Positions 1 to 64,000 of a stretch of 64,000 nucleotides of DNA are shown here, in pieces. The notes beneath the pieces are model-generated. The model made no database searches, was not told where the DNA came from, and worked only from the letters and a program-made list of their open reading frames with translations. The number at the start of each line of letters is the position of its first letter. Positions within the stretch are counted from its first letter, which is position 1. The stretch is taken from contig JANYDA010000009.1 of NCBI GenBank assembly GCA_025360005.1, positions 62,001-126,000 on the forward strand, in the 5' to 3' direction. The DNA is from Fibrobacteria bacterium. GTDB lineage: Bacteria > Fibrobacterota > Fibrobacteria > UBA11236. The position numbers were made by a program, and so were the translations under genes.

Positions 1-1
1 C

Positions 2-607
2 TTCGTCCATCCCTTGCTCGCCACGGATCTGGAGTTGGGATATGCGCAAACCTATCCCGATAATGGGCCCACCCTGTTCTGGTACGCCCGCCAAACCGTG
101 CCCGTCTGGGATGAGTTAACCTACACGTTACGGTATCAGGGCCAATGGCTGGATCTGGATTTCACCCGTTTTACCGCCGAATTGCCCGATGGGGGAACCG
201 AAGGGTACTACCGGGGATTCCGTCATGGCCTGGAACAGCAGATTACCGCCAGCCTGGACGCGCCCATTTATAAGGGATACCTCCTGGAGCTTCCCGTTTT
301 TGGGCCGGTGAACTACGTGGGAGGCGGCCTGTACGGCGATTATTCCCGGGCTTCCTATGCCGCTTCCCCCTATCGGGAAGGGTCCGGGGATCACGGCTAC
401 CAGGCAGAGGCGGGTGCCAAGCTCAGCCTGCTCTGTTTCCCATTGCGCCGGGCGCCGCTGGTGGTTTCACCCGCGGTACAATGGGATTTCCGGAGGGGGC
501 AGGTGGAATACCGCCTGCGCGCCGAGTTCAGCGGGCTTTCGGATACCTACAATCTCTTCCCGGGACGGAAGCCGTCCTTGGGAAGCCGACGGGATCGGCT
601 GCCGTGA
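2..607 (+). CDS. C-terminal part of an unrecognised beta-rich (possibly outer-membrane) protein, 5' partial
   Basis: The reading frame is already open at the left edge (FVHPLLATDLELGYAQTYPD), so the true start lies outside the window; the in-frame TTG at 14 is not a convincing start. About 200 residues are visible. They are rich in alternating aromatic and hydrophobic residues with many Tyr, Gly and Asp turns (LFWYARQTV, LTYTLRYQGQWLDLDF, VNYVGGGLYGDYS), as in outer-membrane beta-barrels, but no family is recognised. The stop TGA overlaps the GTG start of the following lipoprotein gene in a GTGA arrangement, so the two are probably translationally coupled and may act together at the cell envelope. 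This role is inference from context. Confidence 0.55.
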   Translation, partial: FVHPLLATDLELGYAQTYPDNGPTLFWYARQTVPVWDELTYTLRYQGQWLDLDFTRFTAELPDGGTEGYYRGFRHGLEQQITASLDAPIYKGYLLELPVFGPVNYVGGGLYGDYSRASYAASPYREGSGDHGYQAEAGAKLSLLCFPLRRAPLVVSPAVQWDFRRGQVEYRLRAEFSGLSDTYNLFPGRKPSLGSRRDRLP

Positions 608-1257
608 GAGCTTGTGCAAGGAATTACCCGCTCTCGGTACAGGCTTTACTCGCGGTATTTTTTCTTGTCTCGTGTTTGGGGGGAAAGGGAGAAAGGAAAT
701 CCGCTGGCAAACCGGCGGTCGCCGAAAGAGCCGGTGCGACCGAAACGGCGGCGTCGGTATCGGGAAAGCAGGCGGTGAAACCCAACGCGACTCTCGCCCT
801 GCCATGCGGATCCGACAGCGTGGCGCGGTTTTACGATGACACGGCGGAGGGCGGCGGATACGTTAAGCATGCGCTGGTCGACACCGTTAAGTACTCCCAT
901 GGATATTTCGTCGCGCGCAGTTATTACGAAGGCGACGATTGGCTTTTCGTTTCCAAGCGGTATTGCAGCACGCTCGACCTGTTCGGGCCCGTGGTTTTCA
1001 ATCCGGCCAAGACCCGGTTCGCTTCCGTGGGGAACGATAACGAAGCGGGCTTCAGCGCCAATGGAACGCAAATCCTGTCCGAATCGGACGGGTCCGTGTC
1101 CTTGGATCTGCAGGATAAAATGAGCGAATACGGCGCGACGGCGTGGAGATGGAAGGATGATTCCACCTTCACCATGGATATCAAAAAGCCGTCCGGGTCG
1201 GAAAAGAAAAGGACGTATGCGCTGCGGGAAGGCACTTGGCAAATCCGGAATGAATGA
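604..1257 (+). CDS. hypothetical lipoprotein
   Basis: A GTG start at 604 is chosen because it overlaps the upstream stop (GTGA) and gives a clean lipoprotein signal. A basic n-region is followed by LLAVFFLVSC, with lipobox LVSC at about residue 22, then a charged low-complexity linker. The remaining ~170 residues contain a conserved-looking beta domain (VARSYYEGDDWLFVSKRYCSTLDLFGPVVFNPAKTR) ending in a beta segment (KRTYALREGTWQIRNE). No family is recognised. It is probably anchored to a membrane facing the periplasm. The gene ends 31 bp from the convergent DUF349 gene. A longer frame starts at 481 but lies inside the preceding gene and lacks signal-peptide logic. Confidence 0.65.
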   Translation: MRACARNYPLSVQALLAVFFLVSCLGGKGERKSAGKPAVAERAGATETAASVSGKQAVKPNATLALPCGSDSVARFYDDTAEGGGYVKHALVDTVKYSHGYFVARSYYEGDDWLFVSKRYCSTLDLFGPVVFNPAKTRFASVGNDNEAGFSANGTQILSESDGSVSLDLQDKMSEYGATAWRWKDDSTFTMDIKKPSGSEKKRTYALREGTWQIRNE

Positions 1258-1288
1258 CGCGCCTTACAATGCTTACCCGTTGCCGGCG

Positions 1289-4200
1289 TCAGGGATTGAC
1301 GGCGGTTTCCGGCGCCTGTTCCGGTTCCGTCGTGTCCTCGCCCTCCGGTCCGCCTTCCCCGGCGGATCGGCCCATGGCGGCATTGCAGGCGTCCGTGAAG
1401 CGGCGCCAGACATAATCGCTTTGGGCGCGGGGCACGGCCCCGATGCGGCGCCATTCGCGCTGGAGGTTGGCCGTATGCCGGGACGATTCCGGACCGGGAT
1501 TGCGGGCCAGGGACTCCGCGTCCGCGATGAGGTCCAGCTTTTTCTCCAGGTTGGCCTGCGGGTCCTCCGGACGTAACCCCAACGCTACCCTGCGTTCCTC
1601 GAAGAAGGCGTCGCAGGCCGCATGGAAACGCTCCCAGAGGGAGTCGCTGACTTCGCGGGGCACCGGCCCTATTTTCTTCCATTCCTTCTGGATGGTCTTG
1701 ACCTTTTCCGTGGTCTCGTTCCAGTCCATGGGCCCGTCCTTCACCTTGAAGCGGGCGATGTCCATGGGCAGGCTTTCCCTTTCCCAATCCCGTCGCGCCT
1801 TGGTTTCTTCTTCGGTGAGCGGGCGGGAGAGCATGCATTCCACCAGGAAACACAGGTCGATCTTGCGCTTGAGGTTGCCGCCGCGCTCCTGATCGCGTTT
1901 GGCGGAATTCTCCTTGAGCCTGTCGAAGAAAGCGTCGCAAGCGGAACGGAAACGCTTCCACAACTCGCGATCGGACTCCCGGGGCGCGGGGCCGGTGGCC
2001 TTCCAGCGTTCCTGCAGGGTCTTGATCTTGTCGATGGTGGCCTTCCATTCCGTCGATCCGATCAGGGATTCGGCCTCGATACAGATGTCTTCCTTGGCCT
2101 TGGCGTTCTCATCGCGCGCCAGGCGTTCTTCGCCCATGCGGGCCTTGCGTCCTTCGAAGTAAAGGTCGATGGGTTTGCGGAAGCGTTCCCACAGGGCATC
2201 GTCCACATCGCGGGTGCCTCCCGGGCCCGTCTCCTTCCATGCGGCCTGCGCTTCCTTGATGCGCTCGAAACGCTCATGGTCGCCCGCCAGCGCCTCCAGG
2301 CTCTCCACGGCTTCGATGAGCGCTTGCTTCGTGGCCAGGTTCCGGGGCTTCTCCTGCTCCAGCTTTTCGATATGGGAACGCCTGGCCTGGTAGAACTTCT
2401 CGCAGGCGCCGTGGAAGCGATCCCAGATGGCGTCCGCCTGATCGCGGGGTACGGGCCCGATGGTCTTCCACTTCTCCTGGGCTTCCTTGATCCGGGCTCC
2501 CGAGGTTTTCCATTCGGTGGAGTCCGCCAGCGATTCCGCCAACGTCACCAGCTCCAGCTTGCGTCCCAGGTTGTCCAGGTTCTGCCTGTCCTTGCGTTCG
2601 AAGAAGGCGTTGAAAGCGGCGCGGAAGCGGGTCCACACCGCGTCGGACTGGGCCTTGGGCACCGCGCCCAGGGTCTTCCAGGCGCTTTGCGCTTCTTTGA
2701 CGGTTTCCATGGCTTCGCGCCAGTCGATCTCTTCCAAGGCGGTGAGCGCTTCGATGCGGGCGCACAATTCTTCTTTGGCCTTGAGGTTGCCTTCCCGCTC
2801 TTCGTCCAGTTCGGCGAAATATTCGCGGCAGCGTTCATATAATTTGTCGGACACCTGATGGTAGCGATCCCACAAGGCTTCCGAGCTGTCCCAGGGGACA
2901 GGGCCCAGGGATTTCCATTCCCCCTGCAATTCCTTGAAACGGCCGACCATGCCTTTGCGGTCTTCGCCTTCGGCGGGTTCCTGGGCGGCCAGCGCTTCCA
3001 GGCGATCGCAAATGGAGGTCTTGGCGCGCAGGTTGGACCAGCGCAGCCAATCGGAGGCTTCGCGGAAGCGATCGAGGAAGGCCTGGTAACCGCCCGAAAC
3101 GTGATCGGCCTCCGGACCCACCGGGACCGGGTGCAGAGAGCGCCATTCCGCGTTGAGATCCCTGCAACGTTTCTCCGCTGCGGCCATGTCCGGGCTTTCC
3201 AGCAGCGCTTCCATCAGCGGGAGCAGCTCCTTCATGCGCTGGAGGTTGGCGGCGCGCATCTGATCGAGCGAGGCTTGCGTGGAGGCGACGGCGGTTTCAA
3301 AGCGCGCGCGGTACTCTTCCCTGCCGTCGAAATTTCCGGCCGCGCCCAATGCCTTGTTCCAATCGCGACGCAGATCACGGAAACGATCCGCGGCCTGGCC
3401 GGCGGGGATTTGCGCCAGCGCTTCCGCCTGCGCGCACAGGGCGGCCAGGCGTCCGCCATGTTCCTTCTCTTCCGAGCTCCGGCGCGCCAGGTTTTCCCTG
3501 TCGCGCGCGCGGCGTTCGATCTTGTCCAAGGCTGCGCGGAAGCGCCTTTGCAGTTCGCCTTCAATGCCTTCCGGAGCCGGGCCTACGTTGTGGAAACGAT
3601 CGCGGATGGCCCGCAAACGCGCTGCCAGGGGATTGACCGCTTCCGCGGCCTTCTCGACCGCGGCTTCCGGTGCCGGGGAATCCACCGCGGTGGATTCCGC
3701 CGGGGCGATTTCCGTCAGGGCGGCTTCCGCCCCGGTAACCGCTTCGTTACCTGGGGTTTCCGCGCCCGCTGGGCCGGAGGAGGGCCCGTCCGCGATCCGA
3801 GAGAGCGGGTCCGGTTGGGCCGGGAGCGTTCCGGCCTGGGCCGGCGCGTTGGGTTCCGGAAACGGCGCCAGGTCGGCGCCGGAATTCCATAGCTCTTCGA
3901 TCTCGGCGCAGAGGGCTTCTTTGAGGCGGAGATTCCCGGCGGCCAGTTTCTCCTTTTCCTCGCGCTCATCGCGTTCATGGCGCCAGCGGGCGTAACGGGC
4001 GCGATACTGGGAAACCCCTTCGCGGAAAAGCGTGAGCCGGGCGGCTTCCGGCGCGGCTCCGGCGGACAGCAATTCCGCGAGGGCGGCTTCGGCTTCGTCC
4101 AAATGGGCCTTGCCCCTTTCCCAATCGTACTTGGGAGGGGTTTCCCGCGCGGCCAGGGCCAGTTTTTCCACGGCGGAAAGGATCAATCCCAGTTTGGCGC

Positions 4201-4807
4201 GGTTCACCGTGGCCGCATCCGGTCCCTTCACGGCGGTCAACGTTTTCAGGCGTTCCTTGGCCGCGATGCGGACGGCTTTGCTCTTGGCTCCTTTGGCCAG
4301 GCTTTCCAATTGGCCTTCGCGGGAAACCTTGTCGAGCGCCTTCAGGGCCAGGCCGTTATCCGTTTCAGCCAGGGCGATGGCGTAGAAGGCGCCGGCATGC
4401 ATCAGCTTGGCGAAGGCCAGCTTGCGGATTTCCAAGGCCGCCGCGGTCTTGGCGATGTCTTCCAGGGCGCGTTGATCGTCGCTTACGGCTTCCAAGGCCG
4501 CGCGGCCATGGTCCAGGGACGGCGGATCGGAGTCCGCTGTCTTGGCGGCCGCCACCCGGCTATCCACCCAGGCTTTCTGCGCCAGATCCTTGATGGCCCT
4601 GTCGGTGGTGCGATCGCGCAACTTCTTCAGGAGTTCCGGATCCTTGACCTTGCGGGCGGCGATCAAACGGTTGCCCGCGTCCTGATCCTCAAGAGCCAGG
4701 CTCAGGAGCAAAGGCTGTTGGTCCTCCTCCAGGGAACGGATGGCCGCGGCGCGCACGGCGGGCTCGCTGTGTTTCCACTGCGGTTTGAAGAAATCCATGA
4801 ATGCCAT
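1289..4807 (-). CDS. large DUF349 repeat protein with N-terminal HEAT-like segment
   Basis: The protein has 1172 aa from ATG 4807, preceded by GGGAG at 5 nt; the frame continues to 4852 but without an RBS. The N-terminus (MAFMDFFKPQWKHSEPAVRAAAIRSLEED) and the next ~150 residues look like HEAT or armadillo-type helical pairs. From about residue 400 to the end there are about ten DUF349 units, each with the signature W-K-x-x-G-P-V-P-R followed by LW-x-RF-x-x-A-x-D-x-FF. Seven are clear and the first three are degenerate. A Pro/Ala/Glu linker (about 320-400) separates the halves. DUF349 proteins are helical, mostly cytoplasmic, and of unproven function. The start ATGGCATTCATG also offers 4798, but the RBS spacing favours 4807. 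It stands alone and converges on the upstream lipoprotein gene. Confidence 0.85.
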   Translation of the reverse strand: MAFMDFFKPQWKHSEPAVRAAAIRSLEEDQQPLLLSLALEDQDAGNRLIAARKVKDPELLKKLRDRTTDRAIKDLAQKAWVDSRVAAAKTADSDPPSLDHGRAALEAVSDDQRALEDIAKTAAALEIRKLAFAKLMHAGAFYAIALAETDNGLALKALDKVSREGQLESLAKGAKSKAVRIAAKERLKTLTAVKGPDAATVNRAKLGLILSAVEKLALAARETPPKYDWERGKAHLDEAEAALAELLSAGAAPEAARLTLFREGVSQYRARYARWRHERDEREEKEKLAAGNLRLKEALCAEIEELWNSGADLAPFPEPNAPAQAGTLPAQPDPLSRIADGPSSGPAGAETPGNEAVTGAEAALTEIAPAESTAVDSPAPEAAVEKAAEAVNPLAARLRAIRDRFHNVGPAPEGIEGELQRRFRAALDKIERRARDRENLARRSSEEKEHGGRLAALCAQAEALAQIPAGQAADRFRDLRRDWNKALGAAGNFDGREEYRARFETAVASTQASLDQMRAANLQRMKELLPLMEALLESPDMAAAEKRCRDLNAEWRSLHPVPVGPEADHVSGGYQAFLDRFREASDWLRWSNLRAKTSICDRLEALAAQEPAEGEDRKGMVGRFKELQGEWKSLGPVPWDSSEALWDRYHQVSDKLYERCREYFAELDEEREGNLKAKEELCARIEALTALEEIDWREAMETVKEAQSAWKTLGAVPKAQSDAVWTRFRAAFNAFFERKDRQNLDNLGRKLELVTLAESLADSTEWKTSGARIKEAQEKWKTIGPVPRDQADAIWDRFHGACEKFYQARRSHIEKLEQEKPRNLATKQALIEAVESLEALAGDHERFERIKEAQAAWKETGPGGTRDVDDALWERFRKPIDLYFEGRKARMGEERLARDENAKAKEDICIEAESLIGSTEWKATIDKIKTLQERWKATGPAPRESDRELWKRFRSACDAFFDRLKENSAKRDQERGGNLKRKIDLCFLVECMLSRPLTEEETKARRDWERESLPMDIARFKVKDGPMDWNETTEKVKTIQKEWKKIGPVPREVSDSLWERFHAACDAFFEERRVALGLRPEDPQANLEKKLDLIADAESLARNPGPESSRHTANLQREWRRIGAVPRAQSDYVWRRFTDACNAAMGRSAGEGGPEGEDTTEPEQAPETAVNP

Positions 4808-4965
4808 GAGAGCTCCCGAGGTGAAAAAGGGGACCCGTCGCGGCCGCGGCATATCAGCCGCCGGCGACGAAGCGATCCCGAGGGATCATATTGTAAAAAA
4901 TAGGCAACGCCGCGCAAAGGTGCGCGTTCGCGGAATCAGGCCGGATCGGCTCGCGGGGCGGTTTT

Positions 4966-5955
4966 TCAGGGGTGCCGGTTCAGGCAATCGTCATCGAGGC
5001 AATGACCCGCTTGCAAGGTGATATGATCCACCCGGCAATCCCGGTTCAGGGTGCGGGTGAGGGCCGCGGTTACTTCCTTCTCAGCCGCGGTCCCGGCCTC
5101 GATTTCCACGTGCGCGCTCAGATACAGGTCGCGCCCGTTCATGGACCATAGATGCAGATCATGCACGCTGAGCACTTGCGGATGGGCCAGCATGGAGGCG
5201 CGTATCGATTCGATATCCACTCCCTCCGGCGTGCCCTCCACCAGGATATGTCCGCTGCGCCGCATCACGCGGATGCCGGGAACCACGATGGCGATGGAGA
5301 TGGCCAGGCTGAGGATGGGATCGGCCTGGAGCCAGCCCAGCTCCAGGATCAATAAGGCGGCGATCACGGCGGCCAGGGAAGCGCCCACGTCCCCGACCAC
5401 GTGCCAGAAGGCGCCTTCCTCGTTCAAAGTCTTTTCATGACCGCCCCGATGCAGCCACCAGGCCACCGCCATATTGACCAGCAAGCCCGCGATCGCCACT
5501 CCCAACATGGGGGCCGCGTCCACGGGAACGGGATGGAGCAGGCGCAAAACGGATTGCCCGGCGATGATGGCGGACAGCAGGATCAGGGTGAGGCCGTTTC
5601 CGAAGGCGGCCAGGATTTCCAGGCGTTTGAATCCGAATGTCTTGGCTTCCGTGGCTTTGCGGGCCCCCAGGGAAACGGCGGCGGCGGAAAGCCCCAGCGA
5701 TACGGCGTCGGAGAGCATGTGGAAACCGTCGGACATCAAGGTGAGCGAATGGAACAGCCATCCGCCGACTATCTCCACCCCCATGAAGGCGGCGACGATC
5801 CAGAAGCTTACCAGCAGTTTACCGTAGGAGGCATGCTCGGCGTGGGAATGGCCATGATCGGGGTCCCCATGGACGTGGCTCTGGGGGTGAGTGTGGGGGT
5901 GGCTATGGGAATGGCCATGGTCCGGATCGGAATGATGCTTGTGATCGTTTCCCAT
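4966..5955 (-). CDS. cation diffusion facilitator (CzcD/ZitB-type) metal efflux transporter
   Basis: This 329-aa protein is a typical CDF exporter that would move Zn2+ (or Co2+/Cd2+) out of the cytoplasm in exchange for protons. The first ~40 residues are very His-rich (HGHSHSHPHTHPQSHVHG, then HGHSHAEH), a probable metal-sensing or delivery tail. Six membrane segments follow. The metal-site motif D76-x2-H79-x3-D83 is in TM2 and H185-x3-D189 in TM5, the expected tetrahedral site. The cytoplasmic C-terminal domain (IESIRASMLAHPQVLSVHDLHLWSMNG) is the ferredoxin-like dimerisation domain, and the tail (GHCLDDDCLNRHP) adds two Cys and two His. The ATG at 5955 precedes the His-rich tail. The gene is monocistronic by spacing. 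Metal specificity cannot be read from sequence. Confidence 0.95.
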   Translation of the reverse strand: MGNDHKHHSDPDHGHSHSHPHTHPQSHVHGDPDHGHSHAEHASYGKLLVSFWIVAAFMGVEIVGGWLFHSLTLMSDGFHMLSDAVSLGLSAAAVSLGARKATEAKTFGFKRLEILAAFGNGLTLILLSAIIAGQSVLRLLHPVPVDAAPMLGVAIAGLLVNMAVAWWLHRGGHEKTLNEEGAFWHVVGDVGASLAAVIAALLILELGWLQADPILSLAISIAIVVPGIRVMRRSGHILVEGTPEGVDIESIRASMLAHPQVLSVHDLHLWSMNGRDLYLSAHVEIEAGTAAEKEVTAALTRTLNRDCRVDHITLQAGHCLDDDCLNRHP

Positions 5956-6068
5956 GGCGTTCGGATACCTTCCCTTAATATACCCTATGGGAAAGGGAAA
6001 TGACTCCTATGGGGAGTACGGCGCGGCTTTCCGCGGTTGGCCGCATCATTGCGGACCGCGAATGGGCC

Positions 6069-6494
6069 TCAATGGACCGGGGTTCCCGCGGGCGCGGTAT
6101 CCGCCGGGGCTTTGCCCGCGCCGGGATTGGCCACGGAAGAGGTGTCGTAAGCGGCGGCGGAAGCGCTGACCAGGTATTGGGTCACCGCCCGCTGCTGATC
6201 CGCGGTGAGCTGGGCGTTGCCCGCCATGCGTTCCACCATTTCCGGCCAATCGCGCGGCGCCAGGAATTTGGGCGCCTTCAGGTTATGGCAGGAGGAGCAG
6301 CGGCTCAGATAGAGCTTGCGGCCCAATTTCAGGGTCGGCAGCGTAGTAACCTGGCCGTTACGTTGGGCGTATTCCACGCTCTTGGCGGTGGGATTGGGGA
6401 TGGCCGCGGCCCCTCCGCAGGCGGCCAGCAGCAATGCCGCCGCCGCCATTAGAGGCAAAAGAAGGGCCGGGAGAACGGCTGGGGAAAGCGCCAT
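6069..6494 (-). CDS. small lipoprotein c-type cytochrome
   Basis: The product is 141 aa from ATG 6494, chosen because it directly precedes the signal peptide (MALSPAVLPALLLPL) and lies 19 bp after the upstream gene's stop. The frame itself runs to 6572 inside that gene. The lipobox is LAAC with Cys26. A single haem-binding motif C66-S-S-C69-H70 follows, and Met residues in EMVERMAGNAQLT are candidate sixth ligands. This is a one-haem class I-like cytochrome anchored in the envelope, with a role in electron transfer. No oxidase or dehydrogenase is adjacent, so its partner is unknown. It probably forms a two-gene operon with the upstream outer-membrane barrel gene. There is no strong Shine-Dalgarno. 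Confidence 0.85.
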   Translation of the reverse strand: MALSPAVLPALLLPLMAAAALLLAACGGAAAIPNPTAKSVEYAQRNGQVTTLPTLKLGRKLYLSRCSSCHNLKAPKFLAPRDWPEMVERMAGNAQLTADQQRAVTQYLVSASAAAYDTSSVANPGAGKAPADTAPAGTPVH

Positions 6495-6513
6495 GCTGGA
6501 GATGGACGCCGGC

Positions 6514-7344
6514 CTAGATATGGAAGGAGAAGAGCAGCCGCGCATTGATTTTTTCGCCGTCATCAAGTTCAAGTATAGAACCCCCTGATTTTTTGGACAA
6601 GGCCGGCCATTGCGGCAGCACGGATAAAGTCATCCACCAGGACTGGGTAGCGTAGGAAAACACGGGTCCCAGATAGAGAGCGGAGAATTCATGGGAAAAG
6701 CCACCGCTTTCCGCTTGCTTTAAAATGGCGTTGTGGTTGCGGAGTTCCAGCCCGGCATGCATGCCATGGTCCAGTTCCCGGGAAACGCCCAAGGTGAGAT
6801 CGGGAGCGATTTCCTCCAAAACCATTCCGTCGGCATCGGCGGCGTATTCAAATTCGCCGAGCAGGTTCGCCGCCAGCAACCAGGGCCCCAGCCGCTTATC
6901 CAGGATCAACTTGGGTTCAAGTTCCATCCCGTCGGTATTGAAAGTAAGTTCGGCGTATAAAGCCAGGCCTACCGGATCCGCCACCGGATCCATCAGTTTC
7001 CATTTCCATTCGTTGGAAACGCCTTGCCAGGCGAACTCGCTGCGCAAGGTGTCGTCGCCGGGATTGAAGGTGGCATTCCCGAAATTCAGGTAGAACGCCG
7101 TCATCAAATGCTCGGCCACGCCCACCTCGAAGGACAAACGGTGATCCAGGGCCGAGTAATAATCTTGCCGCCCCGCGCGCAGCGTGTTGTATTCCTCCAG
7201 CTCTTTGGCGCCCGGTGCCAGTACGCCGGATTCGTAGACATAGCCGAAATGATGTTCATTGGCGGATGCGGTACCGGCCAGGATCAGGATTTGGGCGAGC
7301 AGCAGGCAAGCGCGGCCGGCGCGGGGGATAAGCTGGGGGGACAT
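6514..7344 (-). CDS. predicted outer-membrane beta-barrel protein (DUF6662-like)
   Basis: The protein has 276 aa with a clear signal peptide (CLLLAQILILAGTASA, cleavage before NEHHFGYVYESG). The mature part alternates hydrophobic and polar strands (FEVGVAEHLMTAFYLNFG, GLALYAELTFNTDGMELEPKLIL, MHAGLELRNHNA) and ends in an aromatic C-terminal strand (ARLLFSFHI), as in outer-membrane barrels. The opening FGYVYESGVLAPGAKELEEYNTLR resembles a DUF6662-type family from memory; I cannot confirm this. It precedes the cytochrome c lipoprotein gene by 19 bp on the same strand, so the pair may be co-expressed and may link envelope electron transfer with an outer-membrane pore. That link is inference. Confidence 0.75.
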   Translation of the reverse strand: MSPQLIPRAGRACLLLAQILILAGTASANEHHFGYVYESGVLAPGAKELEEYNTLRAGRQDYYSALDHRLSFEVGVAEHLMTAFYLNFGNATFNPGDDTLRSEFAWQGVSNEWKWKLMDPVADPVGLALYAELTFNTDGMELEPKLILDKRLGPWLLAANLLGEFEYAADADGMVLEEIAPDLTLGVSRELDHGMHAGLELRNHNAILKQAESGGFSHEFSALYLGPVFSYATQSWWMTLSVLPQWPALSKKSGGSILELDDGEKINARLLFSFHI

Positions 7345-7467
7345 GGGAGCCTTTCGGGAATGGTTTATGGCACCAATCTAAACCCGAGTCACTTAGAAAT
7401 CAAGACTCAATCTCAATATCAAGAATGAAAATGAAGCTCCGGGCCCAGGCGGCCGCGGTTTCCCGCT

Positions 7468-8295
7468 TCAGGCCAGATTTTCGGTGATCCAGGCCGCCAG
7501 CTTGATCATGGCCTTGGAAATGGCTTCCACGCGGCCTGGTATCGGTTCCAGGGTCTCCTCATCCAGGTAAAGGCGGCGGTTGATTTCGATCATTACGCCG
7601 GGGACCGAGTAAGGCGGGAGCGAATATTTGCGGAGGATATGCCCGCCGTCGAAGGGCCGGTTGAGGGCGGGCCCTTCCTTGAGGCCGGACTCGGAGATGG
7701 GTCCTTTCAAGAGCTGCGCCAGCTTATCGCGGATGCCGCGGGCCAAGGGCGCGGGGCAGGAGACCGGGCCGTCCACGGGCTCGCCCTCCGTATCTCCGAA
7801 GTTACCCAGGCAGAGCGCGGGACGGGCTTTGCCCTGATCGGGACCGATGGCGGGGCCGTGCGCGGACATGGAATGGCCGTCCAGGAAAAAGCGGATGCGG
7901 CCGTTCCCTTCCGTCCTGCCCTGCAGCAGGGCCTTCGCGAGCACGGCATGATAGGGATCGTAGTACAAGGAGAGGCGCAGCTCGCGTTCCTTGGGGGACA
8001 TGGCGTACCCGGTGGGATAGAACGGGCGCCGCTCGAAATCGGTGAGCTTGATGACGCCGTTCTCGCCTCCTTCTTCCCGATTGCGGTTGAGATCCGCGAC
8101 GAAGCGGGAGGCGGGCGCGTTGAGGGTGGTTTCCGCTTCCGGGATGGCGAAGAGCGCGTCCGTGAACGGATCCCCTTCCTTGAACAGCCGCCGCCGCAAG
8201 GCGCTCTCGCTCTCCCCGGTCTGCAGCATGCGCGCCAGGAGCCAGTAAGGGACGTGTCGGGAGGAGTGGGGCGTGGAGATCAGGAGAGGGAGCAT
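7468..8295 (-). CDS. N-formylglutamate amidohydrolase family protein
   Basis: This 275-aa protein belongs to the N-formylglutamate amidohydrolase (HutG/FGase) family, which hydrolyses N-formyl-L-glutamate to formate and glutamate in histidine degradation, although many members are uncharacterised. Visible signatures are the N-terminal LLISTPHSSRHVP (metal-site His), FVADLNRNRE, the central FFLDGHSMS (Asp-Gly-His) and the C-terminal VPGVMIEINRRLYLDEET. The length fits the family. No hut genes (hutH, hutU, hutI) are nearby, so a role in histidine catabolism is not supported by context. The gene stands alone on the minus strand between the barrel/cytochrome pair and dacB. Confidence 0.85.
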   Translation of the reverse strand: MLPLLISTPHSSRHVPYWLLARMLQTGESESALRRRLFKEGDPFTDALFAIPEAETTLNAPASRFVADLNRNREEGGENGVIKLTDFERRPFYPTGYAMSPKERELRLSLYYDPYHAVLAKALLQGRTEGNGRIRFFLDGHSMSAHGPAIGPDQGKARPALCLGNFGDTEGEPVDGPVSCPAPLARGIRDKLAQLLKGPISESGLKEGPALNRPFDGGHILRKYSLPPYSVPGVMIEINRRLYLDEETLEPIPGRVEAISKAMIKLAAWITENLA

Positions 8296-8375
8296 GGGTT
8301 ATAGGATAGCCATTCTGGAGAGAGAATGCCAAAGTCAAAAGTCACAGCGCAAATGGGGGAAAATGGGAATTCAGC

Positions 8376-9851
8376 TCAATACTTCCCCGCCCACTTCCTA
8401 AGCAACGGGGCGAAGTATTTCGCGGCCTCGCCGTTCTTGGCTTCAAAGTTGTTGGCGGCGATGGCGAAGGCCAGCCAACGTCCCGAATCGGCTTTCAGGT
8501 ATCCCGCCAAGGCATTAACGCCTTCCAGGGTACCGGTCTTGGCGTAGAGCCGGCCTTCCGGCAAGCCGTACTTTTCCAGCTTTGCCACCGCCCCGGGCGC
8601 GCCCAATAAAGTGGCCCGGAAAACCGGAAAGTCCTTTTGGCCGAAGGCCAAGGCAAGCAGCTTTACGGTTTGCGAAGGCGCGATCCAATTGTACCGGGAC
8701 AGGCCGTTGCCGTCCTTCAAGTGGATGCGTTTGCGATCGAAGCCATGGGCATCCAGGTATGCCTGGACCGCGGCCAGGCCGCCGCGCCAATCCCCGCCGC
8801 GTCCGGTACCCTTGCCCAGCAGGGCCAAAGCCTGGGCCGCATAGTTGTTGTCGCTTTTCTGGTTGATGATGCGCAGCAGCTCGCGCAGGGGAGGCGATTC
8901 ATGGCGGGCCCCGGGGAGGGGCGCGGCTCCCGGCACCGCGGCATGATTGGGGAAGGCCGACGAGTCTCCGCAACGCGCATCATCGGGAGCGGAAAAGGCC
9001 ATGCCCTTGGCGGCCAGGTAGGCGCGCAATTCGCGCGCGCATGTCCATGGGGGATTGGGCAGGCTGCCCTTGATGGAGAAAGGCATGCGTCCGGCGGGAA
9101 AATTGCCGCGCAGGCCGCGTACCGGGCTGGGAAATCCGCCCAGGATGAAAGCGGAGTCATGGCCGTCGGCGGGACCGGTGCGCAAGCGGTTGTCGAAGCG
9201 GGCGATGCCGGTATGGATGGGCGAGGCCGATTGCAAAGCTACCGGTTTATCGGGCGCGTTCGCGCCGTCGAAGGTCAGGGTGTAGAGATTGTCGTTGAAG
9301 GAAAGGCCGGAAACCGTGCCCGCGTAGTAGTTTCCCGCGTCTTCCCAGAGTCCGGCCGGATGCGGGCCATCTTCCGCCAGGAAGGTTCCGTCCCCGATCA
9401 CGCACCCGTCCACCTGGCGGATGCCGGATTTCCGGAGGGCCTGCCACCATTGGGCGAAAACGGCTTCCGCGCTATGCTCGGGCCCCGCCTGGGATCCGCC
9501 GAAGGAAGGATCGCCTCCGCCCCTGATGATCAGATCCCCCGTGAGGCGGCCGTCTGCGAGGGAACCGGTGCGGCATAATTCGGTGGCGAAGGTTTGGTCC
9601 CCGCCCAGCGTTTGCAAGGCTATCCAGGTGGTGAAAAGCTTTTGCGTGGAGCCGGGAGTGAAGTTCATCTCCCCCTGCCGCGACTCCAGCAAAGCGTCCC
9701 CACCGGCCGCCGCATCGCGTACCGCCCAGCCTACCAGGGCTTCGCCGGGGAATTCGATCGCGGGCCCGCTTTTGGCGTCGGAGCGGACGGCGGCGGTTGC
9801 CACCGCCAGCCCCAACAAGATGCCCGCTCCCGTCCGAATGGAAATCATCAT
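8376..9851 (-). CDS. dacB: PBP4-type D-alanyl-D-alanine carboxypeptidase/endopeptidase
   Basis: The 491-aa protein is a class C penicillin-binding protein (DacB/PBP4, peptidase S13) acting on periplasmic peptidoglycan as a DD-carboxypeptidase or DD-endopeptidase. A signal peptide (GILLGLAVATAAVRSDA) precedes the catalytic domain. All three serine-acyltransferase motifs are visible: S68-T-Q-K71, S-D-N in INQKSDNNYAAQ, and K-T-G in LYAKTGTLEGVNALAG. The ~200-residue insertion between SxxK and SDN is typical of this class. The start is an ATGATG pair, and 9851 or 9848 are both possible. The divergent yhcH-like gene begins 70 bp away, so both promoters must lie in that short gap. Confidence 0.93.
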   Translation of the reverse strand: MMISIRTGAGILLGLAVATAAVRSDAKSGPAIEFPGEALVGWAVRDAAAGGDALLESRQGEMNFTPGSTQKLFTTWIALQTLGGDQTFATELCRTGSLADGRLTGDLIIRGGGDPSFGGSQAGPEHSAEAVFAQWWQALRKSGIRQVDGCVIGDGTFLAEDGPHPAGLWEDAGNYYAGTVSGLSFNDNLYTLTFDGANAPDKPVALQSASPIHTGIARFDNRLRTGPADGHDSAFILGGFPSPVRGLRGNFPAGRMPFSIKGSLPNPPWTCARELRAYLAAKGMAFSAPDDARCGDSSAFPNHAAVPGAAPLPGARHESPPLRELLRIINQKSDNNYAAQALALLGKGTGRGGDWRGGLAAVQAYLDAHGFDRKRIHLKDGNGLSRYNWIAPSQTVKLLALAFGQKDFPVFRATLLGAPGAVAKLEKYGLPEGRLYAKTGTLEGVNALAGYLKADSGRWLAFAIAANNFEAKNGEAAKYFAPLLRKWAGKY

Positions 9852-9921
9852 GGATCAAAATCTAACGCCTTCCGCCTAATCGGACCATCCATCCGGCCCG
9901 GCCATTTTATACTTTTCCGCC

Positions 9922-10425
9922 ATGCCCATTTATGGAAGCGTAGCCGAGCTCGCGAAAAACCTGGCCGCCGATCCGCGCTTCGGTCCCGCCCTGCGCTACC
10001 TGGAGCGCTGCCTCGCCGAAGGATCCGCGGACGCGGAGCGCATACGCGGGCTGGCGGTCGCAACAGTGGGAGAAGTTCGATTGGATGGGGGCGCCGTTGT
10101 CTTTGAACAAGTCTACCTCTCGCGCCATCGCAAGGACTGCGTTTTCGAATCGCACCGCAAATACATCGACGTCCAGTTCATCTTGGAGGGAGAGGAGGAT
10201 GTCGATGTGACGGATACCGGCGGGCTGATCATCGAGAGACCCTATCGCGAGGAAAAAGATGTAGTCCTCTACCGGGACGGGGGCGCCGTCTCGCGGCACC
10301 GTTTGCGGGCGGGTGAAGCCGCCATCTTCTTTCCGGATGACGCGCATATGCCCGGACAAGCTCCCGGACCTTCCGGCCTGGTGCGGAAAGCCGTGATAAA
10401 GGTTCCCGTAGCCCCGACCCCCTGA
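9922..10425 (+). CDS. YhcH/YjgK/YiaL family protein
   Basis: This 167-aa protein matches the YhcH/YjgK/YiaL (DUF386) cupin-like family, related to the EbgC subunit and linked in several bacteria to sialic acid or other sugar metabolism and biofilm formation. The family core is visible: LSRHRKDCVFESHRKYIDVQFILEGEEDVDV, with metal-site His and Glu, and then AAIFFPDDAHMPG with the C-terminal His, followed by VRKAVIKVPV. The N-terminal ~45 residues are a short helical segment. There are no sialic-acid or sugar genes nearby, so its substrate here is unknown. It is transcribed divergently from dacB. Confidence 0.85.
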   Translation: MPIYGSVAELAKNLAADPRFGPALRYLERCLAEGSADAERIRGLAVATVGEVRLDGGAVVFEQVYLSRHRKDCVFESHRKYIDVQFILEGEEDVDVTDTGGLIIERPYREEKDVVLYRDGGAVSRHRLRAGEAAIFFPDDAHMPGQAPGPSGLVRKAVIKVPVAPTP

Positions 10426-10521
10426 GTCCGCGTTCCGGCGAGGGCCTTCCCCGCTATGTCGCCGTTCCCCGGCGGGAAAAAGGGTCCGCCGAACGGTCCC
10501 AGGACCGATTAAATTTAGGGC

Positions 10522-11037
10522 ATGGAACATACCGTAGCCTTGACCCATACGGAATCGTCGGAATTCATCCTGTCCGGGGATTTGAACAGCCTGGGATACC
10601 TCTTTGGAGGCAAACTCGTTTCCTGGATCGATAAGGTGGGAGCCATCAGCGCCATCAGGCACGTGCGCGGCGCCGTGGTCACTCTTTCCATCGACAGCCT
10701 GATCTTCAAGAAACCCGTCACCAACGGATCCATCCTCACCATCCGCGCTTCGGTCAACCGGGCCTTCAGGCATTCCATGGAGGTGGGCGTGGTGGCCTCC
10801 ACCCTCCCCCCCGGTTCCAAAGAGCCCGTGCACGTTTGCACCGCTTATCTCACCTTCGTGGCCCTGGACGCCAACGGCAAACCCAAGGACATCCCTCCCG
10901 TGATCCCGGAAACGGAAGCGGAACAGCGCCGCTACGACCAAGCCCTGATCCGCCGCAACCACCGGCTCAGCCTGGCGGAGCAATTGGGAAAAGGGAAAAG
11001 ACCGGACGAAAGCCCAAGGCCGCCGCCCCTCCCATGA
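10522..11037 (+). CDS. acyl-CoA thioesterase (YciA/hotdog family)
   Basis: The 171-aa protein is a single hotdog-fold domain of the YciA/Acot type, hydrolysing acyl-CoA to free acid and CoA. The family signature is the catalytic-Asp stretch LNSLGYLFGGKLVSWIDKVGAISAIRH, then VVTLSIDSLIFKKPV and the C-terminal strand VHVCTAYLTFVALD. The basic C-terminal tail (RRYDQALIRRNHRLSLAEQL) is typical. Its stop codon overlaps the ATG of nadE (ATGA at 11034), so the two genes are translationally coupled. The pairing of a thioesterase with NAD synthesis has no obvious metabolic logic and may simply be operon packing. Confidence 0.88.
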   Translation: MEHTVALTHTESSEFILSGDLNSLGYLFGGKLVSWIDKVGAISAIRHVRGAVVTLSIDSLIFKKPVTNGSILTIRASVNRAFRHSMEVGVVASTLPPGSKEPVHVCTAYLTFVALDANGKPKDIPPVIPETEAEQRRYDQALIRRNHRLSLAEQLGKGKRPDESPRPPPLP

Positions 11038-13079
11038 CCAAAAGGAATCCCCAATCCCTGCCGCTGGAGGCGTCCGCATTGGTGGGCATGGCGCAGATGG
11101 AAGTCCATCCCGGCGAGCCCGCCCGCAACGGCGCGCGCATGCTGGAGATGATCGCGGAGGCGCGCGGCAAGGGTATCTCCCTGCTGGCCTTCCCGGAGAT
11201 GTGCCTTCCCGGTTACCTGCTGGGGGACATGTGGGAGCGCCCCGCTTTCCTGCGGGAATGCGAAACCTGGGCGGACCGTATCATCGCCGTTACGGGGGAA
11301 CCCGGCGCGCCCGTTACGGTGGTGTTCGGCACCGTGATCGCGGACTGGGACGCAGCGGGCGAAGACGGCCGGGTGCGCAAATACAACGGTTATATCCTGG
11401 CCCAGGGTGGCCGCGCCCTGACGCATCCCGGCCTGGGCAAGCCCTACGGCGTCAAGACCCTGCTGCCCAATTACCGCGAGTTCGAGGAACCGCGCCATTT
11501 CCACGATAACCGGAAATTGGCCCTGGAGCTGGGCCGGCCCCTGGAATCCCTGCTGGAACCCTTCGCCGTCAACCTGGGCGGGCGCGCCTGCCGCGTGGGC
11601 GTGATACTTTGCGAGGACGCCTGGGAGGACGATTATGCCCAGAAGCCCCTGGAAATCCTGGGCGGCAAGCGGTGCGATTTCCTCCTCAATCTCAGTTGCT
11701 CGCCTTTCACGCAAGGCAAGAACGGCAAACGCAATCGCGTCTTCTCGCAAAAGGTGGCGCGCCTGGGGGCGCCCCTCTTCTATGTCAATTGCGTAGGCCT
11801 GCAGAACAACGGCAAGACCCTGTATACCTTCGATGGGCGAAGCACCGCTTACCGCGCCGACGGTTCCGTGCGGGCCGAGATGGAAGCCTATGCCCAGGCC
11901 ATACTCGCCCTGCCGCTGGAATGGCGCGGCGGCGCGGCCGATATCGGCGCCGGGGAAACCCGATCGGAGGATGGGGCCGGGACCGCCGACGCGGCCGGCG
12001 AAAACGGGACGCCGAATGCCGGCACCGAGAACACCGGGAAGGGAGCATCCCGGGTCCGCATCGCGGAAATCCATCAGGCCCTGAAATACGGAGCGCAAGC
12101 TTTCCTGGCGGCCATCGGGCAGGACCGCGTTGTGATCGGCGTATCGGGTGGGATAGATAGCGCGGTGGCGGCGGCCCTGTACCGGGAAATCCTTCCGCCC
12201 CGGAACCTTTTGCTGGTGAACATGCCCAGCCGCTTCAACAGCCCAACCACGCGCAACCTGGCCCAGGAACTGGCCGCCAACCTGGGATGCCTGTATACGG
12301 AAATCGGCATCGAGGAAAGCATGGCGGTGACAAAGGCGCAATTGGACGGCCTGGAAATCACATCGCCGGACGGCTCCCACTTCGCCGCCGTCTCCCTGGC
12401 GGGCTTCGTGATGGAAAACGTGCAGGCGCGGGATCGTTCCAGCCGCATCCTGGCCGCGCTGGCGGCTTCTTTCGCCGGCGTCTTTACCTGCAACGCCAAC
12501 AAGGCGGAACTCACCGTGGGCTATAGCACCCTGTACGGGGATTTGGGGGGCTACCTGATCCTCCTGGGCGATCTATGGAAAAGCGAAGTCTATGCGTTGG
12601 GCCGCCATCTTAACGAGGAAGTGTTCCGGAGGGAAGTCATCCCGGAAGGGGCCTTCACCATCGTTCCCAGCGCCGAACTCAGCGAAAGCCAGGCCGTGGA
12701 CGAAGGCAAGGGCGATCCTCTCATCTATCCTTACCATGATCGCCTGTTCTTCTCCTGGGTGCAGCGCTGGAACCGCGCCACGCCGGAAGAGGCGTTGGCA
12801 TGGTACGCGTCCGGCACCCTCAATGCGGAACTGGGACTGGAAAAGGCGGACGCCTACCATCTCTTCCCCAATGCCGCCGCGTTCATACGCGATCTGGAGC
12901 GCTGGTGGAACCTTTATAATGGCATCGCCGTGGCCAAACGGGTGCAGGCCCCGCCCATCCTGGCGGTCAGTTCGCGCGCGTTCGGATTCGATCACCGGGA
13001 GGCGTTGGGGCGGCCTTTCTATTCCTCCCGTTACCTGCGGTTGCGCCAGGAGCTGTTGGCCAAATCCGGCCATGCCTGA
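11034..13079 (+). CDS. nadE: glutamine-dependent NAD+ synthase
   Basis: The product is 681 aa from ATG 11034 (ATGA overlap with the thioesterase stop); the frame is open further upstream to 10836 but only inside the previous gene. The N-terminal carbon-nitrogen hydrolase (glutaminase) domain shows its Glu-Lys-Cys triad: Glu in LLAFPEMCLPGY, Lys in GVKTLLPNYREF, Cys in VGVILCEDAWEDD. The C-terminal synthetase has the PP-loop GVSGGIDSAVAAAL and the deamido-NAD region TCNANKAELTVGYSTLYGD. It converts deamido-NAD plus ATP and glutamine to NAD+. An Ala/Gly/Thr/Glu-rich linker of ~40 residues (around DIGAGETRSEDGAGTADAAG) joins the two domains and looks like a lineage-specific insertion. Confidence 0.96.
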   Translation: MTKRNPQSLPLEASALVGMAQMEVHPGEPARNGARMLEMIAEARGKGISLLAFPEMCLPGYLLGDMWERPAFLRECETWADRIIAVTGEPGAPVTVVFGTVIADWDAAGEDGRVRKYNGYILAQGGRALTHPGLGKPYGVKTLLPNYREFEEPRHFHDNRKLALELGRPLESLLEPFAVNLGGRACRVGVILCEDAWEDDYAQKPLEILGGKRCDFLLNLSCSPFTQGKNGKRNRVFSQKVARLGAPLFYVNCVGLQNNGKTLYTFDGRSTAYRADGSVRAEMEAYAQAILALPLEWRGGAADIGAGETRSEDGAGTADAAGENGTPNAGTENTGKGASRVRIAEIHQALKYGAQAFLAAIGQDRVVIGVSGGIDSAVAAALYREILPPRNLLLVNMPSRFNSPTTRNLAQELAANLGCLYTEIGIEESMAVTKAQLDGLEITSPDGSHFAAVSLAGFVMENVQARDRSSRILAALAASFAGVFTCNANKAELTVGYSTLYGDLGGYLILLGDLWKSEVYALGRHLNEEVFRREVIPEGAFTIVPSAELSESQAVDEGKGDPLIYPYHDRLFFSWVQRWNRATPEEALAWYASGTLNAELGLEKADAYHLFPNAAAFIRDLERWWNLYNGIAVAKRVQAPPILAVSSRAFGFDHREALGRPFYSSRYLRLRQELLAKSGHA

Positions 13080-13189
13080 GCCGCCCAAGGGCGCAGGGAA
13101 ACCCCGGAGCCACCGTTACCGGCCGGTTAACGGGCGCGGATGCGAAGTCACTGGCCAACCGGAAAGGGAAACATTATAATGGACCAGCC

Positions 13190-14140
13190 ATGCTGCATAT
13201 CCTGAACGGCGATGCCACCCTTTCCCTGCTGAAGCAAGGTCCGATCAAAGGCCGCTTCCTGGTCTGGAGGGACATGCTGATGGAAGGCCCGGTTTCGGCC
13301 GTGGGCAAGGACAAGCGCGCCAAGGGCGGAAAGAGCGCCTGGTCCGCATGGCCGGCCATCGCGCGGGCCGGCGGCATCGATTGGGATGCGCGCGCCGCGT
13401 TCCTGCGCGATCAATACGGCATCAAACCCGCGAAATTCCTGGCCGGCATGAAAGCCTTTTTCACCGCTTACGAAAAAGCGGCCAAAGGCAAGGACGAAGT
13501 GGTGTTCTGGTTCGAGGAGGATTTCTTCTGCCAAATCCATCTCGTCTACCTGCTCGCGCATTTGCCCAAATCCCTGCGCCGCAAGGGCCGGGTCTCCATC
13601 ATCTGCCCGGAGAAGCCTTTGGGGGTGCGCCTGCCCGCCGCTTTCCCCAAATTGCAGGCTGGCCGGCTGCCCGTGGAACCGGCCTTGCTCACGCTTTCCG
13701 CCAGGGTATGGAAGGCCTATTCGCTTTCATCCTCCCAAGGCTGGTCCGCGTTCCTGAAATGGGCCCGATCCGGCAAGGGTTTCGAGCGCTGGCCCCTGCT
13801 TAAGGGAGGCTTGCGTTCCCACCTGGGCCGGTTGCCGGCCGCCAACGGAAAACCCAATGCGGTGGCCGCGGCTTTCCTGCAAGCGCTGGCGGCGGGACCA
13901 TTGGGCTTTCCCCAATTCGCGCGCAAGGCCTGGGCGGCTCCCATGATCCGTCCCTTGGGACTCGGTGATTTGCAGGTGGCGCGCTATGCGCTCGATCTGG
14001 CCGCCGCGGCGGAACCCTTGCTCGCCATCGAGGGCCCGGGCAGCGCTCCCGCCAAGGGCAAGCCCATCATGCCCGCGGAGTGGAAGCTCCATCTTACCGC
14101 AGCCGGTAAGGCGGCTCTGAGCCGGCTCCGGGTAACCTAG
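13190..14140 (+). CDS. DUF1835 domain protein
   Basis: This 316-aa protein begins with the DUF1835 signature (MLHILNGDATLSLLKQGPIKGRFLVWRDMLMEGPV). The central FWFEEDFFCQIHLVYLLAHL matches the family's conserved segment. DUF1835 proteins are cytoplasmic and of unknown function. The C-terminal part (FLQALAAGPLGFPQFARKAWAAPMIRPLGLGDLQVARYALDLA) resembles the DUF3658-like helical tail seen in some members; this is a weak assignment. The start at 13190 is the only ATG giving the full domain. Its stop is 3 bp from the stop of the convergent livF, leaving no room for a conventional terminator between them. Confidence 0.8.
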   Translation: MLHILNGDATLSLLKQGPIKGRFLVWRDMLMEGPVSAVGKDKRAKGGKSAWSAWPAIARAGGIDWDARAAFLRDQYGIKPAKFLAGMKAFFTAYEKAAKGKDEVVFWFEEDFFCQIHLVYLLAHLPKSLRRKGRVSIICPEKPLGVRLPAAFPKLQAGRLPVEPALLTLSARVWKAYSLSSSQGWSAFLKWARSGKGFERWPLLKGGLRSHLGRLPAANGKPNAVAAAFLQALAAGPLGFPQFARKAWAAPMIRPLGLGDLQVARYALDLAAAAEPLLAIEGPGSAPAKGKPIMPAEWKLHLTAAGKAALSRLRVT

Positions 14141-14143
14141 CAG

Positions 14144-14848
14144 TTACTCCCCAAGATAGGCTTCCTGTACGCGCGGATCCTTCGCCAGATCCGCCGAATC
14201 GCCCTGCATGATAATGCGCCCGGTCTCCAGCACATAGGCTTTCCGCGATCGTTTCAGCGCCAGGTTGGCGTTCTGCTCCACCAGCAAAACGGTGGCGCCT
14301 TCCCGGTTGATGCGATCGACGGCGTCGAAAATCGCGTGCACCATCAATGGCGCCAGGCCCAGGGACGGTTCATCCAAAAGCAGCAAGCGCGGGTGCGCCA
14401 TCAGCGCACGGCCTATCGCCAGCATCTGCTGTTCCCCGCCGCTCAGCGTCCCGGCCATCTGCGCCATGCGCTCCTTGAGGCGCGGGAACACTTCGTAGAC
14501 GTGATCGATGTCCAGCCGCAATCGCTTGCCGTCCCGCTGCAGGTATCCGCCCAGCTCCAGGTTTTCCAGCACGGTCAGGTTGGCGAAGACGGCGCGGCCC
14601 TCCGGTACCAAGGCGATGCCCATGGCGGCGATGCGGTGGGTGGGGATCTTGTTGAGCTTCCTGCCCTCGAACAGGATCTCTCCCGCATGCGGTTGGCACA
14701 GGCCCATGATGCTCCGCAAGGCGGTCGATTTGCCCGCCCCGTTGGCGCCGATCAAGGTGGCCACCGATCCCTTCTCCACCTCCAGGCTCACGTCCGTGAG
14801 CGCCTGGATTGAACCGTAACGGGTGGAAACGTGGCTTAGCGTTAACAA
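14144..14848 (-). CDS. livF: branched-chain amino acid ABC transporter ATPase LivF
   Basis: This ATP-binding subunit of the Liv (HAAT) transporter powers uptake of Leu/Ile/Val or related amino acids. Walker A is GANGAGKSTALRSIMG, the signature LSGGEQQMLAIGRAL, Walker B LLLLDEPSLGLAPL and the H-loop-like region TVLLVEQNANLAL, the LivF-specific form with Gln-Asn instead of His. The proposed start is TTG 14848, giving LLTLSHVSTRYG, with GAGG 8 nt upstream. The frame stays open to 14917, but those extra codons translate the intergenic repeat (MQFSICNFQFA) and are unlikely to be real protein. Last gene of livKHMGF. Confidence 0.93.
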   Translation of the reverse strand: MLTLSHVSTRYGSIQALTDVSLEVEKGSVATLIGANGAGKSTALRSIMGLCQPHAGEILFEGRKLNKIPTHRIAAMGIALVPEGRAVFANLTVLENLELGGYLQRDGKRLRLDIDHVYEVFPRLKERMAQMAGTLSGGEQQMLAIGRALMAHPRLLLLDEPSLGLAPLMVHAIFDAVDRINREGATVLLVEQNANLALKRSRKAYVLETGRIIMQGDSADLAKDPRVQEAYLGE

Positions 14849-14883
14849 CGGAAAAGCCTCGCTGCGGTCCGGAGACTTTTTCT

Positions 14884-15024
14884 TTGCAAATTGAAAATTG
14901 CAAATTGAAAATTGCAAATCGGAAGACCGGGACTTTGCCCCATCGTTTCCGAAAACCCGCTGAAGCCTAAAAGGCGATCAAAAAGCCGGGTTTCAATTTT
15001 CAATTTGCAATTTTCAATTTGCAT
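14884..15024. repeat. AT-rich inverted-repeat element, copy 1 (livG/livF gap)
   Basis: Two arms made of 14-nt units (GCAAATTGAAAATT) flank a unique centre. Positions 14885-14914 and 14994-15023 are perfect 30-bp reverse complements around a 79-nt loop. The loop itself can form a short hairpin (AAACCCG near 14953 with CGGGTTT near 14987). It occupies almost the whole livG-livF gap and is far more AT-rich than its surroundings. In the liv transcript it would form a long stem-loop. No target-site duplication is visible. Related copies are at 16860-16981, 43666-43700 and 54011-54146. Confidence 0.9.
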
Positions 15025-15030
15025 AATGCT

Positions 15031-15792
15031 TCACTCTCTCCCCAAATACGCTTCAATCACTTTCGCATCCTTGCGTATCTCCGCCGGCGCCCCCATGGCT
15101 ATGCCTTCCCCGTGCACGACCACCTGGATACGCTCGCATACGCCCATGACCACCTTCATGTTGTGCTCCACCAGGAGGATGGACACCTTGAACTCGTCGC
15201 GGATGCGGCGGATCAGGCGCATCAGGTCCGCGGCCTCCTGCGGGTTCATGCCGGCGGCGGGTTCGTCCAGGAGCAGTAGGCGGGGCTTGGTCGCCAAGGC
15301 GCGGGCAATCTCCAGACGGCGTTGGGACCCGTAAGGGAGGGAAGACGCAGCCTCGTCGGCCAGCTTGTCCAACTGGAACAGGGCCAACAGGCGCATGGCC
15401 TCCTCGCGATGGGCCGTTTCTTCCCGATGAAAGGCGGGTCCGCGGAATACCGAGGCCAGCACGCCTTGCGAGGATCGCATGTGGGCGGAGACCAGGACGT
15501 TTTCCAATACGGACATGGAGGTGAAGAGGCGGATGTTCTGGAAGGTGCGCGCGATCCCGGAAGCGGCGATCACATGCGGGGCCTTGCCATGGATGGGTTT
15601 GCCGTCGAAGAGGATGGCGCCGGAAGTGGGCGAGTAGACGCCCGTGATCATGTTGAACACCGTGGTCTTGCCCGCGCCGTTGGGGCCGATTAGCCCGAAC
15701 AGTTCGCCTTCCTCGATGGCGAAACAAAGGTCCTTCACCGCCAGCAACCCGCCGAAGCGGATGGTGGCGTTTTGCAATCGCAACAACGCCAT
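15031..15792 (-). CDS. livG: branched-chain amino acid ABC transporter ATPase LivG
   Basis: This 253-aa ATPase is the LivG partner of LivF. Walker A is GPNGAGKTTVFNMITG. The LivG-specific region IARTFQNIRLFTSMSVLENVLV carries the Q-loop. The signature position reads LPYGSQRRLEIARAL, as is normal for LivG, Walker B is LLLLDEPAAGMNPQE and the H-loop SILLVEHNMKVVM. The ATG at 15792 overlaps the livM stop (ATGA), so LivM and LivG are translationally coupled. Its own stop lies 7 bp from the inverted-repeat element that separates it from livF. The length is normal for the family. Confidence 0.95.
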   Translation of the reverse strand: MALLRLQNATIRFGGLLAVKDLCFAIEEGELFGLIGPNGAGKTTVFNMITGVYSPTSGAILFDGKPIHGKAPHVIAASGIARTFQNIRLFTSMSVLENVLVSAHMRSSQGVLASVFRGPAFHREETAHREEAMRLLALFQLDKLADEAASSLPYGSQRRLEIARALATKPRLLLLDEPAAGMNPQEAADLMRLIRRIRDEFKVSILLVEHNMKVVMGVCERIQVVVHGEGIAMGAPAEIRKDAKVIEAYLGRE

Positions 15793-16841
15793 CAGCCGCC
15801 GTTCCCGCCGTCCGCCGCCGGAGCAGTAACTGGTACGTTACCCTGGGCGCTTCTCCGCGCCGCCATGCGCGCTCCCAGGCGCTTGAGCACGGAAGCCTGC
15901 CCCAATATGCCCTGCGGCCGATAAATCATGATAAGAATGAGCGCCAGGCTGTAGATGATCATGCGGTAGCTCTCGAAACCGCGGAAGGCTTCCGGCAGCA
16001 CCGTCAGCAGCACGGCGCCCAGTACCGCGCCTTCGATGCTCCCCAGTCCCCCGATGGCTATCATGATGATGATCTCGAAGGATTTCACGAAGGTGAAGGA
16101 GTTGGTGTGCAGGTACATGGTGTAATGCCCGAACAGGCAACCCGCCATGCCCGCAAACATGGAACTGATGACAAAAGCCAGCACCTTGTGGCGCGTCACG
16201 TCGATACCCATCGCCTGGGCCGCGATCTCGTTCTCGCGGATAGCGATGAAGGCGCGGCCATAGCTGGACCGCAAGAGGTTGCCCACCGTGGCGATCACGG
16301 CTGCGACCAGCAGGTAGACCCAGAAGAAATTGCTCAGCTTGGGGATGCCGGAAAAACCGCGCGCGCCTCCCACCGCGTCGATATTGAGGATGAGCACGCG
16401 GATGATTTCCCCGAAGCCGAGCGTGACGATGGCCAGATAGTCGCCGCGCAGCCGCAAAGAAGGGATGCCCACCAGCAACCCGGCCAGGGCCGTAGCCAAA
16501 GCCGCCGCCGCCAAAGCCAGCAGAAGCACCGCCGCATCCTGCCCCGCCAAAGGCAGGAAACCCACCAGCCCGCGGATGGCCGGCCCGGCATAATAGCTCA
16601 CCGAAGCGGCCATGTACGCGCCCACCGCGAAGAAACCCGCATGCCCGATGGAGAATTGCCCCGCGATGCCGTTGGTCAGATTGAGGCTCACCGCCAGCAC
16701 GATGTTAATGCCCGCCAGGATCAGGATCTGGTAATAGTAGGGCCCCTGCCGGATAGGCCCGTCCAAAAGGAGGGTCGTGACGCCCCATTGCAGCAGGCCG
16801 AGGAGGGAGAGGGTTGAAAGGACGAAAAAAATCCGTTTCAT
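15792..16841 (-). CDS. livM: branched-chain amino acid ABC transporter permease LivM
   Basis: The 349-aa integral inner-membrane permease has about nine or ten hydrophobic segments. Family signatures include INIVLAVSLNLTNGIAGQFSIGHAGFFAVGAYMAA, LRLRGDYLAIVTLGFGEIIRVL (the EAA-like coupling region) and IGGLGSIEGAVLGAVLLTVLPE. It forms the translocation channel with LivH. The C-terminal tail (RLGARMAARRSAQGNVPVTAPAADGGNGG) is longer and more low-complexity than usual. The stop overlaps livG (ATGA). The start at 16841 has no strong Shine-Dalgarno. The gap to livH contains a decayed copy of the inverted-repeat element. Confidence 0.95.
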   Translation of the reverse strand: MKRIFFVLSTLSLLGLLQWGVTTLLLDGPIRQGPYYYQILILAGINIVLAVSLNLTNGIAGQFSIGHAGFFAVGAYMAASVSYYAGPAIRGLVGFLPLAGQDAAVLLLALAAAALATALAGLLVGIPSLRLRGDYLAIVTLGFGEIIRVLILNIDAVGGARGFSGIPKLSNFFWVYLLVAAVIATVGNLLRSSYGRAFIAIRENEIAAQAMGIDVTRHKVLAFVISSMFAGMAGCLFGHYTMYLHTNSFTFVKSFEIIIMIAIGGLGSIEGAVLGAVLLTVLPEAFRGFESYRMIIYSLALILIMIYRPQGILGQASVLKRLGARMAARRSAQGNVPVTAPAADGGNGG

Positions 16842-16859
16842 CGTGCGCGGCGGTCGATG

Positions 16860-16981
16860 GATTGCAAATTGAAAAATGGATTTGGCTCAGTGTCCGGGCC
16901 CACTTCCATTTTTGGAAAGAACGTGGATGCTGTCCCCGTCTTCCAACTTGCAATTTTCACTTTGCAGTTTTCAATTTGCAA
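16860..16981. repeat. AT-rich inverted-repeat element, copy 2, degenerate (livH/livM gap)
   Basis: The left arm at 16862-16880 (TTGCAAATTGAAAAATGG) and the right arm at 16944-16981 (CAACTTGCAATTTTCAC, then TTTGCAGTTTTCAATTTGCAA) are built from the same units as copy 1. Only the outer 14 bp still pair perfectly, because the right arm has about three units and the left just over one. The centre (about 16881-16943) differs from that of copy 1. It fills nearly all of the livH-livM gap. Confidence 0.8.
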
Positions 16982-16999
16982 AATTCTTCCCTTTCCCCA

Positions 17000-17899
17000 T
17001 CACACCTTCTCCACCGCTCCCTTGCCCAACAGCCCCGCGGGCTTGAACAGGAGGATCACGATCAGGATCAGGAACGCGATGGCGTCGCGATAGGTGGAGC
17101 TGCCGTAGCCGGCCACCATCACTTCCGCAAGCCCCAGGATCAGGCCGCCCAGCACGGCCCCGAAGATGTTGCCGATGCCGCCCAGCACCGCGGCCACGAA
17201 GGCTTTGAGGCCCGTCATTACGCCCATCAGCGGATCTATCCCGGGGATGTTGATGGAGACCAGGATGCCGCCCGCCGCGGCCAGGGCGGATCCCAGCGCG
17301 AAGGTGAGCGCGATGATGCGATCGGTGTCGATGCCCATCAGCTTGGCCGCGTCCATATTGAAGGAAACGGCGCGCATGGCCTTGCCGGTGCGGCTGCGGT
17401 AGATGAAAAGGTTCAGGAGTATCATCAAGGTTACTGCGGTCAGGAGTACGATCACCTGCTGGTTGGTCAGCATCAGCCCGCCCAGCTTGATGTGGCTTTC
17501 CGGGATCAACTGGGGGAAGAACTTGGGGTTGGCTCCGAATATCAATTGCCCCGCGTTCTCGATCAGCAGCGACAGGCCGATGGCGATGATGAGCATGGTC
17601 AGCCGGGAGGCCCGGCGCACGGGCCGGTAGGCGAACCTTTCCATCAGCAGGCCGCAGATGGCGCAGCCCAGCATGGAAAGGAACATCACCAGGGCGGCGT
17701 CCAGCAGATGGTAGGGGGTGCGGCCTTGCAAAATGCGCGAGAGGTAGAAACCGAAATAGGCCCCCAGCATGTAGACGTCCCCGTGGGCGAAATTGATCAG
17801 GCGCAGCACGCCGTAAACCATGGTGTACCCAAGGGCCACCAAAGCGTAGATGCTCCCCAGGGAAATCCCGTTGATCAATTGCTGAAGGAAACTCTCCAT
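17000..17899 (-). CDS. livH: branched-chain amino acid ABC transporter permease LivH
   Basis: This 299-aa inner-membrane permease pairs with LivM. Signatures are the opening LQQLINGISLGSIYALVALGYTMVYGVLRLINFAHGDVYMLGAYFG, then MRAVSFNMDAAKLMGIDTDRIIALTFALGSALAAAGGIL and the C-terminal GLKAFVAAVLGGIGNIFGAVLGGLILGLAE, which is the ATPase-coupling loop. About eight transmembrane helices are predicted by eye. It starts 30 bp downstream of livK on the same strand. The length is typical. Confidence 0.95.
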   Translation of the reverse strand: MESFLQQLINGISLGSIYALVALGYTMVYGVLRLINFAHGDVYMLGAYFGFYLSRILQGRTPYHLLDAALVMFLSMLGCAICGLLMERFAYRPVRRASRLTMLIIAIGLSLLIENAGQLIFGANPKFFPQLIPESHIKLGGLMLTNQQVIVLLTAVTLMILLNLFIYRSRTGKAMRAVSFNMDAAKLMGIDTDRIIALTFALGSALAAAGGILVSINIPGIDPLMGVMTGLKAFVAAVLGGIGNIFGAVLGGLILGLAEVMVAGYGSSTYRDAIAFLILIVILLFKPAGLLGKGAVEKV

Positions 17900-17928
17900 G
17901 CCGAACGTCGCCGCCTATCCCCCGCGCC

Positions 17929-19125
17929 TCAGGGCGAGACGGATTCCTTGAACACGTTGCGGCCGTTGCCTTTTTCGTCCACCTTGACTTCCAGCACTAC
18001 CGCCGGTTTCACCGCATCCCGATGCTCGTCCAGGGAAATGCTCCCGGTAACGCCCATGAAACCTTTGGTCTGGGCCAAGGCCAGGCGTACGCTGTCGGGC
18101 TGGGCGCTATTGGCGCGCTTCATCGCGTCCGCAAGGATCAGGGCGGCGTCGTAGCCCAAGGCCGCCATGGCGTCCGGGATGGTATCGCCGGTCTTGCGGT
18201 AGCGTTCCGTGAAATCGGCCACGAACTTGCGCAGGATGGGGCTGGGATCGTCCACGGAATAATGGTTGGAGTAGTAGCAGCCGTTGAGGGCGGTGCCGCC
18301 TATCTTCCACAGGTCGGAGGAATCCCAGCCATCCCCGCCCAAGAGCGTCACGGTGATGCCGAGCTTGCGGGCCTGCAGGGCGATAAGGCCCACTTCCGTA
18401 TAATAGCCGGGTATGAATATTCCGTCCGGGTGCTTGGCCTTGATGGCGGTGAGCTGGGCCGTGAAATCCTTGTCGCCCTGGCTGTAGCTCACGTCCGTCA
18501 CGATGGCGCCGCCCATTTTCCCGAAGTTCTCCACGAAGAAATTGGCGAGGCCCACCGAATAGTCGCTCTTGATGTCGCGCAGCACGGCCACGTTCTTGAG
18601 CTTGAGGGTGTTGGTCGCGAACTTGGCCATCACCAGGCCCTGGAACGGATCGATGAAGCAGACGCGGAAGATATAGTCGCCTACCTGGGTCACCTTGGGA
18701 TTGGTGGACCCGGGGCTGATCATGGGGATGCGGCTGGCTTGCGCCACCGGGGCCGCGGCCAGGCTGTTGGAGGAAGCGATTTCGCCGAGCAGGGCCACCA
18801 CGCGATCCTTGCTGATCAATTTGGTCGCCACCGTCTGGGCTTCTTCCGGCTTGCCCTGATCGTCTTCGACGATCACTTTCAGTTTGCGGCCCAATACGCC
18901 GCCGCTGGCGTTGATGGCGTCGATGGCCATCTCGATGCCCTTTTGCGCGCTTTGCCCGAAGGTGGCGGTGGCGCCCGTCAGCGATCCGTAATGCCCGATG
19001 AGAATATCGTTGGAGGATTGGTTTGCGGAATCTTTCTTATTGCAAGCGATGAGGCCGGAGAGGAAAGCCGTCGCCAGGAGGACGGATACCACGTTGCGGC
19101 GCTTCTTCTGGTTCGGAAAAAACAT
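17929..19125 (-). CDS. livK: branched-chain amino acid ABC transporter substrate-binding lipoprotein
   Basis: The product is 398 aa from ATG 19125, chosen because an AAAGG-like RBS precedes it and the signal peptide starts immediately after (RRNVVSVLLATAFLSGLIAC). The frame extends to 19242 but without signal logic. The lipobox LIAC makes this a lipoprotein, so it is membrane-tethered rather than free in the periplasm. The mature part is a type I periplasmic-binding fold: ILIGHYGSLTGATATFGQSAQKGIEMAIDAINASGG, LLGEIASSNSLAAAPVAQASRIPMISPGSTNPK. It is the first gene of livKHMGF and delivers ligand to LivHM. Specificity within the amide/amino-acid class cannot be fixed from sequence. Confidence 0.93.
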   Translation of the reverse strand: MFFPNQKKRRNVVSVLLATAFLSGLIACNKKDSANQSSNDILIGHYGSLTGATATFGQSAQKGIEMAIDAINASGGVLGRKLKVIVEDDQGKPEEAQTVATKLISKDRVVALLGEIASSNSLAAAPVAQASRIPMISPGSTNPKVTQVGDYIFRVCFIDPFQGLVMAKFATNTLKLKNVAVLRDIKSDYSVGLANFFVENFGKMGGAIVTDVSYSQGDKDFTAQLTAIKAKHPDGIFIPGYYTEVGLIALQARKLGITVTLLGGDGWDSSDLWKIGGTALNGCYYSNHYSVDDPSPILRKFVADFTERYRKTGDTIPDAMAALGYDAALILADAMKRANSAQPDSVRLALAQTKGFMGVTGSISLDEHRDAVKPAVVLEVKVDEKGNGRNVFKESVSP

Positions 19126-19308
19126 ATGCGGCCTTTGCTTTGGGTTGGGGTCGGAAGTATTCGCGAAGTTACCTGCTCGTAACCGGATGCTTTCCTTAAG
19201 GCTGCCTTCCGCCGTTTCCGGCGCGCCCAAGGGCGCCGCCATGGCTGGAGCAAGCGGGCCAAAAGATAAGATTTATTAGATTAAAAGCAATTGAATCCGG
19301 AGCCCAAA

Positions 19309-19992
19309 ATGAATCCCATCCCCATGAAAACCCTTAAGCCCCTGGCCCTGTTGGCCGCCGTCCTGACGCTGGGAGGATGCGGCTATAACTCCCTCCAGTC
19401 CAAGGACGAAGACGTCAAGGCCGCCTGGTCGGAGGTCATCAACCAATACCAGCGCCGCGCGGATCTGGTGCCCAACCTGGTTAACACCGTGAAAGGGTAC
19501 GCGGCCCATGAAAGCGAAGTCCTGATCCAGGTGACGGATGCGCGCGCCCGCGTGGGTTCCATCCAGGCCACGCCGGAATTGGTGAACGATCAGGAAGCCA
19601 TGAACAAGTTCCTCGCCGCCCAACGCGGCATGTCCGGCGCGCTCAGCCGCCTGATGGTGGTCTCGGAGAATTATCCCAACCTAAAGGCGGACGCTTCCTT
19701 CCGGGATCTGCAATCGCAGCTGGAGGGCACGGAAAACCGCATTACCGTGGCCCGCAACCGCTATATCTCATCCGTGCGCGAATACAACGTGCAGGTGCGT
19801 TCCTTCCCCTCCAACCTCACGGCCAAATGGTTCAATATGGTGCCTAAGGCCAACTTCACCGTGGAGGACGAGCACGCCATCTCCACCGCGCCCAAAGTCG
19901 ATTTCAATGCGCCCGCGGCCTCCCCGAATCCTTCCGTGCAGCCGCCCGCGCCGCAGGTTCCCGCTCCGTCCGGAGCCGGCGCTTCCCATTGA
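19309..19992 (+). CDS. lemA: LemA family lipoprotein
   Basis: The product is 227 aa from ATG 19309 with GGAG 6 nt upstream; a TTG at 19291 is in frame but less likely. Signal LKPLALLAAVLTLGGC ends in a lipobox (LGGC). The LemA core follows: YNSLQSKDEDVKAAWSEVINQYQRRADLVPNLVNTVKGYAAHESEVL, then ENYPNLKADASFRDLQSQLEGTENRITVARNRYISSVREYN. LemA proteins are helical, envelope-attached and of unclear function, and occur next to TPM-domain proteins, as here. The C-terminal ~35 residues are a Pro/Ala-rich tail. The stop overlaps the next frame's TTG (TTGA). Confidence 0.92.
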   Translation: MNPIPMKTLKPLALLAAVLTLGGCGYNSLQSKDEDVKAAWSEVINQYQRRADLVPNLVNTVKGYAAHESEVLIQVTDARARVGSIQATPELVNDQEAMNKFLAAQRGMSGALSRLMVVSENYPNLKADASFRDLQSQLEGTENRITVARNRYISSVREYNVQVRSFPSNLTAKWFNMVPKANFTVEDEHAISTAPKVDFNAPAASPNPSVQPPAPQVPAPSGAGASH

Positions 19993-21014
19993 TCGATAAC
20001 ATTGCCACGGGAAGCTTCCCCTTGCGCCCGGGTAAACCCGCCGACAGCCGCAGATCCCATTTGGTCAACTTGGTCGACTCGCACAACTTGGGCAACATTT
20101 TCCAGCGCCCGCTTGGCCTGCGGGGCCGATGGGAATTGGTTTTGGCGTTCGCCTCGGCATTCCTATGCCTGCTTCCCATCTCCGCCGCCTGCGCCGATGA
20201 TCGGATTCCCGTACCGGAACTGATCGGCCGCGTGGTCGATCGCACCGGCACCCTTACCGGCCAGGATCTGGGGCAATTGGAAAGCATCCTCGCCGATTTG
20301 GAAACGCGCAAAGGCAGCCAGCTCGCGGTTTTGATTTTGCCTACCACGCAACCCGAAGAGATCGAACAGTATTCCATCCGCGTGGCGGAGAAATGGAAGC
20401 TGGGCCGCAAAAAAGTCGATGACGGCGCTATCCTCGTCATCGCCAAGGACGACCGGAACATGCGCATCGAGGTGGGCTATGGGCTGGAAGGCGCGCTCAC
20501 CGATGTCGCTTGCAAGCGGATCATCGCGGAAATCATCACGCCCAGGTTCCAGGAAGGCGATTTCGCGGGCGGCATTCTGGCGGGCGCGCAGGCGATTGTG
20601 AAAGTCATCGACGGGGAACCCTTGCCGGCCCCGCCCCCGCCAAGCCGATCCCTTACGGGCGGAAGGCGTCAAGGCGGCGGCATCATGGGAGTCATCATCC
20701 TTGCCATCTTCATCTCCGGCGGGCTGCGGGCGGGACTGGGCCGCGTGCGGGGAGGATTGCTTTCGGGCGGAGTGGTGGGCCTGCTGGCGACTTTCCTGCT
20801 CGGTTCCGCGCTGCTCGGCGTAGGCGCCGGGGTGCTGGCTCTGATCTTTACCATGATGAATGGCGGCGGCGGTTCGGGCGGGAATTTCCGGGGCGGCGGT
20901 TTTGGCGGGGGCGGCTTCGGAGGTGGATTCGGCGGCGGCGGCTTCGGCGGTGGGGGCGGTTTTTCCGGCGGCGGCGGCGGTTTCGGAGGCGGCGGCGCCT
21001 CGGGGAGATGGTAG
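19989..21014 (+). CDS. TPM domain protein (YgcG type) with glycine-rich tail
   Basis: The protein has 341 aa if TTG 19989 (TTGA overlap with lemA) is used. This gives a ~45-residue extension before the signal peptide LVLAFASAFLCLLPISAACA, so an internal TTG such as one near 20137 is also possible. The TPM_phosphatase domain follows: VPELIGRVVDRTGTLTGQDLGQLESILADLETRKGSQLAVLILPTT, VDDGAILVIAKDDRNMRIEVGYGLEGALTD. After it come two transmembrane helices and a tail of GGxFGGGGFGG repeats ending in GRW. This is the classic YgcG/LemA-partner architecture: an envelope protein of unknown role with the TPM domain outside the cytoplasm. Confidence 0.88.
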   Translation: MIDNIATGSFPLRPGKPADSRRSHLVNLVDSHNLGNIFQRPLGLRGRWELVLAFASAFLCLLPISAACADDRIPVPELIGRVVDRTGTLTGQDLGQLESILADLETRKGSQLAVLILPTTQPEEIEQYSIRVAEKWKLGRKKVDDGAILVIAKDDRNMRIEVGYGLEGALTDVACKRIIAEIITPRFQEGDFAGGILAGAQAIVKVIDGEPLPAPPPPSRSLTGGRRQGGGIMGVIILAIFISGGLRAGLGRVRGGLLSGGVVGLLATFLLGSALLGVGAGVLALIFTMMNGGGGSGGNFRGGGFGGGGFGGGFGGGGFGGGGGFSGGGGGFGGGGASGRW

Positions 21015-21016
21015 CC

Positions 21017-21514
21017 ATGGATTGGAATCGCATAGCCAGGCATTTTTGGATCGGCCGGCCGGAAGTGCGCCGGTTGTTTCCTGAAGCATCCCTCGATCGC
21101 ATCACCCAGGCCATCGCCGCGGCCGAAGCGGGCCATCATGGGGAAATCCGCTTCGCTGTGGAGGCGTCCCTGGATTGGGGGCACCTGCGGCATGGGGTAA
21201 CCGCGCGGGAACGGGCGGTGGAAGTCTTCTCGCAATTGCGCGTTTGGGATACGGAAGCCAACAACGGCGTGCTTATCTACCTGTTGCTCGCGGATAGGGA
21301 TGTGGAAATCATCGCCGACCGGGGCTTGCATGCCAAGGTAGGCGCGGAAGGCTGGGAAGCCATTTGCCAAAGCATGGAAGCGGAATTCCGCCTAGGCCAT
21401 TTCGAGTCCGGCGTTTTGGAAGGCATCCGGGCGGTGAACGCATACCTGGCATCCCATTTCCCCAGATCAGGGCCGGATGTGAATGAATTGCCGGACCGTC
21501 CGGTCCTTCTCTAG
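21017..21514 (+). CDS. TPM domain protein, second (cytoplasmic-type) copy
   Basis: The product is 165 aa from ATG 21017, two nucleotides after the previous stop, with GGGAG about 8 nt upstream. It has no signal peptide or membrane segment. The TPM domain is visible: LDRITQAIAAAEAGHHGEIRFAVEASLDW, ERAVEVFSQLRVWDTEANNGVLIYLLLADRDVEIIADRGLHAKVG, and FRLGHFESGVLEGIRAVNAYLASHFP. This short form commonly follows the YgcG-type gene in lemA-TPM-TPM operons. It is the third gene of that set and is followed by a bidirectional terminator at 21545. Confidence 0.9.
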   Translation: MDWNRIARHFWIGRPEVRRLFPEASLDRITQAIAAAEAGHHGEIRFAVEASLDWGHLRHGVTARERAVEVFSQLRVWDTEANNGVLIYLLLADRDVEIIADRGLHAKVGAEGWEAICQSMEAEFRLGHFESGVLEGIRAVNAYLASHFPRSGPDVNELPDRPVLL

Positions 21515-21524
21515 CAGGGTGTTG
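21515..21524 (+). repeat. short sequence CAGGGTGTTG shared with sites at 49434 and 58831
   Basis: This 10-mer lies immediately after the TPM-gene stop, just as the longer related sequence at 49434-49452 lies after the phosphoesterase stop. Here the match ends after 10 bp and continues differently (CTGACATTC). On its own it could be chance. It is listed only because of the other two sites. Confidence 0.3.
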
Positions 21525-21544
21525 CTGACATTCTCCCGTCAATG

Positions 21545-21574
21545 AAAAAGCGGGCCGGACTCCGGCTCGCTTTT
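21545..21574. terminator. bidirectional Rho-independent terminator
   Basis: A stem AGCGGGCCGG / CCGGCTCGCT (10 bp with one G-U wobble, loop ACT) is flanked by AAAA on the left and TTTT on the right. It sits between the convergent ends of the lemA-TPM-TPM operon (stop 21514) and the minus-strand lipoprotein gene (stop 21715), so it can serve both. Confidence 0.8.
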
Positions 21575-21714
21575 CCTTTTCCGGAACGGGCCCCGCAGCC
21601 CCTTCCCTTTTCCAGCCGCCGCGGCGCGCCTCCGGAGGGAGACGCAACCGCGGCGTTCCGCCGGCGCATGTCGGACGCGAAGGTCCGCCGACGTTCGCTC
21701 CTATCTTACGGACC

Positions 21715-23085
21715 TCAAGGTCCGGCGACCAGATTCCCGTTCTTGCTGTATTCCACCTTCAGGCTGTTGCCTTCCGGACCCGTGTACTCGGCCGAGAAGC
21801 CCGTGGGCGAGAAGGAGCCTTTGAGGCTGGCGCTTTGGCCGTTGGCGTATTTGGCCGAGCCGGAGAAGGTCCCGGATACCGGTTCCCGGCCATGGGGAAT
21901 GCCCTTGTCGGAGATGAAGTCGAATTCCGCTTCGCGCTCCAACCCGAACTTCTTCTGCGTTGCGATGTGGATGGCGTAACACACGTCGTCGGAATCGCTC
22001 TTCAGATCCTGGCCGGGATTCATCACGAAATCCACCGTGGCGTGCTTCAGGGTATCGTCGGCGCCGGTCACGGTGGTTTCCAGGCGCACGGTCATGGTAT
22101 CGCCTTTGACTATCTCGTCCCCTCCCGCGCGGTTCTTGATGCTGACCTGGTTGACGCGATGCAGCTTGGTGGTTTCCTTGTAGGAGAAGCTCACCGGCTC
22201 GTCCCCGGCCTTGTTCGCGAACACGCGCACCTTGGCGTCGAAGTCCACCTGTTCTATGAGCGGGCGATCCTTGGGCCGGAACTCCGAATAGCGCGCCAGC
22301 ACGATGCAGGTCTTGGAATTGTCCGTGATCACGCCGTCCCCGTCCGCGTCCAGGTAGACGCCCGTGCCCAGCACCATCCCGGAATCGTCGTTCTTGATCC
22401 AGCTGGCTTCCAAGATGGTATTGTCCTCCTCCTTGTCGAAGTTCGCGTCCGGTCCCGCGCCCACCAGCAGGGAGGTCTTTTCCGTGATGCCCTGATCCGT
22501 CGTGGTCAGCACCAGGTGCACCTTATTGTCCCGGCCCGGGACCGCAGTGACGATTTTGTCGCCGTCCCCGTCCGTGAACTCGGCCGTCTCCACCTTGCCG
22601 CCTACGTAAGTGGAGACGCGCTTGAAGGAAACGATGTTCTCGTTGTCCTTGACGGTATCCTTGGCTTTGTCGTCCCACTTGACGATAGCGGTGTCCTTGA
22701 CGTTGACCAACAGCAACTTGTATTCCGCATAAATGGTGGCGAAACCTTTGGCGGTGTCGTCCAGGTTGGCATGCAGGCTGCCGCCCAGGTCCACGTCCCC
22801 GGACATTTTGGGCAGCGCGGCGCTTTTCTTGAGCGCGCCCACGCTGGTGGAAATCTCTCCCAGCCCTTGCAGGCCCGCGGGAGCCGTCACGGTGGTGTTC
22901 CAATCCTTGCCCATGTCGAAGCTGCCCGTCAAGGATTGGCCCGCGGTGCGTGCGTCCACCTTGGCGCCGGCGAAATCGGGATCGATGGCGGTGGCTTGTT
23001 CATTGGAGGTGACGCAGGCGCCCAGGAACAGGGTTGCGCCCAGCAGGGCGGCCCATCGGGCATTGCGCTTGGTTGAGTTATTCAT
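21715..23085 (-). CDS. lipoprotein with EF-hand-like DxDxDG loops, paralogue A
   Basis: The product is 456 aa from ATG 23085, supported by AAAGGA 7 nt upstream. Signal ARWAALLGATLFLGAC gives Cys24 as the lipidated residue. The mature protein is beta-rich and carries two acidic loops, TDGDGDK (~172) and DADGDGVITD (~246-255), that resemble calcium-binding EF-hand or thrombospondin-3 loops, plus GAGPDANFDKEEDN between them. It is homologous over most of its length to the lipoprotein at 38152-39576 (shared LVGAGPD-NFD-E-DN, SWIK, LGT-VY-DAD-DG, and C-terminal PVSGT). No known family is recognised. It lies downstream of an AT-rich promoter region that shares a 13-mer with the paralogue's operon. 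Surface or periplasmic role unknown. Confidence 0.8.
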   Translation of the reverse strand: MNNSTKRNARWAALLGATLFLGACVTSNEQATAIDPDFAGAKVDARTAGQSLTGSFDMGKDWNTTVTAPAGLQGLGEISTSVGALKKSAALPKMSGDVDLGGSLHANLDDTAKGFATIYAEYKLLLVNVKDTAIVKWDDKAKDTVKDNENIVSFKRVSTYVGGKVETAEFTDGDGDKIVTAVPGRDNKVHLVLTTTDQGITEKTSLLVGAGPDANFDKEEDNTILEASWIKNDDSGMVLGTGVYLDADGDGVITDNSKTCIVLARYSEFRPKDRPLIEQVDFDAKVRVFANKAGDEPVSFSYKETTKLHRVNQVSIKNRAGGDEIVKGDTMTVRLETTVTGADDTLKHATVDFVMNPGQDLKSDSDDVCYAIHIATQKKFGLEREAEFDFISDKGIPHGREPVSGTFSGSAKYANGQSASLKGSFSPTGFSAEYTGPEGNSLKVEYSKNGNLVAGP

Positions 23086-23136
23086 AGGGAGTCCTTTCGA
23101 CCTGGTGATTTGGAAAAGTCCGTCCGACATGCTTCC

Positions 23137-23195
23137 AATATACCCCGCTCCCGGTCTAATTGCAAAGTAAAAATAGATAATAGATTACAAAAATA
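23137..23195 (-). promoter_or_regulatory. promoter region of lipoprotein A with shared 13-mer
   Basis: Reading the minus strand, TTGCAA (23165-23160), a 17-bp spacer and TATATT (23142-23137) form a plausible sigma-70 promoter about 45 nt before the RBS. Just upstream, the 13-mer GATTACAAAAATA on the plus strand (23183-23195) is identical to the one at 40497-40509. On the minus strand it is preceded by TTGAGG, so it may mark a second promoter. The surrounding ~150 bp (to about 23290) are strongly AT-rich, and a shorter match GATTACAAAAT lies at 23271-23281. Confidence 0.5.
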
Positions 23196-23312
23196 CCTCA
23201 ATAAAAGGCCATAATATAATATAAAATGGGAAATATGGGGGAATAAATGACGAGAGAAATATTCAAATACGATTACAAAATGAGGGTGATCGGGTGAGGC
23301 CGTGGGGGTTGA

Positions 23313-24563
23313 TTATACCACCGGACCTCTCCATCGCCAAATGCCCAGCCCCAGCCCCAACACGGCTGCTCCGCAGGAAGCTTCCGGAAAGGCCAGGCAA
23401 TACGCCCCGCCCAATCCCAACAGGGCTCCCACCAACGCCGTCATTGCAGGTCCCAATGGGATTCGGCGGCGGCTGCCCGGCGGCGGATGCGGTTTTTTCC
23501 CCGACAGTCCGCTTGACCGCTTGGCCAACCACCTGCCGGAAAAAAAGGCGATCAGAAAACCGGCCGCGGCCAGGAACAGGTACCATGCTCCCACCAGGGA
23601 TCGCAAGCGTAAGCCGCCGGCGAAACCGGGGAAGGCCGCCTGCGGGTAGACCCGGAAGGCGGACCGGATCGGCTTGTCCAGGAAGGGCGGGGCCAGGCGC
23701 GCCCAGCGCGCGTAGCCGGTGTATACCGCCGGATCCGTTTCAGGACGATCGGCAATTTGCCCCAGGGTCAGGGTTTGCACGTCTCCCTGGGCCGCCAGCC
23801 AGGTCAGGGTGGATTCGAACTCGGCCACTCTGAAGAACCCTCGCAGGGAGTCGACTTCCTTGAACTCATAGGGATGGAAATACGCGACGATGATGCCCCC
23901 GCCCGCGGCGCGCGCGGCCGCCACGGCCCGGCCCAGTTCCGGGAGCAGGCAGGTAGCGGGCACGTGACGCAGCCCGCCGCCCTTGGCCGCCCGGCCGTCC
24001 GCGTAAGCGGAAAGCGTGGTGAACCCGTTGGCCCTGAGCTCTTCCAGGGTAAGCCCATCATAAGAGTTCCAGGGCGGAATGAAGGTGCGCACCGGCCCTG
24101 CGAAAGCTTCCAACTCGGCTTTTCCCGCCGCGATGATTTCGCTTTGCCGCGCCGCGCCCACGCCCACGAACTCGCTGCGTACGCCCAGCCGGGCGGCCCG
24201 GTGGGCGAAACCGTGCAGGGCAATCTCCAGGACGCCGTCCGCCCGGGCGGCGGACAGCATGTCCTTGCGCGTTTGCGGAAGAGGGGAATTCCCCGCCGGA
24301 ACGGGATCGTGGTTGTCGCCTTTGCCGATTTCCGGCACCACCCCGAAGGTGATGGGAATACGGTTGCGGGCGCAGGCGGCCAGGATGCGGCGCTCCAGGC
24401 CTTCCGGGCTGGTGGCGGCGCAATCGTCGTAACGTAACCCCACCGTTACCGTGGCGCCGGGGCGGGATCCGCCATGCGCGAGTGCGGCGAGAAACAGGAG
24501 CGATGCGCAAGAAGCCCGGAGGACGGATGCTTGGATACCGGCGCGGCGGGCGGGCGGGGTCAA
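23313..24563 (-). CDS. polysaccharide deacetylase family protein with C-terminal membrane segments
   Basis: This 416-aa protein has an N-terminal signal segment (SLLFLAALAHGG) and a NodB/DUF2334-like (beta/alpha) deacetylase domain. Metal-site motifs are an Asp pair in TVGLRYDDCAA and His residues in EIALHGFAHRAA, with the arginine/proline motif in FIPPWNSYDGLTLEEL and a late His in IIVAYFHPYEF. From about residue 320 two or three hydrophobic helices (SLVGAWYLFLAAAGFLIAFF, MTALVGALLGLGGAYCLAF) anchor it, so the catalytic domain should face the periplasm. It follows a GT4 glycosyltransferase by 23 bp, suggesting a role in envelope or exopolysaccharide modification. Substrate unknown. Confidence 0.82.
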   Translation of the reverse strand: MTPPARRAGIQASVLRASCASLLFLAALAHGGSRPGATVTVGLRYDDCAATSPEGLERRILAACARNRIPITFGVVPEIGKGDNHDPVPAGNSPLPQTRKDMLSAARADGVLEIALHGFAHRAARLGVRSEFVGVGAARQSEIIAAGKAELEAFAGPVRTFIPPWNSYDGLTLEELRANGFTTLSAYADGRAAKGGGLRHVPATCLLPELGRAVAAARAAGGGIIVAYFHPYEFKEVDSLRGFFRVAEFESTLTWLAAQGDVQTLTLGQIADRPETDPAVYTGYARWARLAPPFLDKPIRSAFRVYPQAAFPGFAGGLRLRSLVGAWYLFLAAAGFLIAFFSGRWLAKRSSGLSGKKPHPPPGSRRRIPLGPAMTALVGALLGLGGAYCLAFPEASCGAAVLGLGLGIWRWRGPVV

Positions 24564-24585
24564 CTTCCCATCTCCCTACGGCGCC

Positions 24586-25782
24586 TCAGCCCTGCGGGGC
24601 CGGAACGTTTTGCGGCTTCCCAGCCGGGTGGCCGGTCAACGCCAGGTATTGGCGGCCGGAGGTGCGCCAGGAGAATCGATCGCGGAAGTAACGCCGTTGC
24701 GCTTCGATTTCCGCGTCTGTGCGGATGCGCGGCAATTCGCGGGCCAAGGCTTCCGCCAGCGCGGCGATATCGCCGGCGGCGACCAAGGTGCCGTAGTCGC
24801 CCGCCACTTCCGGGATGGCGCAAGCGGTGGTGGAGATGAGATTCTGGCCCGTGGCCAGCGTCTCCAGGATGGCGTTGCCGAAAGACTCCTCCAGGCTGGG
24901 CAGCAGCACCAGCCGGCAGGCGGTGATGGCTTTGACCAATTGGGGACCGGAAAGCCATCCCGAAAAAACCACTTCCTTATGCGCGCCCGCATCCAAGGCC
25001 GTCTTCTCCAGCCTTTCCCGCAACGGGCCGTCCCCGGCGAAGATGAGCGGATGGGCGCGGCGCAGTTCCGGAGGCAAGCGCAGAAAGGCCTCCAGGGCAT
25101 GCAGGGCGCCTTTATTGGCGGCCAGCCTCCCGAAGAAGAGCACGCCTTTCTGTCCCGCCTCGCGGAAAACGGTTGCGAAGAAAAGCGGATCGAGTCCGTT
25201 GGGGATCACGGCCGCGCGCGAAGCCGGGATGCCGAAGCAGGTGCGCAATTGTTCCAGCGAGAAGGCGCTGGTGCAGGTGGAAACGTCCGCGCGGCGGGCC
25301 GCCAGCGCCACCGCTACATAACGCGGTTCCTTGAAGAAGATACGCAGCCAGGTGGAAAGGCGCGTCCAGTCGCATCCCATCAGGAAATCATCGTAGGTAT
25401 TGCGGCTGCTGAATACCAAGGGGCCGCGCGCGCGGATGCGATGCAACAAGCAGGCCTCGTCCCCGTTGCCGATCAGGAGCGTATCGGGTCCGCATAATGG
25501 GCGCACCTTGGCGAGGAAGGGCAGTCCGTTCAGAAAGCGGAGCGGGGAACTGACGGATGGACGGACGGCGATGAAGAAGGCCCAGCGGACCTGGTAGGGG
25601 AGATCGGCTGGCAGCGGCACGGTTTCCCAGGGCACCTTGCTGAAGACGACGCACACATTTTTTCCCGCTTCGGCCATGGCCGAGGCCAGCATATGCACGG
25701 ATTTCTGGGCGCCGCCTTTATAGCGCGACCAGGGCGAGTAATTGCAGGTGATGACCACATCGAAAGGGACGGTTGGTTTCAA
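24586..25782 (-). CDS. GT4-family glycosyltransferase
   Basis: The 398-aa cytoplasmic GT-B-fold glycosyltransferase (group 1/GT4) would transfer a sugar from a nucleotide-sugar donor. The N-terminal domain opens with DVVITCNYSPWSRYKGGAQKSVHMLASAMAEAG (Gly-rich acceptor loop), the hinge is IPNGLDPLFF, and the donor domain has VLFFGRLAANKGALHALEAF and the E-x7-E motif in LPSLEESFGNAILETLATGQNLI. The length is typical. It is followed by a polysaccharide deacetylase on the same strand, a common pairing in surface-polysaccharide biosynthesis. Donor and acceptor are not readable from sequence. Confidence 0.9.
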   Translation of the reverse strand: MKPTVPFDVVITCNYSPWSRYKGGAQKSVHMLASAMAEAGKNVCVVFSKVPWETVPLPADLPYQVRWAFFIAVRPSVSSPLRFLNGLPFLAKVRPLCGPDTLLIGNGDEACLLHRIRARGPLVFSSRNTYDDFLMGCDWTRLSTWLRIFFKEPRYVAVALAARRADVSTCTSAFSLEQLRTCFGIPASRAAVIPNGLDPLFFATVFREAGQKGVLFFGRLAANKGALHALEAFLRLPPELRRAHPLIFAGDGPLRERLEKTALDAGAHKEVVFSGWLSGPQLVKAITACRLVLLPSLEESFGNAILETLATGQNLISTTACAIPEVAGDYGTLVAAGDIAALAEALARELPRIRTDAEIEAQRRYFRDRFSWRTSGRQYLALTGHPAGKPQNVPAPQG

Positions 25783-25863
25783 TAGTCGATCCGGATTGGA
25801 ATTCCGGAAGGGAAAGATAGCATGGAAAGCGGACTATGACTGGCGCCGGCTTCGATCCGGGCG

Positions 25864-26241
25864 TTAGTTGAACATGACCATATGATTGTGGGAGTCGGTG
25901 CTGCCGTCCGAACTGGTAGCCATCACCTGGCCTTTGGCTTTCAGGGTCACCATGTCCGCGGCGGTAAGGCTTAGGGTGTGGTTGTGGTCGGCCGCGCCCT
26001 GGATATCCAGGGAGACGTCCCCGCCGGCATCGATCTGGGCTTTGGTGACGATGGCGCGATGGGCCTTGGGATGGTTGCCGCTGATGGTGCCGGCGGCATC
26101 GCCCGGGTTGAGGCTGCTGTCCGAACCGCTATCGGTGCTGTTGCATCCGGTGACGGTGATGACGACGCCGGCGAAAAGCGCCGCCGCCGCGGAGCCGATG
26201 AATTCCCTGCGGCCGAAACCGGCTTGATTCTCCGTTGCCAT
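25864..26241 (-). CDS. small Tat-like secreted lipoprotein with HNH clusters
   Basis: This 125-aa protein starts with a twin-arginine-like signal (GRREFIGSAAAALFAG) running into a lipobox-like VTGC. The mature ~90 residues carry two His-x-His clusters, DHNHTLSLTAADMVTLKAKG and SHNHMVMFN, the second at the C-terminus, a pattern suggestive of copper or other metal binding. Use of Tat export would fit a cofactor loaded before export. No family is recognised. It lies 41 bp downstream of the giant TPR gene on the same strand and may be co-transcribed with it. The metal-binding role is inference from residues only. Confidence 0.7.
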   Translation of the reverse strand: MATENQAGFGRREFIGSAAAALFAGVVITVTGCNSTDSGSDSSLNPGDAAGTISGNHPKAHRAIVTKAQIDAGGDVSLDIQGAADHNHTLSLTAADMVTLKAKGQVMATSSDGSTDSHNHMVMFN

Positions 26242-26281
26242 GGAAGCCTCCTGGTTCGATACTGCAGCCTAATCTAACCGC

Positions 26282-29200
26282 CTAATAACCTTTAGGCAGC
26301 ACGCTCTTGTCGCCTCCCAGCTTTTTATAGGATTTGAAGTATTCTTCGGCTTGTTTTTTCTGGTAGGAACGGTCGGCGGCCACCCCCGCATAGAAATAGG
26401 AAAGCGGTTCGTCCGGGCACAGCGTCATGACCTGGCGGCTGTTGGAGGCTATCCCCTCCACGTTCTCGAGCGCCAGGTTCACCTTCTGCGATTCGATGTG
26501 CACCTCGCAGGCCCGCGGGTTGCGCGTCAGGGATTCCTTGAGGAAATCCCGCGCTTCGTCCTTGCGGCCTTGGGCCATCATCGCTTCGGCCAGGGCCACT
26601 ATGCCCCGCGCGTAGTCTTCGTCGGCTTCCATGCTCTTCTGGGCCCAGTTCTCGGCATCCTTGGGACTGCCGTTCGCAAGGCTCGCCTCGGACAGCTCCG
26701 CGAACACCTCCGGGGTGGGGAACACCTCCGAGGCCTGCACCAGGTAGTCGCCGGCTTCCGTCGGGTTCTTCTGTGAAAGGCTCACCGAGGCCAGACCGCG
26801 CAGGCCCAGGGCCCTATCCGGCTTAGAGGCGTTCTGCGCCAGCGCATAGAAGAAGGCGCGCGCCTCGTTGACCTGGCCGGAGGCCATCAGGATCATACCC
26901 GAGTAATACGCCGCGCCGGACAGGTCCGCGCGCAGGCGCAGGGCTTCCTTGAATTCCTTCAGCGCCAAAGGATTGTTCTTCTGCTCATAATGCGCAAGCG
27001 CCAGGTTGAAGAGATAATCGGGATTCTCCTTGTCCTGTTTCACCAGCGCCTCGAAAATGTCCGCCGCGTTTTCCCGTTCGCGCAAAGCCGCCAGGGATTT
27101 GCCCAGCGCCAGGCGCACTTGCGGTTCCTTGGCGAAGGCGGAGGCTTCGATTTCCCTTTTGGCGTCGTAAGGCTTGCCGCGATCGAGGAGCGCTTCGGCA
27201 AGGCCGGCCACCGAGCGCGCGGACGGGGCTTTCAGGTTGGCTTCCTGGTACAGCGGCAAGGCCGCTTCCGGTTTGCCTACGCGGCGATACGCATCGGCCA
27301 GGGTAAGGCGGCCTTCCGGGTTCAAGCGCGCTTTGGCGGGTTCCAGGATCTCCAGGGCGGATTCGGCGTCGCCGCGGCGCAGGAAGATCTCGCCCATGCC
27401 TTGCGTGTATTCGATTTTTTCGGGCGCGGCTTGCGAAGCCTGCGCGAACATTTCTTCCGCTTTCTCCAGTTTCCCCGCTTTCAAAGCGAGTTCGCCGAGC
27501 CAGGCGCTGGCCTCGTCGTCTTCCGGTTGCATGGCCACCAGATCCTCCAGGGCAGGTTCCGCCTTGTCCAGGCTGCCTGCCTCGCGATGCAGGCGCGCCA
27601 GCCCGCGCATGGTGTACGCATTGCGGTCCCCCAAGGCATAGGCTTTATCCCAGGCCTGCATGGCTTCGGGATTGCGTTTTGATCCTTCCAGGGCATCGCC
27701 GTAACGGGCCCAAGCGTCGGCGTCGTTGTCGCGGACCAGCGCCGCGCGGCGGTAAAGCGCGGCAGCGGAGGGATATTCGCCGGCCTTGAGGCGGATTTCG
27801 CCCAGGGCCACGCAGGCATCGGTGTTGCCGGAGTCGAGGCGGACCACATCAGCCAAGGCGGCGGGGATTTCCGCTTGCAGGTTCAAGGCACGCGTCATGT
27901 CCAGGCGGGCCACGGCCGCGGCTTTGTCCTGATCGTCCAGGCTGAGCGCGCGTTTGTAAGCTTCCAAGGCGGGCTTGATCTGGTTCGCGGCCGCTTGGCA
28001 ATCGCCCAGGAGCCTCCAGGCTTTTGCCAATACGGGCTTGGCTTCCGGCGATTGTTCCAATCCCAGCTTGAGCAGGGGAGCGGCGGATGGGTAGTCGCGG
28101 TTGTCCGCCATCCACATACCCATATACAGGTTGGCCTTCTTGTGCTTGGGATCGCGCTCCAGCATCAGCCCGTAGAGTTCGATGGCCTTGGCGGTTTCCC
28201 CCTTGGCCAGATATTCTTCGGAACCCGTGCGCAGCAGCTCCAGCAATTCGGCCGAGTAGGTGGGATCCTTCGGCTTCAATTCATCGGCGCGGATCAGGAA
28301 CTCCAGCGCCTTCTCCTTGTTCTTGGCGTCCAGGTAGGCTTGGCCCGTGCGGAACGCCAGGGCCGCGTCCGTGGGGGCCAGCAGCATCCAGTGATCGAGC
28401 GCATCGGCCACCTTGGGCAAATCCTTCTGCCGCAGATAGGCGTCCGCCAGCAATTCCCACGCGTGCGGGGCGGTGGCTTCCAAAGCCGTCCACCGTTCCA
28501 GCCAGGTTACCGCATCCCGGTTCTTTCCCAAGCCCATGGCCAATTCCGATCCGGCGCGCAGTGACGGTAGATCGTTCCCGTCCTTTTCCAGGATTTGCCG
28601 GTACAGATCCAAGGCGCGCGGATCCTTGCCCAGCGCGTTGGCCAAGGCGCGTTGGATGGGCGGCTCGCCCGGGAAATTCCTGTTGCCGATATCCAGGATC
28701 TCGGCCAGGTAGGGGGATTTGTTGGCATCGGCATACAACCAGGCTTTGTCGAATGCCTGGCGCAGCGCGGCTTGTGACTCGGGGGATGCAGCTGGCTTGG
28801 CGGAGGTGGCCGCTTCCTGGCGATAGACCAGATAATCGCGGAAGGCTTTGTGGGCCGGTCCCTTTTTATCCTGGTACGCATACAGCTCGGCCAACGGCGA
28901 GAGCAGTTCTTTGTCCTTGGCGGTCTCTTCGGCCAGCGCCTTTTCGAACGGGATCATGCGCGGCATATCGTAACGCCGGAAGTATTCCTTGGCCAGGATG
29001 ACGCGGCCGCGATGGTATTGAGGATGGGACTTGACCAGCTTCTCCAATGGCGCCGGATCGCCCGTGAACTTGAATTGCAGCTCCGCCAGTTGGAATGAGT
29101 ATTCCGGGTCCTGGCCCTTGATTGCGATCAGCATGCGCAGGGAGTTCTCCAGGCTGGCGGTGTCGCGTTTGCCCTGGGCCAGGCGATGCATGGCTTTGAG

Positions 29201-32200
29201 GGCGTCCGCATCCGAGTTGTTGCGCGCGGTCCATTGCCCGTAGTTCTCGATGGCGGCCGCGGTGTCGCGGGCCTTCTCCTTGGCCCGCGCCAATTGCAAT
29301 TGGTAATCCTTGTAGGCCGCATCCAGGCGCACCAGGGATTCCAGCATGGCCACACGGCCGGTTTCGTCGCCGGTTTTCGCGAACAGATTGCACAAGGTAT
29401 CCAAAAGGCCGATGTTGCCGGCTTCATGATCCAGGCGCAAGCGGTACAGCGGCAGGGCTTTGGCGTATTGGTTGGTATGCGCGTAGGCCAGGGCCGCTTC
29501 CGGGATCCATTTGGGTTCCTCGCCGCCGCCCCGGTCGGCCGACTTATCCGCCGTGCCGGCTATGGCGGCCGCGAGCTTGTCCCAGGCCTTGGCGGAACCT
29601 GCATAGTCGCCGTTGTAGAAGTACGCCATCGCCAAGCCTAAGCGTTCATGCTGGCTGGGGCTGCGATCTTCCGCGAATTGGTAGAGCCGCAGGTTGGCCT
29701 TGAATTCCTCCGGCGTGCGCAGGGCCTGGGCGTAGGTATGCGCGAAGGACAGATTGGAAGGCTGCAATTCATACGCCTTGCGGAAGCAAGCCACGCCCAG
29801 ATCGCCCACCTGCAAATGGTCGCGGCATTGGCCCAGGCGGAACCAGGATTCCGCGTCCTTGGGGCGTAGCTCGGTGACTTCGCTCAACAGGCGCGCGGTC
29901 TGGCGGTAGGTTTTGCGGCTGAAATAGAAATCCGCCAGCCGAATGAGATGATCGGCCTTGTTGGCGGAATCCAGTTGGGCAAGTTTTTCCAGGACCACCA
30001 CGTAGGTCACGCGTTGATCCTGTTTGGCGGGGGAGACCAGCGGCAGCAGCATCCTGAAGGCGCGCAATTCGTTGGGGCTGGTGGTGAGGCAAGCGCGGAT
30101 GTTGGTGATGGCCGCCGCCGTATCCTTGGCGCGCAAGTCCAGCTCCGCCAGCCGCAGCAGGCCGCCCGCGTTCTCCTTGTCCACCGCCAAAAGCAATTGC
30201 AAGGTCTTGCGGATGACCGCCGGATCCTTCATGGTCTTCTCGTAGGCGAGGATCTGCACTTGCCGGATCTCCTTGTCGAAGTCGCCGGTAAGCTCGAAGA
30301 ATTTTTCCGCCAGCGCGGCGGTCAGGGCGTAGTTCTTGCCGCGGTAGCAGGCCATCACGGCGTCGCGATCGCCCCATAGGCGCTTGGGCGCCAGCTTATA
30401 GGCCATGGCCAAGTGGGCGGCAGCCGGTTCCCATTGCCCTTGCAGGCCGTAGCCCCGGCCCAGCAGCAGGAACAGGTCCGCGTTGTTGGCGTCGGAACGG
30501 GAGGTTTCCGGGCGGGCGTCGATCTCCTGCATCAGTTTGAAGTGCTTCAGGATCTGTTGGTTGCTCTGGACGGCATGCGGCAAAAGGCGCTGGTAATTCT
30601 GGTTGAGCGGGCTCAGTTCCAGGGCCGTGCTCAGGTAGGCGTACGCCTTGGTCTTATCCTGCTTTTGCAGGAAGAGCTTGGCCAATTCGAATTGCGCCTC
30701 GTGCGCGCTGGAGTCGATGTTCTGGATTTCCGTCAGCACGTCGGCCAGGTCTTCCTTCTTGCCCTTCTCTTTCATCAAGGTGATGAGACGATCGCGGACG
30801 GACTTGTCCTTGGGCGCAAGGTACAGGGCGTTCCGGTAGAGCCCGATGGATTTGTCGAAACGGCCCAGCAACTCGTTCAGGCGCGCCAGGCGGATGATAA
30901 GCTCCAGGTTTCCGTTTTGCAGGCGCAACAGGCCTTCCAAGGCGTCCGCCAGCTTGGCCTTGTCCCCGTTGGCGTCCAGCGCTTCGATCAGGGAATGCCA
31001 GGGCTTTTCCTCCATGGGCTTCACCTCGGTCCAGCGCTTGGCCCATTTGGCCTGCGCGCCCTTGTCGCCCAATGCCCGCGCCAGCTCGGCGGCTTTCTGA
31101 ATGGCGCCCTGATCGTCCGGGGACTTGGCCAGCAGGGATTGGTAGGCTTCCAACGCGGAGCGGGTGGTTCCCAGCGAGGCGGCATAGTCCGCCATCAGGC
31201 CCAGATCCTGGGGAAAGGATTCGCAGCCGATCCTGAGGATGGAGGTAAGGTTGGGCGATTTGAATTCGACCGCGTAGGCGTACACCTTGTCGAATACATC
31301 GCGCTCTTTACGTTTGACCGCCAGCCAATTGTAATAAGCCTGATGGGCCTGCGCGTTCTTCTTCTGCCAGGCGTAGAGATCCGCCAGCGGTTCCAGCAGC
31401 GCGGCGTTGGAGGCTGCCTCATTGGCAAGGAAAGGCTCCAGCGCGGCCAGGGCCGTCCACGCGCGTTTGGCGTGGTATTCCCAGACCAACAGCAGCTTGC
31501 CCTGGCGGTAATCCGGATTCACCTTCACCAATTCTTCCAGTTCCTTGGTCTCGCCGCTGCGCGCGAAATACAGTTCCGCCAATTGGAAGCGGCTGGCCCG
31601 ATCGGGCGTCTTCAGCTGGGTCAGGCAGCGCAGCGCTTCGATGAGCGCGGTGGTATCTTTCTGCTTCTCCGCCAGATCATGGTAGGACCGCAGCGCGCCC
31701 GCATCGTCCGCATGGCGGAAGATCCATTGCGAATACAGGGCCAAGGCTTCCGCGGGCTGCCCGGCCTTTTCCTTGTCCCGGGCCAGGCGCAGCAGATAGT
31801 CGCCCACGGATTGATCTTCCTGCACCAGGCGTTCCATCATGCCCATCTTGCGCTTGCCGTCGCCCTCCTTGGCATACACTTCCGACAAGGTGGCCAGCAG
31901 CGCCACGTCGCGGGGATTGGCCGCCAGGCGTTTTTCCAGGATCGGCTTGGCCTTGTTGACCTGGCCCGCTCGCAGAAAGGAAAGCCCCGCCGTGGAGTCC
32001 TCGCCGATGGCGGCCGGATCGTTGGCCAGGAACCAATCCCATTCATGCGCGGCCGCGCTGTAGTCCCCGCCCAGGTACAGGGCATGCGCCAGCTTATGCT
32101 TTTCCGCCTTACCGGGATGGTTGCGTCCCACCAGGCGGATCACGTCCAGGTTGGCTTTCAGCTCTTGGTCCGTATTCAGGCAGGCCGCGAAGCTGCGCGC

Positions 32201-34342
32201 ATAGTCCGCGTTGCCGGGTTCCAGGCGATAGGCCTTTTCCAACGCCGCGTCCGCTCCCTCGCGGCCCAGCTTGGCCTGGCTCATGCCCAGGCGGTTCCAG
32301 AATCCGGCGTCGTTGGGAAAGGCGCCCATAAGCTTGGTCAGGGCTTCAGCCGCTTGCGACCATTTCCCGTTCTCGAAGAAGAAATAACCCATTTTCAAAT
32401 CATAGGCGCTTTGATTGGCCGGCTCCAGGCGGGCCAACTTATCCAAGGTGGTGAAATAAAGATCGCCGTCCTTGGCCTTCGCGGCCAGCGGTTCCAGGAA
32501 TTGCAGGCCGCGCTTGTCCTCCGGATGCGATTTGCTCCATTCGGCGCCGTGCCGTACCGCCCCCGCAGTATCCTTGGCGGCCAAATCCAATTCCGCCAGG
32601 CGGAAATACCATTTATCATCGTAAGGGTCCGCGGCCACCAGGTTCTGGATAGCCGTTCTCAGCTTGGCGGGCGCGGCGCCGGTCTCGGAAAGCGAAGCCA
32701 CGTTGATGCGCAGGATGTCCGCGTCCTTTGGGTTCGCCGACAGGAATTTTTCGGAAAGCGCGGCGGCGGAAGGGTAATCCTTTACCGCGAACAGATCGAG
32801 AATAGGCTGGCGATGGCCGTCCAAGAGCCTGGGATCCATATGCATTACGCGCACGTAGGCTTCCGCTGCGCGCTGCGGGTTCTTGAACAGGGAGTACCCG
32901 CGGCCCAGCAGGATCAGCAATTGCGCCGTGGGCGCCGGCCGTTGCGCCATTTTCTGGAGCAAGGCGAAATGGTTCAGGATCTGCGCGTCCGACGCGGCGA
33001 CCAGGGGCAGCAGATCCGTGTATTCCTCTTTGTCATGGGAGTTCAGCAAGGCCTTCTGCAGGTATTTGTACGCGCTCTCCTTGTCCTTGGCGGCCAGGAA
33101 CATCTTGGCCAATTGGAATTGGAAGGCGTGATCGCGGGGATTCTTCTTTTCGTTCTCCACCATGGTCTTGAGCCATGGCCCCGGTTCCGGGCGGCTGCCG
33201 GCCAGCGCCATCATGCGGTTCTTGGCGTCGGCGTGGGTGGGGTTGATGTCCAGCACGGCCTTATAGGCTTCCAAAGCCAGATCGGGACGTTTCAATTCCT
33301 CTTGCAGGCGCGCCATCGCCAACGGTATCTCCGCGTCCTTGGGCGCAAGGGTGCGGCAGGTTTCGTAGAACAGCAGGGCTTTTTCCTTATCGGACTTGGC
33401 CACCAGTTCCGCCAGGTGGCGGTTGTATTTCAGATCGGAAGAGAAGCGGGGCGCTATGTCCTGATAGATGGGCAGAGCCTTCTTGATCTCGCCGCGGGCC
33501 TCCAGCATTACCGCCAGGCCGCGGGCGGCGGTGAAATCCTCGGGATGGATCCTCAGGTATTGGGTGCGCATTTCCACCGACTTGATATTGGTTTCCCCGT
33601 ACAGGCCGCTCAATTCCAAAAGGATGGAGCCCTCGTCCGCCGCGCCTTTGGCGCCCTTGGATTTCTTCAGCAGGCCTTCCAGCACCGGCACCAGCTTTTC
33701 CTTCTGCAGGGGATGGCGGTAATAATCGGCCAGGTAGTCCAGCCCGGCGTCCGTGCCGGGGTAACGTGCGCGGAACCCCTCCCATTCCTTGAGCGCTTCG
33801 CCGCGGCTGCCGCCCGCCGACAGGGCGATGCACAGCTTTTCCCAGTCTTCCCGGTGGGATTGCACGTCGCGCGCGAGCTTGAAATAGGCCAGCGACTTGC
33901 GGTATTCCTTCAGCTCGAAAAGGCTTAGAGCGATAAGCCGTTGGGCCTGGGCGGAAGGCTTTTTCAACTTGAGCAACACGCGCTTGGCCTGATCGTAACG
34001 GCCCACCTGGTAATGCAGCATGCCGGCCGCTTCCTGCCAGCTTTCCTGCCCCGGTTTCCGCGCGATGCGATTTTCCAATTCCATCACGAAGTTGGCGGTA
34101 TCTATCCCGGCCACGTTCCCCCGCAGGATCTTGTCCACCGTAGCCTGGATATCCTTTTCCCCGCTTTCCGAACGCGCCGCGCCCGCCGCGGTTTTTTCCG
34201 CGCCCAAGGGAGGAAGCGATTGCGGCGATTTCGCTTTCGCCGCCGCCGGGACTCCGGACAACCCGGCGATGAGGAAAGCGGTCGTCCACGCATGGAGAGG
34301 GCGCGTCAAGGCAAAGGGGTTGGATTCCTGGAAGAGTTTCAT
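26282..34342 (-). CDS. giant tetratricopeptide-repeat protein
   Basis: The product is about 2686 aa from ATG 34342, preceded by GAGGT at ~7 nt; the frame is open to 34399 without an RBS. The signal peptide AWTTAFLIAGLSGVPAAAKA implies export. The rest is almost entirely TPR-like helical pairs (for example SAYKYLQKALLNSHDKEEY, ALPLYQEANLKAPSARSVAGL). Residues roughly 330-1170 and 1145-2020 align with each other at a nearly constant offset of 810-835 residues, so the gene contains an old internal duplication. The C-terminal ~650 residues are more regular TPRs. There is no enzymatic domain or membrane anchor after the signal. Probably a periplasmic or outer-membrane scaffold, unknown partner. 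Confidence 0.88.
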   Translation of the reverse strand: MKLFQESNPFALTRPLHAWTTAFLIAGLSGVPAAAKAKSPQSLPPLGAEKTAAGAARSESGEKDIQATVDKILRGNVAGIDTANFVMELENRIARKPGQESWQEAAGMLHYQVGRYDQAKRVLLKLKKPSAQAQRLIALSLFELKEYRKSLAYFKLARDVQSHREDWEKLCIALSAGGSRGEALKEWEGFRARYPGTDAGLDYLADYYRHPLQKEKLVPVLEGLLKKSKGAKGAADEGSILLELSGLYGETNIKSVEMRTQYLRIHPEDFTAARGLAVMLEARGEIKKALPIYQDIAPRFSSDLKYNRHLAELVAKSDKEKALLFYETCRTLAPKDAEIPLAMARLQEELKRPDLALEAYKAVLDINPTHADAKNRMMALAGSRPEPGPWLKTMVENEKKNPRDHAFQFQLAKMFLAAKDKESAYKYLQKALLNSHDKEEYTDLLPLVAASDAQILNHFALLQKMAQRPAPTAQLLILLGRGYSLFKNPQRAAEAYVRVMHMDPRLLDGHRQPILDLFAVKDYPSAAALSEKFLSANPKDADILRINVASLSETGAAPAKLRTAIQNLVAADPYDDKWYFRLAELDLAAKDTAGAVRHGAEWSKSHPEDKRGLQFLEPLAAKAKDGDLYFTTLDKLARLEPANQSAYDLKMGYFFFENGKWSQAAEALTKLMGAFPNDAGFWNRLGMSQAKLGREGADAALEKAYRLEPGNADYARSFAACLNTDQELKANLDVIRLVGRNHPGKAEKHKLAHALYLGGDYSAAAHEWDWFLANDPAAIGEDSTAGLSFLRAGQVNKAKPILEKRLAANPRDVALLATLSEVYAKEGDGKRKMGMMERLVQEDQSVGDYLLRLARDKEKAGQPAEALALYSQWIFRHADDAGALRSYHDLAEKQKDTTALIEALRCLTQLKTPDRASRFQLAELYFARSGETKELEELVKVNPDYRQGKLLLVWEYHAKRAWTALAALEPFLANEAASNAALLEPLADLYAWQKKNAQAHQAYYNWLAVKRKERDVFDKVYAYAVEFKSPNLTSILRIGCESFPQDLGLMADYAASLGTTRSALEAYQSLLAKSPDDQGAIQKAAELARALGDKGAQAKWAKRWTEVKPMEEKPWHSLIEALDANGDKAKLADALEGLLRLQNGNLELIIRLARLNELLGRFDKSIGLYRNALYLAPKDKSVRDRLITLMKEKGKKEDLADVLTEIQNIDSSAHEAQFELAKLFLQKQDKTKAYAYLSTALELSPLNQNYQRLLPHAVQSNQQILKHFKLMQEIDARPETSRSDANNADLFLLLGRGYGLQGQWEPAAAHLAMAYKLAPKRLWGDRDAVMACYRGKNYALTAALAEKFFELTGDFDKEIRQVQILAYEKTMKDPAVIRKTLQLLLAVDKENAGGLLRLAELDLRAKDTAAAITNIRACLTTSPNELRAFRMLLPLVSPAKQDQRVTYVVVLEKLAQLDSANKADHLIRLADFYFSRKTYRQTARLLSEVTELRPKDAESWFRLGQCRDHLQVGDLGVACFRKAYELQPSNLSFAHTYAQALRTPEEFKANLRLYQFAEDRSPSQHERLGLAMAYFYNGDYAGSAKAWDKLAAAIAGTADKSADRGGGEEPKWIPEAALAYAHTNQYAKALPLYRLRLDHEAGNIGLLDTLCNLFAKTGDETGRVAMLESLVRLDAAYKDYQLQLARAKEKARDTAAAIENYGQWTARNNSDADALKAMHRLAQGKRDTASLENSLRMLIAIKGQDPEYSFQLAELQFKFTGDPAPLEKLVKSHPQYHRGRVILAKEYFRRYDMPRMIPFEKALAEETAKDKELLSPLAELYAYQDKKGPAHKAFRDYLVYRQEAATSAKPAASPESQAALRQAFDKAWLYADANKSPYLAEILDIGNRNFPGEPPIQRALANALGKDPRALDLYRQILEKDGNDLPSLRAGSELAMGLGKNRDAVTWLERWTALEATAPHAWELLADAYLRQKDLPKVADALDHWMLLAPTDAALAFRTGQAYLDAKNKEKALEFLIRADELKPKDPTYSAELLELLRTGSEEYLAKGETAKAIELYGLMLERDPKHKKANLYMGMWMADNRDYPSAAPLLKLGLEQSPEAKPVLAKAWRLLGDCQAAANQIKPALEAYKRALSLDDQDKAAAVARLDMTRALNLQAEIPAALADVVRLDSGNTDACVALGEIRLKAGEYPSAAALYRRAALVRDNDADAWARYGDALEGSKRNPEAMQAWDKAYALGDRNAYTMRGLARLHREAGSLDKAEPALEDLVAMQPEDDEASAWLGELALKAGKLEKAEEMFAQASQAAPEKIEYTQGMGEIFLRRGDAESALEILEPAKARLNPEGRLTLADAYRRVGKPEAALPLYQEANLKAPSARSVAGLAEALLDRGKPYDAKREIEASAFAKEPQVRLALGKSLAALRERENAADIFEALVKQDKENPDYLFNLALAHYEQKNNPLALKEFKEALRLRADLSGAAYYSGMILMASGQVNEARAFFYALAQNASKPDRALGLRGLASVSLSQKNPTEAGDYLVQASEVFPTPEVFAELSEASLANGSPKDAENWAQKSMEADEDYARGIVALAEAMMAQGRKDEARDFLKESLTRNPRACEVHIESQKVNLALENVEGIASNSRQVMTLCPDEPLSYFYAGVAADRSYQKKQAEEYFKSYKKLGGDKSVLPKGY

Positions 34343-34539
34343 GTTCGCTACCTCGAAATGCGGATAAATCGACGGAAAAGGCGGCGCGGGATCCGCCACC
34401 CCTAATTATCCCACCCCAGGGAGCGATGTCAAGTTCAAGGGATGTAATATATGGGGTGAGCGCGCGCACGTTCGCTTTAACTTTTTGGGTTCCAAACTTG
34501 TATCTTCCGGGTACGGAGTCCTATAATAAGGGGAATTCC

Positions 34540-34767
34540 ATGGAAACGGTTTTTGATCACGAACCCACGGCCGAAGAGCTCAAATACCTGTTCCTTTCCG
34601 GCCAGTCCCGGGAAGAGTACGCCTCCTCCCATTCGGATCAGGAAACCGAGTATGGAAACATCTACGCCTTATATATGATCCGCGGCAACCGCGAGAAGGC
34701 ACTGGAATACCTGAACCGCATCAGGAATCCCAAGGAACGGTTCAACTCCAAGCCCCCGGAGACCTGA
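34540..34767 (+). CDS. small helical protein of unknown function
   Basis: The product is 75 aa from ATG 34540, with AAGGGG 6 nt upstream; the frame is open to 34426 but without an RBS. Acidic and helical by eye: METVFDHEPTAEELKYLFLSG, then GNIYALYMIRGNREKALEYLNRI, a TPR-like helix pair. No signal peptide. It lies 67 bp upstream of the cyclic-nucleotide-binding gene on the same strand and both may be co-transcribed. Not recognised as a known family, but the RBS and codon usage support a real gene. Confidence 0.65.
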   Translation: METVFDHEPTAEELKYLFLSGQSREEYASSHSDQETEYGNIYALYMIRGNREKALEYLNRIRNPKERFNSKPPET

Positions 34768-34834
34768 AAAGGTCTTGGGCCCGGGGACTCCCGATCCCCT
34801 TGCCCCCGCGAAGCGGAGAACCCGGAGTCCTCTT

Positions 34835-35614
34835 ATGCTGACCCTAATGGATACGCCTCCTTTCCTGGAGGACATGGAAAAGAAGGCCAAGCAATTGGCC
34901 CAGTCCATCGTAAAGACCTTGCACGGCAAAGGCCAGGCGCAAATCCTGCTGCGCGAGTCCGAGCTGCTCGCGGTGTCGCCATCCTCGCTCATCCACATCA
35001 TCAAAGGCGTGTTCCGCTGCCAGCACGGCGAAAAGACCATCCGCCTCTATTCAAGCGGGGACTTGCTGCTGGCGCCCGGGCCGGGCGAGGCCGGCGGACT
35101 GTCCATCACCAGCGAGTTCGGCGCGGAGATAGCCGTGGTGGCCAAGGACGATTTCCTGGACGCGCTCTCCGCCGATCGCACTTTGCTTTCCGATTGCATC
35201 GCCTACCAGAACCTGGAAACCCGCATCGGGCACCTGCTTTGCTCGCTGTACATCGCCGACGAGGTGAAGCACAATCCGGAAATCCGCCAATACGATGAAG
35301 GCCAGGTCATCATCCGCGAGGATGACAATCCCAAGGAAGTCTACGAGATGATCACGGGTAGCGCCTCGGTTACCTCCAAGGGATTCCCGCTTTCGCAAAT
35401 CAAATCGGGGGAAGTCTTCGGCGAGCTGAGCTTCTTCACCGGCCTCAATCGCACCGCAACCGTGCAGGCCTTGGAACCCTGCCTGGTGCAGGTCATCGAC
35501 CAGCAGCAGTTCATCCGCATCATGAAATACCGCCCCGCTTTGGTGGACGGGATGATCCGGACGCTATGCCACAGGTTGGTGGACCTGAACGTGAAGCTGA
35601 GCGCGCCGCGCTGA
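34835..35614 (+). CDS. cyclic nucleotide-binding domain protein
   Basis: The product is 259 aa from ATG 34835, with GGAG about 8 nt upstream. The C-terminal half is a clear CNB (CRP-type) domain: IRQYDEGQVIIREDDNPKEVYEMITGSASV, then the phosphate-binding cassette in GEVFGELSFFTGLNRTATVQAL with both the Glu and Arg that contact cyclic nucleotide. The N-terminal half (SELLAVSPSSLIHIIKGVFRC, YSSGDLLLAPGPGEAG) looks like a second, degenerate CNB-like barrel. No helix-turn-helix follows the last domain, so this is not a CRP-type transcription factor. It more likely acts by protein contacts. No cyclase is nearby. Confidence 0.82.
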   Translation: MLTLMDTPPFLEDMEKKAKQLAQSIVKTLHGKGQAQILLRESELLAVSPSSLIHIIKGVFRCQHGEKTIRLYSSGDLLLAPGPGEAGGLSITSEFGAEIAVVAKDDFLDALSADRTLLSDCIAYQNLETRIGHLLCSLYIADEVKHNPEIRQYDEGQVIIREDDNPKEVYEMITGSASVTSKGFPLSQIKSGEVFGELSFFTGLNRTATVQALEPCLVQVIDQQQFIRIMKYRPALVDGMIRTLCHRLVDLNVKLSAPR

Positions 35615-35687
35615 GCCTCGGGCGCCCGATGCAAACCGCTTGCTCACGCTCTTAGGAGCGTTGCGCGGAAGCCGCTCCGCACGGTAT

Positions 35688-35906
35688 TCATCCCGGCCGC
35701 AACTGTTCCAGGTACAGCCGCACGGTTTCCCGCAGCCCATAGCGCAGCGCATCGCTGATCAAGGCATGCCCGATGGACACCTCCGATAGCCCGGGTAGGT
35801 TCCGCTGGAAATACCCCAGGTTGCCCAGGTCCAGATCATGCCCCGCGTTGAGGCCCAATCCGGAGGCCGCGGCTATGGCGGCGGCGGTCCGGAACGGCGC
35901 CAACGC
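35688..35906 (-). pseudogene. pdxJ: 3' fragment of pdxJ (pyridoxine 5'-phosphate synthase)
   Basis: The minus-strand frame encodes only the last ~65 residues of Pdx[39 protein letters not shown]-type conservation (here [33 protein letters not shown]). PdxJ is normally ~240 aa and condenses 1-deoxyxylulose 5-phosphate with aminoacetone 3-phosphate. The remaining ~175 residues are absent: upstream of residue L at 35903 the frame runs through unrelated codons to a stop near 35957. The break coincides with the truncated 5' end of the neighbouring plus-strand gene, so one rearrangement (or a mis-assembly) destroyed both. Confidence 0.85.
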
Positions 35907-37449
35907 CCAGATGGTGGGCGGATGCCAACCGGTCCGATACGTCCTTGGTGTACGCTACGCGCGCCGTGGATAATACCGATCCCGCTTGGCCCTCCGCGCA
36001 GACCTTCCGCGTGAAGGTTTCCGCCGGCATCGCAGCCGGCGCCCCGGTGCTGCTCGCATCCGGCGGCTATCATGATGGCTTGTCCCAAAACGGGGGCTAC
36101 CTCGCCACCGGCTACCGGCAGCTCCATCTTCTGAATCTGAATACCGCTTCCGATCGCATTCTCTTTACCGGCCCGGCCAACGGTAAGGCCAGGGGGGATA
36201 CCTCGCAGGTTTGCAATGTATCCATGCAACCGCATGCCGGCCCCTCTCCCGATATGCTGCTCCTGGACTTCGGCTATGGTGGCGTGAGCTCGGTGGTACG
36301 CAGGCCGTACGGCATGCACGAAATCCTTTTCCGCATCGATACCCTGGGCCGCGTGGTAAGCTGGTACCGGGCCCCCAAGGGATTCACGGCCTGGCAGGAT
36401 GCCGAGTGGTCCAACCAGGCCGATTTCGCCGTGGCCACCGGGGAGAATTCCAGCTCCGGATACCCGGCGGTGGTGGCGCTGAATTTACGCGACTCCGTTA
36501 CCACCGTACTGGCGCAAGGCTTCACCCTGAGGCAACCGGGACTCTGGATCAGGCCCGGCTCGGTGGTTTTCCCCACAGGCGGAATAGACAGCTTGGGCCT
36601 TTACAACGAGCCGGTGGGGACCATCCAACAAGAACAGTTTGCCGGGAAAATGAAATTCCTCTGGCTCAATCGCCATAATACGGAAGTGGTCGGATTCGGA
36701 AGCTCCCATGTCATGAACGGAATATGGCCGCTGGCGTTCACGCATTACCGCGCCTTGAACCTGGGTTATTCCTCCGCGGGGACGCATTACGTGCTCCCCA
36801 ACTACCCGGCCTTACGTGCGCTCATCGTCGAAGTCCATCCCGGTTGGATGAACGCCAAAGGGGGCGACTTTATATGGTGGGGAAGCATGGACAAAACCAA
36901 AGGCTACCGCTATGACAGTACCCACGGATTCTGGTCGGCGGGGGTACCGGCCGCCTTGGACACGGTCATGCAAGCCTTCCACAATCCGCTCACGGCGGTG
37001 GTGGACGGCGCCGGCGGGATGCAGAACCCCAACCAGGATTGGGGCGCCCGCCCGCCCCCGGTTTTCCCCGATTTCTATACTCCCAAAAGCGTAGTCGATA
37101 CGAACGTGACCGGATCGATCGAGCTATTGCGTTCGCTCGCGGAAAGCTCCAGGCGAAAAGGCGTCCATCTGGTGTTGACTCTTTTCCCGCAAAGCCCCGC
37201 CTATCGAAGCACCCCGTACTACGGAAAATACGGTCCCACCTGGGCGGTGGGCCGCGAGTTGGTCGCGCAGGTGAAATCGATCTGCGACGGGAATCCCTTT
37301 TGCCATTTCTACGATGCCTACCAGGAAGGAAACCACGATTATCGGATTCCATGGCCGCCAACGAAGATCACCTTTCCACCGCGGGCGCGCGCCAACTCAG
37401 CCATCGCCTGGACAGTCTCATCTACCAGTTCATATCGCCGAAACCTTGA
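35903..37449 (+). pseudogene. truncated and frameshifted propeller/SGNH-like protein (TIGR02171-like)
   Basis: The recognisable protein begins without a start codon at about [20 protein letters not shown], next to the broken pdxJ. The N-terminal part is TolB-like beta-propeller (DPAWPSAQTFRVKV, DMLLLDFGYGG, YPAVVALNLRDSVTTVL). The C-terminal part has SGNH-like blocks (VVGFGSSHVMNG, GVHLVLTLFPQSPAY). After GNHDY near 37340 the homology moves into another frame (SMAANEDHLSTAGARQLSHRLDSLIYQF, stop at 37449), which carries the expected catalytic-type DHL block. The original frame stays open to 37735 but reads antisense to the VOC gene. The overall plan resembles the Fibrobacter family TIGR02171, from memory. 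Non-functional as it stands. Confidence 0.7.
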
Positions 37450-37483
37450 CCGCCGGCCAGAAGCGGAAGGCGGAAGGGCCGCC

Positions 37484-37900
37484 TCAATCGGTCTTGGTTG
37501 CGTTGTGGCCGCGCCGGCCTTGGGCGAATTCCACGGCATGGCCATCGGGATCGAACGCGGTCATGGAGCGTTCCCACGGTTCATCATGCGGCGGCTGGTG
37601 GAAGACGATGCCCTTGGCCTTAAGCCCCTGGTAAAGACCGTCCAAATCGTCCGTGCTGAACTCCACGTGGATGGCGCGCTTCTGTTCCGGCGAGCTCGGC
37701 TGCACGCCTTCTTTAATCGACTCCTGCAGGGATAGCAGACCGATGGTACCGCCGAAGCCTTCGCCCACGCGGATCATGGCGAAGTGCGGCGCGGCATTGT
37801 TCACCACCTTAAGCCCCAGCTTGCCGCCGTAGAATTCGATCGCGCGCTCCACGCTTGCCACGGTAAGGGTCAGGCCTTCAAAGCGAATCGGTTGCGTCAT
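37484..37900 (-). CDS. VOC (glyoxalase/bleomycin resistance) family protein
   Basis: The 138-aa protein is a single VOC domain with two beta-alpha-beta-beta-beta modules: GLTLTVASVERAIEFYGGKLGLKVVN and HVEFSTDDLDGLYQGLKAKGIVFHQPPHDEPWERSMTAFDPDGHAVEFAQ. His/Glu positions typical of metal binding are present in the second module (IHVEF, AVEF). VOC proteins range from isomerases to drug-binding proteins, so the substrate cannot be assigned. It is the only apparently intact gene within a ~2.5 kb zone of gene remnants. Confidence 0.88.
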   Translation of the reverse strand: MTQPIRFEGLTLTVASVERAIEFYGGKLGLKVVNNAAPHFAMIRVGEGFGGTIGLLSLQESIKEGVQPSSPEQKRAIHVEFSTDDLDGLYQGLKAKGIVFHQPPHDEPWERSMTAFDPDGHAVEFAQGRRGHNATKTD

Positions 37901-37971
37901 GTTGGCATCCTGGTTGCGGGAGTTATCCCTTAAAGATACTACCGCCCAAAGGGAAGGACCGCCCTATATGC

Positions 37972-38151
37972 CTATATGGCCCGCTTCAGGGTTTTGCCCG
38001 GCACAGCGGCGGAGGAAACGTAGGGTACGATCCGATCCGCATCCCCGTGCATCACCAGTACGGGCAAATCCATGGACTCCACATCCTTCCGGAAACCGAT
38101 CCCCAGGCCTTGCCGTATTTGCCAAGGTAACGCGCTACTTCCGAATCGGTC
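37972..38151 (-). pseudogene. 3' fragment of an alpha/beta-hydrolase
   Basis: Reading the minus strand after the lipoprotein stop, the frame gives ...GFRKDVESMDLPVLVMHGDADRIVPYVSSAAVPGKTLKRAI then TAG. The block L-P-V-L-V-M-H-G-D-A-D-R-I-V-P is the acid-residue region typical of chloroperoxidase-like alpha/beta hydrolases. Only ~59 codons remain: the nucleophile elbow, the core strands and the terminal catalytic His are missing. It has no start codon in a sensible place. A decayed remnant. Confidence 0.65.
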
Positions 38152-39576
38152 TTACCGGGCGGGTTCGGAGCTGATTCCGCGTCCCTGCCTATCCCACACC
38201 ACATGCACCCGCTTGCCCTGGCGATCCTGGACGACAACATCCAAGGTCTCCGCGTTGATCTTCCCGTCCACCTTGAGCGCTGTGCCGTCCGCATAATCCA
38301 CTTCCATGGACAGAGTCCCGCTCACTGGATCTTTCCCGGATGGGATGGGTTTAGCCGATTGGAAGGAGAAATGCGCGGACTTTTCCTCGCCCGATTTCTT
38401 GGCGGTGCGCACATCGATGGCATAGACGCTGTCATCGCTCTTGTCGTCGAAATCCTTGCCCAGGCCCATGCTCAGATGCACATCCATGCTGTCGAGCGTG
38501 TCTCCGGCCGCCGCGCCGTAGGTGAGGAAATGCGCCTGCACGGTATCCCGCATGTCGAAGTCCATGCCGCCGTCGCGATTGAGCACCTCGCCGATGGAAC
38601 GCCTGCCGGCCGCGTCCTCCATCTCAAAGCGCACGCGCTTCACTTCCTTCGCGTCCACGTGGTAGCGGACCAACAATCTCATTTTGGCCCGGGACCACAA
38701 AGCATCGGGATGATCCGCGGAGGGGCCCTTCTGGTAGAAATCCAAATCCACCAGCGAAGCCTTGCCGTTGTCCACGGCCACGCCGTCGCTGTCCGCGTCC
38801 GCATACACGGCGGTGCCCAGGGTATCGGCGCCCGAGGTCTTGATCCAGGAAACCGCATAGACCAGATTGTCCTGCTCCGTGTCGAAGTTGACGTCCGGGC
38901 CCGGTCCCACCATCAAGCGCGTGGTTTCCAGTACGCCTTTATCCTCGGCCGTGAAGAGGATGGCCGCCTTGGAGTCTTTGCTCACCGGGTTCAGTTTGCC
39001 GTCGCCGTCGGCATCGGAGATGTCCGTCGTTTCCACGCGCCCGGTGCCGTAGGTGGTCACGCTTCTGCCGCGGAGGATGGTTTCATTGCCTTTGATACTG
39101 TCCAGGAAGCGAGCGTCCATGCAGATGGAAAGCGTGTTCACCGTATACTTCAAGGCCGCCTTGACGGTGTCCGTCAGGGTCCACACGCCCGCGCAGCCGG
39201 TATCGGCGGCGGCTTTGGCCAGGCCGCGCATGGCCCCGGATGCCGCGGCTTGTTCCGAAGCCTCCGTGAGTTTGGCGCTCGCCGTCTCGATGGTCGTTGA
39301 CGCGGCGGCCGGTTTGGGCGCGGCGATCTTTCCCGCGCTTACATTGAAGCCGGGCTGGCCCAATAGGCTGTCGGCCAGGGAAGGGACAGGAGCGATGGCT
39401 TCCGCTTGCTTGCCTTGATCCAGGAATCCGTTCACGCGGGCGTAGATGCTGTTGGGGAATTCGTCCACGCCGGCGGTCTTTTCGTTGTCGTTCACGCATC
39501 CGGAAAGCAAGATGGCGAAGGCGAAGGCCGCGAGGGCCGTGGCGGCGGTGGCCGCGATGGTTCCGTTTGCGCGCAT
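38152..39576 (-). CDS. lipoprotein with EF-hand-like DxDxDG loops, paralogue B
   Basis: The product is 474 aa from ATG 39576, with a strong AAGGAG 8 nt upstream and an ATGA overlap with the stop of the TIGR02147 gene; the frame extends to 39930 only inside that gene. Signal ALAAFAFAILLSGC gives Cys27. An Ala-rich helical stretch (~85-125) precedes a beta-rich part with acidic loops SDADGDGKL (~187) and DADSDGVAVDN (~260). It aligns with the lipoprotein at 21715-23085 through most of its length, including the C-terminal SVYAIDVRTAKKSGEEKSAHFSF and PSGKDPVSGTLS blocks. Its regulation is probably by the coupled upstream regulator. Function unknown. Confidence 0.82.
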   Translation of the reverse strand: MRANGTIAATAATALAAFAFAILLSGCVNDNEKTAGVDEFPNSIYARVNGFLDQGKQAEAIAPVPSLADSLLGQPGFNVSAGKIAAPKPAAASTTIETASAKLTEASEQAAASGAMRGLAKAAADTGCAGVWTLTDTVKAALKYTVNTLSICMDARFLDSIKGNETILRGRSVTTYGTGRVETTDISDADGDGKLNPVSKDSKAAILFTAEDKGVLETTRLMVGPGPDVNFDTEQDNLVYAVSWIKTSGADTLGTAVYADADSDGVAVDNGKASLVDLDFYQKGPSADHPDALWSRAKMRLLVRYHVDAKEVKRVRFEMEDAAGRRSIGEVLNRDGGMDFDMRDTVQAHFLTYGAAAGDTLDSMDVHLSMGLGKDFDDKSDDSVYAIDVRTAKKSGEEKSAHFSFQSAKPIPSGKDPVSGTLSMEVDYADGTALKVDGKINAETLDVVVQDRQGKRVHVVWDRQGRGISSEPAR

Positions 39577-40445
39577 CACTTGGGCTCCTTCACATGGCTG
39601 CGGGGAAAATGCTGGATGTTGAATTGCATCACGCGGTCGGGCTTTTCCTCCCGCTTGGCCAGTTCCACGATTTCTTCCCGGAATTTTTCGATCCGCCGCT
39701 GGATCTCCGCGAACGTTTCGGCGCTCACGGTGAGCAGGGCGGAATAGATATAGCGCTCTTCTTTGGGAAATGCGAATAAGGCGTCGGCCGCCTGCATCAC
39801 CCATTCGCGGTTGAGCCGCTTGATCAAATCGCCCATGGACGGCGCCGGTTCCTGGTTCTTGAAAGCGGGCCGGTAGCGGCCATGGGAATCCTGGGTGAGC
39901 AATCCCCATTCGCAAAGGTCGCGCACGCATTTCTTCAAGGTGGCCACGGGAACGGCGGGGCGGATGAACTTGGCCAGCTCTTCGTAGTCGCCGCGGAAGT
40001 CCAGCACCTGGATGGCGGAGCGCACCAGCGGATAATGGTAGTCCTGGTAGTACTTACTGTTGACGGGATTGAGCCGCACGAAGGTGGAGCGGTTGCGGCG
40101 GAAGATCATCTGCTGGTACAGGCCCTGGCGCTCCTCCGCATCCTTGCTTTGGCCGTAAGAAACCAGCAGGCGGAAATATTCGGCTTCGTTGGTCTTCAAG
40201 GAGAAGACGGCGACTAGCTTTTCCTGCGCGGCATCGCTGAGGGTGCGGCGGCCTTTGACCACATCGTTGAAATAGCCGGGATTGCTGAAGCCGGCTTCCG
40301 CTGCCAGGCGGCGATGGGTGTACTTGCCTTCCGCGCCACCGGCACGCCCGGGACCCGCGGCACCGGGGCGCGTAGCCCCCTTGCGCTTCTCTTCAAACGA
40401 ATCCTCCAGGAATTTCCGGAAGTCCTCGTACAGATAAATGTCCAT
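39576..40445 (-). CDS. TIGR02147/DUF4423-type transcriptional regulator
   Basis: The product is 289 aa from ATG 40445 (a GTG at 40451 is also in frame). The opening MDIYLYEDFRKFLEDSFEEKR and a helix-turn-helix-like segment (HRRLAAEAGFSNPGYFNDVVKGRRTLSDAAQEKLVAVFSL) match the TIGR02147 family, expanded in Fibrobacter and related to DUF4423. The C-terminal half (LDFRGDYEELAKFIRPAVPVATLKKCVRDLCEWGLLTQDSHGRYRP) looks like a winged-helix-containing effector region, followed by a helical tail. It is co-translated with the downstream lipoprotein (ATGA). Members are presumed DNA-binding regulators; their targets are not well known. The promoter at 40488-40516 contains a candidate operator. Confidence 0.85.
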   Translation of the reverse strand: MDIYLYEDFRKFLEDSFEEKRKGATRPGAAGPGRAGGAEGKYTHRRLAAEAGFSNPGYFNDVVKGRRTLSDAAQEKLVAVFSLKTNEAEYFRLLVSYGQSKDAEERQGLYQQMIFRRNRSTFVRLNPVNSKYYQDYHYPLVRSAIQVLDFRGDYEELAKFIRPAVPVATLKKCVRDLCEWGLLTQDSHGRYRPAFKNQEPAPSMGDLIKRLNREWVMQAADALFAFPKEERYIYSALLTVSAETFAEIQRRIEKFREEIVELAKREEKPDRVMQFNIQHFPRSHVKEPK

Positions 40446-40747
40446 GACCACAGTATAGTCCCATCCTCATGAAATGGAAAGTAATTTCATATAAATGATT
40501 ACAAAAATAATGTCAATTTCGATTTAAAATCATAAAAATGCTTTAAAAAAGCATAAAGTCGATTTTATTTTGATTTCGATATTTAAATAAAATAACAAAT
40601 AAAGATTTCATTTTGGGTGGGTGTGGGTGCTTGCAGAGGGGGAACAGGCCGCCCAACCGGGCTTCCTATGGATTCATGGGACGCCGGTCGTATTGTGTAT
40701 ATAACGGGCCCGGAAGGAGCGCGGGGATGCGCCCAAACCGGCCGGCG
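40446..40747. other. AT-rich intergenic island upstream of the TIGR02147 operon
   Basis: About 300 bp without a gene, between the mutS stop and the regulator start. Positions ~40480-40612 are strikingly AT-rich in a GC-rich genome and include the promoter at 40488-40516. A perfect 7-bp inverted repeat ATGCTTT/AAAGCAT (40538-40554) is followed on the minus strand by TTTTTA, so it could be a weak terminator for mutS or a protein-binding site. Positions 40613-40747 return to normal composition and show nothing recognisable. Confidence 0.6.
40488..40516 (-). promoter_or_regulatory. sigma-70 promoter with candidate operator in the spacer
   Basis: On the minus strand TTGACA (40516-40511), a 17-bp spacer and TATATG (40493-40488) give a good -35 and an acceptable -10, about 45-50 nt before the regulator ATG. 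The 13-mer TATTTTTGTAATC fills most of the spacer (GATTACAAAAATA on the plus strand, 40497-40509) and is identical to the one at 23183-23195 upstream of the paralogous lipoprotein. A spacer position suits a repressor site. Confidence 0.65.
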
Positions 40748-43627
40748 TCAGCCCGCGGAGGCCAATGGCTGCCGAATGCCAGCCCGCAGCTTTTGCTGCA
40801 GTTCCGCCACCTTGGCCATCAGTTGCAAGGGGCTCATGGCGTTCACGTCCAGGCCCATAAGTTCTTCATAGCCTTTGCGATGAAGGGGGTTTTCCACTTC
40901 CAGAACGGCCGGATTGAACAAATCCACTTGCAGACCGGGCTTGCGTTCCAGGGCCTTGACGCCATCCCGGTCCGGCTGAACACCGTGTTCCGGCCTCCGG
41001 GCAAGCATCGGCGCGGCACCGGGCGACGGCTCACGCAGGGAGCCTCCATCGCCATCGCGGTCTATCGCCCGCAATTGCGGCGCCGCGGCCATCCCATGGC
41101 TTTCCAGTTCCGCCAGGATTTGCCAGGCGCGGTTCACCACCGCATCCGGCACGCCCGCCATCTTGGCCACATGGATGCCGTAGCTGGAGTCGCAACCGCC
41201 TTCCACCACCTTGCGCAGGAAGATGACCTCGCCATCCGCCTCCTTCACAGTAACTTGTACGTTACGTAGGCGATTGAGGCCGCCGGCCAGCTGCGTCAGT
41301 TCATGATAATGGGTGGCGAACAAGGTGCGCGCGGCTATGCGGCCGTCCTGGTGGAGGGCTTCCGTGATGGCCCAGGCCAGCGATAATCCGTCGTAGGTAC
41401 TGGTGCCGCGGCCTATCTCGTCCAGCAGGATGAGGCTGCGCGGGCTGGCGTGGTTGAGGATGTTGGCGGTCTCGATCATCTCCACCATGAAGGTGCTCTG
41501 GCCCTTGGCCAGCCTGTCCGTGGCGCCCACGCGGGTGAAGATGCGATCCACCAGGCCTATATGCGCCGCCTCCGCGGGTACGAAGGATCCAATCTGCGCC
41601 AACAGGGTGATGAGGCCCACTTGGCGCAGGTAGGTGGATTTACCCGCCATGTTGGGCCCGGTGATGAGCAGGATTTGCCGCCCTTGCGAATCCAGATCCA
41701 CGTCGTTGGCGATGTACATGCCTTCTTCCGTGATCGATTCCACCACGGGATGGCGCCCATTGCGGATGCGTAAGGACGTGCCTTCCGAGATTTCCGGCCG
41801 CGTGAAGCGCAGGTCCCGCGCGGCCTTGGCCAGGCAGCAAAGCACGTCCACGGCGCCCAGGATTTGCGCCGCTTCCAGGATATGCCCCGCCGCCGCGTTC
41901 ACGCTTTCGCGGATGGCGCAGAAGATGCGGTACTCGCAGGAGTTGATCTCGCCTTCCGCGCCCAGGATACGGGATTCCCAGTCCTTCATCTCCGGGGTGA
42001 TATAGCGTTCCGCGCCCACCAGGGATTGCTTGCGCAGGTAGTTGGCCGGGACCTTGTCTTCCTGGGCTTTGGTCACTTCGATGTAATAGCCGAATACTTT
42101 GTTGTAGCCCACTTTGAGGCTGTTGATGCCGGTGGCTTCGCGCTCGCGGGCCTGCAACCCGTTCAGCCATTCGCGGCCGTCGCGGATGCCGTTCACCAAT
42201 TCATCGAGTTCGGGATAGACGTCCGGCCGGATCATGCCGCCTTCGCGCACCGTCAAAGGCGGCCGTTCCGTGAGCCGGTCGACTAGGTCCTGGCCCATCC
42301 CGCTCACGGCGGCCAGCTTGCCCAGGCTCTTGCGGAAGATGTCCGATTGCAACGCTTCCAGGCAGCGGCCCACTTCGCCCGCTTCGATCAGGGAATTGCC
42401 CAGGCCTTGCAGGTCCCGCCCATGCGCGCGCGCGGAACCGCAGCGGGCCACGATGCGCTCCATGTCGTTGATGGCCTGCAGATGCCCGCGCAGTTCTTCC
42501 AGCGCCTGGGGTTTATCCAATAGTTCCTGGATGGCGTCCTGGCGGGCGCGGATCATTTTAGGTTCCAGCAGGGGATGGGTGAGCCAGAACTTGAAGGAGC
42601 GCCCGCCCATGGCGGTGACGGTGCGATCGAGCAATTGGAACAGGGTGCCGCTTTCATCGTCACCATGCATGGGCCGGATGAGTTCCAGGTTGCGGACCGT
42701 GGCCGCGTCCAGGGTCATGTGCTGCTCAAAGCGGCTGGGCGTGAGGCGCACCAGATGATGCAGTTCGGATTTCTTGTTGTCCTTGACGTAGGCCAGCGCG
42801 GCGGCGGCGCGGAGACCCAACGCCATATGCGCGCAATCGAAGGCTTCCAGGGAATGCACCTTGAACTGGCGCGTGAGCGCGGCGGTGCCCTCGGAAAGAT
42901 TGAAAAATCCCTTGGGCAAAAGCGTGAGGAGCACGCGATCCTGATCGCGCAATTGCGAGAGCGCGGGCGGGATTTCCGCCGTTTCCGGCAACAATACTTC
43001 CTGCGCGCCCAGCCGGTAGATTTCGTTGGCGACCTGTTCCAAGGTCCCTTCCATCACCACGAAGCGGCCCGTGCTGAGATCCAGGTAAGCCAATCCGAAG
43101 GGTTGGGAATCCGCCATGGTTGCCGATGCGGAACCCGCCGATGCCGTACCCAAAGCCAAGGCGGTTCCGGCGTCCAATGCCAATGCGGCCCCGGAGGCGG
43201 AAGGCGCAGAGTCCGGACCGCGCACCAGGGCGGCGGGATACAGCGAGACCAGGTAATTGTTGGTCTTGGCGTCCAGGTAGTTCTCGCTCATGGCGGTGCC
43301 GCGCGTCACCAGCTCCGTGACTTCCCGCTTGACGATGCCCTTGGCCTCGGCGGGATCTTCCACTTGTTCGCACACCGCGATTTTCAAACCCGCTCCGATG
43401 AGCTTGGGCATGTAGCGTTCGATGGCATGATGGGGAAAGCCCGCCAAGGGCGTCTTGTCCGCCCCGCCATGATTGCGCGCCGTCAAGGTCAGCCCCAGCA
43501 CCTTGGAAGCCGTGATGGCATCCTCGTTGAACAACTCGTAGAAATCCCCCATGCGGTACAGCAAGATGGAATCGGGATGCCGGGATTTGATCTCCAGGTA
43601 CTGTTTCATCATGGGAGTTTGGGACAT
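40748..43627 (-). CDS. mutS: DNA mismatch repair protein MutS
   Basis: The product is 959 aa from ATG 43627 (MSQTPMMKQYLEIKSRHPDSILLYRMGDFYELF). Mismatch-recognition Phe-x-Glu lies in GDFYELF. The connector, lever (MTLDAATVRNLELIRPM) and clamp domains follow, then the ABC-type ATPase with Walker A ITGPNMAGKSTYLRQ, Walker B SLILLDEIGRGTSTYDG and the helix-turn-helix near the end. It recognises mispairs and recruits MutL. Two Ala/Ser-rich insertions, near residues 150-190 and in the C-terminal ~70, make it longer than E. coli MutS. The frame is open to 43684, but that extension translates the intergenic repeat. It lies downstream of scpA-scpB. Confidence 0.96.
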   Translation of the reverse strand: MSQTPMMKQYLEIKSRHPDSILLYRMGDFYELFNEDAITASKVLGLTLTARNHGGADKTPLAGFPHHAIERYMPKLIGAGLKIAVCEQVEDPAEAKGIVKREVTELVTRGTAMSENYLDAKTNNYLVSLYPAALVRGPDSAPSASGAALALDAGTALALGTASAGSASATMADSQPFGLAYLDLSTGRFVVMEGTLEQVANEIYRLGAQEVLLPETAEIPPALSQLRDQDRVLLTLLPKGFFNLSEGTAALTRQFKVHSLEAFDCAHMALGLRAAAALAYVKDNKKSELHHLVRLTPSRFEQHMTLDAATVRNLELIRPMHGDDESGTLFQLLDRTVTAMGGRSFKFWLTHPLLEPKMIRARQDAIQELLDKPQALEELRGHLQAINDMERIVARCGSARAHGRDLQGLGNSLIEAGEVGRCLEALQSDIFRKSLGKLAAVSGMGQDLVDRLTERPPLTVREGGMIRPDVYPELDELVNGIRDGREWLNGLQAREREATGINSLKVGYNKVFGYYIEVTKAQEDKVPANYLRKQSLVGAERYITPEMKDWESRILGAEGEINSCEYRIFCAIRESVNAAAGHILEAAQILGAVDVLCCLAKAARDLRFTRPEISEGTSLRIRNGRHPVVESITEEGMYIANDVDLDSQGRQILLITGPNMAGKSTYLRQVGLITLLAQIGSFVPAEAAHIGLVDRIFTRVGATDRLAKGQSTFMVEMIETANILNHASPRSLILLDEIGRGTSTYDGLSLAWAITEALHQDGRIAARTLFATHYHELTQLAGGLNRLRNVQVTVKEADGEVIFLRKVVEGGCDSSYGIHVAKMAGVPDAVVNRAWQILAELESHGMAAAPQLRAIDRDGDGGSLREPSPGAAPMLARRPEHGVQPDRDGVKALERKPGLQVDLFNPAVLEVENPLHRKGYEELMGLDVNAMSPLQLMAKVAELQQKLRAGIRQPLASAG

Positions 43628-43665
43628 GGGGAGGGTTACCTGAGTCGGTACAGAGGGAAGATTTT

Positions 43666-43700
43666 CGCAAATTGAAAATTGCAAATTGAAAATCGCAAAA
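43666..43700. repeat. solo arm of the AT-rich repeat element (scpB/mutS gap)
   Basis: Positions 43667-43700 read GCAAATTGAAAATT twice with small variations, then CGCAAAA: one arm of the element seen at 14884-15024. No complementary arm is found within 150 bp on either side. It fills part of the short gap between scpB and mutS. It also creates an in-frame ATG-like extension that would add MQFSIC to MutS. Confidence 0.8.
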
Positions 43701-43715
43701 ATCCTCTACTGCCTC

Positions 43716-44579
43716 TCACTCCAACTGCCCCATCGACATCTGCTCCCCGTCCGGTTCTTCCTGGGAAACCTCCGTTACCGTGCCGTCGGCGGCGATTTGC
43801 GGGATCAACGCTTGGGCGTTGACGATGGCTTCAAACTCGGAGAGGCGGGGGAGATCGTCGGGGACGCGGCTGATGCCGAAGTAGCGCATGAACTCCCGCG
43901 TGGTGGAATAGCTGAAGGCGCTGCCCATGGCGTCCGTGCGGCCGTTCACGTCCACGAGTTTCTTTTCCAAAAGGCTTTTCATGCAGCCGTCCACGTTCAC
44001 GCCGCGGATGGATTCGATTTCCGCCTTGGTGATGGGCTGCTTGTAGGCGATGATGGCCAGGGTTTCCAGGCTGGCCTGCGACAGGCGGCGCGGATTGGCA
44101 TCCTTGAACAGCTTGCGGACCCAGGGGTAATATTGCGTGCGGGTGCGGATGCGGAAGGTGCCGTCCACTTCCAGCAGCTCAAACGGCGCGGCTTGTTCCT
44201 CGAAGTTTTTGTTGGCCCCCTTGACCAGGCGGCGGATGCTGGGCAAGTCCCAATCCTCGCCCATGATCTCCTTCAAGGTCCGCGCGCTCAGGAAATCCTG
44301 GCTGGCGAACAGAAGCGCGCATAAAAGCTTTTCCGGATCCGGCGTCCACGCGGATTCCGGTTCTTCGCCCTCGGCGGCTTCGGGGTTTTCCGAAACGGCC
44401 AAGGCTCCGGCATTATCAGATGCCGCGGATGCCGATGCGGATTCCGCTTGGGTCCCGTCGCTTACGGGTCCGGGCGCCGCAGCTGCCGCCTCGGCATCCG
44501 TCACGGCCGAATCTGCTGAATCGGGGTTTTCCGAATCGTGATGATGGTGATCTTGGGAACGGTCCTGGGGAAGATTCAA
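43716..44579 (-). CDS. scpB: segregation and condensation protein B
   Basis: The 287-aa ScpB forms the SMC-ScpAB condensin kleisin complex that organises and segregates the chromosome. The two winged-helix domains are visible from about residue 80: PEKLLCALLFASQDFLSARTLKEIM and RRLSQASLETLAIIAYKQPITKAEIESIRGVNVDG, then LVDVNGRTDAMGSAFSYSTTREFMRYFGI. The first ~75 residues are an acidic Ala/Ser/Glu-rich disordered extension starting with a DHHHHDSENPD stretch, unusual for the family. It follows scpA by 78 bp on the same strand. Confidence 0.93.
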   Translation of the reverse strand: MNLPQDRSQDHHHHDSENPDSADSAVTDAEAAAAAPGPVSDGTQAESASASAASDNAGALAVSENPEAAEGEEPESAWTPDPEKLLCALLFASQDFLSARTLKEIMGEDWDLPSIRRLVKGANKNFEEQAAPFELLEVDGTFRIRTRTQYYPWVRKLFKDANPRRLSQASLETLAIIAYKQPITKAEIESIRGVNVDGCMKSLLEKKLVDVNGRTDAMGSAFSYSTTREFMRYFGISRVPDDLPRLSEFEAIVNAQALIPQIAADGTVTEVSQEEPDGEQMSMGQLE

Positions 44580-44657
44580 CGTCGGGATTCCTTGTCGGTC
44601 TGCGGTGCCACTCTGACCGGTAAAGTTAGCAAATCCAGCCGCTTACACAGGACCGTA

Positions 44658-45836
44658 TCAGTCTTCGTCCTCGGGTTCCGGCACGGTCGGTACGTCCTCT
44701 TGCGCCAGCCGCATGCGTTCCATCAGGTCATGGATGGCGGCCTGGGCGATGGGATCGTTTTCTTCCGCGGCATCCACGTCATTAACGGCCTCGGCAGGGA
44801 CGGGCGCCGCGCCCTCCGTTTCTACCGTGGTGGATTCCGCTGCGGACTCGGGGGCTTGTGAGAAGGGGTCGGTTTCGCCAGCCTCCGCCTCTCCGCCCGG
44901 CGTCTCGCCGGCCTGGATATCCCCCGGCAGGATTCCGTTTTCCAGATCGCGCAAAGCCTCTTCCAAAGCATTGGCTAAGGTGCGCTTCTTGATCTGTTCC
45001 TTGATGATGTCCACCAGGCCTTCCTTGAATTCCGGAAGCGGCTCCAGGTGGGACTCATCCACCTTCAATTCCATTTCGTATTCGGCGGCCTTCTGCTTGC
45101 GGTAGACCCAGATGGGCCCCAGGGCATGGCTTTGCCGGAACACGATACGGTCGAGCTTTGCAAGTTCGAGTATGGACATGAAGGTCACCACCAGGGAGAT
45201 GGTGCGCGTATCGCTGGCGAAGAGATCCTCGAACAGGCTGCGGCCGCGCTCGTTCAGGGATACCTCCACCTCCTGCATGCGATCCTCGATGGTCACATCG
45301 TCGATCTCAACTTCATGCACCGGGATCTTGGGCTTGGAAAGCACCACGTTGCGGAAGGCGGCCAGCAGATCGAAAACGCCGGCTTCCTCTTCCAGCTCCG
45401 CCTCGTTCTTCTCGTCCCCGGTTTCGCCGCGCCCACGCCCGTAAGCGCCGAAATGGCGCGACTCGTGGTTGCGCAAAACGCGCGCCGCTTCCTTGAACTT
45501 CTGGTATTCCAGCATCTGTTGGATCAGCGCCTGCCGGTCCAGCTCGTACTCCATGTCCTCCAGCTCATCCTTCTGATCGGCCGGGAGCAGTTCGCGCGCC
45601 TTGAGCCGCATCAGGCGGGCCGCCATCACCAGGAACTCCCCGGCATTGGCCAGGTTCATGTCTTTGATGGTATCGATATACAGCAGGTATTGATCGGTGA
45701 TCACCGAGATCTGGATTTGGCGCGGATCCAGTTCGTTCTTCTGCACCAGGTAGAGCAGCAAATCCAGCGGGCCTTCAAAGACCCCCAGCTTCACCTCATA
45801 CTCGCTTTCGATCAACTGCTTTACGGGTGTGCTCAT
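44658..45836 (-). CDS. scpA: segregation and condensation protein A
   Basis: The product is 392 aa from ATG 45836 (MSTPVKQLIESEYEVKLGVFEGPLDLLLYLVQKNELDPRQI), with GGAAAGG just upstream; the frame continues to 45866 weakly. The N-terminal SMC-neck-binding region contains the FEGPLDLLLYLV signature, then AGEFLVMAARLMRLKARELLPA. The C-terminal winged helix that binds the SMC head is near LVVTFMSILELAKLDRIVFRQSHALGPIWVYR. After it comes a ~100-residue acidic, Ala/Glu-rich tail that most ScpA proteins lack. It is the first gene of scpA-scpB-mutS on the minus strand. Confidence 0.93.
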   Translation of the reverse strand: MSTPVKQLIESEYEVKLGVFEGPLDLLLYLVQKNELDPRQIQISVITDQYLLYIDTIKDMNLANAGEFLVMAARLMRLKARELLPADQKDELEDMEYELDRQALIQQMLEYQKFKEAARVLRNHESRHFGAYGRGRGETGDEKNEAELEEEAGVFDLLAAFRNVVLSKPKIPVHEVEIDDVTIEDRMQEVEVSLNERGRSLFEDLFASDTRTISLVVTFMSILELAKLDRIVFRQSHALGPIWVYRKQKAAEYEMELKVDESHLEPLPEFKEGLVDIIKEQIKKRTLANALEEALRDLENGILPGDIQAGETPGGEAEAGETDPFSQAPESAAESTTVETEGAAPVPAEAVNDVDAAEENDPIAQAAIHDLMERMRLAQEDVPTVPEPEDED

Positions 45837-46129
45837 ACGCCTTTCCGGACCCGGAAACCCGGGCAAGACAAGTTAACAATCCCCCCTTTCCGGGCGGGTC
45901 CGTTCTGCCGCATCCATCCCTTCCGCCGCCGCCTTTCAATCCTCCCAGGCCCTTTGTCGCTGAAATCCGCCATAAAAACGCGAACAACGCCGTTTGGGCG
46001 AACGCGGGGCATCGGGATGCTCACCATATGGGACCGGCGGTTCCTCCGCCTGGAAGGGGCGGTATGCGATTTACGGAACGGGATGCAAGGAAAAAAAATG
46101 GGCGCCAGGGGCCAACGGCGGGGCATTCC

Positions 46130-47326
46130 ATGGCGCTTCCAAGGGGCTTCCGCCTGGCCGCCGCCGCCCTCCTGGTGGGACTCTCGCAGGCTCCCGCGCC
46201 CGCAGCCGAGGCTCCCACGGTCGGCACCTGGTTCGACGGCTTGGGTTCGCCTTACGGCGGCTGCGGAGTGCCGCAGGATTTGCTCGAGACCCAGGATTTC
46301 GTGGCGCTCAACGTCTACAACACTCCGGGCGAATACGCCAAGTCCCCCGCGCGGCCCCTGCAGGGCCCGGATCTGGCGGTGCTGGGAGCTTTCGAGAACG
46401 GTCTTAATTGCGGGCGCTGGATCCATGTCACCATCGGTCCCATCTGCACGGGCACCAATGACGGGGCGCCCGGCCAGCCTTTCTGCCGCGGCGCCGGCGC
46501 CCAATGGGTGGACGACGCCTATTCCGGCGGCGAGTTGGACATGCTAGTGGCCGATTCCTGCGGGGACGGCAATGCCTGGTGCCGGGACAGCCGCCTGCAT
46601 ATCGATCTCTCCAAGGGCTCGCTGGCCCGCTTCCGCAAGAACGGTACGCTATTGGACAACCTGGAGCCGGCGCATTGGAACAACCGTTCCCTTTCCTGGA
46701 AATACCAGCCCGCTCCCGCGTATACGGGGGACGTGCGCATCTATTTCCTCAAAGGCGCGCAGAAGTATTGGCCCGCCGTCATGATCACGCATCTGCCCAA
46801 CGGCATCCATGCCGTGGAACAGCTGGTGGGCGGGGCCTGGCAGCGCGCCGACCGCTATAGCGATCTGGGCCAGGGCTTCATCCTCAAGCCTGCGGACTCT
46901 TTCCGTATCCGCCTCATCGACGCGGACGATAAGCCGGTGCTGGACGCCAGGGAATACGCGTTCACCGCGCCCGCGGCCTGCAACGGCGGCACATGCGATG
47001 GCGCGGCCACGGCCGCCGATTACCAGGCTTTCCCTGCGGGCGGATCGGCGCTGCGTCCCGCGGCCGGGGCCGCCGATGACGATTCGCGCGCTTCCGTGCA
47101 TGCTTTGCCCGCCGGGGTCTCCGTGGTTTTCCATCCTCCCGCCTCGGGCCGCTGGAAGGTTTCCGCCTTGGACGCGCGCGGCCATGTCGCCGCTGCCGGT
47201 TACGGTAACGCACAAGTGTCCCAAGCCTGCCAAGTCGATTTACCGGGGCTGGGACGCGGCGTGTATTCCCTCCGTTTCCAATCCGGCGCGCTGCGCTTGG
47301 CCGGGAAAACGGTCGCCATTCCTTAA
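46130..47326 (+). CDS. secreted expansin-like protein with C-terminal type IX-like sorting module
   Basis: The product is 398 aa from ATG 46130; ATG 46064 has a better RBS (AAGGGG) and would lengthen the signal n-region by 22 residues. Signal GFRLAAAALLVGLSQAPAPAAEA. Domain 1 is a double-psi barrel: TWFDGLGSPYGGCGVP, VALNVYNTPGEY, CGRWIHVTIGPICTG and LDMLVADSCGDGNAWCRDSRLHIDLS, with the Asp of the HID motif conserved as in expansins. Domain 2 resembles CBM63: LSWKYQPAPAYTGDVRIYFLKGAQKYWPAVMITHLPNGIHAVEQL. The last ~80 residues (WKVSALDARGHVAAAG ... GVYSLRFQSGALRLAGK) look like a secretion/sorting module. It probably loosens polysaccharide networks without hydrolysis. Confidence 0.75.
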   Translation: MALPRGFRLAAAALLVGLSQAPAPAAEAPTVGTWFDGLGSPYGGCGVPQDLLETQDFVALNVYNTPGEYAKSPARPLQGPDLAVLGAFENGLNCGRWIHVTIGPICTGTNDGAPGQPFCRGAGAQWVDDAYSGGELDMLVADSCGDGNAWCRDSRLHIDLSKGSLARFRKNGTLLDNLEPAHWNNRSLSWKYQPAPAYTGDVRIYFLKGAQKYWPAVMITHLPNGIHAVEQLVGGAWQRADRYSDLGQGFILKPADSFRIRLIDADDKPVLDAREYAFTAPAACNGGTCDGAATAADYQAFPAGGSALRPAAGAADDDSRASVHALPAGVSVVFHPPASGRWKVSALDARGHVAAAGYGNAQVSQACQVDLPGLGRGVYSLRFQSGALRLAGKTVAIP

Positions 47327-47435
47327 CCGCCCGCATTCCGGAAGGAATGTCCGGCATCGTCACAAAAGCGAAACGGATTGGAAAAAGGATTGCGCCTGCG
47401 CGGGATTACTTTACCCCGCACCAGGAGGTCCGATC

Positions 47436-49433
47436 ATGAAACAATCCATTTCCCCCGTCGCCATCGCAATGTTGGCCGCGCAATTATCCCTGGCCCCGCA
47501 GGCCAAGGCATACGACATTTCCGGAAAGGTGGTGGACAGCGCCGGCGCGGCCGTGGCCCAGGCCAAGGTCTGGTTGCAAAGCGATTCCGGCTATTCCGTG
47601 CAAACCGGCGCGGACGGAAGTTTCCATTTCGTGGGAACGGCCTCCGCCTTGCGGCCCGCGTCCGCGCCGGAAGCCGGCGGGCTTCGGCTGAGCATGCGGG
47701 ACGGGTCCCTGTACCTGTACGCGCCCAAGGCGATGCGCTTGAGCCTCACCTTGGCGGGCCTGGACGGACGCGCCATCCGCAGCGCCGCCAATGTGAACGT
47801 GGCGGAAGGATCCAACCTCTTGGATAAATTCATCGGCCACGTACGCAACGGCGTCTATGCCTTGCGCCTGCGCGGCGAAGGGATCTCCTTGAAGACCAAT
47901 CTGATTCAAGGCTCCGCTCCCGTTTTGGTCCCGTCCGCCAACGCGGCGAGCGGCGCGGGTTCACTCCCGGCCGGCGCTTCCGGAACGGGTTCCGGCAAAT
48001 CCGCGGCCCGCACGTCGGTAGCCCCCGGCCTTGCGGATTGGAACGGCAAAGCCGGCTTGGCCGTATCCAAGGACGGCTACGCCCCCATGCTCTACGTCCC
48101 CTCCGCGGAAACGGAAACGGGCGTTTCCGTAACGCTCAAGAAACCCATCGCCAAGCCCGGCCATATCATCGTCATCTACCTGGAGAATTGGAGTTTCGAT
48201 GCCATGTACGGCCAATTCCCCGGCGCGGAAGGCGTGGCGCAAGCCTACAACGCGGAACCCCAGCGCGATTCCAACAACGTCGCCTACGCCACCTTGCCTC
48301 ATCCTTGGAACACGGACAATAACACTTCCGACAACCTCTTCCCGGACACCTTATCCAACAAGCCGTACCCATTGTTCAAATACATCACCCTGAGCACCGT
48401 GGTGCCGGATCTGGTCCATCGCTTCTACCAGGAACAATTGCAGATCCATGGCGGCAAGATGGATCAATTCGCCGCCGTCTCCAATGCGCGCGGCCTCACC
48501 ATGGGTTACTTCGACACGGACAGCTTGCCCCTGGCCGCTTACGCCAAGCAATACACCCTTTGCGATCATTTCTTCCATTCCGCTTTCGGCGGCTCCTTCC
48601 TGAACCATCAATGGCTCATCGCCGCGCGCACGCCCCTGTGGGCGGACATCCCCGCCAAATACCGGGCCACCCTGGATCCCGCCACCGGCATGGCCATGAA
48701 GAAATCCGATCGTTCCTATGCCGACGGCCAGGCCACCCCGGAAGGCTTACTCATCAACACCATCTATACGCATAACAATCCCCACCCGGCCACCGCCGCG
48801 GCCGATCAACTGGTGCCGGATCTCGATTATCCCACCATCGGCGATCGCATGAACGACAAGGGGGTTTCCTGGGGCTGGTATTCCGGGGGCTGGGATTCGG
48901 CCACCGTGGGCCATCCGGATTCGGCTTTCCAATTCCATCACCAGCCTTTCGCCTTTTTCAAGAATTATTCCGATGGTACCCCCGGCAAAGCGGCCCATCT
49001 GAAAGATGAAAAGGATTTCATGAGCGCTCTGCAAGGCGGCACCTTGCCCTCGGTAAGCTTCCTCAAGCCGGTGGGCGTCAACAACGAGCATCCCGACTAT
49101 ACCGATGTCCGCACCGGCGAGTTGCATACCATGGCGTTGATCGACGCCATCAAAGCCAGCTCCATCTGGAACGACGCGGTCATCGTGGTCACCTACGACG
49201 AGAATGGCGGCTTCTACGATCACGTGGCGCCGCCCGTCATCGATCGTTGGGGTCCGGGCACGCGCGTGCCTACCCTGGTGATCTCCCCCTTCGCCAAGAA
49301 AGGCTATGTGGACAAGCATGCCTATGAGACCGTGTCCATCCTGAGCCTCATCGAAAGGCGCTTCGGTCTGCTGCCGCTCAGTTCGCGCGATGCGGGCGCG
49401 GCGGATCTCACCGCTGCGCTTGAGCTGCCCTAA
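47436..49433 (+). CDS. secreted phosphoesterase (phospholipase C / AcpA family) with N-terminal regulatory-like domain
   Basis: The product is 665 aa from ATG 47436, with a perfect AGGAGGT 7 nt upstream. Signal SPVAIAMLAAQLSLAPQAKA. A carboxypeptidase-regulatory-like beta sandwich (YDISGKVVDSAGAAVAQAKVWL...GADGSFHF) is interrupted by a module resembling type IX sorting domains (LTLAGLDGRAIRSAANVNV...GVYALRLRGEGISLKTNLI) and resumes at KDGYAPMLYV. The phosphoesterase domain follows: HIIVIYLENWSFDAMYGQFPGA, HFFHSAFGGSFLNHQWLIA, VTYDENGGFYDHVAPP and VPTLVISPFAKKGYVD. Such enzymes hydrolyse phospholipids or phosphomonoesters outside the cell. It follows the expansin gene, both being secreted. Confidence 0.88.
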   Translation: MKQSISPVAIAMLAAQLSLAPQAKAYDISGKVVDSAGAAVAQAKVWLQSDSGYSVQTGADGSFHFVGTASALRPASAPEAGGLRLSMRDGSLYLYAPKAMRLSLTLAGLDGRAIRSAANVNVAEGSNLLDKFIGHVRNGVYALRLRGEGISLKTNLIQGSAPVLVPSANAASGAGSLPAGASGTGSGKSAARTSVAPGLADWNGKAGLAVSKDGYAPMLYVPSAETETGVSVTLKKPIAKPGHIIVIYLENWSFDAMYGQFPGAEGVAQAYNAEPQRDSNNVAYATLPHPWNTDNNTSDNLFPDTLSNKPYPLFKYITLSTVVPDLVHRFYQEQLQIHGGKMDQFAAVSNARGLTMGYFDTDSLPLAAYAKQYTLCDHFFHSAFGGSFLNHQWLIAARTPLWADIPAKYRATLDPATGMAMKKSDRSYADGQATPEGLLINTIYTHNNPHPATAAADQLVPDLDYPTIGDRMNDKGVSWGWYSGGWDSATVGHPDSAFQFHHQPFAFFKNYSDGTPGKAAHLKDEKDFMSALQGGTLPSVSFLKPVGVNNEHPDYTDVRTGELHTMALIDAIKASSIWNDAVIVVTYDENGGFYDHVAPPVIDRWGPGTRVPTLVISPFAKKGYVDKHAYETVSILSLIERRFGLLPLSSRDAGAADLTAALELP

Positions 49434-49452
49434 CAGGGTGTTGAAAAAGTCC
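49434..49452 (+). repeat. possible solo insertion-sequence end
   Basis: CAGGGTGTTGAAAAAGTCC lies directly after the phosphoesterase stop. 16 of 19 bases match the minus strand at 58831-58813, and its first 10 match 21515-21524. From memory, GGGTGTTGAAAAAGTCC-type sequences form the terminal repeats of several insertion sequences. No transposase or second end is nearby, so this is either a relic or coincidence. Confidence 0.4.
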
Positions 49453-49574
49453 GCGCGGGCTTTCGGCCGGACGTCCCCCGAATGGGCCGCCCGGCTTTTC
49501 CGGGCCTCGTGTCCGCCCGCTGCCGCTCCCATGGTTCTCGCCGCCGGCAGTCGCATGGATTTATCTTATCCGGT

Positions 49575-50132
49575 ATGAGCGAACTTTATTCGATCCCCAT
49601 CGAGCGCGCCGATGGCGCCCGGACCACCCTGGGCGAATTCCAGGGGAAGGTGCTCTTCATCGTCAATGTGGCTTCCAAATGCGGCCTCACGCCCCAATAC
49701 GACGGCTTGGAAAAAATCCATGAACGCTATGCGGCCCAAGGCCTGCTGGTGCTGGGATTCCCGGCCAATGAATTCGGGGCGCAGGAGCCCGGTACGGACG
49801 CGGAGATCCAACAATTCTGCCGGCTTAACTTCGGGGTCGAATTCCCCATGTTCGCCAAATTGGTGGTGAAGGGGAGCGGGCAGCACCCGCTCTATGCCTA
49901 TCTTACGCGCGTATTCCCGCGCGCCACCCGGAAAAGGGGCGCCGCCCGCAAGGTTCTCCGCAAGCTGATCCATCCGAAAAGTTTTACCGGGGAGTCCGGG
50001 GAGATCGCATGGAATTTCGAGAAGTTCCTGATCGATCGCAAGGGCCGGGTGGTTGCGCGTTTTCCTCCGGACATCGTTCCCGAGGATCCTTGGATCACGG
50101 AAACGATCGAATCCGAATTGGCTAAGGTCTGA
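49575..50132 (+). CDS. glutathione peroxidase family (thiol peroxidase)
   Basis: The product is 185 aa from ATG 49575; the frame is open further upstream but has no RBS. The Gpx signature with peroxidatic Cys is VNVASKCGLTPQYDGLEKIH, the Gln in LGFPANEFGAQEPGT and the Trp in IAWNFEKFLIDRKG complete the catalytic tetrad. In bacteria such enzymes usually reduce hydroperoxides with thioredoxin rather than glutathione. There is no signal peptide, so it is cytoplasmic. An insertion of basic residues (RVFPRATRKRGAARKVLRKLIHPK) replaces the usual short loop. It stands between secreted-enzyme genes with no obvious operon partner. Confidence 0.92.
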   Translation: MSELYSIPIERADGARTTLGEFQGKVLFIVNVASKCGLTPQYDGLEKIHERYAAQGLLVLGFPANEFGAQEPGTDAEIQQFCRLNFGVEFPMFAKLVVKGSGQHPLYAYLTRVFPRATRKRGAARKVLRKLIHPKSFTGESGEIAWNFEKFLIDRKGRVVARFPPDIVPEDPWITETIESELAKV

Positions 50133-50163
50133 CCGGGATCAGGCCCGCAAGCCGCAAGCGGGG

Positions 50164-51963
50164 CTAGTAGGGCAGGATGCGGAATAGCCCGGTGGGCAGA
50201 TCCGCCGGCAGCGCCACCGTCTCCGCTCCGGACGCAAGCGAACGGCCCTTGCGCCAAACCGATCGGCCTCGGAGATCGTAAACGGCGATTCCCATGGAGC
50301 CCTCCGGAATCGTCACCCGCAATCCGGCATGGGCCACGGTCATTCCGCGATCCGCGGTTCCCGGTCGGGCGCGTTCCCGCAAAGCCGTGGGCACCGGGGT
50401 CAAGGGTTGGCAGGTCCCGATGTATTCGATGCGCGAAACCTTGGTGGCGGCAGTGCTGGTGAAATTCGGGGCCGCGTATTCGATCACGTAAAGCGCCCCG
50501 TCCGGACCGATGTTAAAGGCGATGGGGCGATCGAAAGTGAAGCCCAGGGGCACGCGCTGCACGTCCAGGACTTTATCGCCGTTATCATCCAGGGTGGCCA
50601 GGTTCAGGTACCCGGGGCCGAAATCGCTCATGATCCATTTCTTGTCGAAGTGGGGCGGCAGCTTGACCTTGGAGGCGTTCGCGCCGTCGTAATAATACCT
50701 GGGCCCGGTCATGGCGGTGGTGCCCTGGACCACGGCCCATCTCTCCACGCCGTCGACCGTCTTCCCGCTCTTGCCGAACTCGCGCGAAAGCAAGGCCGGC
50801 ATGCCCGGTGGCAATTTGATCGCGCCGGTATTGTTGACGGAAGTGTTCATCAGGTTGGCGGGATCGAAATAGGGTCCCGTTTTGCCCGCCACATAATCGA
50901 ATTTCCGGTAAGGCAGATTGGGGCCCAGCAGGAATGGCCAGCCGAAATTCCCCGCCTTGCGCACCAGGTTGAATTCCTCATGCTGCGCCGGCCCTTTGTC
51001 CGGGCTCATGGTATCCGCGTCCGGTCCCACCTCGCCGATCAGGGCCCATCCCGTGTATTTGTCCACCGTCATCGTATAGGGGTTGCGATGGCCCATGGAA
51101 TAAATCTCCGGCTTCACCTTGGCCAGATCCTCCGGGGTCCATAGCGACGCGAACGCCTCTTTGAGGTTGCCGGCCGGGATATCGTACCCGCCCTCCGCGG
51201 TGGGATGGATGCGAAGCAGTTTGCCGCGTAAATCGTTGGTGTTGGCCGCGGATCGCTGGGCGTCCAGGTAGGTGAAGTTGGGGCGTTCGTCGATAGCGCC
51301 GTACAAATCGTCGGAACGGGTATTGTCGCCCGTGGTCAGATAAAGATTGCCGTTGGCATCGAAGGACATGGCTCCCCCGGTATGGCAGCAATAATCCCGT
51401 TGCACGGCGACTTCCAGGAGGACTTTTTCCGAAGCGGTATCGAAGGCGTCGCCCGCGACGGTGAAACGCGAAAGCCGGTTCAAACGTTTTTCCCTGGGCA
51501 TGGGGGAGTAGTAGACGTAGGCGTAATGGTTGCCCGCGAATTGCGGATCCAACGCGATGCCCAGGGTGCCGTCTTCGATCTTGGAGTCCTTGAAGGGCGC
51601 CTGCCAGAACACGTCCGGATCCCACGCTACTACCGGGATGGGCACGCCGGGCTTGATGATCTCGATCTTTCCCCGCCGCTCCGCCAGGAAAATGCGGCCG
51701 TCCGGAGCGATGGCCATCTTGACGGGCTCCTGCATGGCCGTGTCGGTCCTTTTTTCCGCGAGCACTACCTTGCGGAAATCGGCGGCCTTCAAATCCTCGC
51801 ATCCTTGCCATTTGATCTGGGCATCGGCCGATCCCAGCGCCGCCGCTAAGGCGAACCCCGGAATTGCCCGCAACAAACGGAGTCCGCGTGATTTTTGTGA
51901 TACTGCCGAATCGGATGCGCTATGGAAGCGCATCGCCAACGACGCGCGCATGGTACCGGACAT
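50164..51963 (-). CDS. PQQ-type sugar (glucose/sorbosone) dehydrogenase with C-terminal sorting module
   Basis: The product is 599 aa from ATG 51963, where a G-rich RBS lies just upstream; the frame is open to 52200 without signal logic. Signal RLLRAIPGFALAAALGSADA. A GSDH-type six-bladed propeller follows: PVKMAIAPDGRIFLAERRGKIEI, DYCCHTGGAMSFDANGNLYLTTGDN, RGKLLRIHPTAEGGYDIPAGN, PEIYSMGHRNPYTM, and a C-terminal DGALYVIEYA. These soluble-type dehydrogenases oxidise sugars using PQQ. The last ~65 residues (GIAVYDLRGRSVWRKG ... LPTGLFRILPY) resemble a type IX sorting domain, as in the expansin. No PQQ biosynthesis genes are in the window. Confidence 0.85.
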   Translation of the reverse strand: MSGTMRASLAMRFHSASDSAVSQKSRGLRLLRAIPGFALAAALGSADAQIKWQGCEDLKAADFRKVVLAEKRTDTAMQEPVKMAIAPDGRIFLAERRGKIEIIKPGVPIPVVAWDPDVFWQAPFKDSKIEDGTLGIALDPQFAGNHYAYVYYSPMPREKRLNRLSRFTVAGDAFDTASEKVLLEVAVQRDYCCHTGGAMSFDANGNLYLTTGDNTRSDDLYGAIDERPNFTYLDAQRSAANTNDLRGKLLRIHPTAEGGYDIPAGNLKEAFASLWTPEDLAKVKPEIYSMGHRNPYTMTVDKYTGWALIGEVGPDADTMSPDKGPAQHEEFNLVRKAGNFGWPFLLGPNLPYRKFDYVAGKTGPYFDPANLMNTSVNNTGAIKLPPGMPALLSREFGKSGKTVDGVERWAVVQGTTAMTGPRYYYDGANASKVKLPPHFDKKWIMSDFGPGYLNLATLDDNGDKVLDVQRVPLGFTFDRPIAFNIGPDGALYVIEYAAPNFTSTAATKVSRIEYIGTCQPLTPVPTALRERARPGTADRGMTVAHAGLRVTIPEGSMGIAVYDLRGRSVWRKGRSLASGAETVALPADLPTGLFRILPY

Positions 51964-52153
51964 GTCCCCCCCCAACTTTGTGGCTCCGGAACCGCGAAAA
52001 GGCCGCGATGCCGGAGACCGGATCAATATATCCGGGGAAATGCCATCGCGGGTGGCGAGATTTTCTTTCCCCATCCCGGGATGCGCCGATGATACGGAGA
52101 TGCGGCCCGGGAGGCGATTTGGCCTGGGCTCCGGTAAGGGGCCCCGGGCGGGT

Positions 52154-53995
<1,842 letters not shown>

Positions 53996-54010
53996 GTTGA
54001 CCTCAAATCA

Positions 54011-54146
54011 GATTGAAAATTGCAATATGCAAATTGAAAATTGGAAACCGGGAAGCCTCGCTCACATCCGGTTTTCCCAATAGCGCAAATGGATCCGGCG
54101 TTGCCTTTTCTTCCAATTCGCATATTGCAATTTTCAATTTGCAATC
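54011..54146. repeat. AT-rich inverted-repeat element, copy 4 (glmM/glmS gap)
   Basis: Arms at 54011-54045 and 54111-54146 flank a ~65-nt centre. ATTGAAAATTGCAATATGC (54012-54030) pairs perfectly with GCATATTGCAATTTTCAAT (54120-54138), a 19-bp match, and the inner TTGGAA/TTCCAA also pairs. The arms differ by one 7-nt unit. The variant ATATGC occurs in both arms here but in no other copy. The centre has its own hairpin (AAACCGG / CCGGTTT). It almost fills the glmM-glmS gap. Confidence 0.9.
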
Positions 54147-54148
54147 TC

Positions 54149-55489
54149 CTATAATTCCTCTTCGATCGCCTTGCACAACTTCACCGCCTGGTCCCTTTCC
54201 GGGGCTTCCGCAATCACGCGAACCACGGGCTCGGTATTCGAGGCGCGCAAGTGCACCCAGCTGCGTTCCCATTCAAAACGGATGCCGTCTTGCTGATCGA
54301 CCTTGGCATCCGGGAACTTGGCGAGCAGGCGCCCGATGATGATCTCGAGTTTCTTGCCGGCCACCCCGTATTTCTGCTTCTCGATATGATACGAAGGAAT
54401 CTCCCCCGCAATGGAGGAAAGCGGGCGGTTCTTTTCCGCCATCAATTGCAGGGTCATGGCCACCGCCAGGATACCATCCCGGCCATAATGGAGATCCGGT
54501 GAAATCACTCCGCCATTGCCTTCCCCGCCGATGACGCTGCCGTTCAGGCGCATGCCTACCGTCACGTTGATCTCGCCCACCTTGGTGCGGGCCACCGGCA
54601 CGCCGAAGCGCGCGGCGATGTCCTCGACCATGCGGCTGGTGGACAAGTTCACGGCCACGGGGCCTTTTTTATGTTCCAGGATCAGCATGGTGGCCAGCGC
54701 GAGCGTGTATTCCTCGCCCATGGCCTTGCCCAGGTCGCTCACGATGGCGCAGCGATCCGCGTCCGGATCGGTGGCGAAACCCGCATGGCATTTCTTGCGG
54801 GCCACCAGTTCTTCCAATTGCCCCAGGTTCTCCGGCGTCGGTTCGGCGCCATGCGGGAAAATCCCGTTCGGCTCCACGTTGATGGCTTCCACTTCGCAGC
54901 CGAGCGCCTTGAGGAGCTTGGGCACGATGAGACTGCCCGCGCCGTTCACGGCATCGAACCCGATGCGGAATTTCATGGCGCGGATCCTGTCCGGCTGGAT
55001 GAAGGGGAGTTCGAGCACGGCATCGATATGGCGTTCATCGGCGCCCTCGCGGGAAGTAACGGATTTGACCTGCGACCAGTCCTTCCAATCGAATCGGTTA
55101 TTGTCGACCAATTCAAACAGGGCCTTCACTTGCGGTTCGTCCAGGAAAATGCCTTCATGGGTCAGGAACTTCAGGGCGTTCCATTCGATGGGATTGTGCG
55201 AAGCGGTAATGATGATGCCCCCGCCCGCTTTGCAGGCGAGCACTTCCATTTCCACCGTGGGCGTGCTGGCCACTCCCAGCATAACGGCTTCGGCGCCGGA
55301 AGCGGAGCATGCGGAAGCGACCAGGTTCTCGATCATGGGACCGGTGGAGCGGGTATCGCGGCCGATGACCACCTTCTTGGCCCGGGTCAATTGGATGAAC
55401 GCGTTCACGTAATTAACAATCAGGGAAGGCGAGAAAGCCGGCCCGACGATGCCGCGGATTCCGGAAACGGAACGCATGAGAACCGACAT
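54149..55489 (-). CDS. glmM: phosphoglucosamine mutase
   Basis: The product is 446 aa from ATG 55489, with AGGGAG upstream (MSVLMRSVSGIRGIVGPAFSPSLIVNYVNAF); the frame is open to 55606 but unsupported. It interconverts glucosamine-6- and -1-phosphate. The catalytic Ser loop is GGIIITASHNPIEWNALK, the metal loop ATDPDADRCA, the sugar-binding GGEGNGGVI and the phosphate-binding RASNTEPVVRVIAEA. Members of this family also include phosphomannomutases, but the pairing with glmS directly downstream favours GlmM. The divergent DsbD-like gene lies 210 bp away. Confidence 0.93.
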   Translation of the reverse strand: MSVLMRSVSGIRGIVGPAFSPSLIVNYVNAFIQLTRAKKVVIGRDTRSTGPMIENLVASACSASGAEAVMLGVASTPTVEMEVLACKAGGGIIITASHNPIEWNALKFLTHEGIFLDEPQVKALFELVDNNRFDWKDWSQVKSVTSREGADERHIDAVLELPFIQPDRIRAMKFRIGFDAVNGAGSLIVPKLLKALGCEVEAINVEPNGIFPHGAEPTPENLGQLEELVARKKCHAGFATDPDADRCAIVSDLGKAMGEEYTLALATMLILEHKKGPVAVNLSTSRMVEDIAARFGVPVARTKVGEINVTVGMRLNGSVIGGEGNGGVISPDLHYGRDGILAVAMTLQLMAEKNRPLSSIAGEIPSYHIEKQKYGVAGKKLEIIIGRLLAKFPDAKVDQQDGIRFEWERSWVHLRASNTEPVVRVIAEAPERDQAVKLCKAIEEEL

Positions 55490-55699
55490 GGAACTCCCTT
55501 TTCCCCTCAATCCCTGACGGCGTCGCCGGGATCTATCGGGGCGTGTACGGACAAGATACCTTAGGCAAAATGGCATGTCAATCGCGGGCCGCGCGTCGCC
55601 GCTCATGTGGTGTGCCGCATGAACGCATTATCGGCATGGGAGCCTTTTTCCGCAACGCGGAATTGGATATTATTACTTCTTTCAAAAAGGTGGAAAACC

Positions 55700-56218
55700 A
55701 TGAAGGGAACGCTTCCCTCTCGTAGCCGCCTGTGGATTGTCTTCGCGGCCATGTCGGTAACCTCATTGTCGGCGCAAGCCCCATCCAAACAGCCCGTTCC
55801 CGGAGTCTCGTTCCGGTATCGGGACAACCCGCCGCCGGCCAAACCTTCCGTAAGCCCGGGCAAAGGCTCCGCGGCCGCGCCCCACGAATTGATCGTGCAC
55901 GTGGAGTTGCAGGAAGGATGGCATATCAATTCGCAAGCGCCGCTGGATTCCTTCCTGGTGGCCACCAGGGTGGAGGCGCAAGCGGAGGGTTTGGCTTTTG
56001 GAAATCCCGTCTATCCCAAAGCGGAAGTGAAGCCATCGGCCGTAATGGGAGGGGAGATAGCCCTATTCACCGGCGCATTCGATATCCGGATTCCCTTCGC
56101 GGCCAAAGCCTCGGTCTACAAACCGGGCTCGCCGCCCAGGACCCGGGTCACGCTCAATTACCAATCCTGCAATGACAATATGTGTCTTCCGCCCAAGTCC
56201 GTTACGGTGGAGCAGTAG
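55700..56218 (+). CDS. stand-alone DsbD N-terminal (alpha) domain protein, secreted
   Basis: The product is 172 aa from ATG 55700, with AAAAGGTGG upstream. Signal RLWIVFAAMSVTSLSAQA. The body matches the immunoglobulin-like DsbD alpha (DsbC-like) domain: LIVHVELQEGWHINSQAPLDSFLVATRVEAQ, then GAFDIRIPF and the C-terminal LNYQSCNDNMCLPPKSV, whose two Cys correspond to the redox-active pair of DsbD-alpha. Neither the eight-helix membrane core nor the thioredoxin domain follows; the next gene is rimO on the other strand. It could take electrons from a separate CcdA/DsbD-like transporter. Periplasmic. Confidence 0.82.
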   Translation: MKGTLPSRSRLWIVFAAMSVTSLSAQAPSKQPVPGVSFRYRDNPPPAKPSVSPGKGSAAAPHELIVHVELQEGWHINSQAPLDSFLVATRVEAQAEGLAFGNPVYPKAEVKPSAVMGGEIALFTGAFDIRIPFAAKASVYKPGSPPRTRVTLNYQSCNDNMCLPPKSVTVEQ

Positions 56219-56268
56219 CGGGCGCTTCGCCGCCTACCAATTTCCATGGTAATGCAGGATTTACGCTC

Positions 56269-57666
56269 TTAGGCGGGAGGCAGCAGGGTCGCCAGCAAAT
56301 CGTATTCGCTGGCATCGGTGATCACTACTTTCCTGAAAGTGCCCGGATCCGCGTCCATGGCGCCTTGGGCCCCGAAGATAAGCACGGTATTGTCCACCTC
56401 CGGCGCATCGCCCTCGGTGCGGCCGGTATAATGGTGGTCCACCCCCTCGGCCACCGCATCGATGATCACTTCCAGGGTCCGCCCGATGCGCTTCTCGTTT
56501 TCTTCCAGCGAAATCTGGCGCTGCAGGGTCATCACCCTGTCCACGCGCGCCTCGATTTCATCCTGCGGTACCTTGGGTTGCAGGTCGAATGCGTGGGTGC
56601 CTTCTTCATCGGAATAGGCGAAGCAGCCCAGGTGGCGGAAACGCATCTCTTCCAGGAAGGCCATCAGATCATCCACGTCCTTTTCCGTCTCGCCGGGATA
56701 TCCCAGCAAAGCGGTGGTTCGCAGGGCAAGGCCGGGGATGGCGTTGCGCATCTTAAGTAGGCCTTCCCGCAATTGCTGGGCGGAATAATTGCGGCGCATG
56801 GCCTTCAGCATGGGGGCGCTGGCATGCTGGATGGGGATGTCCATGTACTTGCAGATGCGCTTTTCCGTTGCCATCACGTCTATCAGGCCGTCTGTGAGGA
56901 AGGCCGGATAGCCGTACATCATGCGGATCCAGGGGATATCGGTATGCCGGATCAAGGCGTGCAGCAACTGCTCCAGGGATTCCTTGCCGTCCTTCTCGCG
57001 CCCGAAAAAGGTGAGATCCTGGGCGATGAGGGAGATCTCTTGGATGCCCCAGGCTTGCAATTGCTGCGCTTCGGCCACGATATCGGCGATGGCGCGGCTC
57101 TTCTGCTTGCCGCGCATGCCGGGGATGGCGCAGAACCCGCAGATGCGGTTGCAGCCTTCCGCGATTTTGAGGAAGGCATGATGGGGTTCTTCTCCCATGA
57201 GCGAACGAGGCGCGGCGCCCACTTTGCAATCGGAAGGCAGGGTGGAGCTCAAGCCCAATCGTTCGAGCATTTCCCCTTCCCGATAGGTGCCGATGTAGAG
57301 ATCGACTTCGGGAATGTCCTTCTTCAAGTCTTCCATGTAACGCTGCGCCAGGCAACCCGCCACCACCAGCTTTTCGCCCTTGGCCCTGTTGCCGAGCGCG
57401 GCCAGGATTTCCGCGATGGATTCTTCCTTGGCCGCTTCGATGAAGCCGCAGGTGTTGATCACGGTGACGCTGGGATCTTCCCCGTCCTTGGCGCGCGTGA
57501 ATCCCGCGCGGCCGAACTCGCCGAGGATGTTTTCGCTATCGACCTGGTTCTTGGAACAGCCCAGGTTCAGCAGACGGACTTTTTTATCGCCCAGCGCGGA
57601 TAGAATGGAATCCGAAGCGGCCGGAGACTGGGCTTCCGGCCTTGAGTTGCGTTTGCGAGGGGACAA
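56269..57666 (-). CDS. rimO: ribosomal protein S12 methylthiotransferase RimO
   Basis: The 465-aa radical-SAM enzyme adds a methylthio group to Asp-88 of ribosomal protein S12. The N-terminal UPF0004 domain binds a 4Fe-4S cluster (LLNLGCSKNQVDSE, VINTCGFIEAAKEES, VVAGCLAQRY). The radical-SAM motif C-x3-C-x2-C is in EGCNRICGFCAIPGMRGKQKS, and the S12-binding TRAM domain is C-terminal. RimO-type features (GFIEAAKEES, IPGMRG) separate it from MiaB. The first ~30 residues (MSPRKRNSRPEAQSPAASD) are an extra basic tail. It precedes the SPOR gene's stop by 19 bp, same strand. Confidence 0.93.
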   Translation of the reverse strand: MSPRKRNSRPEAQSPAASDSILSALGDKKVRLLNLGCSKNQVDSENILGEFGRAGFTRAKDGEDPSVTVINTCGFIEAAKEESIAEILAALGNRAKGEKLVVAGCLAQRYMEDLKKDIPEVDLYIGTYREGEMLERLGLSSTLPSDCKVGAAPRSLMGEEPHHAFLKIAEGCNRICGFCAIPGMRGKQKSRAIADIVAEAQQLQAWGIQEISLIAQDLTFFGREKDGKESLEQLLHALIRHTDIPWIRMMYGYPAFLTDGLIDVMATEKRICKYMDIPIQHASAPMLKAMRRNYSAQQLREGLLKMRNAIPGLALRTTALLGYPGETEKDVDDLMAFLEEMRFRHLGCFAYSDEEGTHAFDLQPKVPQDEIEARVDRVMTLQRQISLEENEKRIGRTLEVIIDAVAEGVDHHYTGRTEGDAPEVDNTVLIFGAQGAMDADPGTFRKVVITDASEYDLLATLLPPA

Positions 57667-57684
57667 GGAAAGGCTCCGGGTGGT

Positions 57685-58635
57685 TTACCACTCGTCCAGA
57701 TTGACTTTGCCGGTATCGCCCGGGGCTTTGGCCGGAGCGGAGGCAGGCGTGCTGGGAGTGGGAGGGGGGGCCGGAGTCTTGGTCGCGGGCATTTCGGTTG
57801 CGGGCGCGCTCTCCGTTTTGGGCGAAGGCGTTGCGGGTTCTTCCGTCTTGGGAGTACCCCAGGTTTCCCCGGAAGGCGTCACCGGTTCGTTGGTTTTGGG
57901 GTTGCCCCAGGTTTCGCCGGAGGGAGCCACGGGTTCGCTGGGAGCGGCGGGCTCTTCCGCATGCTTCTTTTTGGATTTGCGTGAAACCGGTGCCGGCGCC
58001 GCGGCAGGTTCAGGAGCGGACACGCCCGATCCTTCGCCGCCCACGGCGTCATTCTTCTTATTATCGACCCAGAACTCGTAGCCCATGGGTTTGAGGGTAT
58101 TCTCTCCGAAGGACTTTGCAGCCGAGCGATGCAGGAATTTCCCGATGCGGACGCGATGATATGTTCCTGCAAGGGCGGGTACGGGATTTTCTACTTCGGC
58201 CACATAAGCGGGATATCCCGAGTTGGCCAGCTTTTCCACCAGATTGGCCGCTTGGCGCTTGCTTTTGAAAACGGCTACCTGGACCACATAATGGCCATTA
58301 TCGGAAAATCCGGCTTGGTCGGCGGAAGCCGAGGGAGCGCCGGAAGCGGATCCGGCATTTTTTCCGCCGGGTTTCCCATTCAGTTTACCAGTTGGGTGGA
58401 AGGTATTCTTGGCGCTGCCGGGTTTGTCCTTGCCTACTTGTTGCAGATTCGGTTCTTCAGCCAAGGTGGCGGAAGTATCGGTTTCGGCAGAGGCGGCAGC
58501 GGGAACCTCTTCGATGACGGCAGGGGCCTCTTTGTCTTTTTTACAGTTGGCAACCATCAACGCCAGGCCAACTGCCAGCAAGGTTTGCAAATAACGGTGA
58601 GACAAGCTCGCCCCCTGTGATGACACGTTTTTCAT
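57685..58635 (-). CDS. SPOR domain lipoprotein
   Basis: The 316-aa protein has a signal ending in LALMVANC, a lipobox-like site with Asn at -1. After an Ala/Pro-rich linker the SPOR domain spans about residues 112-195: HYVVQVAVFKSKRQAANLVEKLANSGYPAYVAEV ... TYHRVRIGKFLHRSAAKSF. SPOR binds denuded peptidoglycan glycan strands at division sites. The C-terminal ~120 residues are low-complexity Pro/Thr/Glu with a tandem ~15-residue repeat (EPVAPSGETWGNPKT, EPVTPSGETWGTPKT, EPATPSPKTE). Probably a periplasmic division or cell-wall protein. Upstream of rimO on the same strand. Confidence 0.85.
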   Translation of the reverse strand: MKNVSSQGASLSHRYLQTLLAVGLALMVANCKKDKEAPAVIEEVPAAASAETDTSATLAEEPNLQQVGKDKPGSAKNTFHPTGKLNGKPGGKNAGSASGAPSASADQAGFSDNGHYVVQVAVFKSKRQAANLVEKLANSGYPAYVAEVENPVPALAGTYHRVRIGKFLHRSAAKSFGENTLKPMGYEFWVDNKKNDAVGGEGSGVSAPEPAAAPAPVSRKSKKKHAEEPAAPSEPVAPSGETWGNPKTNEPVTPSGETWGTPKTEEPATPSPKTESAPATEMPATKTPAPPPTPSTPASAPAKAPGDTGKVNLDEW

Positions 58636-58904
58636 GGATTCTTATCCCTGTCGGAATCGTATGACTCTTTTTTGGGAAATTTCAAGGAACTTCACCGGTA
58701 AGACCCAAATTATACAATATTTTGACTGGTTTTCAGAAGGGGTATGGCTTTAAGGTCGGGTTTTCGCAGGGTCACCCTCCCTTTGCTCCCTTGGTATCCT
58801 AAGGCGACCTAGGGTCTTTTTCGACACCCTGTAACTCATTGAAGCTTCTGAATTTAGAAATAGCGGGAAATCATCTTCCCTGTGCGCGCCGGCACCATTA
58901 TTTA
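58636..58904. other. divergent intergenic region between the SPOR gene and rpsU
   Basis: No convincing gene. On the minus strand TATAAT (58714-58709) is a candidate -10 for the SPOR gene, ~70 nt before its start, without a good -35. A possible solo insertion-sequence end lies at 58813-58831. An ORF of 83 codons at 58750-59001 (minus) has no RBS and overlaps the rpsU promoter, so it is not called. Confidence 0.5.
58813..58831 (-). repeat. possible solo insertion-sequence end
   Basis: On the minus strand it reads CAGGGTGTCGAAAAAGACC, 16 of 19 identical to 49434-49452. No transposase or partner end nearby. Confidence 0.35.
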
Positions 58905-58933
58905 TTGACATCGACTTGCCCGCTTGATACATT
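58905..58933 (+). promoter_or_regulatory. rpsU promoter
   Basis: TTGACA (58905-58910), a 17-bp spacer and TACATT (58928-58933) with an extended -10 TG at 58925-58926 make a strong sigma-70 promoter. It gives a leader of ~85 nt before the rpsU start. Confidence 0.75.
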
Positions 58934-59025
58934 ACCTTCACGACCCTGCACCCATACCAGTGGTGCTGCGCCGCAAGAACGCGGCAACGGTCAAAAAGCA
59001 CGGAAAAGAGGTGAATTCAATTTCC

Positions 59026-59223
59026 ATGACAGGCGTAATCGTTAGACCCGGTGAATCTTTTGAAAAAGCTCTGCGGAGGTTTACCAAGACCTGCGAGAAG
59101 TCGGGCATCTTGTCCGACGTCAAGAAAAACCAGAGGTATGAGAAGCCTTCCGATATGAAAAAGCGGAAGCACAATCAAGCCATCCGCAAGCATATCAAAG
59201 AGCAATTAGAAGCCAATGTCTGA
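59026..59223 (+). CDS. rpsU: 30S ribosomal protein S21
   Basis: The product is 65 aa from ATG 59026 ([56 protein letters not shown]). The core [31 protein letters not shown] is diagnostic for S21, which binds the platform of the small subunit near the anti-Shine-Dalgarno. An in-frame GTG at 59011 with a closer RBS is possible and would add five residues. The gene has its own strong promoter and a two-hairpin 3' end. Monocistronic. Confidence 0.95.
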
Positions 59224-59237
59224 AGGCTGAACAAGCG

Positions 59238-59259
59238 GACGCATCCAAAAGGATGCGTC
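59238..59259 (+). other. perfect 9-bp hairpin downstream of rpsU
   Basis: GACGCATCC (59238-59246), loop AAAA and GGATGCGTC (59251-59259) form a stable stem just upstream of the terminator. No U-run follows, so it is more likely an mRNA-stabilising or processing hairpin than a terminator by itself. Confidence 0.65.
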
Positions 59260-59265
59260 AGGACG

Positions 59266-59298
59266 AAAAACGGTTCCTTAGCGGGAGCCGTTTTTTTT
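59266..59298. terminator. bidirectional terminator between rpsU and the REC-GHKL gene
   Basis: AAAAA, stem CGGTTCC/GGAGCCG (one G-U), loop TTAGCG, then eight T. It serves rpsU on the plus strand and, through the A-run, the convergent gene ending at 59321. Confidence 0.85.
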
Positions 59299-59320
59299 GC
59301 TCATTTTTTATCCGACAGCG

Positions 59321-60232
59321 TCAGATCTCGTTGATGATCAACGGCTTGTTCCCAGCATACTTTTCTTCAAAGTAGTTGAAGATGCAGCACTCGCAGCGTT
59401 TGCCTTTTTCGATGTTGATGATGAAGCGGTCCACGTATTTGCGAGTGATGAAAAATCCCCGGCCGTGGTAATCGAAAATCCCCATCGGCAAACCGTTTTC
59501 GTCATGCGTGGTTTGCCGGTCCAGCCAGTACAGCACGGTATGCTTATCCAATTTTCCGCCCCCGTCCAATACGGAGACGCCCAGCTTTTCCTTGTCCAGG
59601 CAAGCTGAAACGATCACGGCTTCGCTATCCGGCAGTCGGAAGTCCTTGACCCATTCTTGTTTCTTGTCGCCCGTCTCATTGCGGGCACCGTAGAAGAGCG
59701 CATTGGTCATGAGCTCTATGAGCACCACTTTGAACTTGTTGTGGGTGGGAGTCCCGGTGTAATGTTCGGATAGGGATTCGGAAATCTCATCGATCTGGGA
59801 GGGTTCGGTCAGCTTGAAGGTTTGCACGGAATGGGGCTCGAGCATGTATTGCCCCAACCCGAAGATGGCGTTGTTCAACAGCGAATTCAGGATTTCCCGG
59901 ATCTCCTTGAAATTCAAAGGCACGGTCTTGGTGATGACATTGCCCACGTTGTGGTCGCGCACCATGCGCATATAATCGTCCAGGTTATATGCGGTCATCA
60001 GCACGCGCTTGACATCCGGATACTTGCCTTCCACCTTGCGCAGCAACTCGAAGCCCGTCATATGCGGCATGTTGATGTCGGAAAGAATCATGTCGAAGCG
60101 GGAGACGGCAAGTTTTTCCAAAGCGCTGGGGCCATCGGGAGCGGTCTCGGCTTCGTATCCGAATATCCGCAATGCGTCAGAGAGCATATCCCTGATGGGA
60201 GCTTCGTCATCCACGACTAGGATTTTGAACAT
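59321..60232 (-). CDS. response regulator with C-terminal GHKL ATPase (anti-sigma-like) domain
   Basis: The product is 303 aa from ATG 60232; the frame is open to 60364 without support. The N-terminal ~125 residues are a receiver domain: FKILVVDDEAPIRDMLSD with the acidic pair, phospho-acceptor Asp in FDMILSDINMPHMTG, Thr/Ser position in VLMTAYN and Lys in VITKTVPLNF. The C-terminal half is a GHKL/RsbW-like ATPase: N-box VLIELMTNALFYGARNE, G1-like SVLDGGGKLD and G2 GRGFFITRKYVD. This pairing lets phosphorylation control a partner-binding or kinase-like ATPase, as in regulators of sigma-factor partner switching. No histidine kinase or STAS protein is adjacent. Confidence 0.85.
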   Translation of the reverse strand: MFKILVVDDEAPIRDMLSDALRIFGYEAETAPDGPSALEKLAVSRFDMILSDINMPHMTGFELLRKVEGKYPDVKRVLMTAYNLDDYMRMVRDHNVGNVITKTVPLNFKEIREILNSLLNNAIFGLGQYMLEPHSVQTFKLTEPSQIDEISESLSEHYTGTPTHNKFKVVLIELMTNALFYGARNETGDKKQEWVKDFRLPDSEAVIVSACLDKEKLGVSVLDGGGKLDKHTVLYWLDRQTTHDENGLPMGIFDYHGRGFFITRKYVDRFIINIEKGKRCECCIFNYFEEKYAGNKPLIINEI

Positions 60233-60343
60233 GTGTCCCAGCTTTTGACTAGATTTCCACACGTGCAGGCACACGATTTTAACGCAAGTATACGCTCTCG
60301 AAGCGTTGAAAGCAAGGTGCTGGAATCCGTTCCCGGAAAGTGG

Positions 60344-61867
60344 ATGCGGGAGATGAATCTCCAACAGAGCGCCGCCGTCGGCTATGCTTCTCCGGGAACC
60401 GTTTTGTTATTGGCCGGAGCCGGTTCGGGAAAGACGACGGTGCTCACCCGGCGGGTGGCCCGCTTGATGGACGGTTTCCCCGAAGACGGCATTCTGGCTT
60501 TGACTTTTACCAGGGACGCCGCCGAGGAAATGGAAACCCGCTTGCGTGGATTGCTGGGAAACCGCGCAGCGCAGGCGGCCTTTCCCACCATCGGGACCTT
60601 CCATGCTTTCGCATTCAGCCTGATTCGGGGCGCCTGCATGGGAATTCCGAACTGGGAGCGCCTGGGTTTCTCGACCCGACCCGGTTTGGCGGACCCGAAG
60701 TCCCGATCCGCTTGGCTGCAAGGCGAGAAAAAAAAGCAGGGGATAGCCGCGCCCCTGGAATCCTTGCGGGAGTGGGTAGCCAAACCTTTTACGATGGATC
60801 AGGATCATGAGGTGAGGGAAGGGACCACCCCCGCCGAGGCCATGTTCCCGAGCGCGCGCCGGGATTTGCGTGAGCGATTCCGCGCTCATCTTTTTTCATC
60901 CGGCCAACTGGGGTTCGACGACATGGTAGATCTGGCGATCCGTCTGCTCCGGAACGCTCCCGAAGTGCATGCGAAGATCCTCGCCCGTTACCGGCATATC
61001 CTGGTGGATGAGTTCCAGGACACTTCCACCGATCAATTGGAGTTGGTCAAGCTTTTGACGGGACCCGTCCCGAGTCTGTTCCTGGTGGGCGATGACGATC
61101 AGGCGATCTATGGTTTCCGCGGCGCGGACCCCGGCAATATCAAAGCCGCGCTGGCGCATTTCCCGAAGATGGAAATCATCAAGCTGGAAACGAATTACCG
61201 TTCCTCGGCCGCCATTGTGGCTTACGCGAATTCCGTTTTCCGGGACAAGCCGGCGGAGCTGCGCAAGCGTTTGGAGGCGGGATGCTTCCGGGGCAAGGCT
61301 CCCGTGCGATCGGTTGCGCATCGCAACGGCGCCGATCAGGCTACCTGGATGATCGCGGAAATGAAAAGGCTGCGCGCGCAAGAAGGCCTGGCCTGGGGGG
61401 AAATGGCGGTATTGTTCCGTCTCAACGTGCTGGAACCTTATTACCGATCCATGCTTACGCGCTTGGCGGGCGAAGATGCGGCGCGCGAGGTTATCCTCAG
61501 CACCGTGCATGCGGCCAAGGGATTGGAATATCCAGCGGTTTTCTTCGCGGGGCTGGAGGATGGTCTCCTCCCGTATCGGAGCGGCAAAGAGCCGTTGGCC
61601 CCGGACAGGCTGGCGGAAGAGCGGCGCATCTTCTACGTAGGAGTAACGCGCGCGCAACGGTTCCTGTACCTCTGCTCCTGCCGCCGGCGCGTGCTGCGCG
61701 GAAAAACGGTGGAGGCGGACGCCAGCCCATTCCTGCAGGCCGGAGGCGGGGCGGGGCGGCGTTGGTTCGCATCCGGCGCGGCCGGACTTTTCCCGGGCGG
61801 GTCCGGGGGGCCTGCGTGGATGCGGGCCGCGTACCGCGCGTTCCGGAAAAAGAAAGGCGATCCGTGA
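60344..61867 (+). CDS. compact UvrD/Rep-like superfamily 1 helicase
   Basis: The product is 507 aa from ATG 60344 (MREMNLQQSAAVGYASPGTVLLLAGAGSGKTT); ATG 60353 is an alternative and the frame is open to 60233. All SF1A motifs are present: Walker A GAGSGKTT, Ia ALTFTRDAAEEM, GTFHAFAFSL, II LVDEFQDTSTDQ, III LVGDDDQAIYGFRGADPGNI, IV ETNYRSS, V STVHAAKGLEYPAVFFAGLEDG, VI YVGVTRAQ. But only ~40 residues separate the VLFRLNVLEPYYRSML block from motif V, where UvrD/Rep have a 2B subdomain of well over 100 residues. It unwinds or translocates on DNA. The stop overlaps plsC (GTGA). Confidence 0.88.
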   Translation: MREMNLQQSAAVGYASPGTVLLLAGAGSGKTTVLTRRVARLMDGFPEDGILALTFTRDAAEEMETRLRGLLGNRAAQAAFPTIGTFHAFAFSLIRGACMGIPNWERLGFSTRPGLADPKSRSAWLQGEKKKQGIAAPLESLREWVAKPFTMDQDHEVREGTTPAEAMFPSARRDLRERFRAHLFSSGQLGFDDMVDLAIRLLRNAPEVHAKILARYRHILVDEFQDTSTDQLELVKLLTGPVPSLFLVGDDDQAIYGFRGADPGNIKAALAHFPKMEIIKLETNYRSSAAIVAYANSVFRDKPAELRKRLEAGCFRGKAPVRSVAHRNGADQATWMIAEMKRLRAQEGLAWGEMAVLFRLNVLEPYYRSMLTRLAGEDAAREVILSTVHAAKGLEYPAVFFAGLEDGLLPYRSGKEPLAPDRLAEERRIFYVGVTRAQRFLYLCSCRRRVLRGKTVEADASPFLQAGGGAGRRWFASGAAGLFPGGSGGPAWMRAAYRAFRKKKGDP

Positions 61868-62577
61868 TTCCGAATGTGATTCGGGTGCTGTGGTTCATGT
61901 TCCTGCGCCTGTGGGTTTACGGTTGGCTGCGCATCGCCGGCTCCAAGAACTTGGAGACGCGCTTGCTCAAGGATTTCCGCGCCTGGTCCGCTTACGTTCT
62001 GCGCGTGTTCCACGCGGATTTGATCGTGCATGGACGCGAGCATGTTCCGGACGCTCCCGGGCGCAAAATCATCGTCATGTCCAACCACCAAAGCCAATTG
62101 GACATCCCGGCCCTGACCCGGGCCATGGATCGCGTCACCGGTTTCGTGGCCAAGCGGGAATTATCGCGTATCCCGCTTCTCAATTATTGGATGCGGCAAC
62201 TGGGTTGCGTCATCATCGATAGGGCGGACAAGCGCGGCGCGCATCAGGCGCTGGAGGCCGCTGCGCGCGGAATGGGCCGCAACCCGCTGGTGGTCTTCCC
62301 GGAAGGCACGCGCAGCCTGGACGGGAAACTGCTTCCGTTCAAGCTGGGAGGCACCCGTCTGGCCCTGCTGGCGCAGGCCATCATCGTGCCCGCTCTCATA
62401 GAAGGATCGCGCGACGCGGTGGAAAACCGCCAAGCCCGTGGCCCCGGTACCGTGCCTGTGCGCCTGACATTCTTCCCTCCCCTGGACACGCTCGGCCTGG
62501 ACGAAGGCAAGGCTTCCCAGAACAAGATCAAGGACTACGTGGAGCAGTGCTGGCGCAACCCAAACGCACCCATCTGA
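61864..62577 (+). CDS. plsC: 1-acyl-sn-glycerol-3-phosphate acyltransferase
   Basis: The product is 237 aa from GTG 61864, overlapping the helicase stop (GTGA), with AAAGG upstream; the frame is open far upstream but only inside the helicase. PlsC acylates lysophosphatidic acid to phosphatidic acid in phospholipid synthesis. The N-terminal hydrophobic segment VLWFMFLRLWVYGWLRI anchors it. Catalytic H-x4-D is in IIVMSNHQSQLDIPAL, then substrate motifs LGCVIIDRADKRGAH, VVFPEGTRSLDGKLLPFKLG and IVPALIEGS. It overlaps the next gene by 31 bp, so helicase-plsC-pseudouridine synthase form an operon. Confidence 0.93.
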   Translation: MIPNVIRVLWFMFLRLWVYGWLRIAGSKNLETRLLKDFRAWSAYVLRVFHADLIVHGREHVPDAPGRKIIVMSNHQSQLDIPALTRAMDRVTGFVAKRELSRIPLLNYWMRQLGCVIIDRADKRGAHQALEAAARGMGRNPLVVFPEGTRSLDGKLLPFKLGGTRLALLAQAIIVPALIEGSRDAVENRQARGPGTVPVRLTFFPPLDTLGLDEGKASQNKIKDYVEQCWRNPNAPI

Positions 62578-63368
62578 ACCGGGCGCTTTCCAAGCTAGGC
62601 CTTTGCTCGCGAGGGATAGCCGCGCGTTGGATAGCGGACGGCAGGGTCTTCGTCAACGGCTTGCCGGCGGATTCGCCGGAACAATGGGTGGAGCTGGGCG
62701 CGGACAAGATCGAAATAAGGAACCATGCCCAAGGTAACTCGCATGGTACGTACGGAACGGATGCGTCCGCGGCGGAAGGCGGCTCTTTTACGAGCCCTCA
62801 TCCCACCATCGCGGAGGCCTCCCGGCCGCATGTCTATCTCGCCCTGCACAAGCCGGCCGGCTATGTCACCACCCGCAACGATGAGCTGGGGCGTAAAACC
62901 GTGTATGACCTTCTGCCGCCGGAATATTCCGGCTGCTGGCTTTTCCCGGTCGGCCGCCTGGACAAAGATTCCGAAGGCCTGCTCCTCATGACGGACGATG
63001 GGGAATGGGCCAACCTGCTGACCGATCCGGAATTCCACGTTGAAAAGACCTATCGCGTCAAACTCGATGGCAAACCCTTGCCGGCCGAACTAGAGCGGTT
63101 CCGCACCGGAGTGATGCTGGATGCTACGGTAACCTTGCCGGCACGGGTGAAGGCGGAAGGAAGGGGTTGGTACCTGGTGGTTTTGACGGAAGGCCGCAAT
63201 CGACAGATCAGGCGCATGTTCCACGAATTGGGCTATAAGGTGAAAAGGCTGGTGCGGCTGGCTATCGGCCCGTTGGAGTTGGGAGATTTGCCGGCAGGGA
63301 ATTCGCTCGGGTTGGGAACGGAGTGGGTAGAGAGGCTGCGCGCTTCGGCGGGCGGAAAATCGCTCTGA
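62547..63368 (+). CDS. pseudouridine synthase (RsuA/RluB/E/F family)
   Basis: The product is 273 aa from GTG 62547, which overlaps plsC by 31 bp and has a GGAG very close. The S4 RNA-binding domain (HLNRALSKLGLCSRGIAARWIADGRVFVNG) is followed by the synthase domain: VYLALHKPAGYVTTRNDELGRKTVYDLLP, catalytic Asp in FPVGRLDKDSEGLLLMTDDG, EKTYRVKLDG and LTEGRNRQIRRMFHELGYKVKRLVR. It isomerises specific uridines in rRNA. RsuA (16S) and RluB (23S) cannot be separated from the sequence alone. An Ala/Gly/Ser-rich insertion (~residues 65-90) lies between the two domains. Confidence 0.9.
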   Translation: MLAQPKRTHLNRALSKLGLCSRGIAARWIADGRVFVNGLPADSPEQWVELGADKIEIRNHAQGNSHGTYGTDASAAEGGSFTSPHPTIAEASRPHVYLALHKPAGYVTTRNDELGRKTVYDLLPPEYSGCWLFPVGRLDKDSEGLLLMTDDGEWANLLTDPEFHVEKTYRVKLDGKPLPAELERFRTGVMLDATVTLPARVKAEGRGWYLVVLTEGRNRQIRRMFHELGYKVKRLVRLAIGPLELGDLPAGNSLGLGTEWVERLRASAGGKSL

Positions 63369-63387
63369 TCCCGGGCTAGGCGGCGGT

Positions 63388-64000
63388 TCAGGGCAGAGGC
63401 TGGGCGGGGATATCGAGGGTCGCCTCGTTCCGTCCGTTATGGTCATCGAACACTTCTACGCGCAGCCTGCGCTCCCCCAATGCGGGCGGAGTAGAAAAGT
63501 GGTGGCGCAAGAGCTGGTCGAACTCTTTCCCTACCTGGGTTGACGTGTCCACAATGGTCGAGTCCCCCCAATCGATGGTGATGTGGGTGAATCGATCCAG
63601 GCCTTCATAGACATCCAAATCCTTGACCGTCAATTGCACCTGATAGAAAATCTTGCCGGCGATGGACGGGTATGGATTGGACTGGGGCGTTAGCACGATG
63701 TCCGGGTTGATGTCCTTACGGATGGTCAAATATTCCCTGTTCTGGAATTCATTGACATCCCCGCAATTGTCGACCACGCCGGCCCTTACAATCACGGAGT
63801 CCTTGGGGTACTGATAGGCATGTGTCAGGGTGTCCAGCAGGAAGTGGACATTGTCCTGCTTCAGATCCACCTTGGGTTCTTCCCCGTCCCCCCAATTGAT
63901 GAACCGATCGTAGACCGGGCCATCGCTGTCCTTCGCCGCGATCCAATAGGAAACGGGTTCATTGGTGAAGAATATGGTTCCGCGACTCGCTTTGCCGCTG
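63388..64000 (-). CDS. C-terminal part of a PKD/Ig-like repeat protein, 5' partial
   Basis: The minus-strand frame is open across the right edge of the window. The ~203 visible residues contain two PKD-like beta-sandwich units: FTNEPVSYWIAAKDSDGPVYDRFINWGDGEE ... THAYQYPKDSVIVRAGVVDN, and VQLTVKDLDVYEGLDRFTHITIDWGDSTIVDTS ... HHFSTPPALGERRLRVEVFDDHN. WGDG/WGDS and the final HAYQYP/HHFSTP are PKD signatures. Such repeats occur in surface and secreted proteins as spacers or carbohydrate/protein-contact modules. The in-frame GTG at 63870 is internal. Confidence 0.8.
   Translation of the reverse strand, partial: SGKASRGTIFFTNEPVSYWIAAKDSDGPVYDRFINWGDGEEPKVDLKQDNVHFLLDTLTHAYQYPKDSVIVRAGVVDNCGDVNEFQNREYLTIRKDINPDIVLTPQSNPYPSIAGKIFYQVQLTVKDLDVYEGLDRFTHITIDWGDSTIVDTSTQVGKEFDQLLRHHFSTPPALGERRLRVEVFDDHNGRNEATLDIPAQPLP

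Follow-up and report, generated by a model that had tools for sequence, protein, structure and literature searches.

An excess of heptameric repeats is seen in many bacteria, for which slippage of the polymerase at about 7 nt has been put forward (PMC4692102). Heptameric G-rich intergenic repeats have been described in Xanthomonas, with the unit (GGGAATC)n, and in Nostoc, with the unit GGGGA(T/C)T (PMC4692102). Each Xanthomonas genome carries about 70 inverted, convergently oriented pairs of these heptads, which lie a mean of 28 nt behind stop codons, mostly between co-directional and seldom between divergent genes (PMC4692102). Between two Xanthomonas species, 83% of the heptads are conserved in position; most are transcribed, and the G4-forming heptads coincide with transcript starts or ends more often than control repeats do (PMC4692102). 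ERIC and Correia (NEMIS) elements are likewise transcribed with their neighbours, and affect mRNA stability or cutting by RNase III (PMC2229807).

The elements described here belong to an uncultured Fibrobacterota bacterium (G000; 4.98 Mb in 65 contigs, 98% complete), which groups with the uncultured 'Fibrobacteres bacterium' MAGs RYN_348 (G002) and RYN_349 (G004) at 86–94% protein identity over four to five fragments. Five congeneric genomes, G001 to G005, form the comparison set. An earlier note on a 64-kb stretch of G000 (the window) had reported a pair of exact inverted 30-nt arms between livG-like and livF-like genes and related elements at three further sites. The focal arms are indeed perfect over 30 nt and all four sites are present (Table 1), one of the three related sites holding a solo arm without a centre. 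Complementarity of the focal arms is still 92% over 38 nt (14885-14922 / 14986-15023), and the stem that the earlier note attributed to them has strong support from a predicted fold of -68.1 kcal/mol (z -8.75). About 8 nt separate the livG-like stop codon from the focal arm, and the TTG start (14848) and GAGG (14857-14860) of the livF-like gene both lie beyond the element. The window also contains an AT-rich 38-nt repeat pair (23158-23195 / 40472-40509; 76% alike, ending GATTACAAAAATA) that is unrelated to the heptads.

Table 1. Heptad elements of the window and the genes on either side of the focal element.
Feature	Position	Strand	Basis
Focal element, livG-livF junction, two heptad arms and 79-nt centre	14884..15024	.	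arms, fold, congeneric comparison
A-rich arm, (TTGMAAA)n on the + strand	14885..14914	+	exact reverse complement of 14994-15023
T-rich arm, TTGMAAA on the - strand; 5' arm in the sense (-) transcript	14994..15023	-	
Focal centre, G+C-richer, two sub-hairpins in the predicted fold, not found in other elements	14915..14993	.	
Second element, between two liv permease genes; TTCTTC (GAAGA-type flank) at 16984-16989	16860..16989	.	
Solo one-arm element without centre, ends GATTTTCGC/GCAAAAATC, scpB-mutS junction	43660..43703	.	
Two-armed element, glmM-glmS junction	54011..54146	.	
livF-like ABC ATPase, downstream of the focal element	14144..14848	-	PF00005
livG-like ABC ATPase, upstream of the focal element	15031..15792	-	PF00005 + PF12399

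The elements recur throughout the genome as one family whose placement is strongly biased, as the earlier note had supposed. Within the window, GCAAATTGAAAATT has 15 matches at up to two mismatches, against 0.48 expected and a maximum of 3 in 100 shuffles. Across G000 there are 36 exact copies of it and none of the reversed pattern, and the three-unit pattern AATTGMAAATTGMAAATTG gives 210 matches at up to three mismatches against 1 for its reversed control; a stricter arm-pair pattern has no match in the genome contigs. An incomplete census, drawn from a listed subset of the 210 matches and leaving out two copies with another unit, counts at least 32 TTGMAAA-type elements in the 4.98-Mb genome. 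No Rfam 15 covariance model matches within the window at gathering thresholds, and the exact sequence of the repeat was not found in literature searches. The heptad hairpins are a real and non-random feature, of a kind that is widespread and has received little description; heptameric repeats are frequent in the intergenic DNA of bacteria at large, yet only sparsely described.

The unit in G000 is the heptad TTG[C/A]AAA, with a period of exactly 7. The 14-nt unit of the earlier note proves to be two heptads, TTGCAAA and TTGAAAA: intergenic tandem arrays number 41, 42 and 44 at lag 7 in G000, G003 and G005, recur at the harmonic lag 14, and number 0–2 at each other lag from 4 to 15, the regions having been picked for holding elements so that these counts show an exact period and not a genome-wide density. 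Genic arrays at lag 7 number 1, 0 and 0 in the same three genomes. A typical element starts behind a stop codon with a purine-rich flank (often GAAGA), a few heptads and a centre of about 8–101 nt, and continues with a few complementary heptads, a pyrimidine-rich flank (often TCTTC) and a leader that runs to the next start codon. GAAGA-type flanks are found in 8/31, 2/17 and 4/18 post-stop windows of the three families, against 1/148, 1/50 and 1/66 in element-free gaps. In every two-armed copy that was examined, from three species, the arms come in one and the same order: unit strand, then complement. Some elements of Phycisphaerae ES-bin-92 (L146 and L156) are reversed, with the T-rich arm first and the A-rich arm second, an arrangement not seen in the Fibrobacterota genus. 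Centres are not conserved, in agreement with the earlier note, and no 9-mer is common to three or more of them in G000; in G005 there is partial sharing of sequence between copies. Solo copies (e.g. 43660-43703) consist of a single arm bearing both end sequences and likely arise by internal deletion, because a G002 junction (L201, orthologous to L066:6087) reads GAAGATTTTTGCAAAAATTC, which looks like both element ends joined with arms and centre absent. A second heptad family of the AAAGTGC/AAAATGC type occurs in similar placement at two G000 loci (L072:6481-6619 and L062:14831-14959). At a G003 locus (L246:3072-3511), opposite AGGGTNN arms stand about 370 bp apart across an entire convergent gap, around a centre far larger than usual.

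The absence of convergent and divergent placements reported by the earlier note holds for the window. Across G000, 31 of the 32 elements are co-directional and one is convergent, with none divergent, and in the relatives roughly one element in four is flanked by a convergent gene pair (17 co-directional, 5 convergent and 1 divergent in G003; 18, 7 and 1 in G005; sites sampled in contig order from pattern matches, not at random). Divergent gaps are avoided everywhere. Pooled over the three species, the elements divide into 66 co-directional, 13 convergent and 2 divergent (n=81), against 214, 36 and 60 background gaps; compared with element-free gaps of at least 10 nt, elements are under-represented in divergent gaps (p 5e-5) but not in convergent ones. 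At co-directional junctions of the three species, the element starts a median of 17 nt past the stop codon and leaves 36 nt up to the next start, as placed by a simple codon-usage caller whose starts are possibly off by some codons. The distance to the stop is the shorter of the two (p 4e-7), and the element starts within 60 nt of the stop in 62/65 co-directional junctions. Once the element is subtracted, the junction has a median length of 52–64 nt across species (52 nt in G000); what remains reaches 150 nt in 0/30, 0/17 and 5/18 junctions of G000, G003 and G005, and 65–71% of co-directional intergenic bases fall in gaps of at least 150 nt. In the window, the elements separate conserved gene pairs, namely those of the livM/livG/livF-type transporter (BPD_transp_2, ABC_tran), scpB/mutS and glmM/glmS, and further G000 elements split what we take to be pheS/pheT, E2/E3 of a dehydrogenase and parE/parC. 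We infer that the elements are co-transcribed within operons, since the roughly 35 nt between the element and the next start are too short to house a promoter; the stem is thus probably transcribed, as the earlier note had proposed.

Orthologous junctions were located in all five congeneric genomes with one protein query of fragments from the genes upstream of elements. The focal livG–livF junction is empty in 5/5 congeneric genomes. The junction of the second element, 158 nt long in G000, corresponds to a TGATG overlap in G002, to 11 nt in G003 and to an AAAAGTY hairpin in G001. Many junctions carry hairpins of like architecture built from other units, namely AGGGTNN in G003, AAGGT[C/T]T in G005, AAAAGT[T/C] or AGGGGTT in G001 and GGGCGTC in G002. 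The scpB–mutS junction holds AGGGTNN in G003, AAGGTYT in G005 and AAAAGTY in G001, and glmM–glmS holds AAGGTYT in G005 and AAAAGTY in G001. The junction recognised as pheS–pheT is filled in 5/6 species by five different units, and is a handy test case for function and mechanism. AAGGTYT has 361 matches in G005 and 0 in the five other genomes, and AGGGTWM has 250 in G003 and 0–1 elsewhere in the genus. TTGMAAA matches number 71, 22, 9 and 8 in G000, G001, G002 and G004 and 0 in G003 and G005; this unit is therefore common to part of the genus.

The species' own unit fills 7/16 orthologous junctions in G003 and 7/16 in G005 (14/32), six of them common to both, against 0/15 and 1/16 (1/31) matched element-free co-directional control junctions (pooled Fisher p 1.2e-4); the sole control match depends on a gene with 45% identity. 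The occupancy expected from sampled densities is about 1–1.5%. Part of the elements are inherited: the one at L062:4923 is recognisable in G004 and partly in G002, and the centre of L069 is retained in G001 and G002. The junctions outlast the sequence of the unit, the sites being conserved while the units switch between congeneric species, so that a process which homogenises or targets the unit must exist. Conservation of the repeat sequence is a poor guide to such elements, and conservation of the site a good one. The earlier note had missed this switching at conserved junctions, together with the 7-nt unit and the anchoring to stop codons.

Covariation of the two arms, which the earlier note had expected, is rejected: the two arms of an element resemble each other no more closely than arms taken from different elements do (82.5 vs 81.8%, 83.8 vs 83.6% and 86.4 vs 87.9% in the three species; permutation p 0.84, 0.87 and 1.0, the sets including convergent copies). 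On the sense strand of co-directional elements, mismatches show no excess of G:U over A:C (56 vs 60), G000 leaning towards G:U (32 vs 18) and G003 the opposite way (7 vs 18); this test and the coupling test have limited power, as arms of any two elements match at about 82–88%. No selection for base pairing as such is detected, and since there is neither arm coupling nor a G:U excess, the pairing potential stems from a homogeneous pool of units. Of the two outcomes that the earlier note named as counting against its reading, the lack of arm covariation is thus observed, whereas a small copy number without orientation bias is not.

Beyond the genus, exact copies of the 24-mer TTGCAAATTGAAAATTGMAAATTG are present in public genomes, on 74 stretches with hosts in Planctomycetota, Hydrogenedentes, Nitrospirota, Verrucomicrobiota, Bacteroidota, Clostridia, Patescibacteria and others. 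The few matches inside genes (e.g. L098) may be coding coincidences. By rough gene calls, the loci with callable neighbours comprise 29 co-directional, 7 convergent and 9 divergent cases, at a median of 14 nt past the stop. The same 24-mer is found in only 4 of 2.9 million viral contigs (IMG/VR, L280-L283). A locus of a MAG labelled Candidatus Kuenenia (L104:391-503) is a mosaic, with a TTGMAAA left arm and a right arm of the GTGCAAA type, as if one arm had been swapped alone.

We favour, with belief and doubt about evenly balanced, the reading that stop-anchored inverted heptad repeats are co-transcribed intercistronic hairpins that protect, cut or partly terminate the mRNA behind the upstream gene. 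In its favour stand the exact period, the stop-proximal placement that avoids divergent gaps, the short remaining junctions, the conserved gene pairs, the nearly private units, the re-use of junctions, the strong predicted fold and the parallels in Xanthomonas. The element would be transcribed within the operon mRNA, and its RNA would form a stem of about 30 bp right after the terminating ribosome. This stem would act as an intercistronic element for end-protection, processing or partial termination, leaving the mRNA level of the upstream cistron less tied to that of the downstream cistron. At convergent sites the element, being a palindrome, could serve both genes. Some copying process would keep the unit homogeneous and replace it as a genome-wide family, while selection or a targeting preference would retain the junctions. 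Against a role at mRNA ends, several orthologous junctions lack an element, the focal one in all five relatives, and the element is therefore dispensable there. The lack of arm coupling and of a G:U excess also weighs against it, as does the lack of a U-tract and of terminator calls at the elements in 13000-19000.

Less probable, though a serious candidate, is a MITE-like selfish or neutral family, in which some transposase would move the elements, inserts in genes and promoters would be purged, and the survivors at junctions would have no host function. Hotspots would on this account recur since the same junctions tolerate insertion in every species, a supposition we hold just as tentatively. 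The elements do share with MITEs their multi-copy, largely species-private families, terminal inverted repeats and empty beside filled sites (e.g. the TGATG overlap in G002 against its filled counterpart in G000), and both the GAAGA-type flank common to three families and the lack of arm coupling would fit. However, random insertion followed by purging predicts long gaps, while the remaining junctions are short and stop-proximal, and the G000 copies lack the homologous interior that MITE copies have in common. No target-sequence duplication is readable, the flanks being too diverged between species. The Y1/RAYT transposase (PF01797) is absent from G000, G002, G003, G004 and G005, and present only in G001, where Y1 (IS200/RAYT-like) genes lie at L237-L239. 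The empty sites would allow the mobility suggested in the earlier note, but no RAYT accompanies the elements in five of the six genomes and no terminal sequence is common to the species beyond the GAAGA-rich flank. A REPIN/RAYT origin is unsupported, both by this distribution and by units that are non-palindromic heptads without a GTAG/GGAG head, and so is a reverse transcriptase as mover, with one only, in G005, across the six genomes. Candidate copying routes are an ectopic one, from element to element, or an unrecognised transposase acting on GAAGA-flanked arms.

A narrower form of the mRNA-hairpin reading, which we consider rather doubtful, makes each element a bidirectional partial terminator or pause site. 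On both strands the purine-rich arm would be transcribed first and the pyrimidine-rich arm second, placing a hairpin over a weak RNA:DNA hybrid. The invariant arm order and the occurrence at convergent junctions in the relatives would suit such a site, as would terminator-like centres (e.g. GGAGCCCA..TGGGCTCTTTC in L069, retained in G001 and G002) and the ending of Xanthomonas transcripts at heptad repeats (PMC4692102). Yet the elements lie inside operons whose downstream genes require the transcript, and G000 has a single convergent site. No canonical terminators are called at the elements in 13000-19000, and no U-tract follows the stem.

It is decidedly unlikely that a dedicated system recognises the junction past the stop codon and adds or replaces both arms from a species-specific source of heptads, re-spelling the hairpins genome-wide as lineages diverge. 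Pure DNA slippage, in which the replication polymerase would favour heptads, arrays would grow anywhere untranslated and the hairpin look would come from both strands growing, is very improbable and largely refuted: it draws on the slippage proposed for heptameric repeats in many bacteria (PMC4692102) and on the period-7 arrays of many other units that TTGCAAATTGAAAATTGMAAATTG loci in other phyla also carry (30 at lag 7 vs 0–15 at lags 4–13), but under it the arrays should be direct repeats only, or random in orientation, and their units should be unrelated from one site to another, and it leaves unexplained the single unit family at scattered sites of each genome, the invariant inverted order, the stop anchoring and the re-use of junctions.

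Among described intergenic repeats, REPINs and REPs share with the present elements two inverted repeats around a spacer, an extragenic position and species-specific sequence classes; unlike them, REPs combine a palindrome with a GTAG-type tetranucleotide and depend on a RAYT, whereas 5/6 genomes here are without a Y1 transposase (PMC3116915, PMC3686654). ERIC and Correia (NEMIS) elements are similarly palindromic, intergenic and about 100–150 bp long, but their sequence is conserved over its full length with TIR and TSD, whereas here only the unit is common and the centre is free (PMC2229807). The TAACTGA repeats of marine Beggiatoaceae, also found in Cyanobacteria and Bacteroidetes, are dispersed intergenic heptamers too, although they are direct repeats just before start codons with no predicted hairpin, in contrast to the inverted, stop-proximal elements described here (PMC4679880). 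With the Xanthomonas and Nostoc repeats, the Fibrobacterota elements have in common an exact 7-nt tandem unit with degenerate positions and a dispersed intergenic distribution, and with those of Xanthomonas also inverted convergent pairs close to stop codons. A G-quadruplex role has been proposed for the Xanthomonas and Nostoc repeats, unlike which TTGMAAA has no G-runs; we do not regard G-quadruplex potential as a defining property of the class. The Fibrobacterota copies are, unlike those of Xanthomonas, nearly all inverted pairs or solos resembling their remnants, and while both Xanthomonas species use one unit, here units switch at the same junction between congeneric species. The Fibrobacterota elements are therefore best read as a variant of the Xanthomonas-type heptameric intergenic inverted repeats. 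Such repeats as a class are already described; the new part is conserved sites with switching units.
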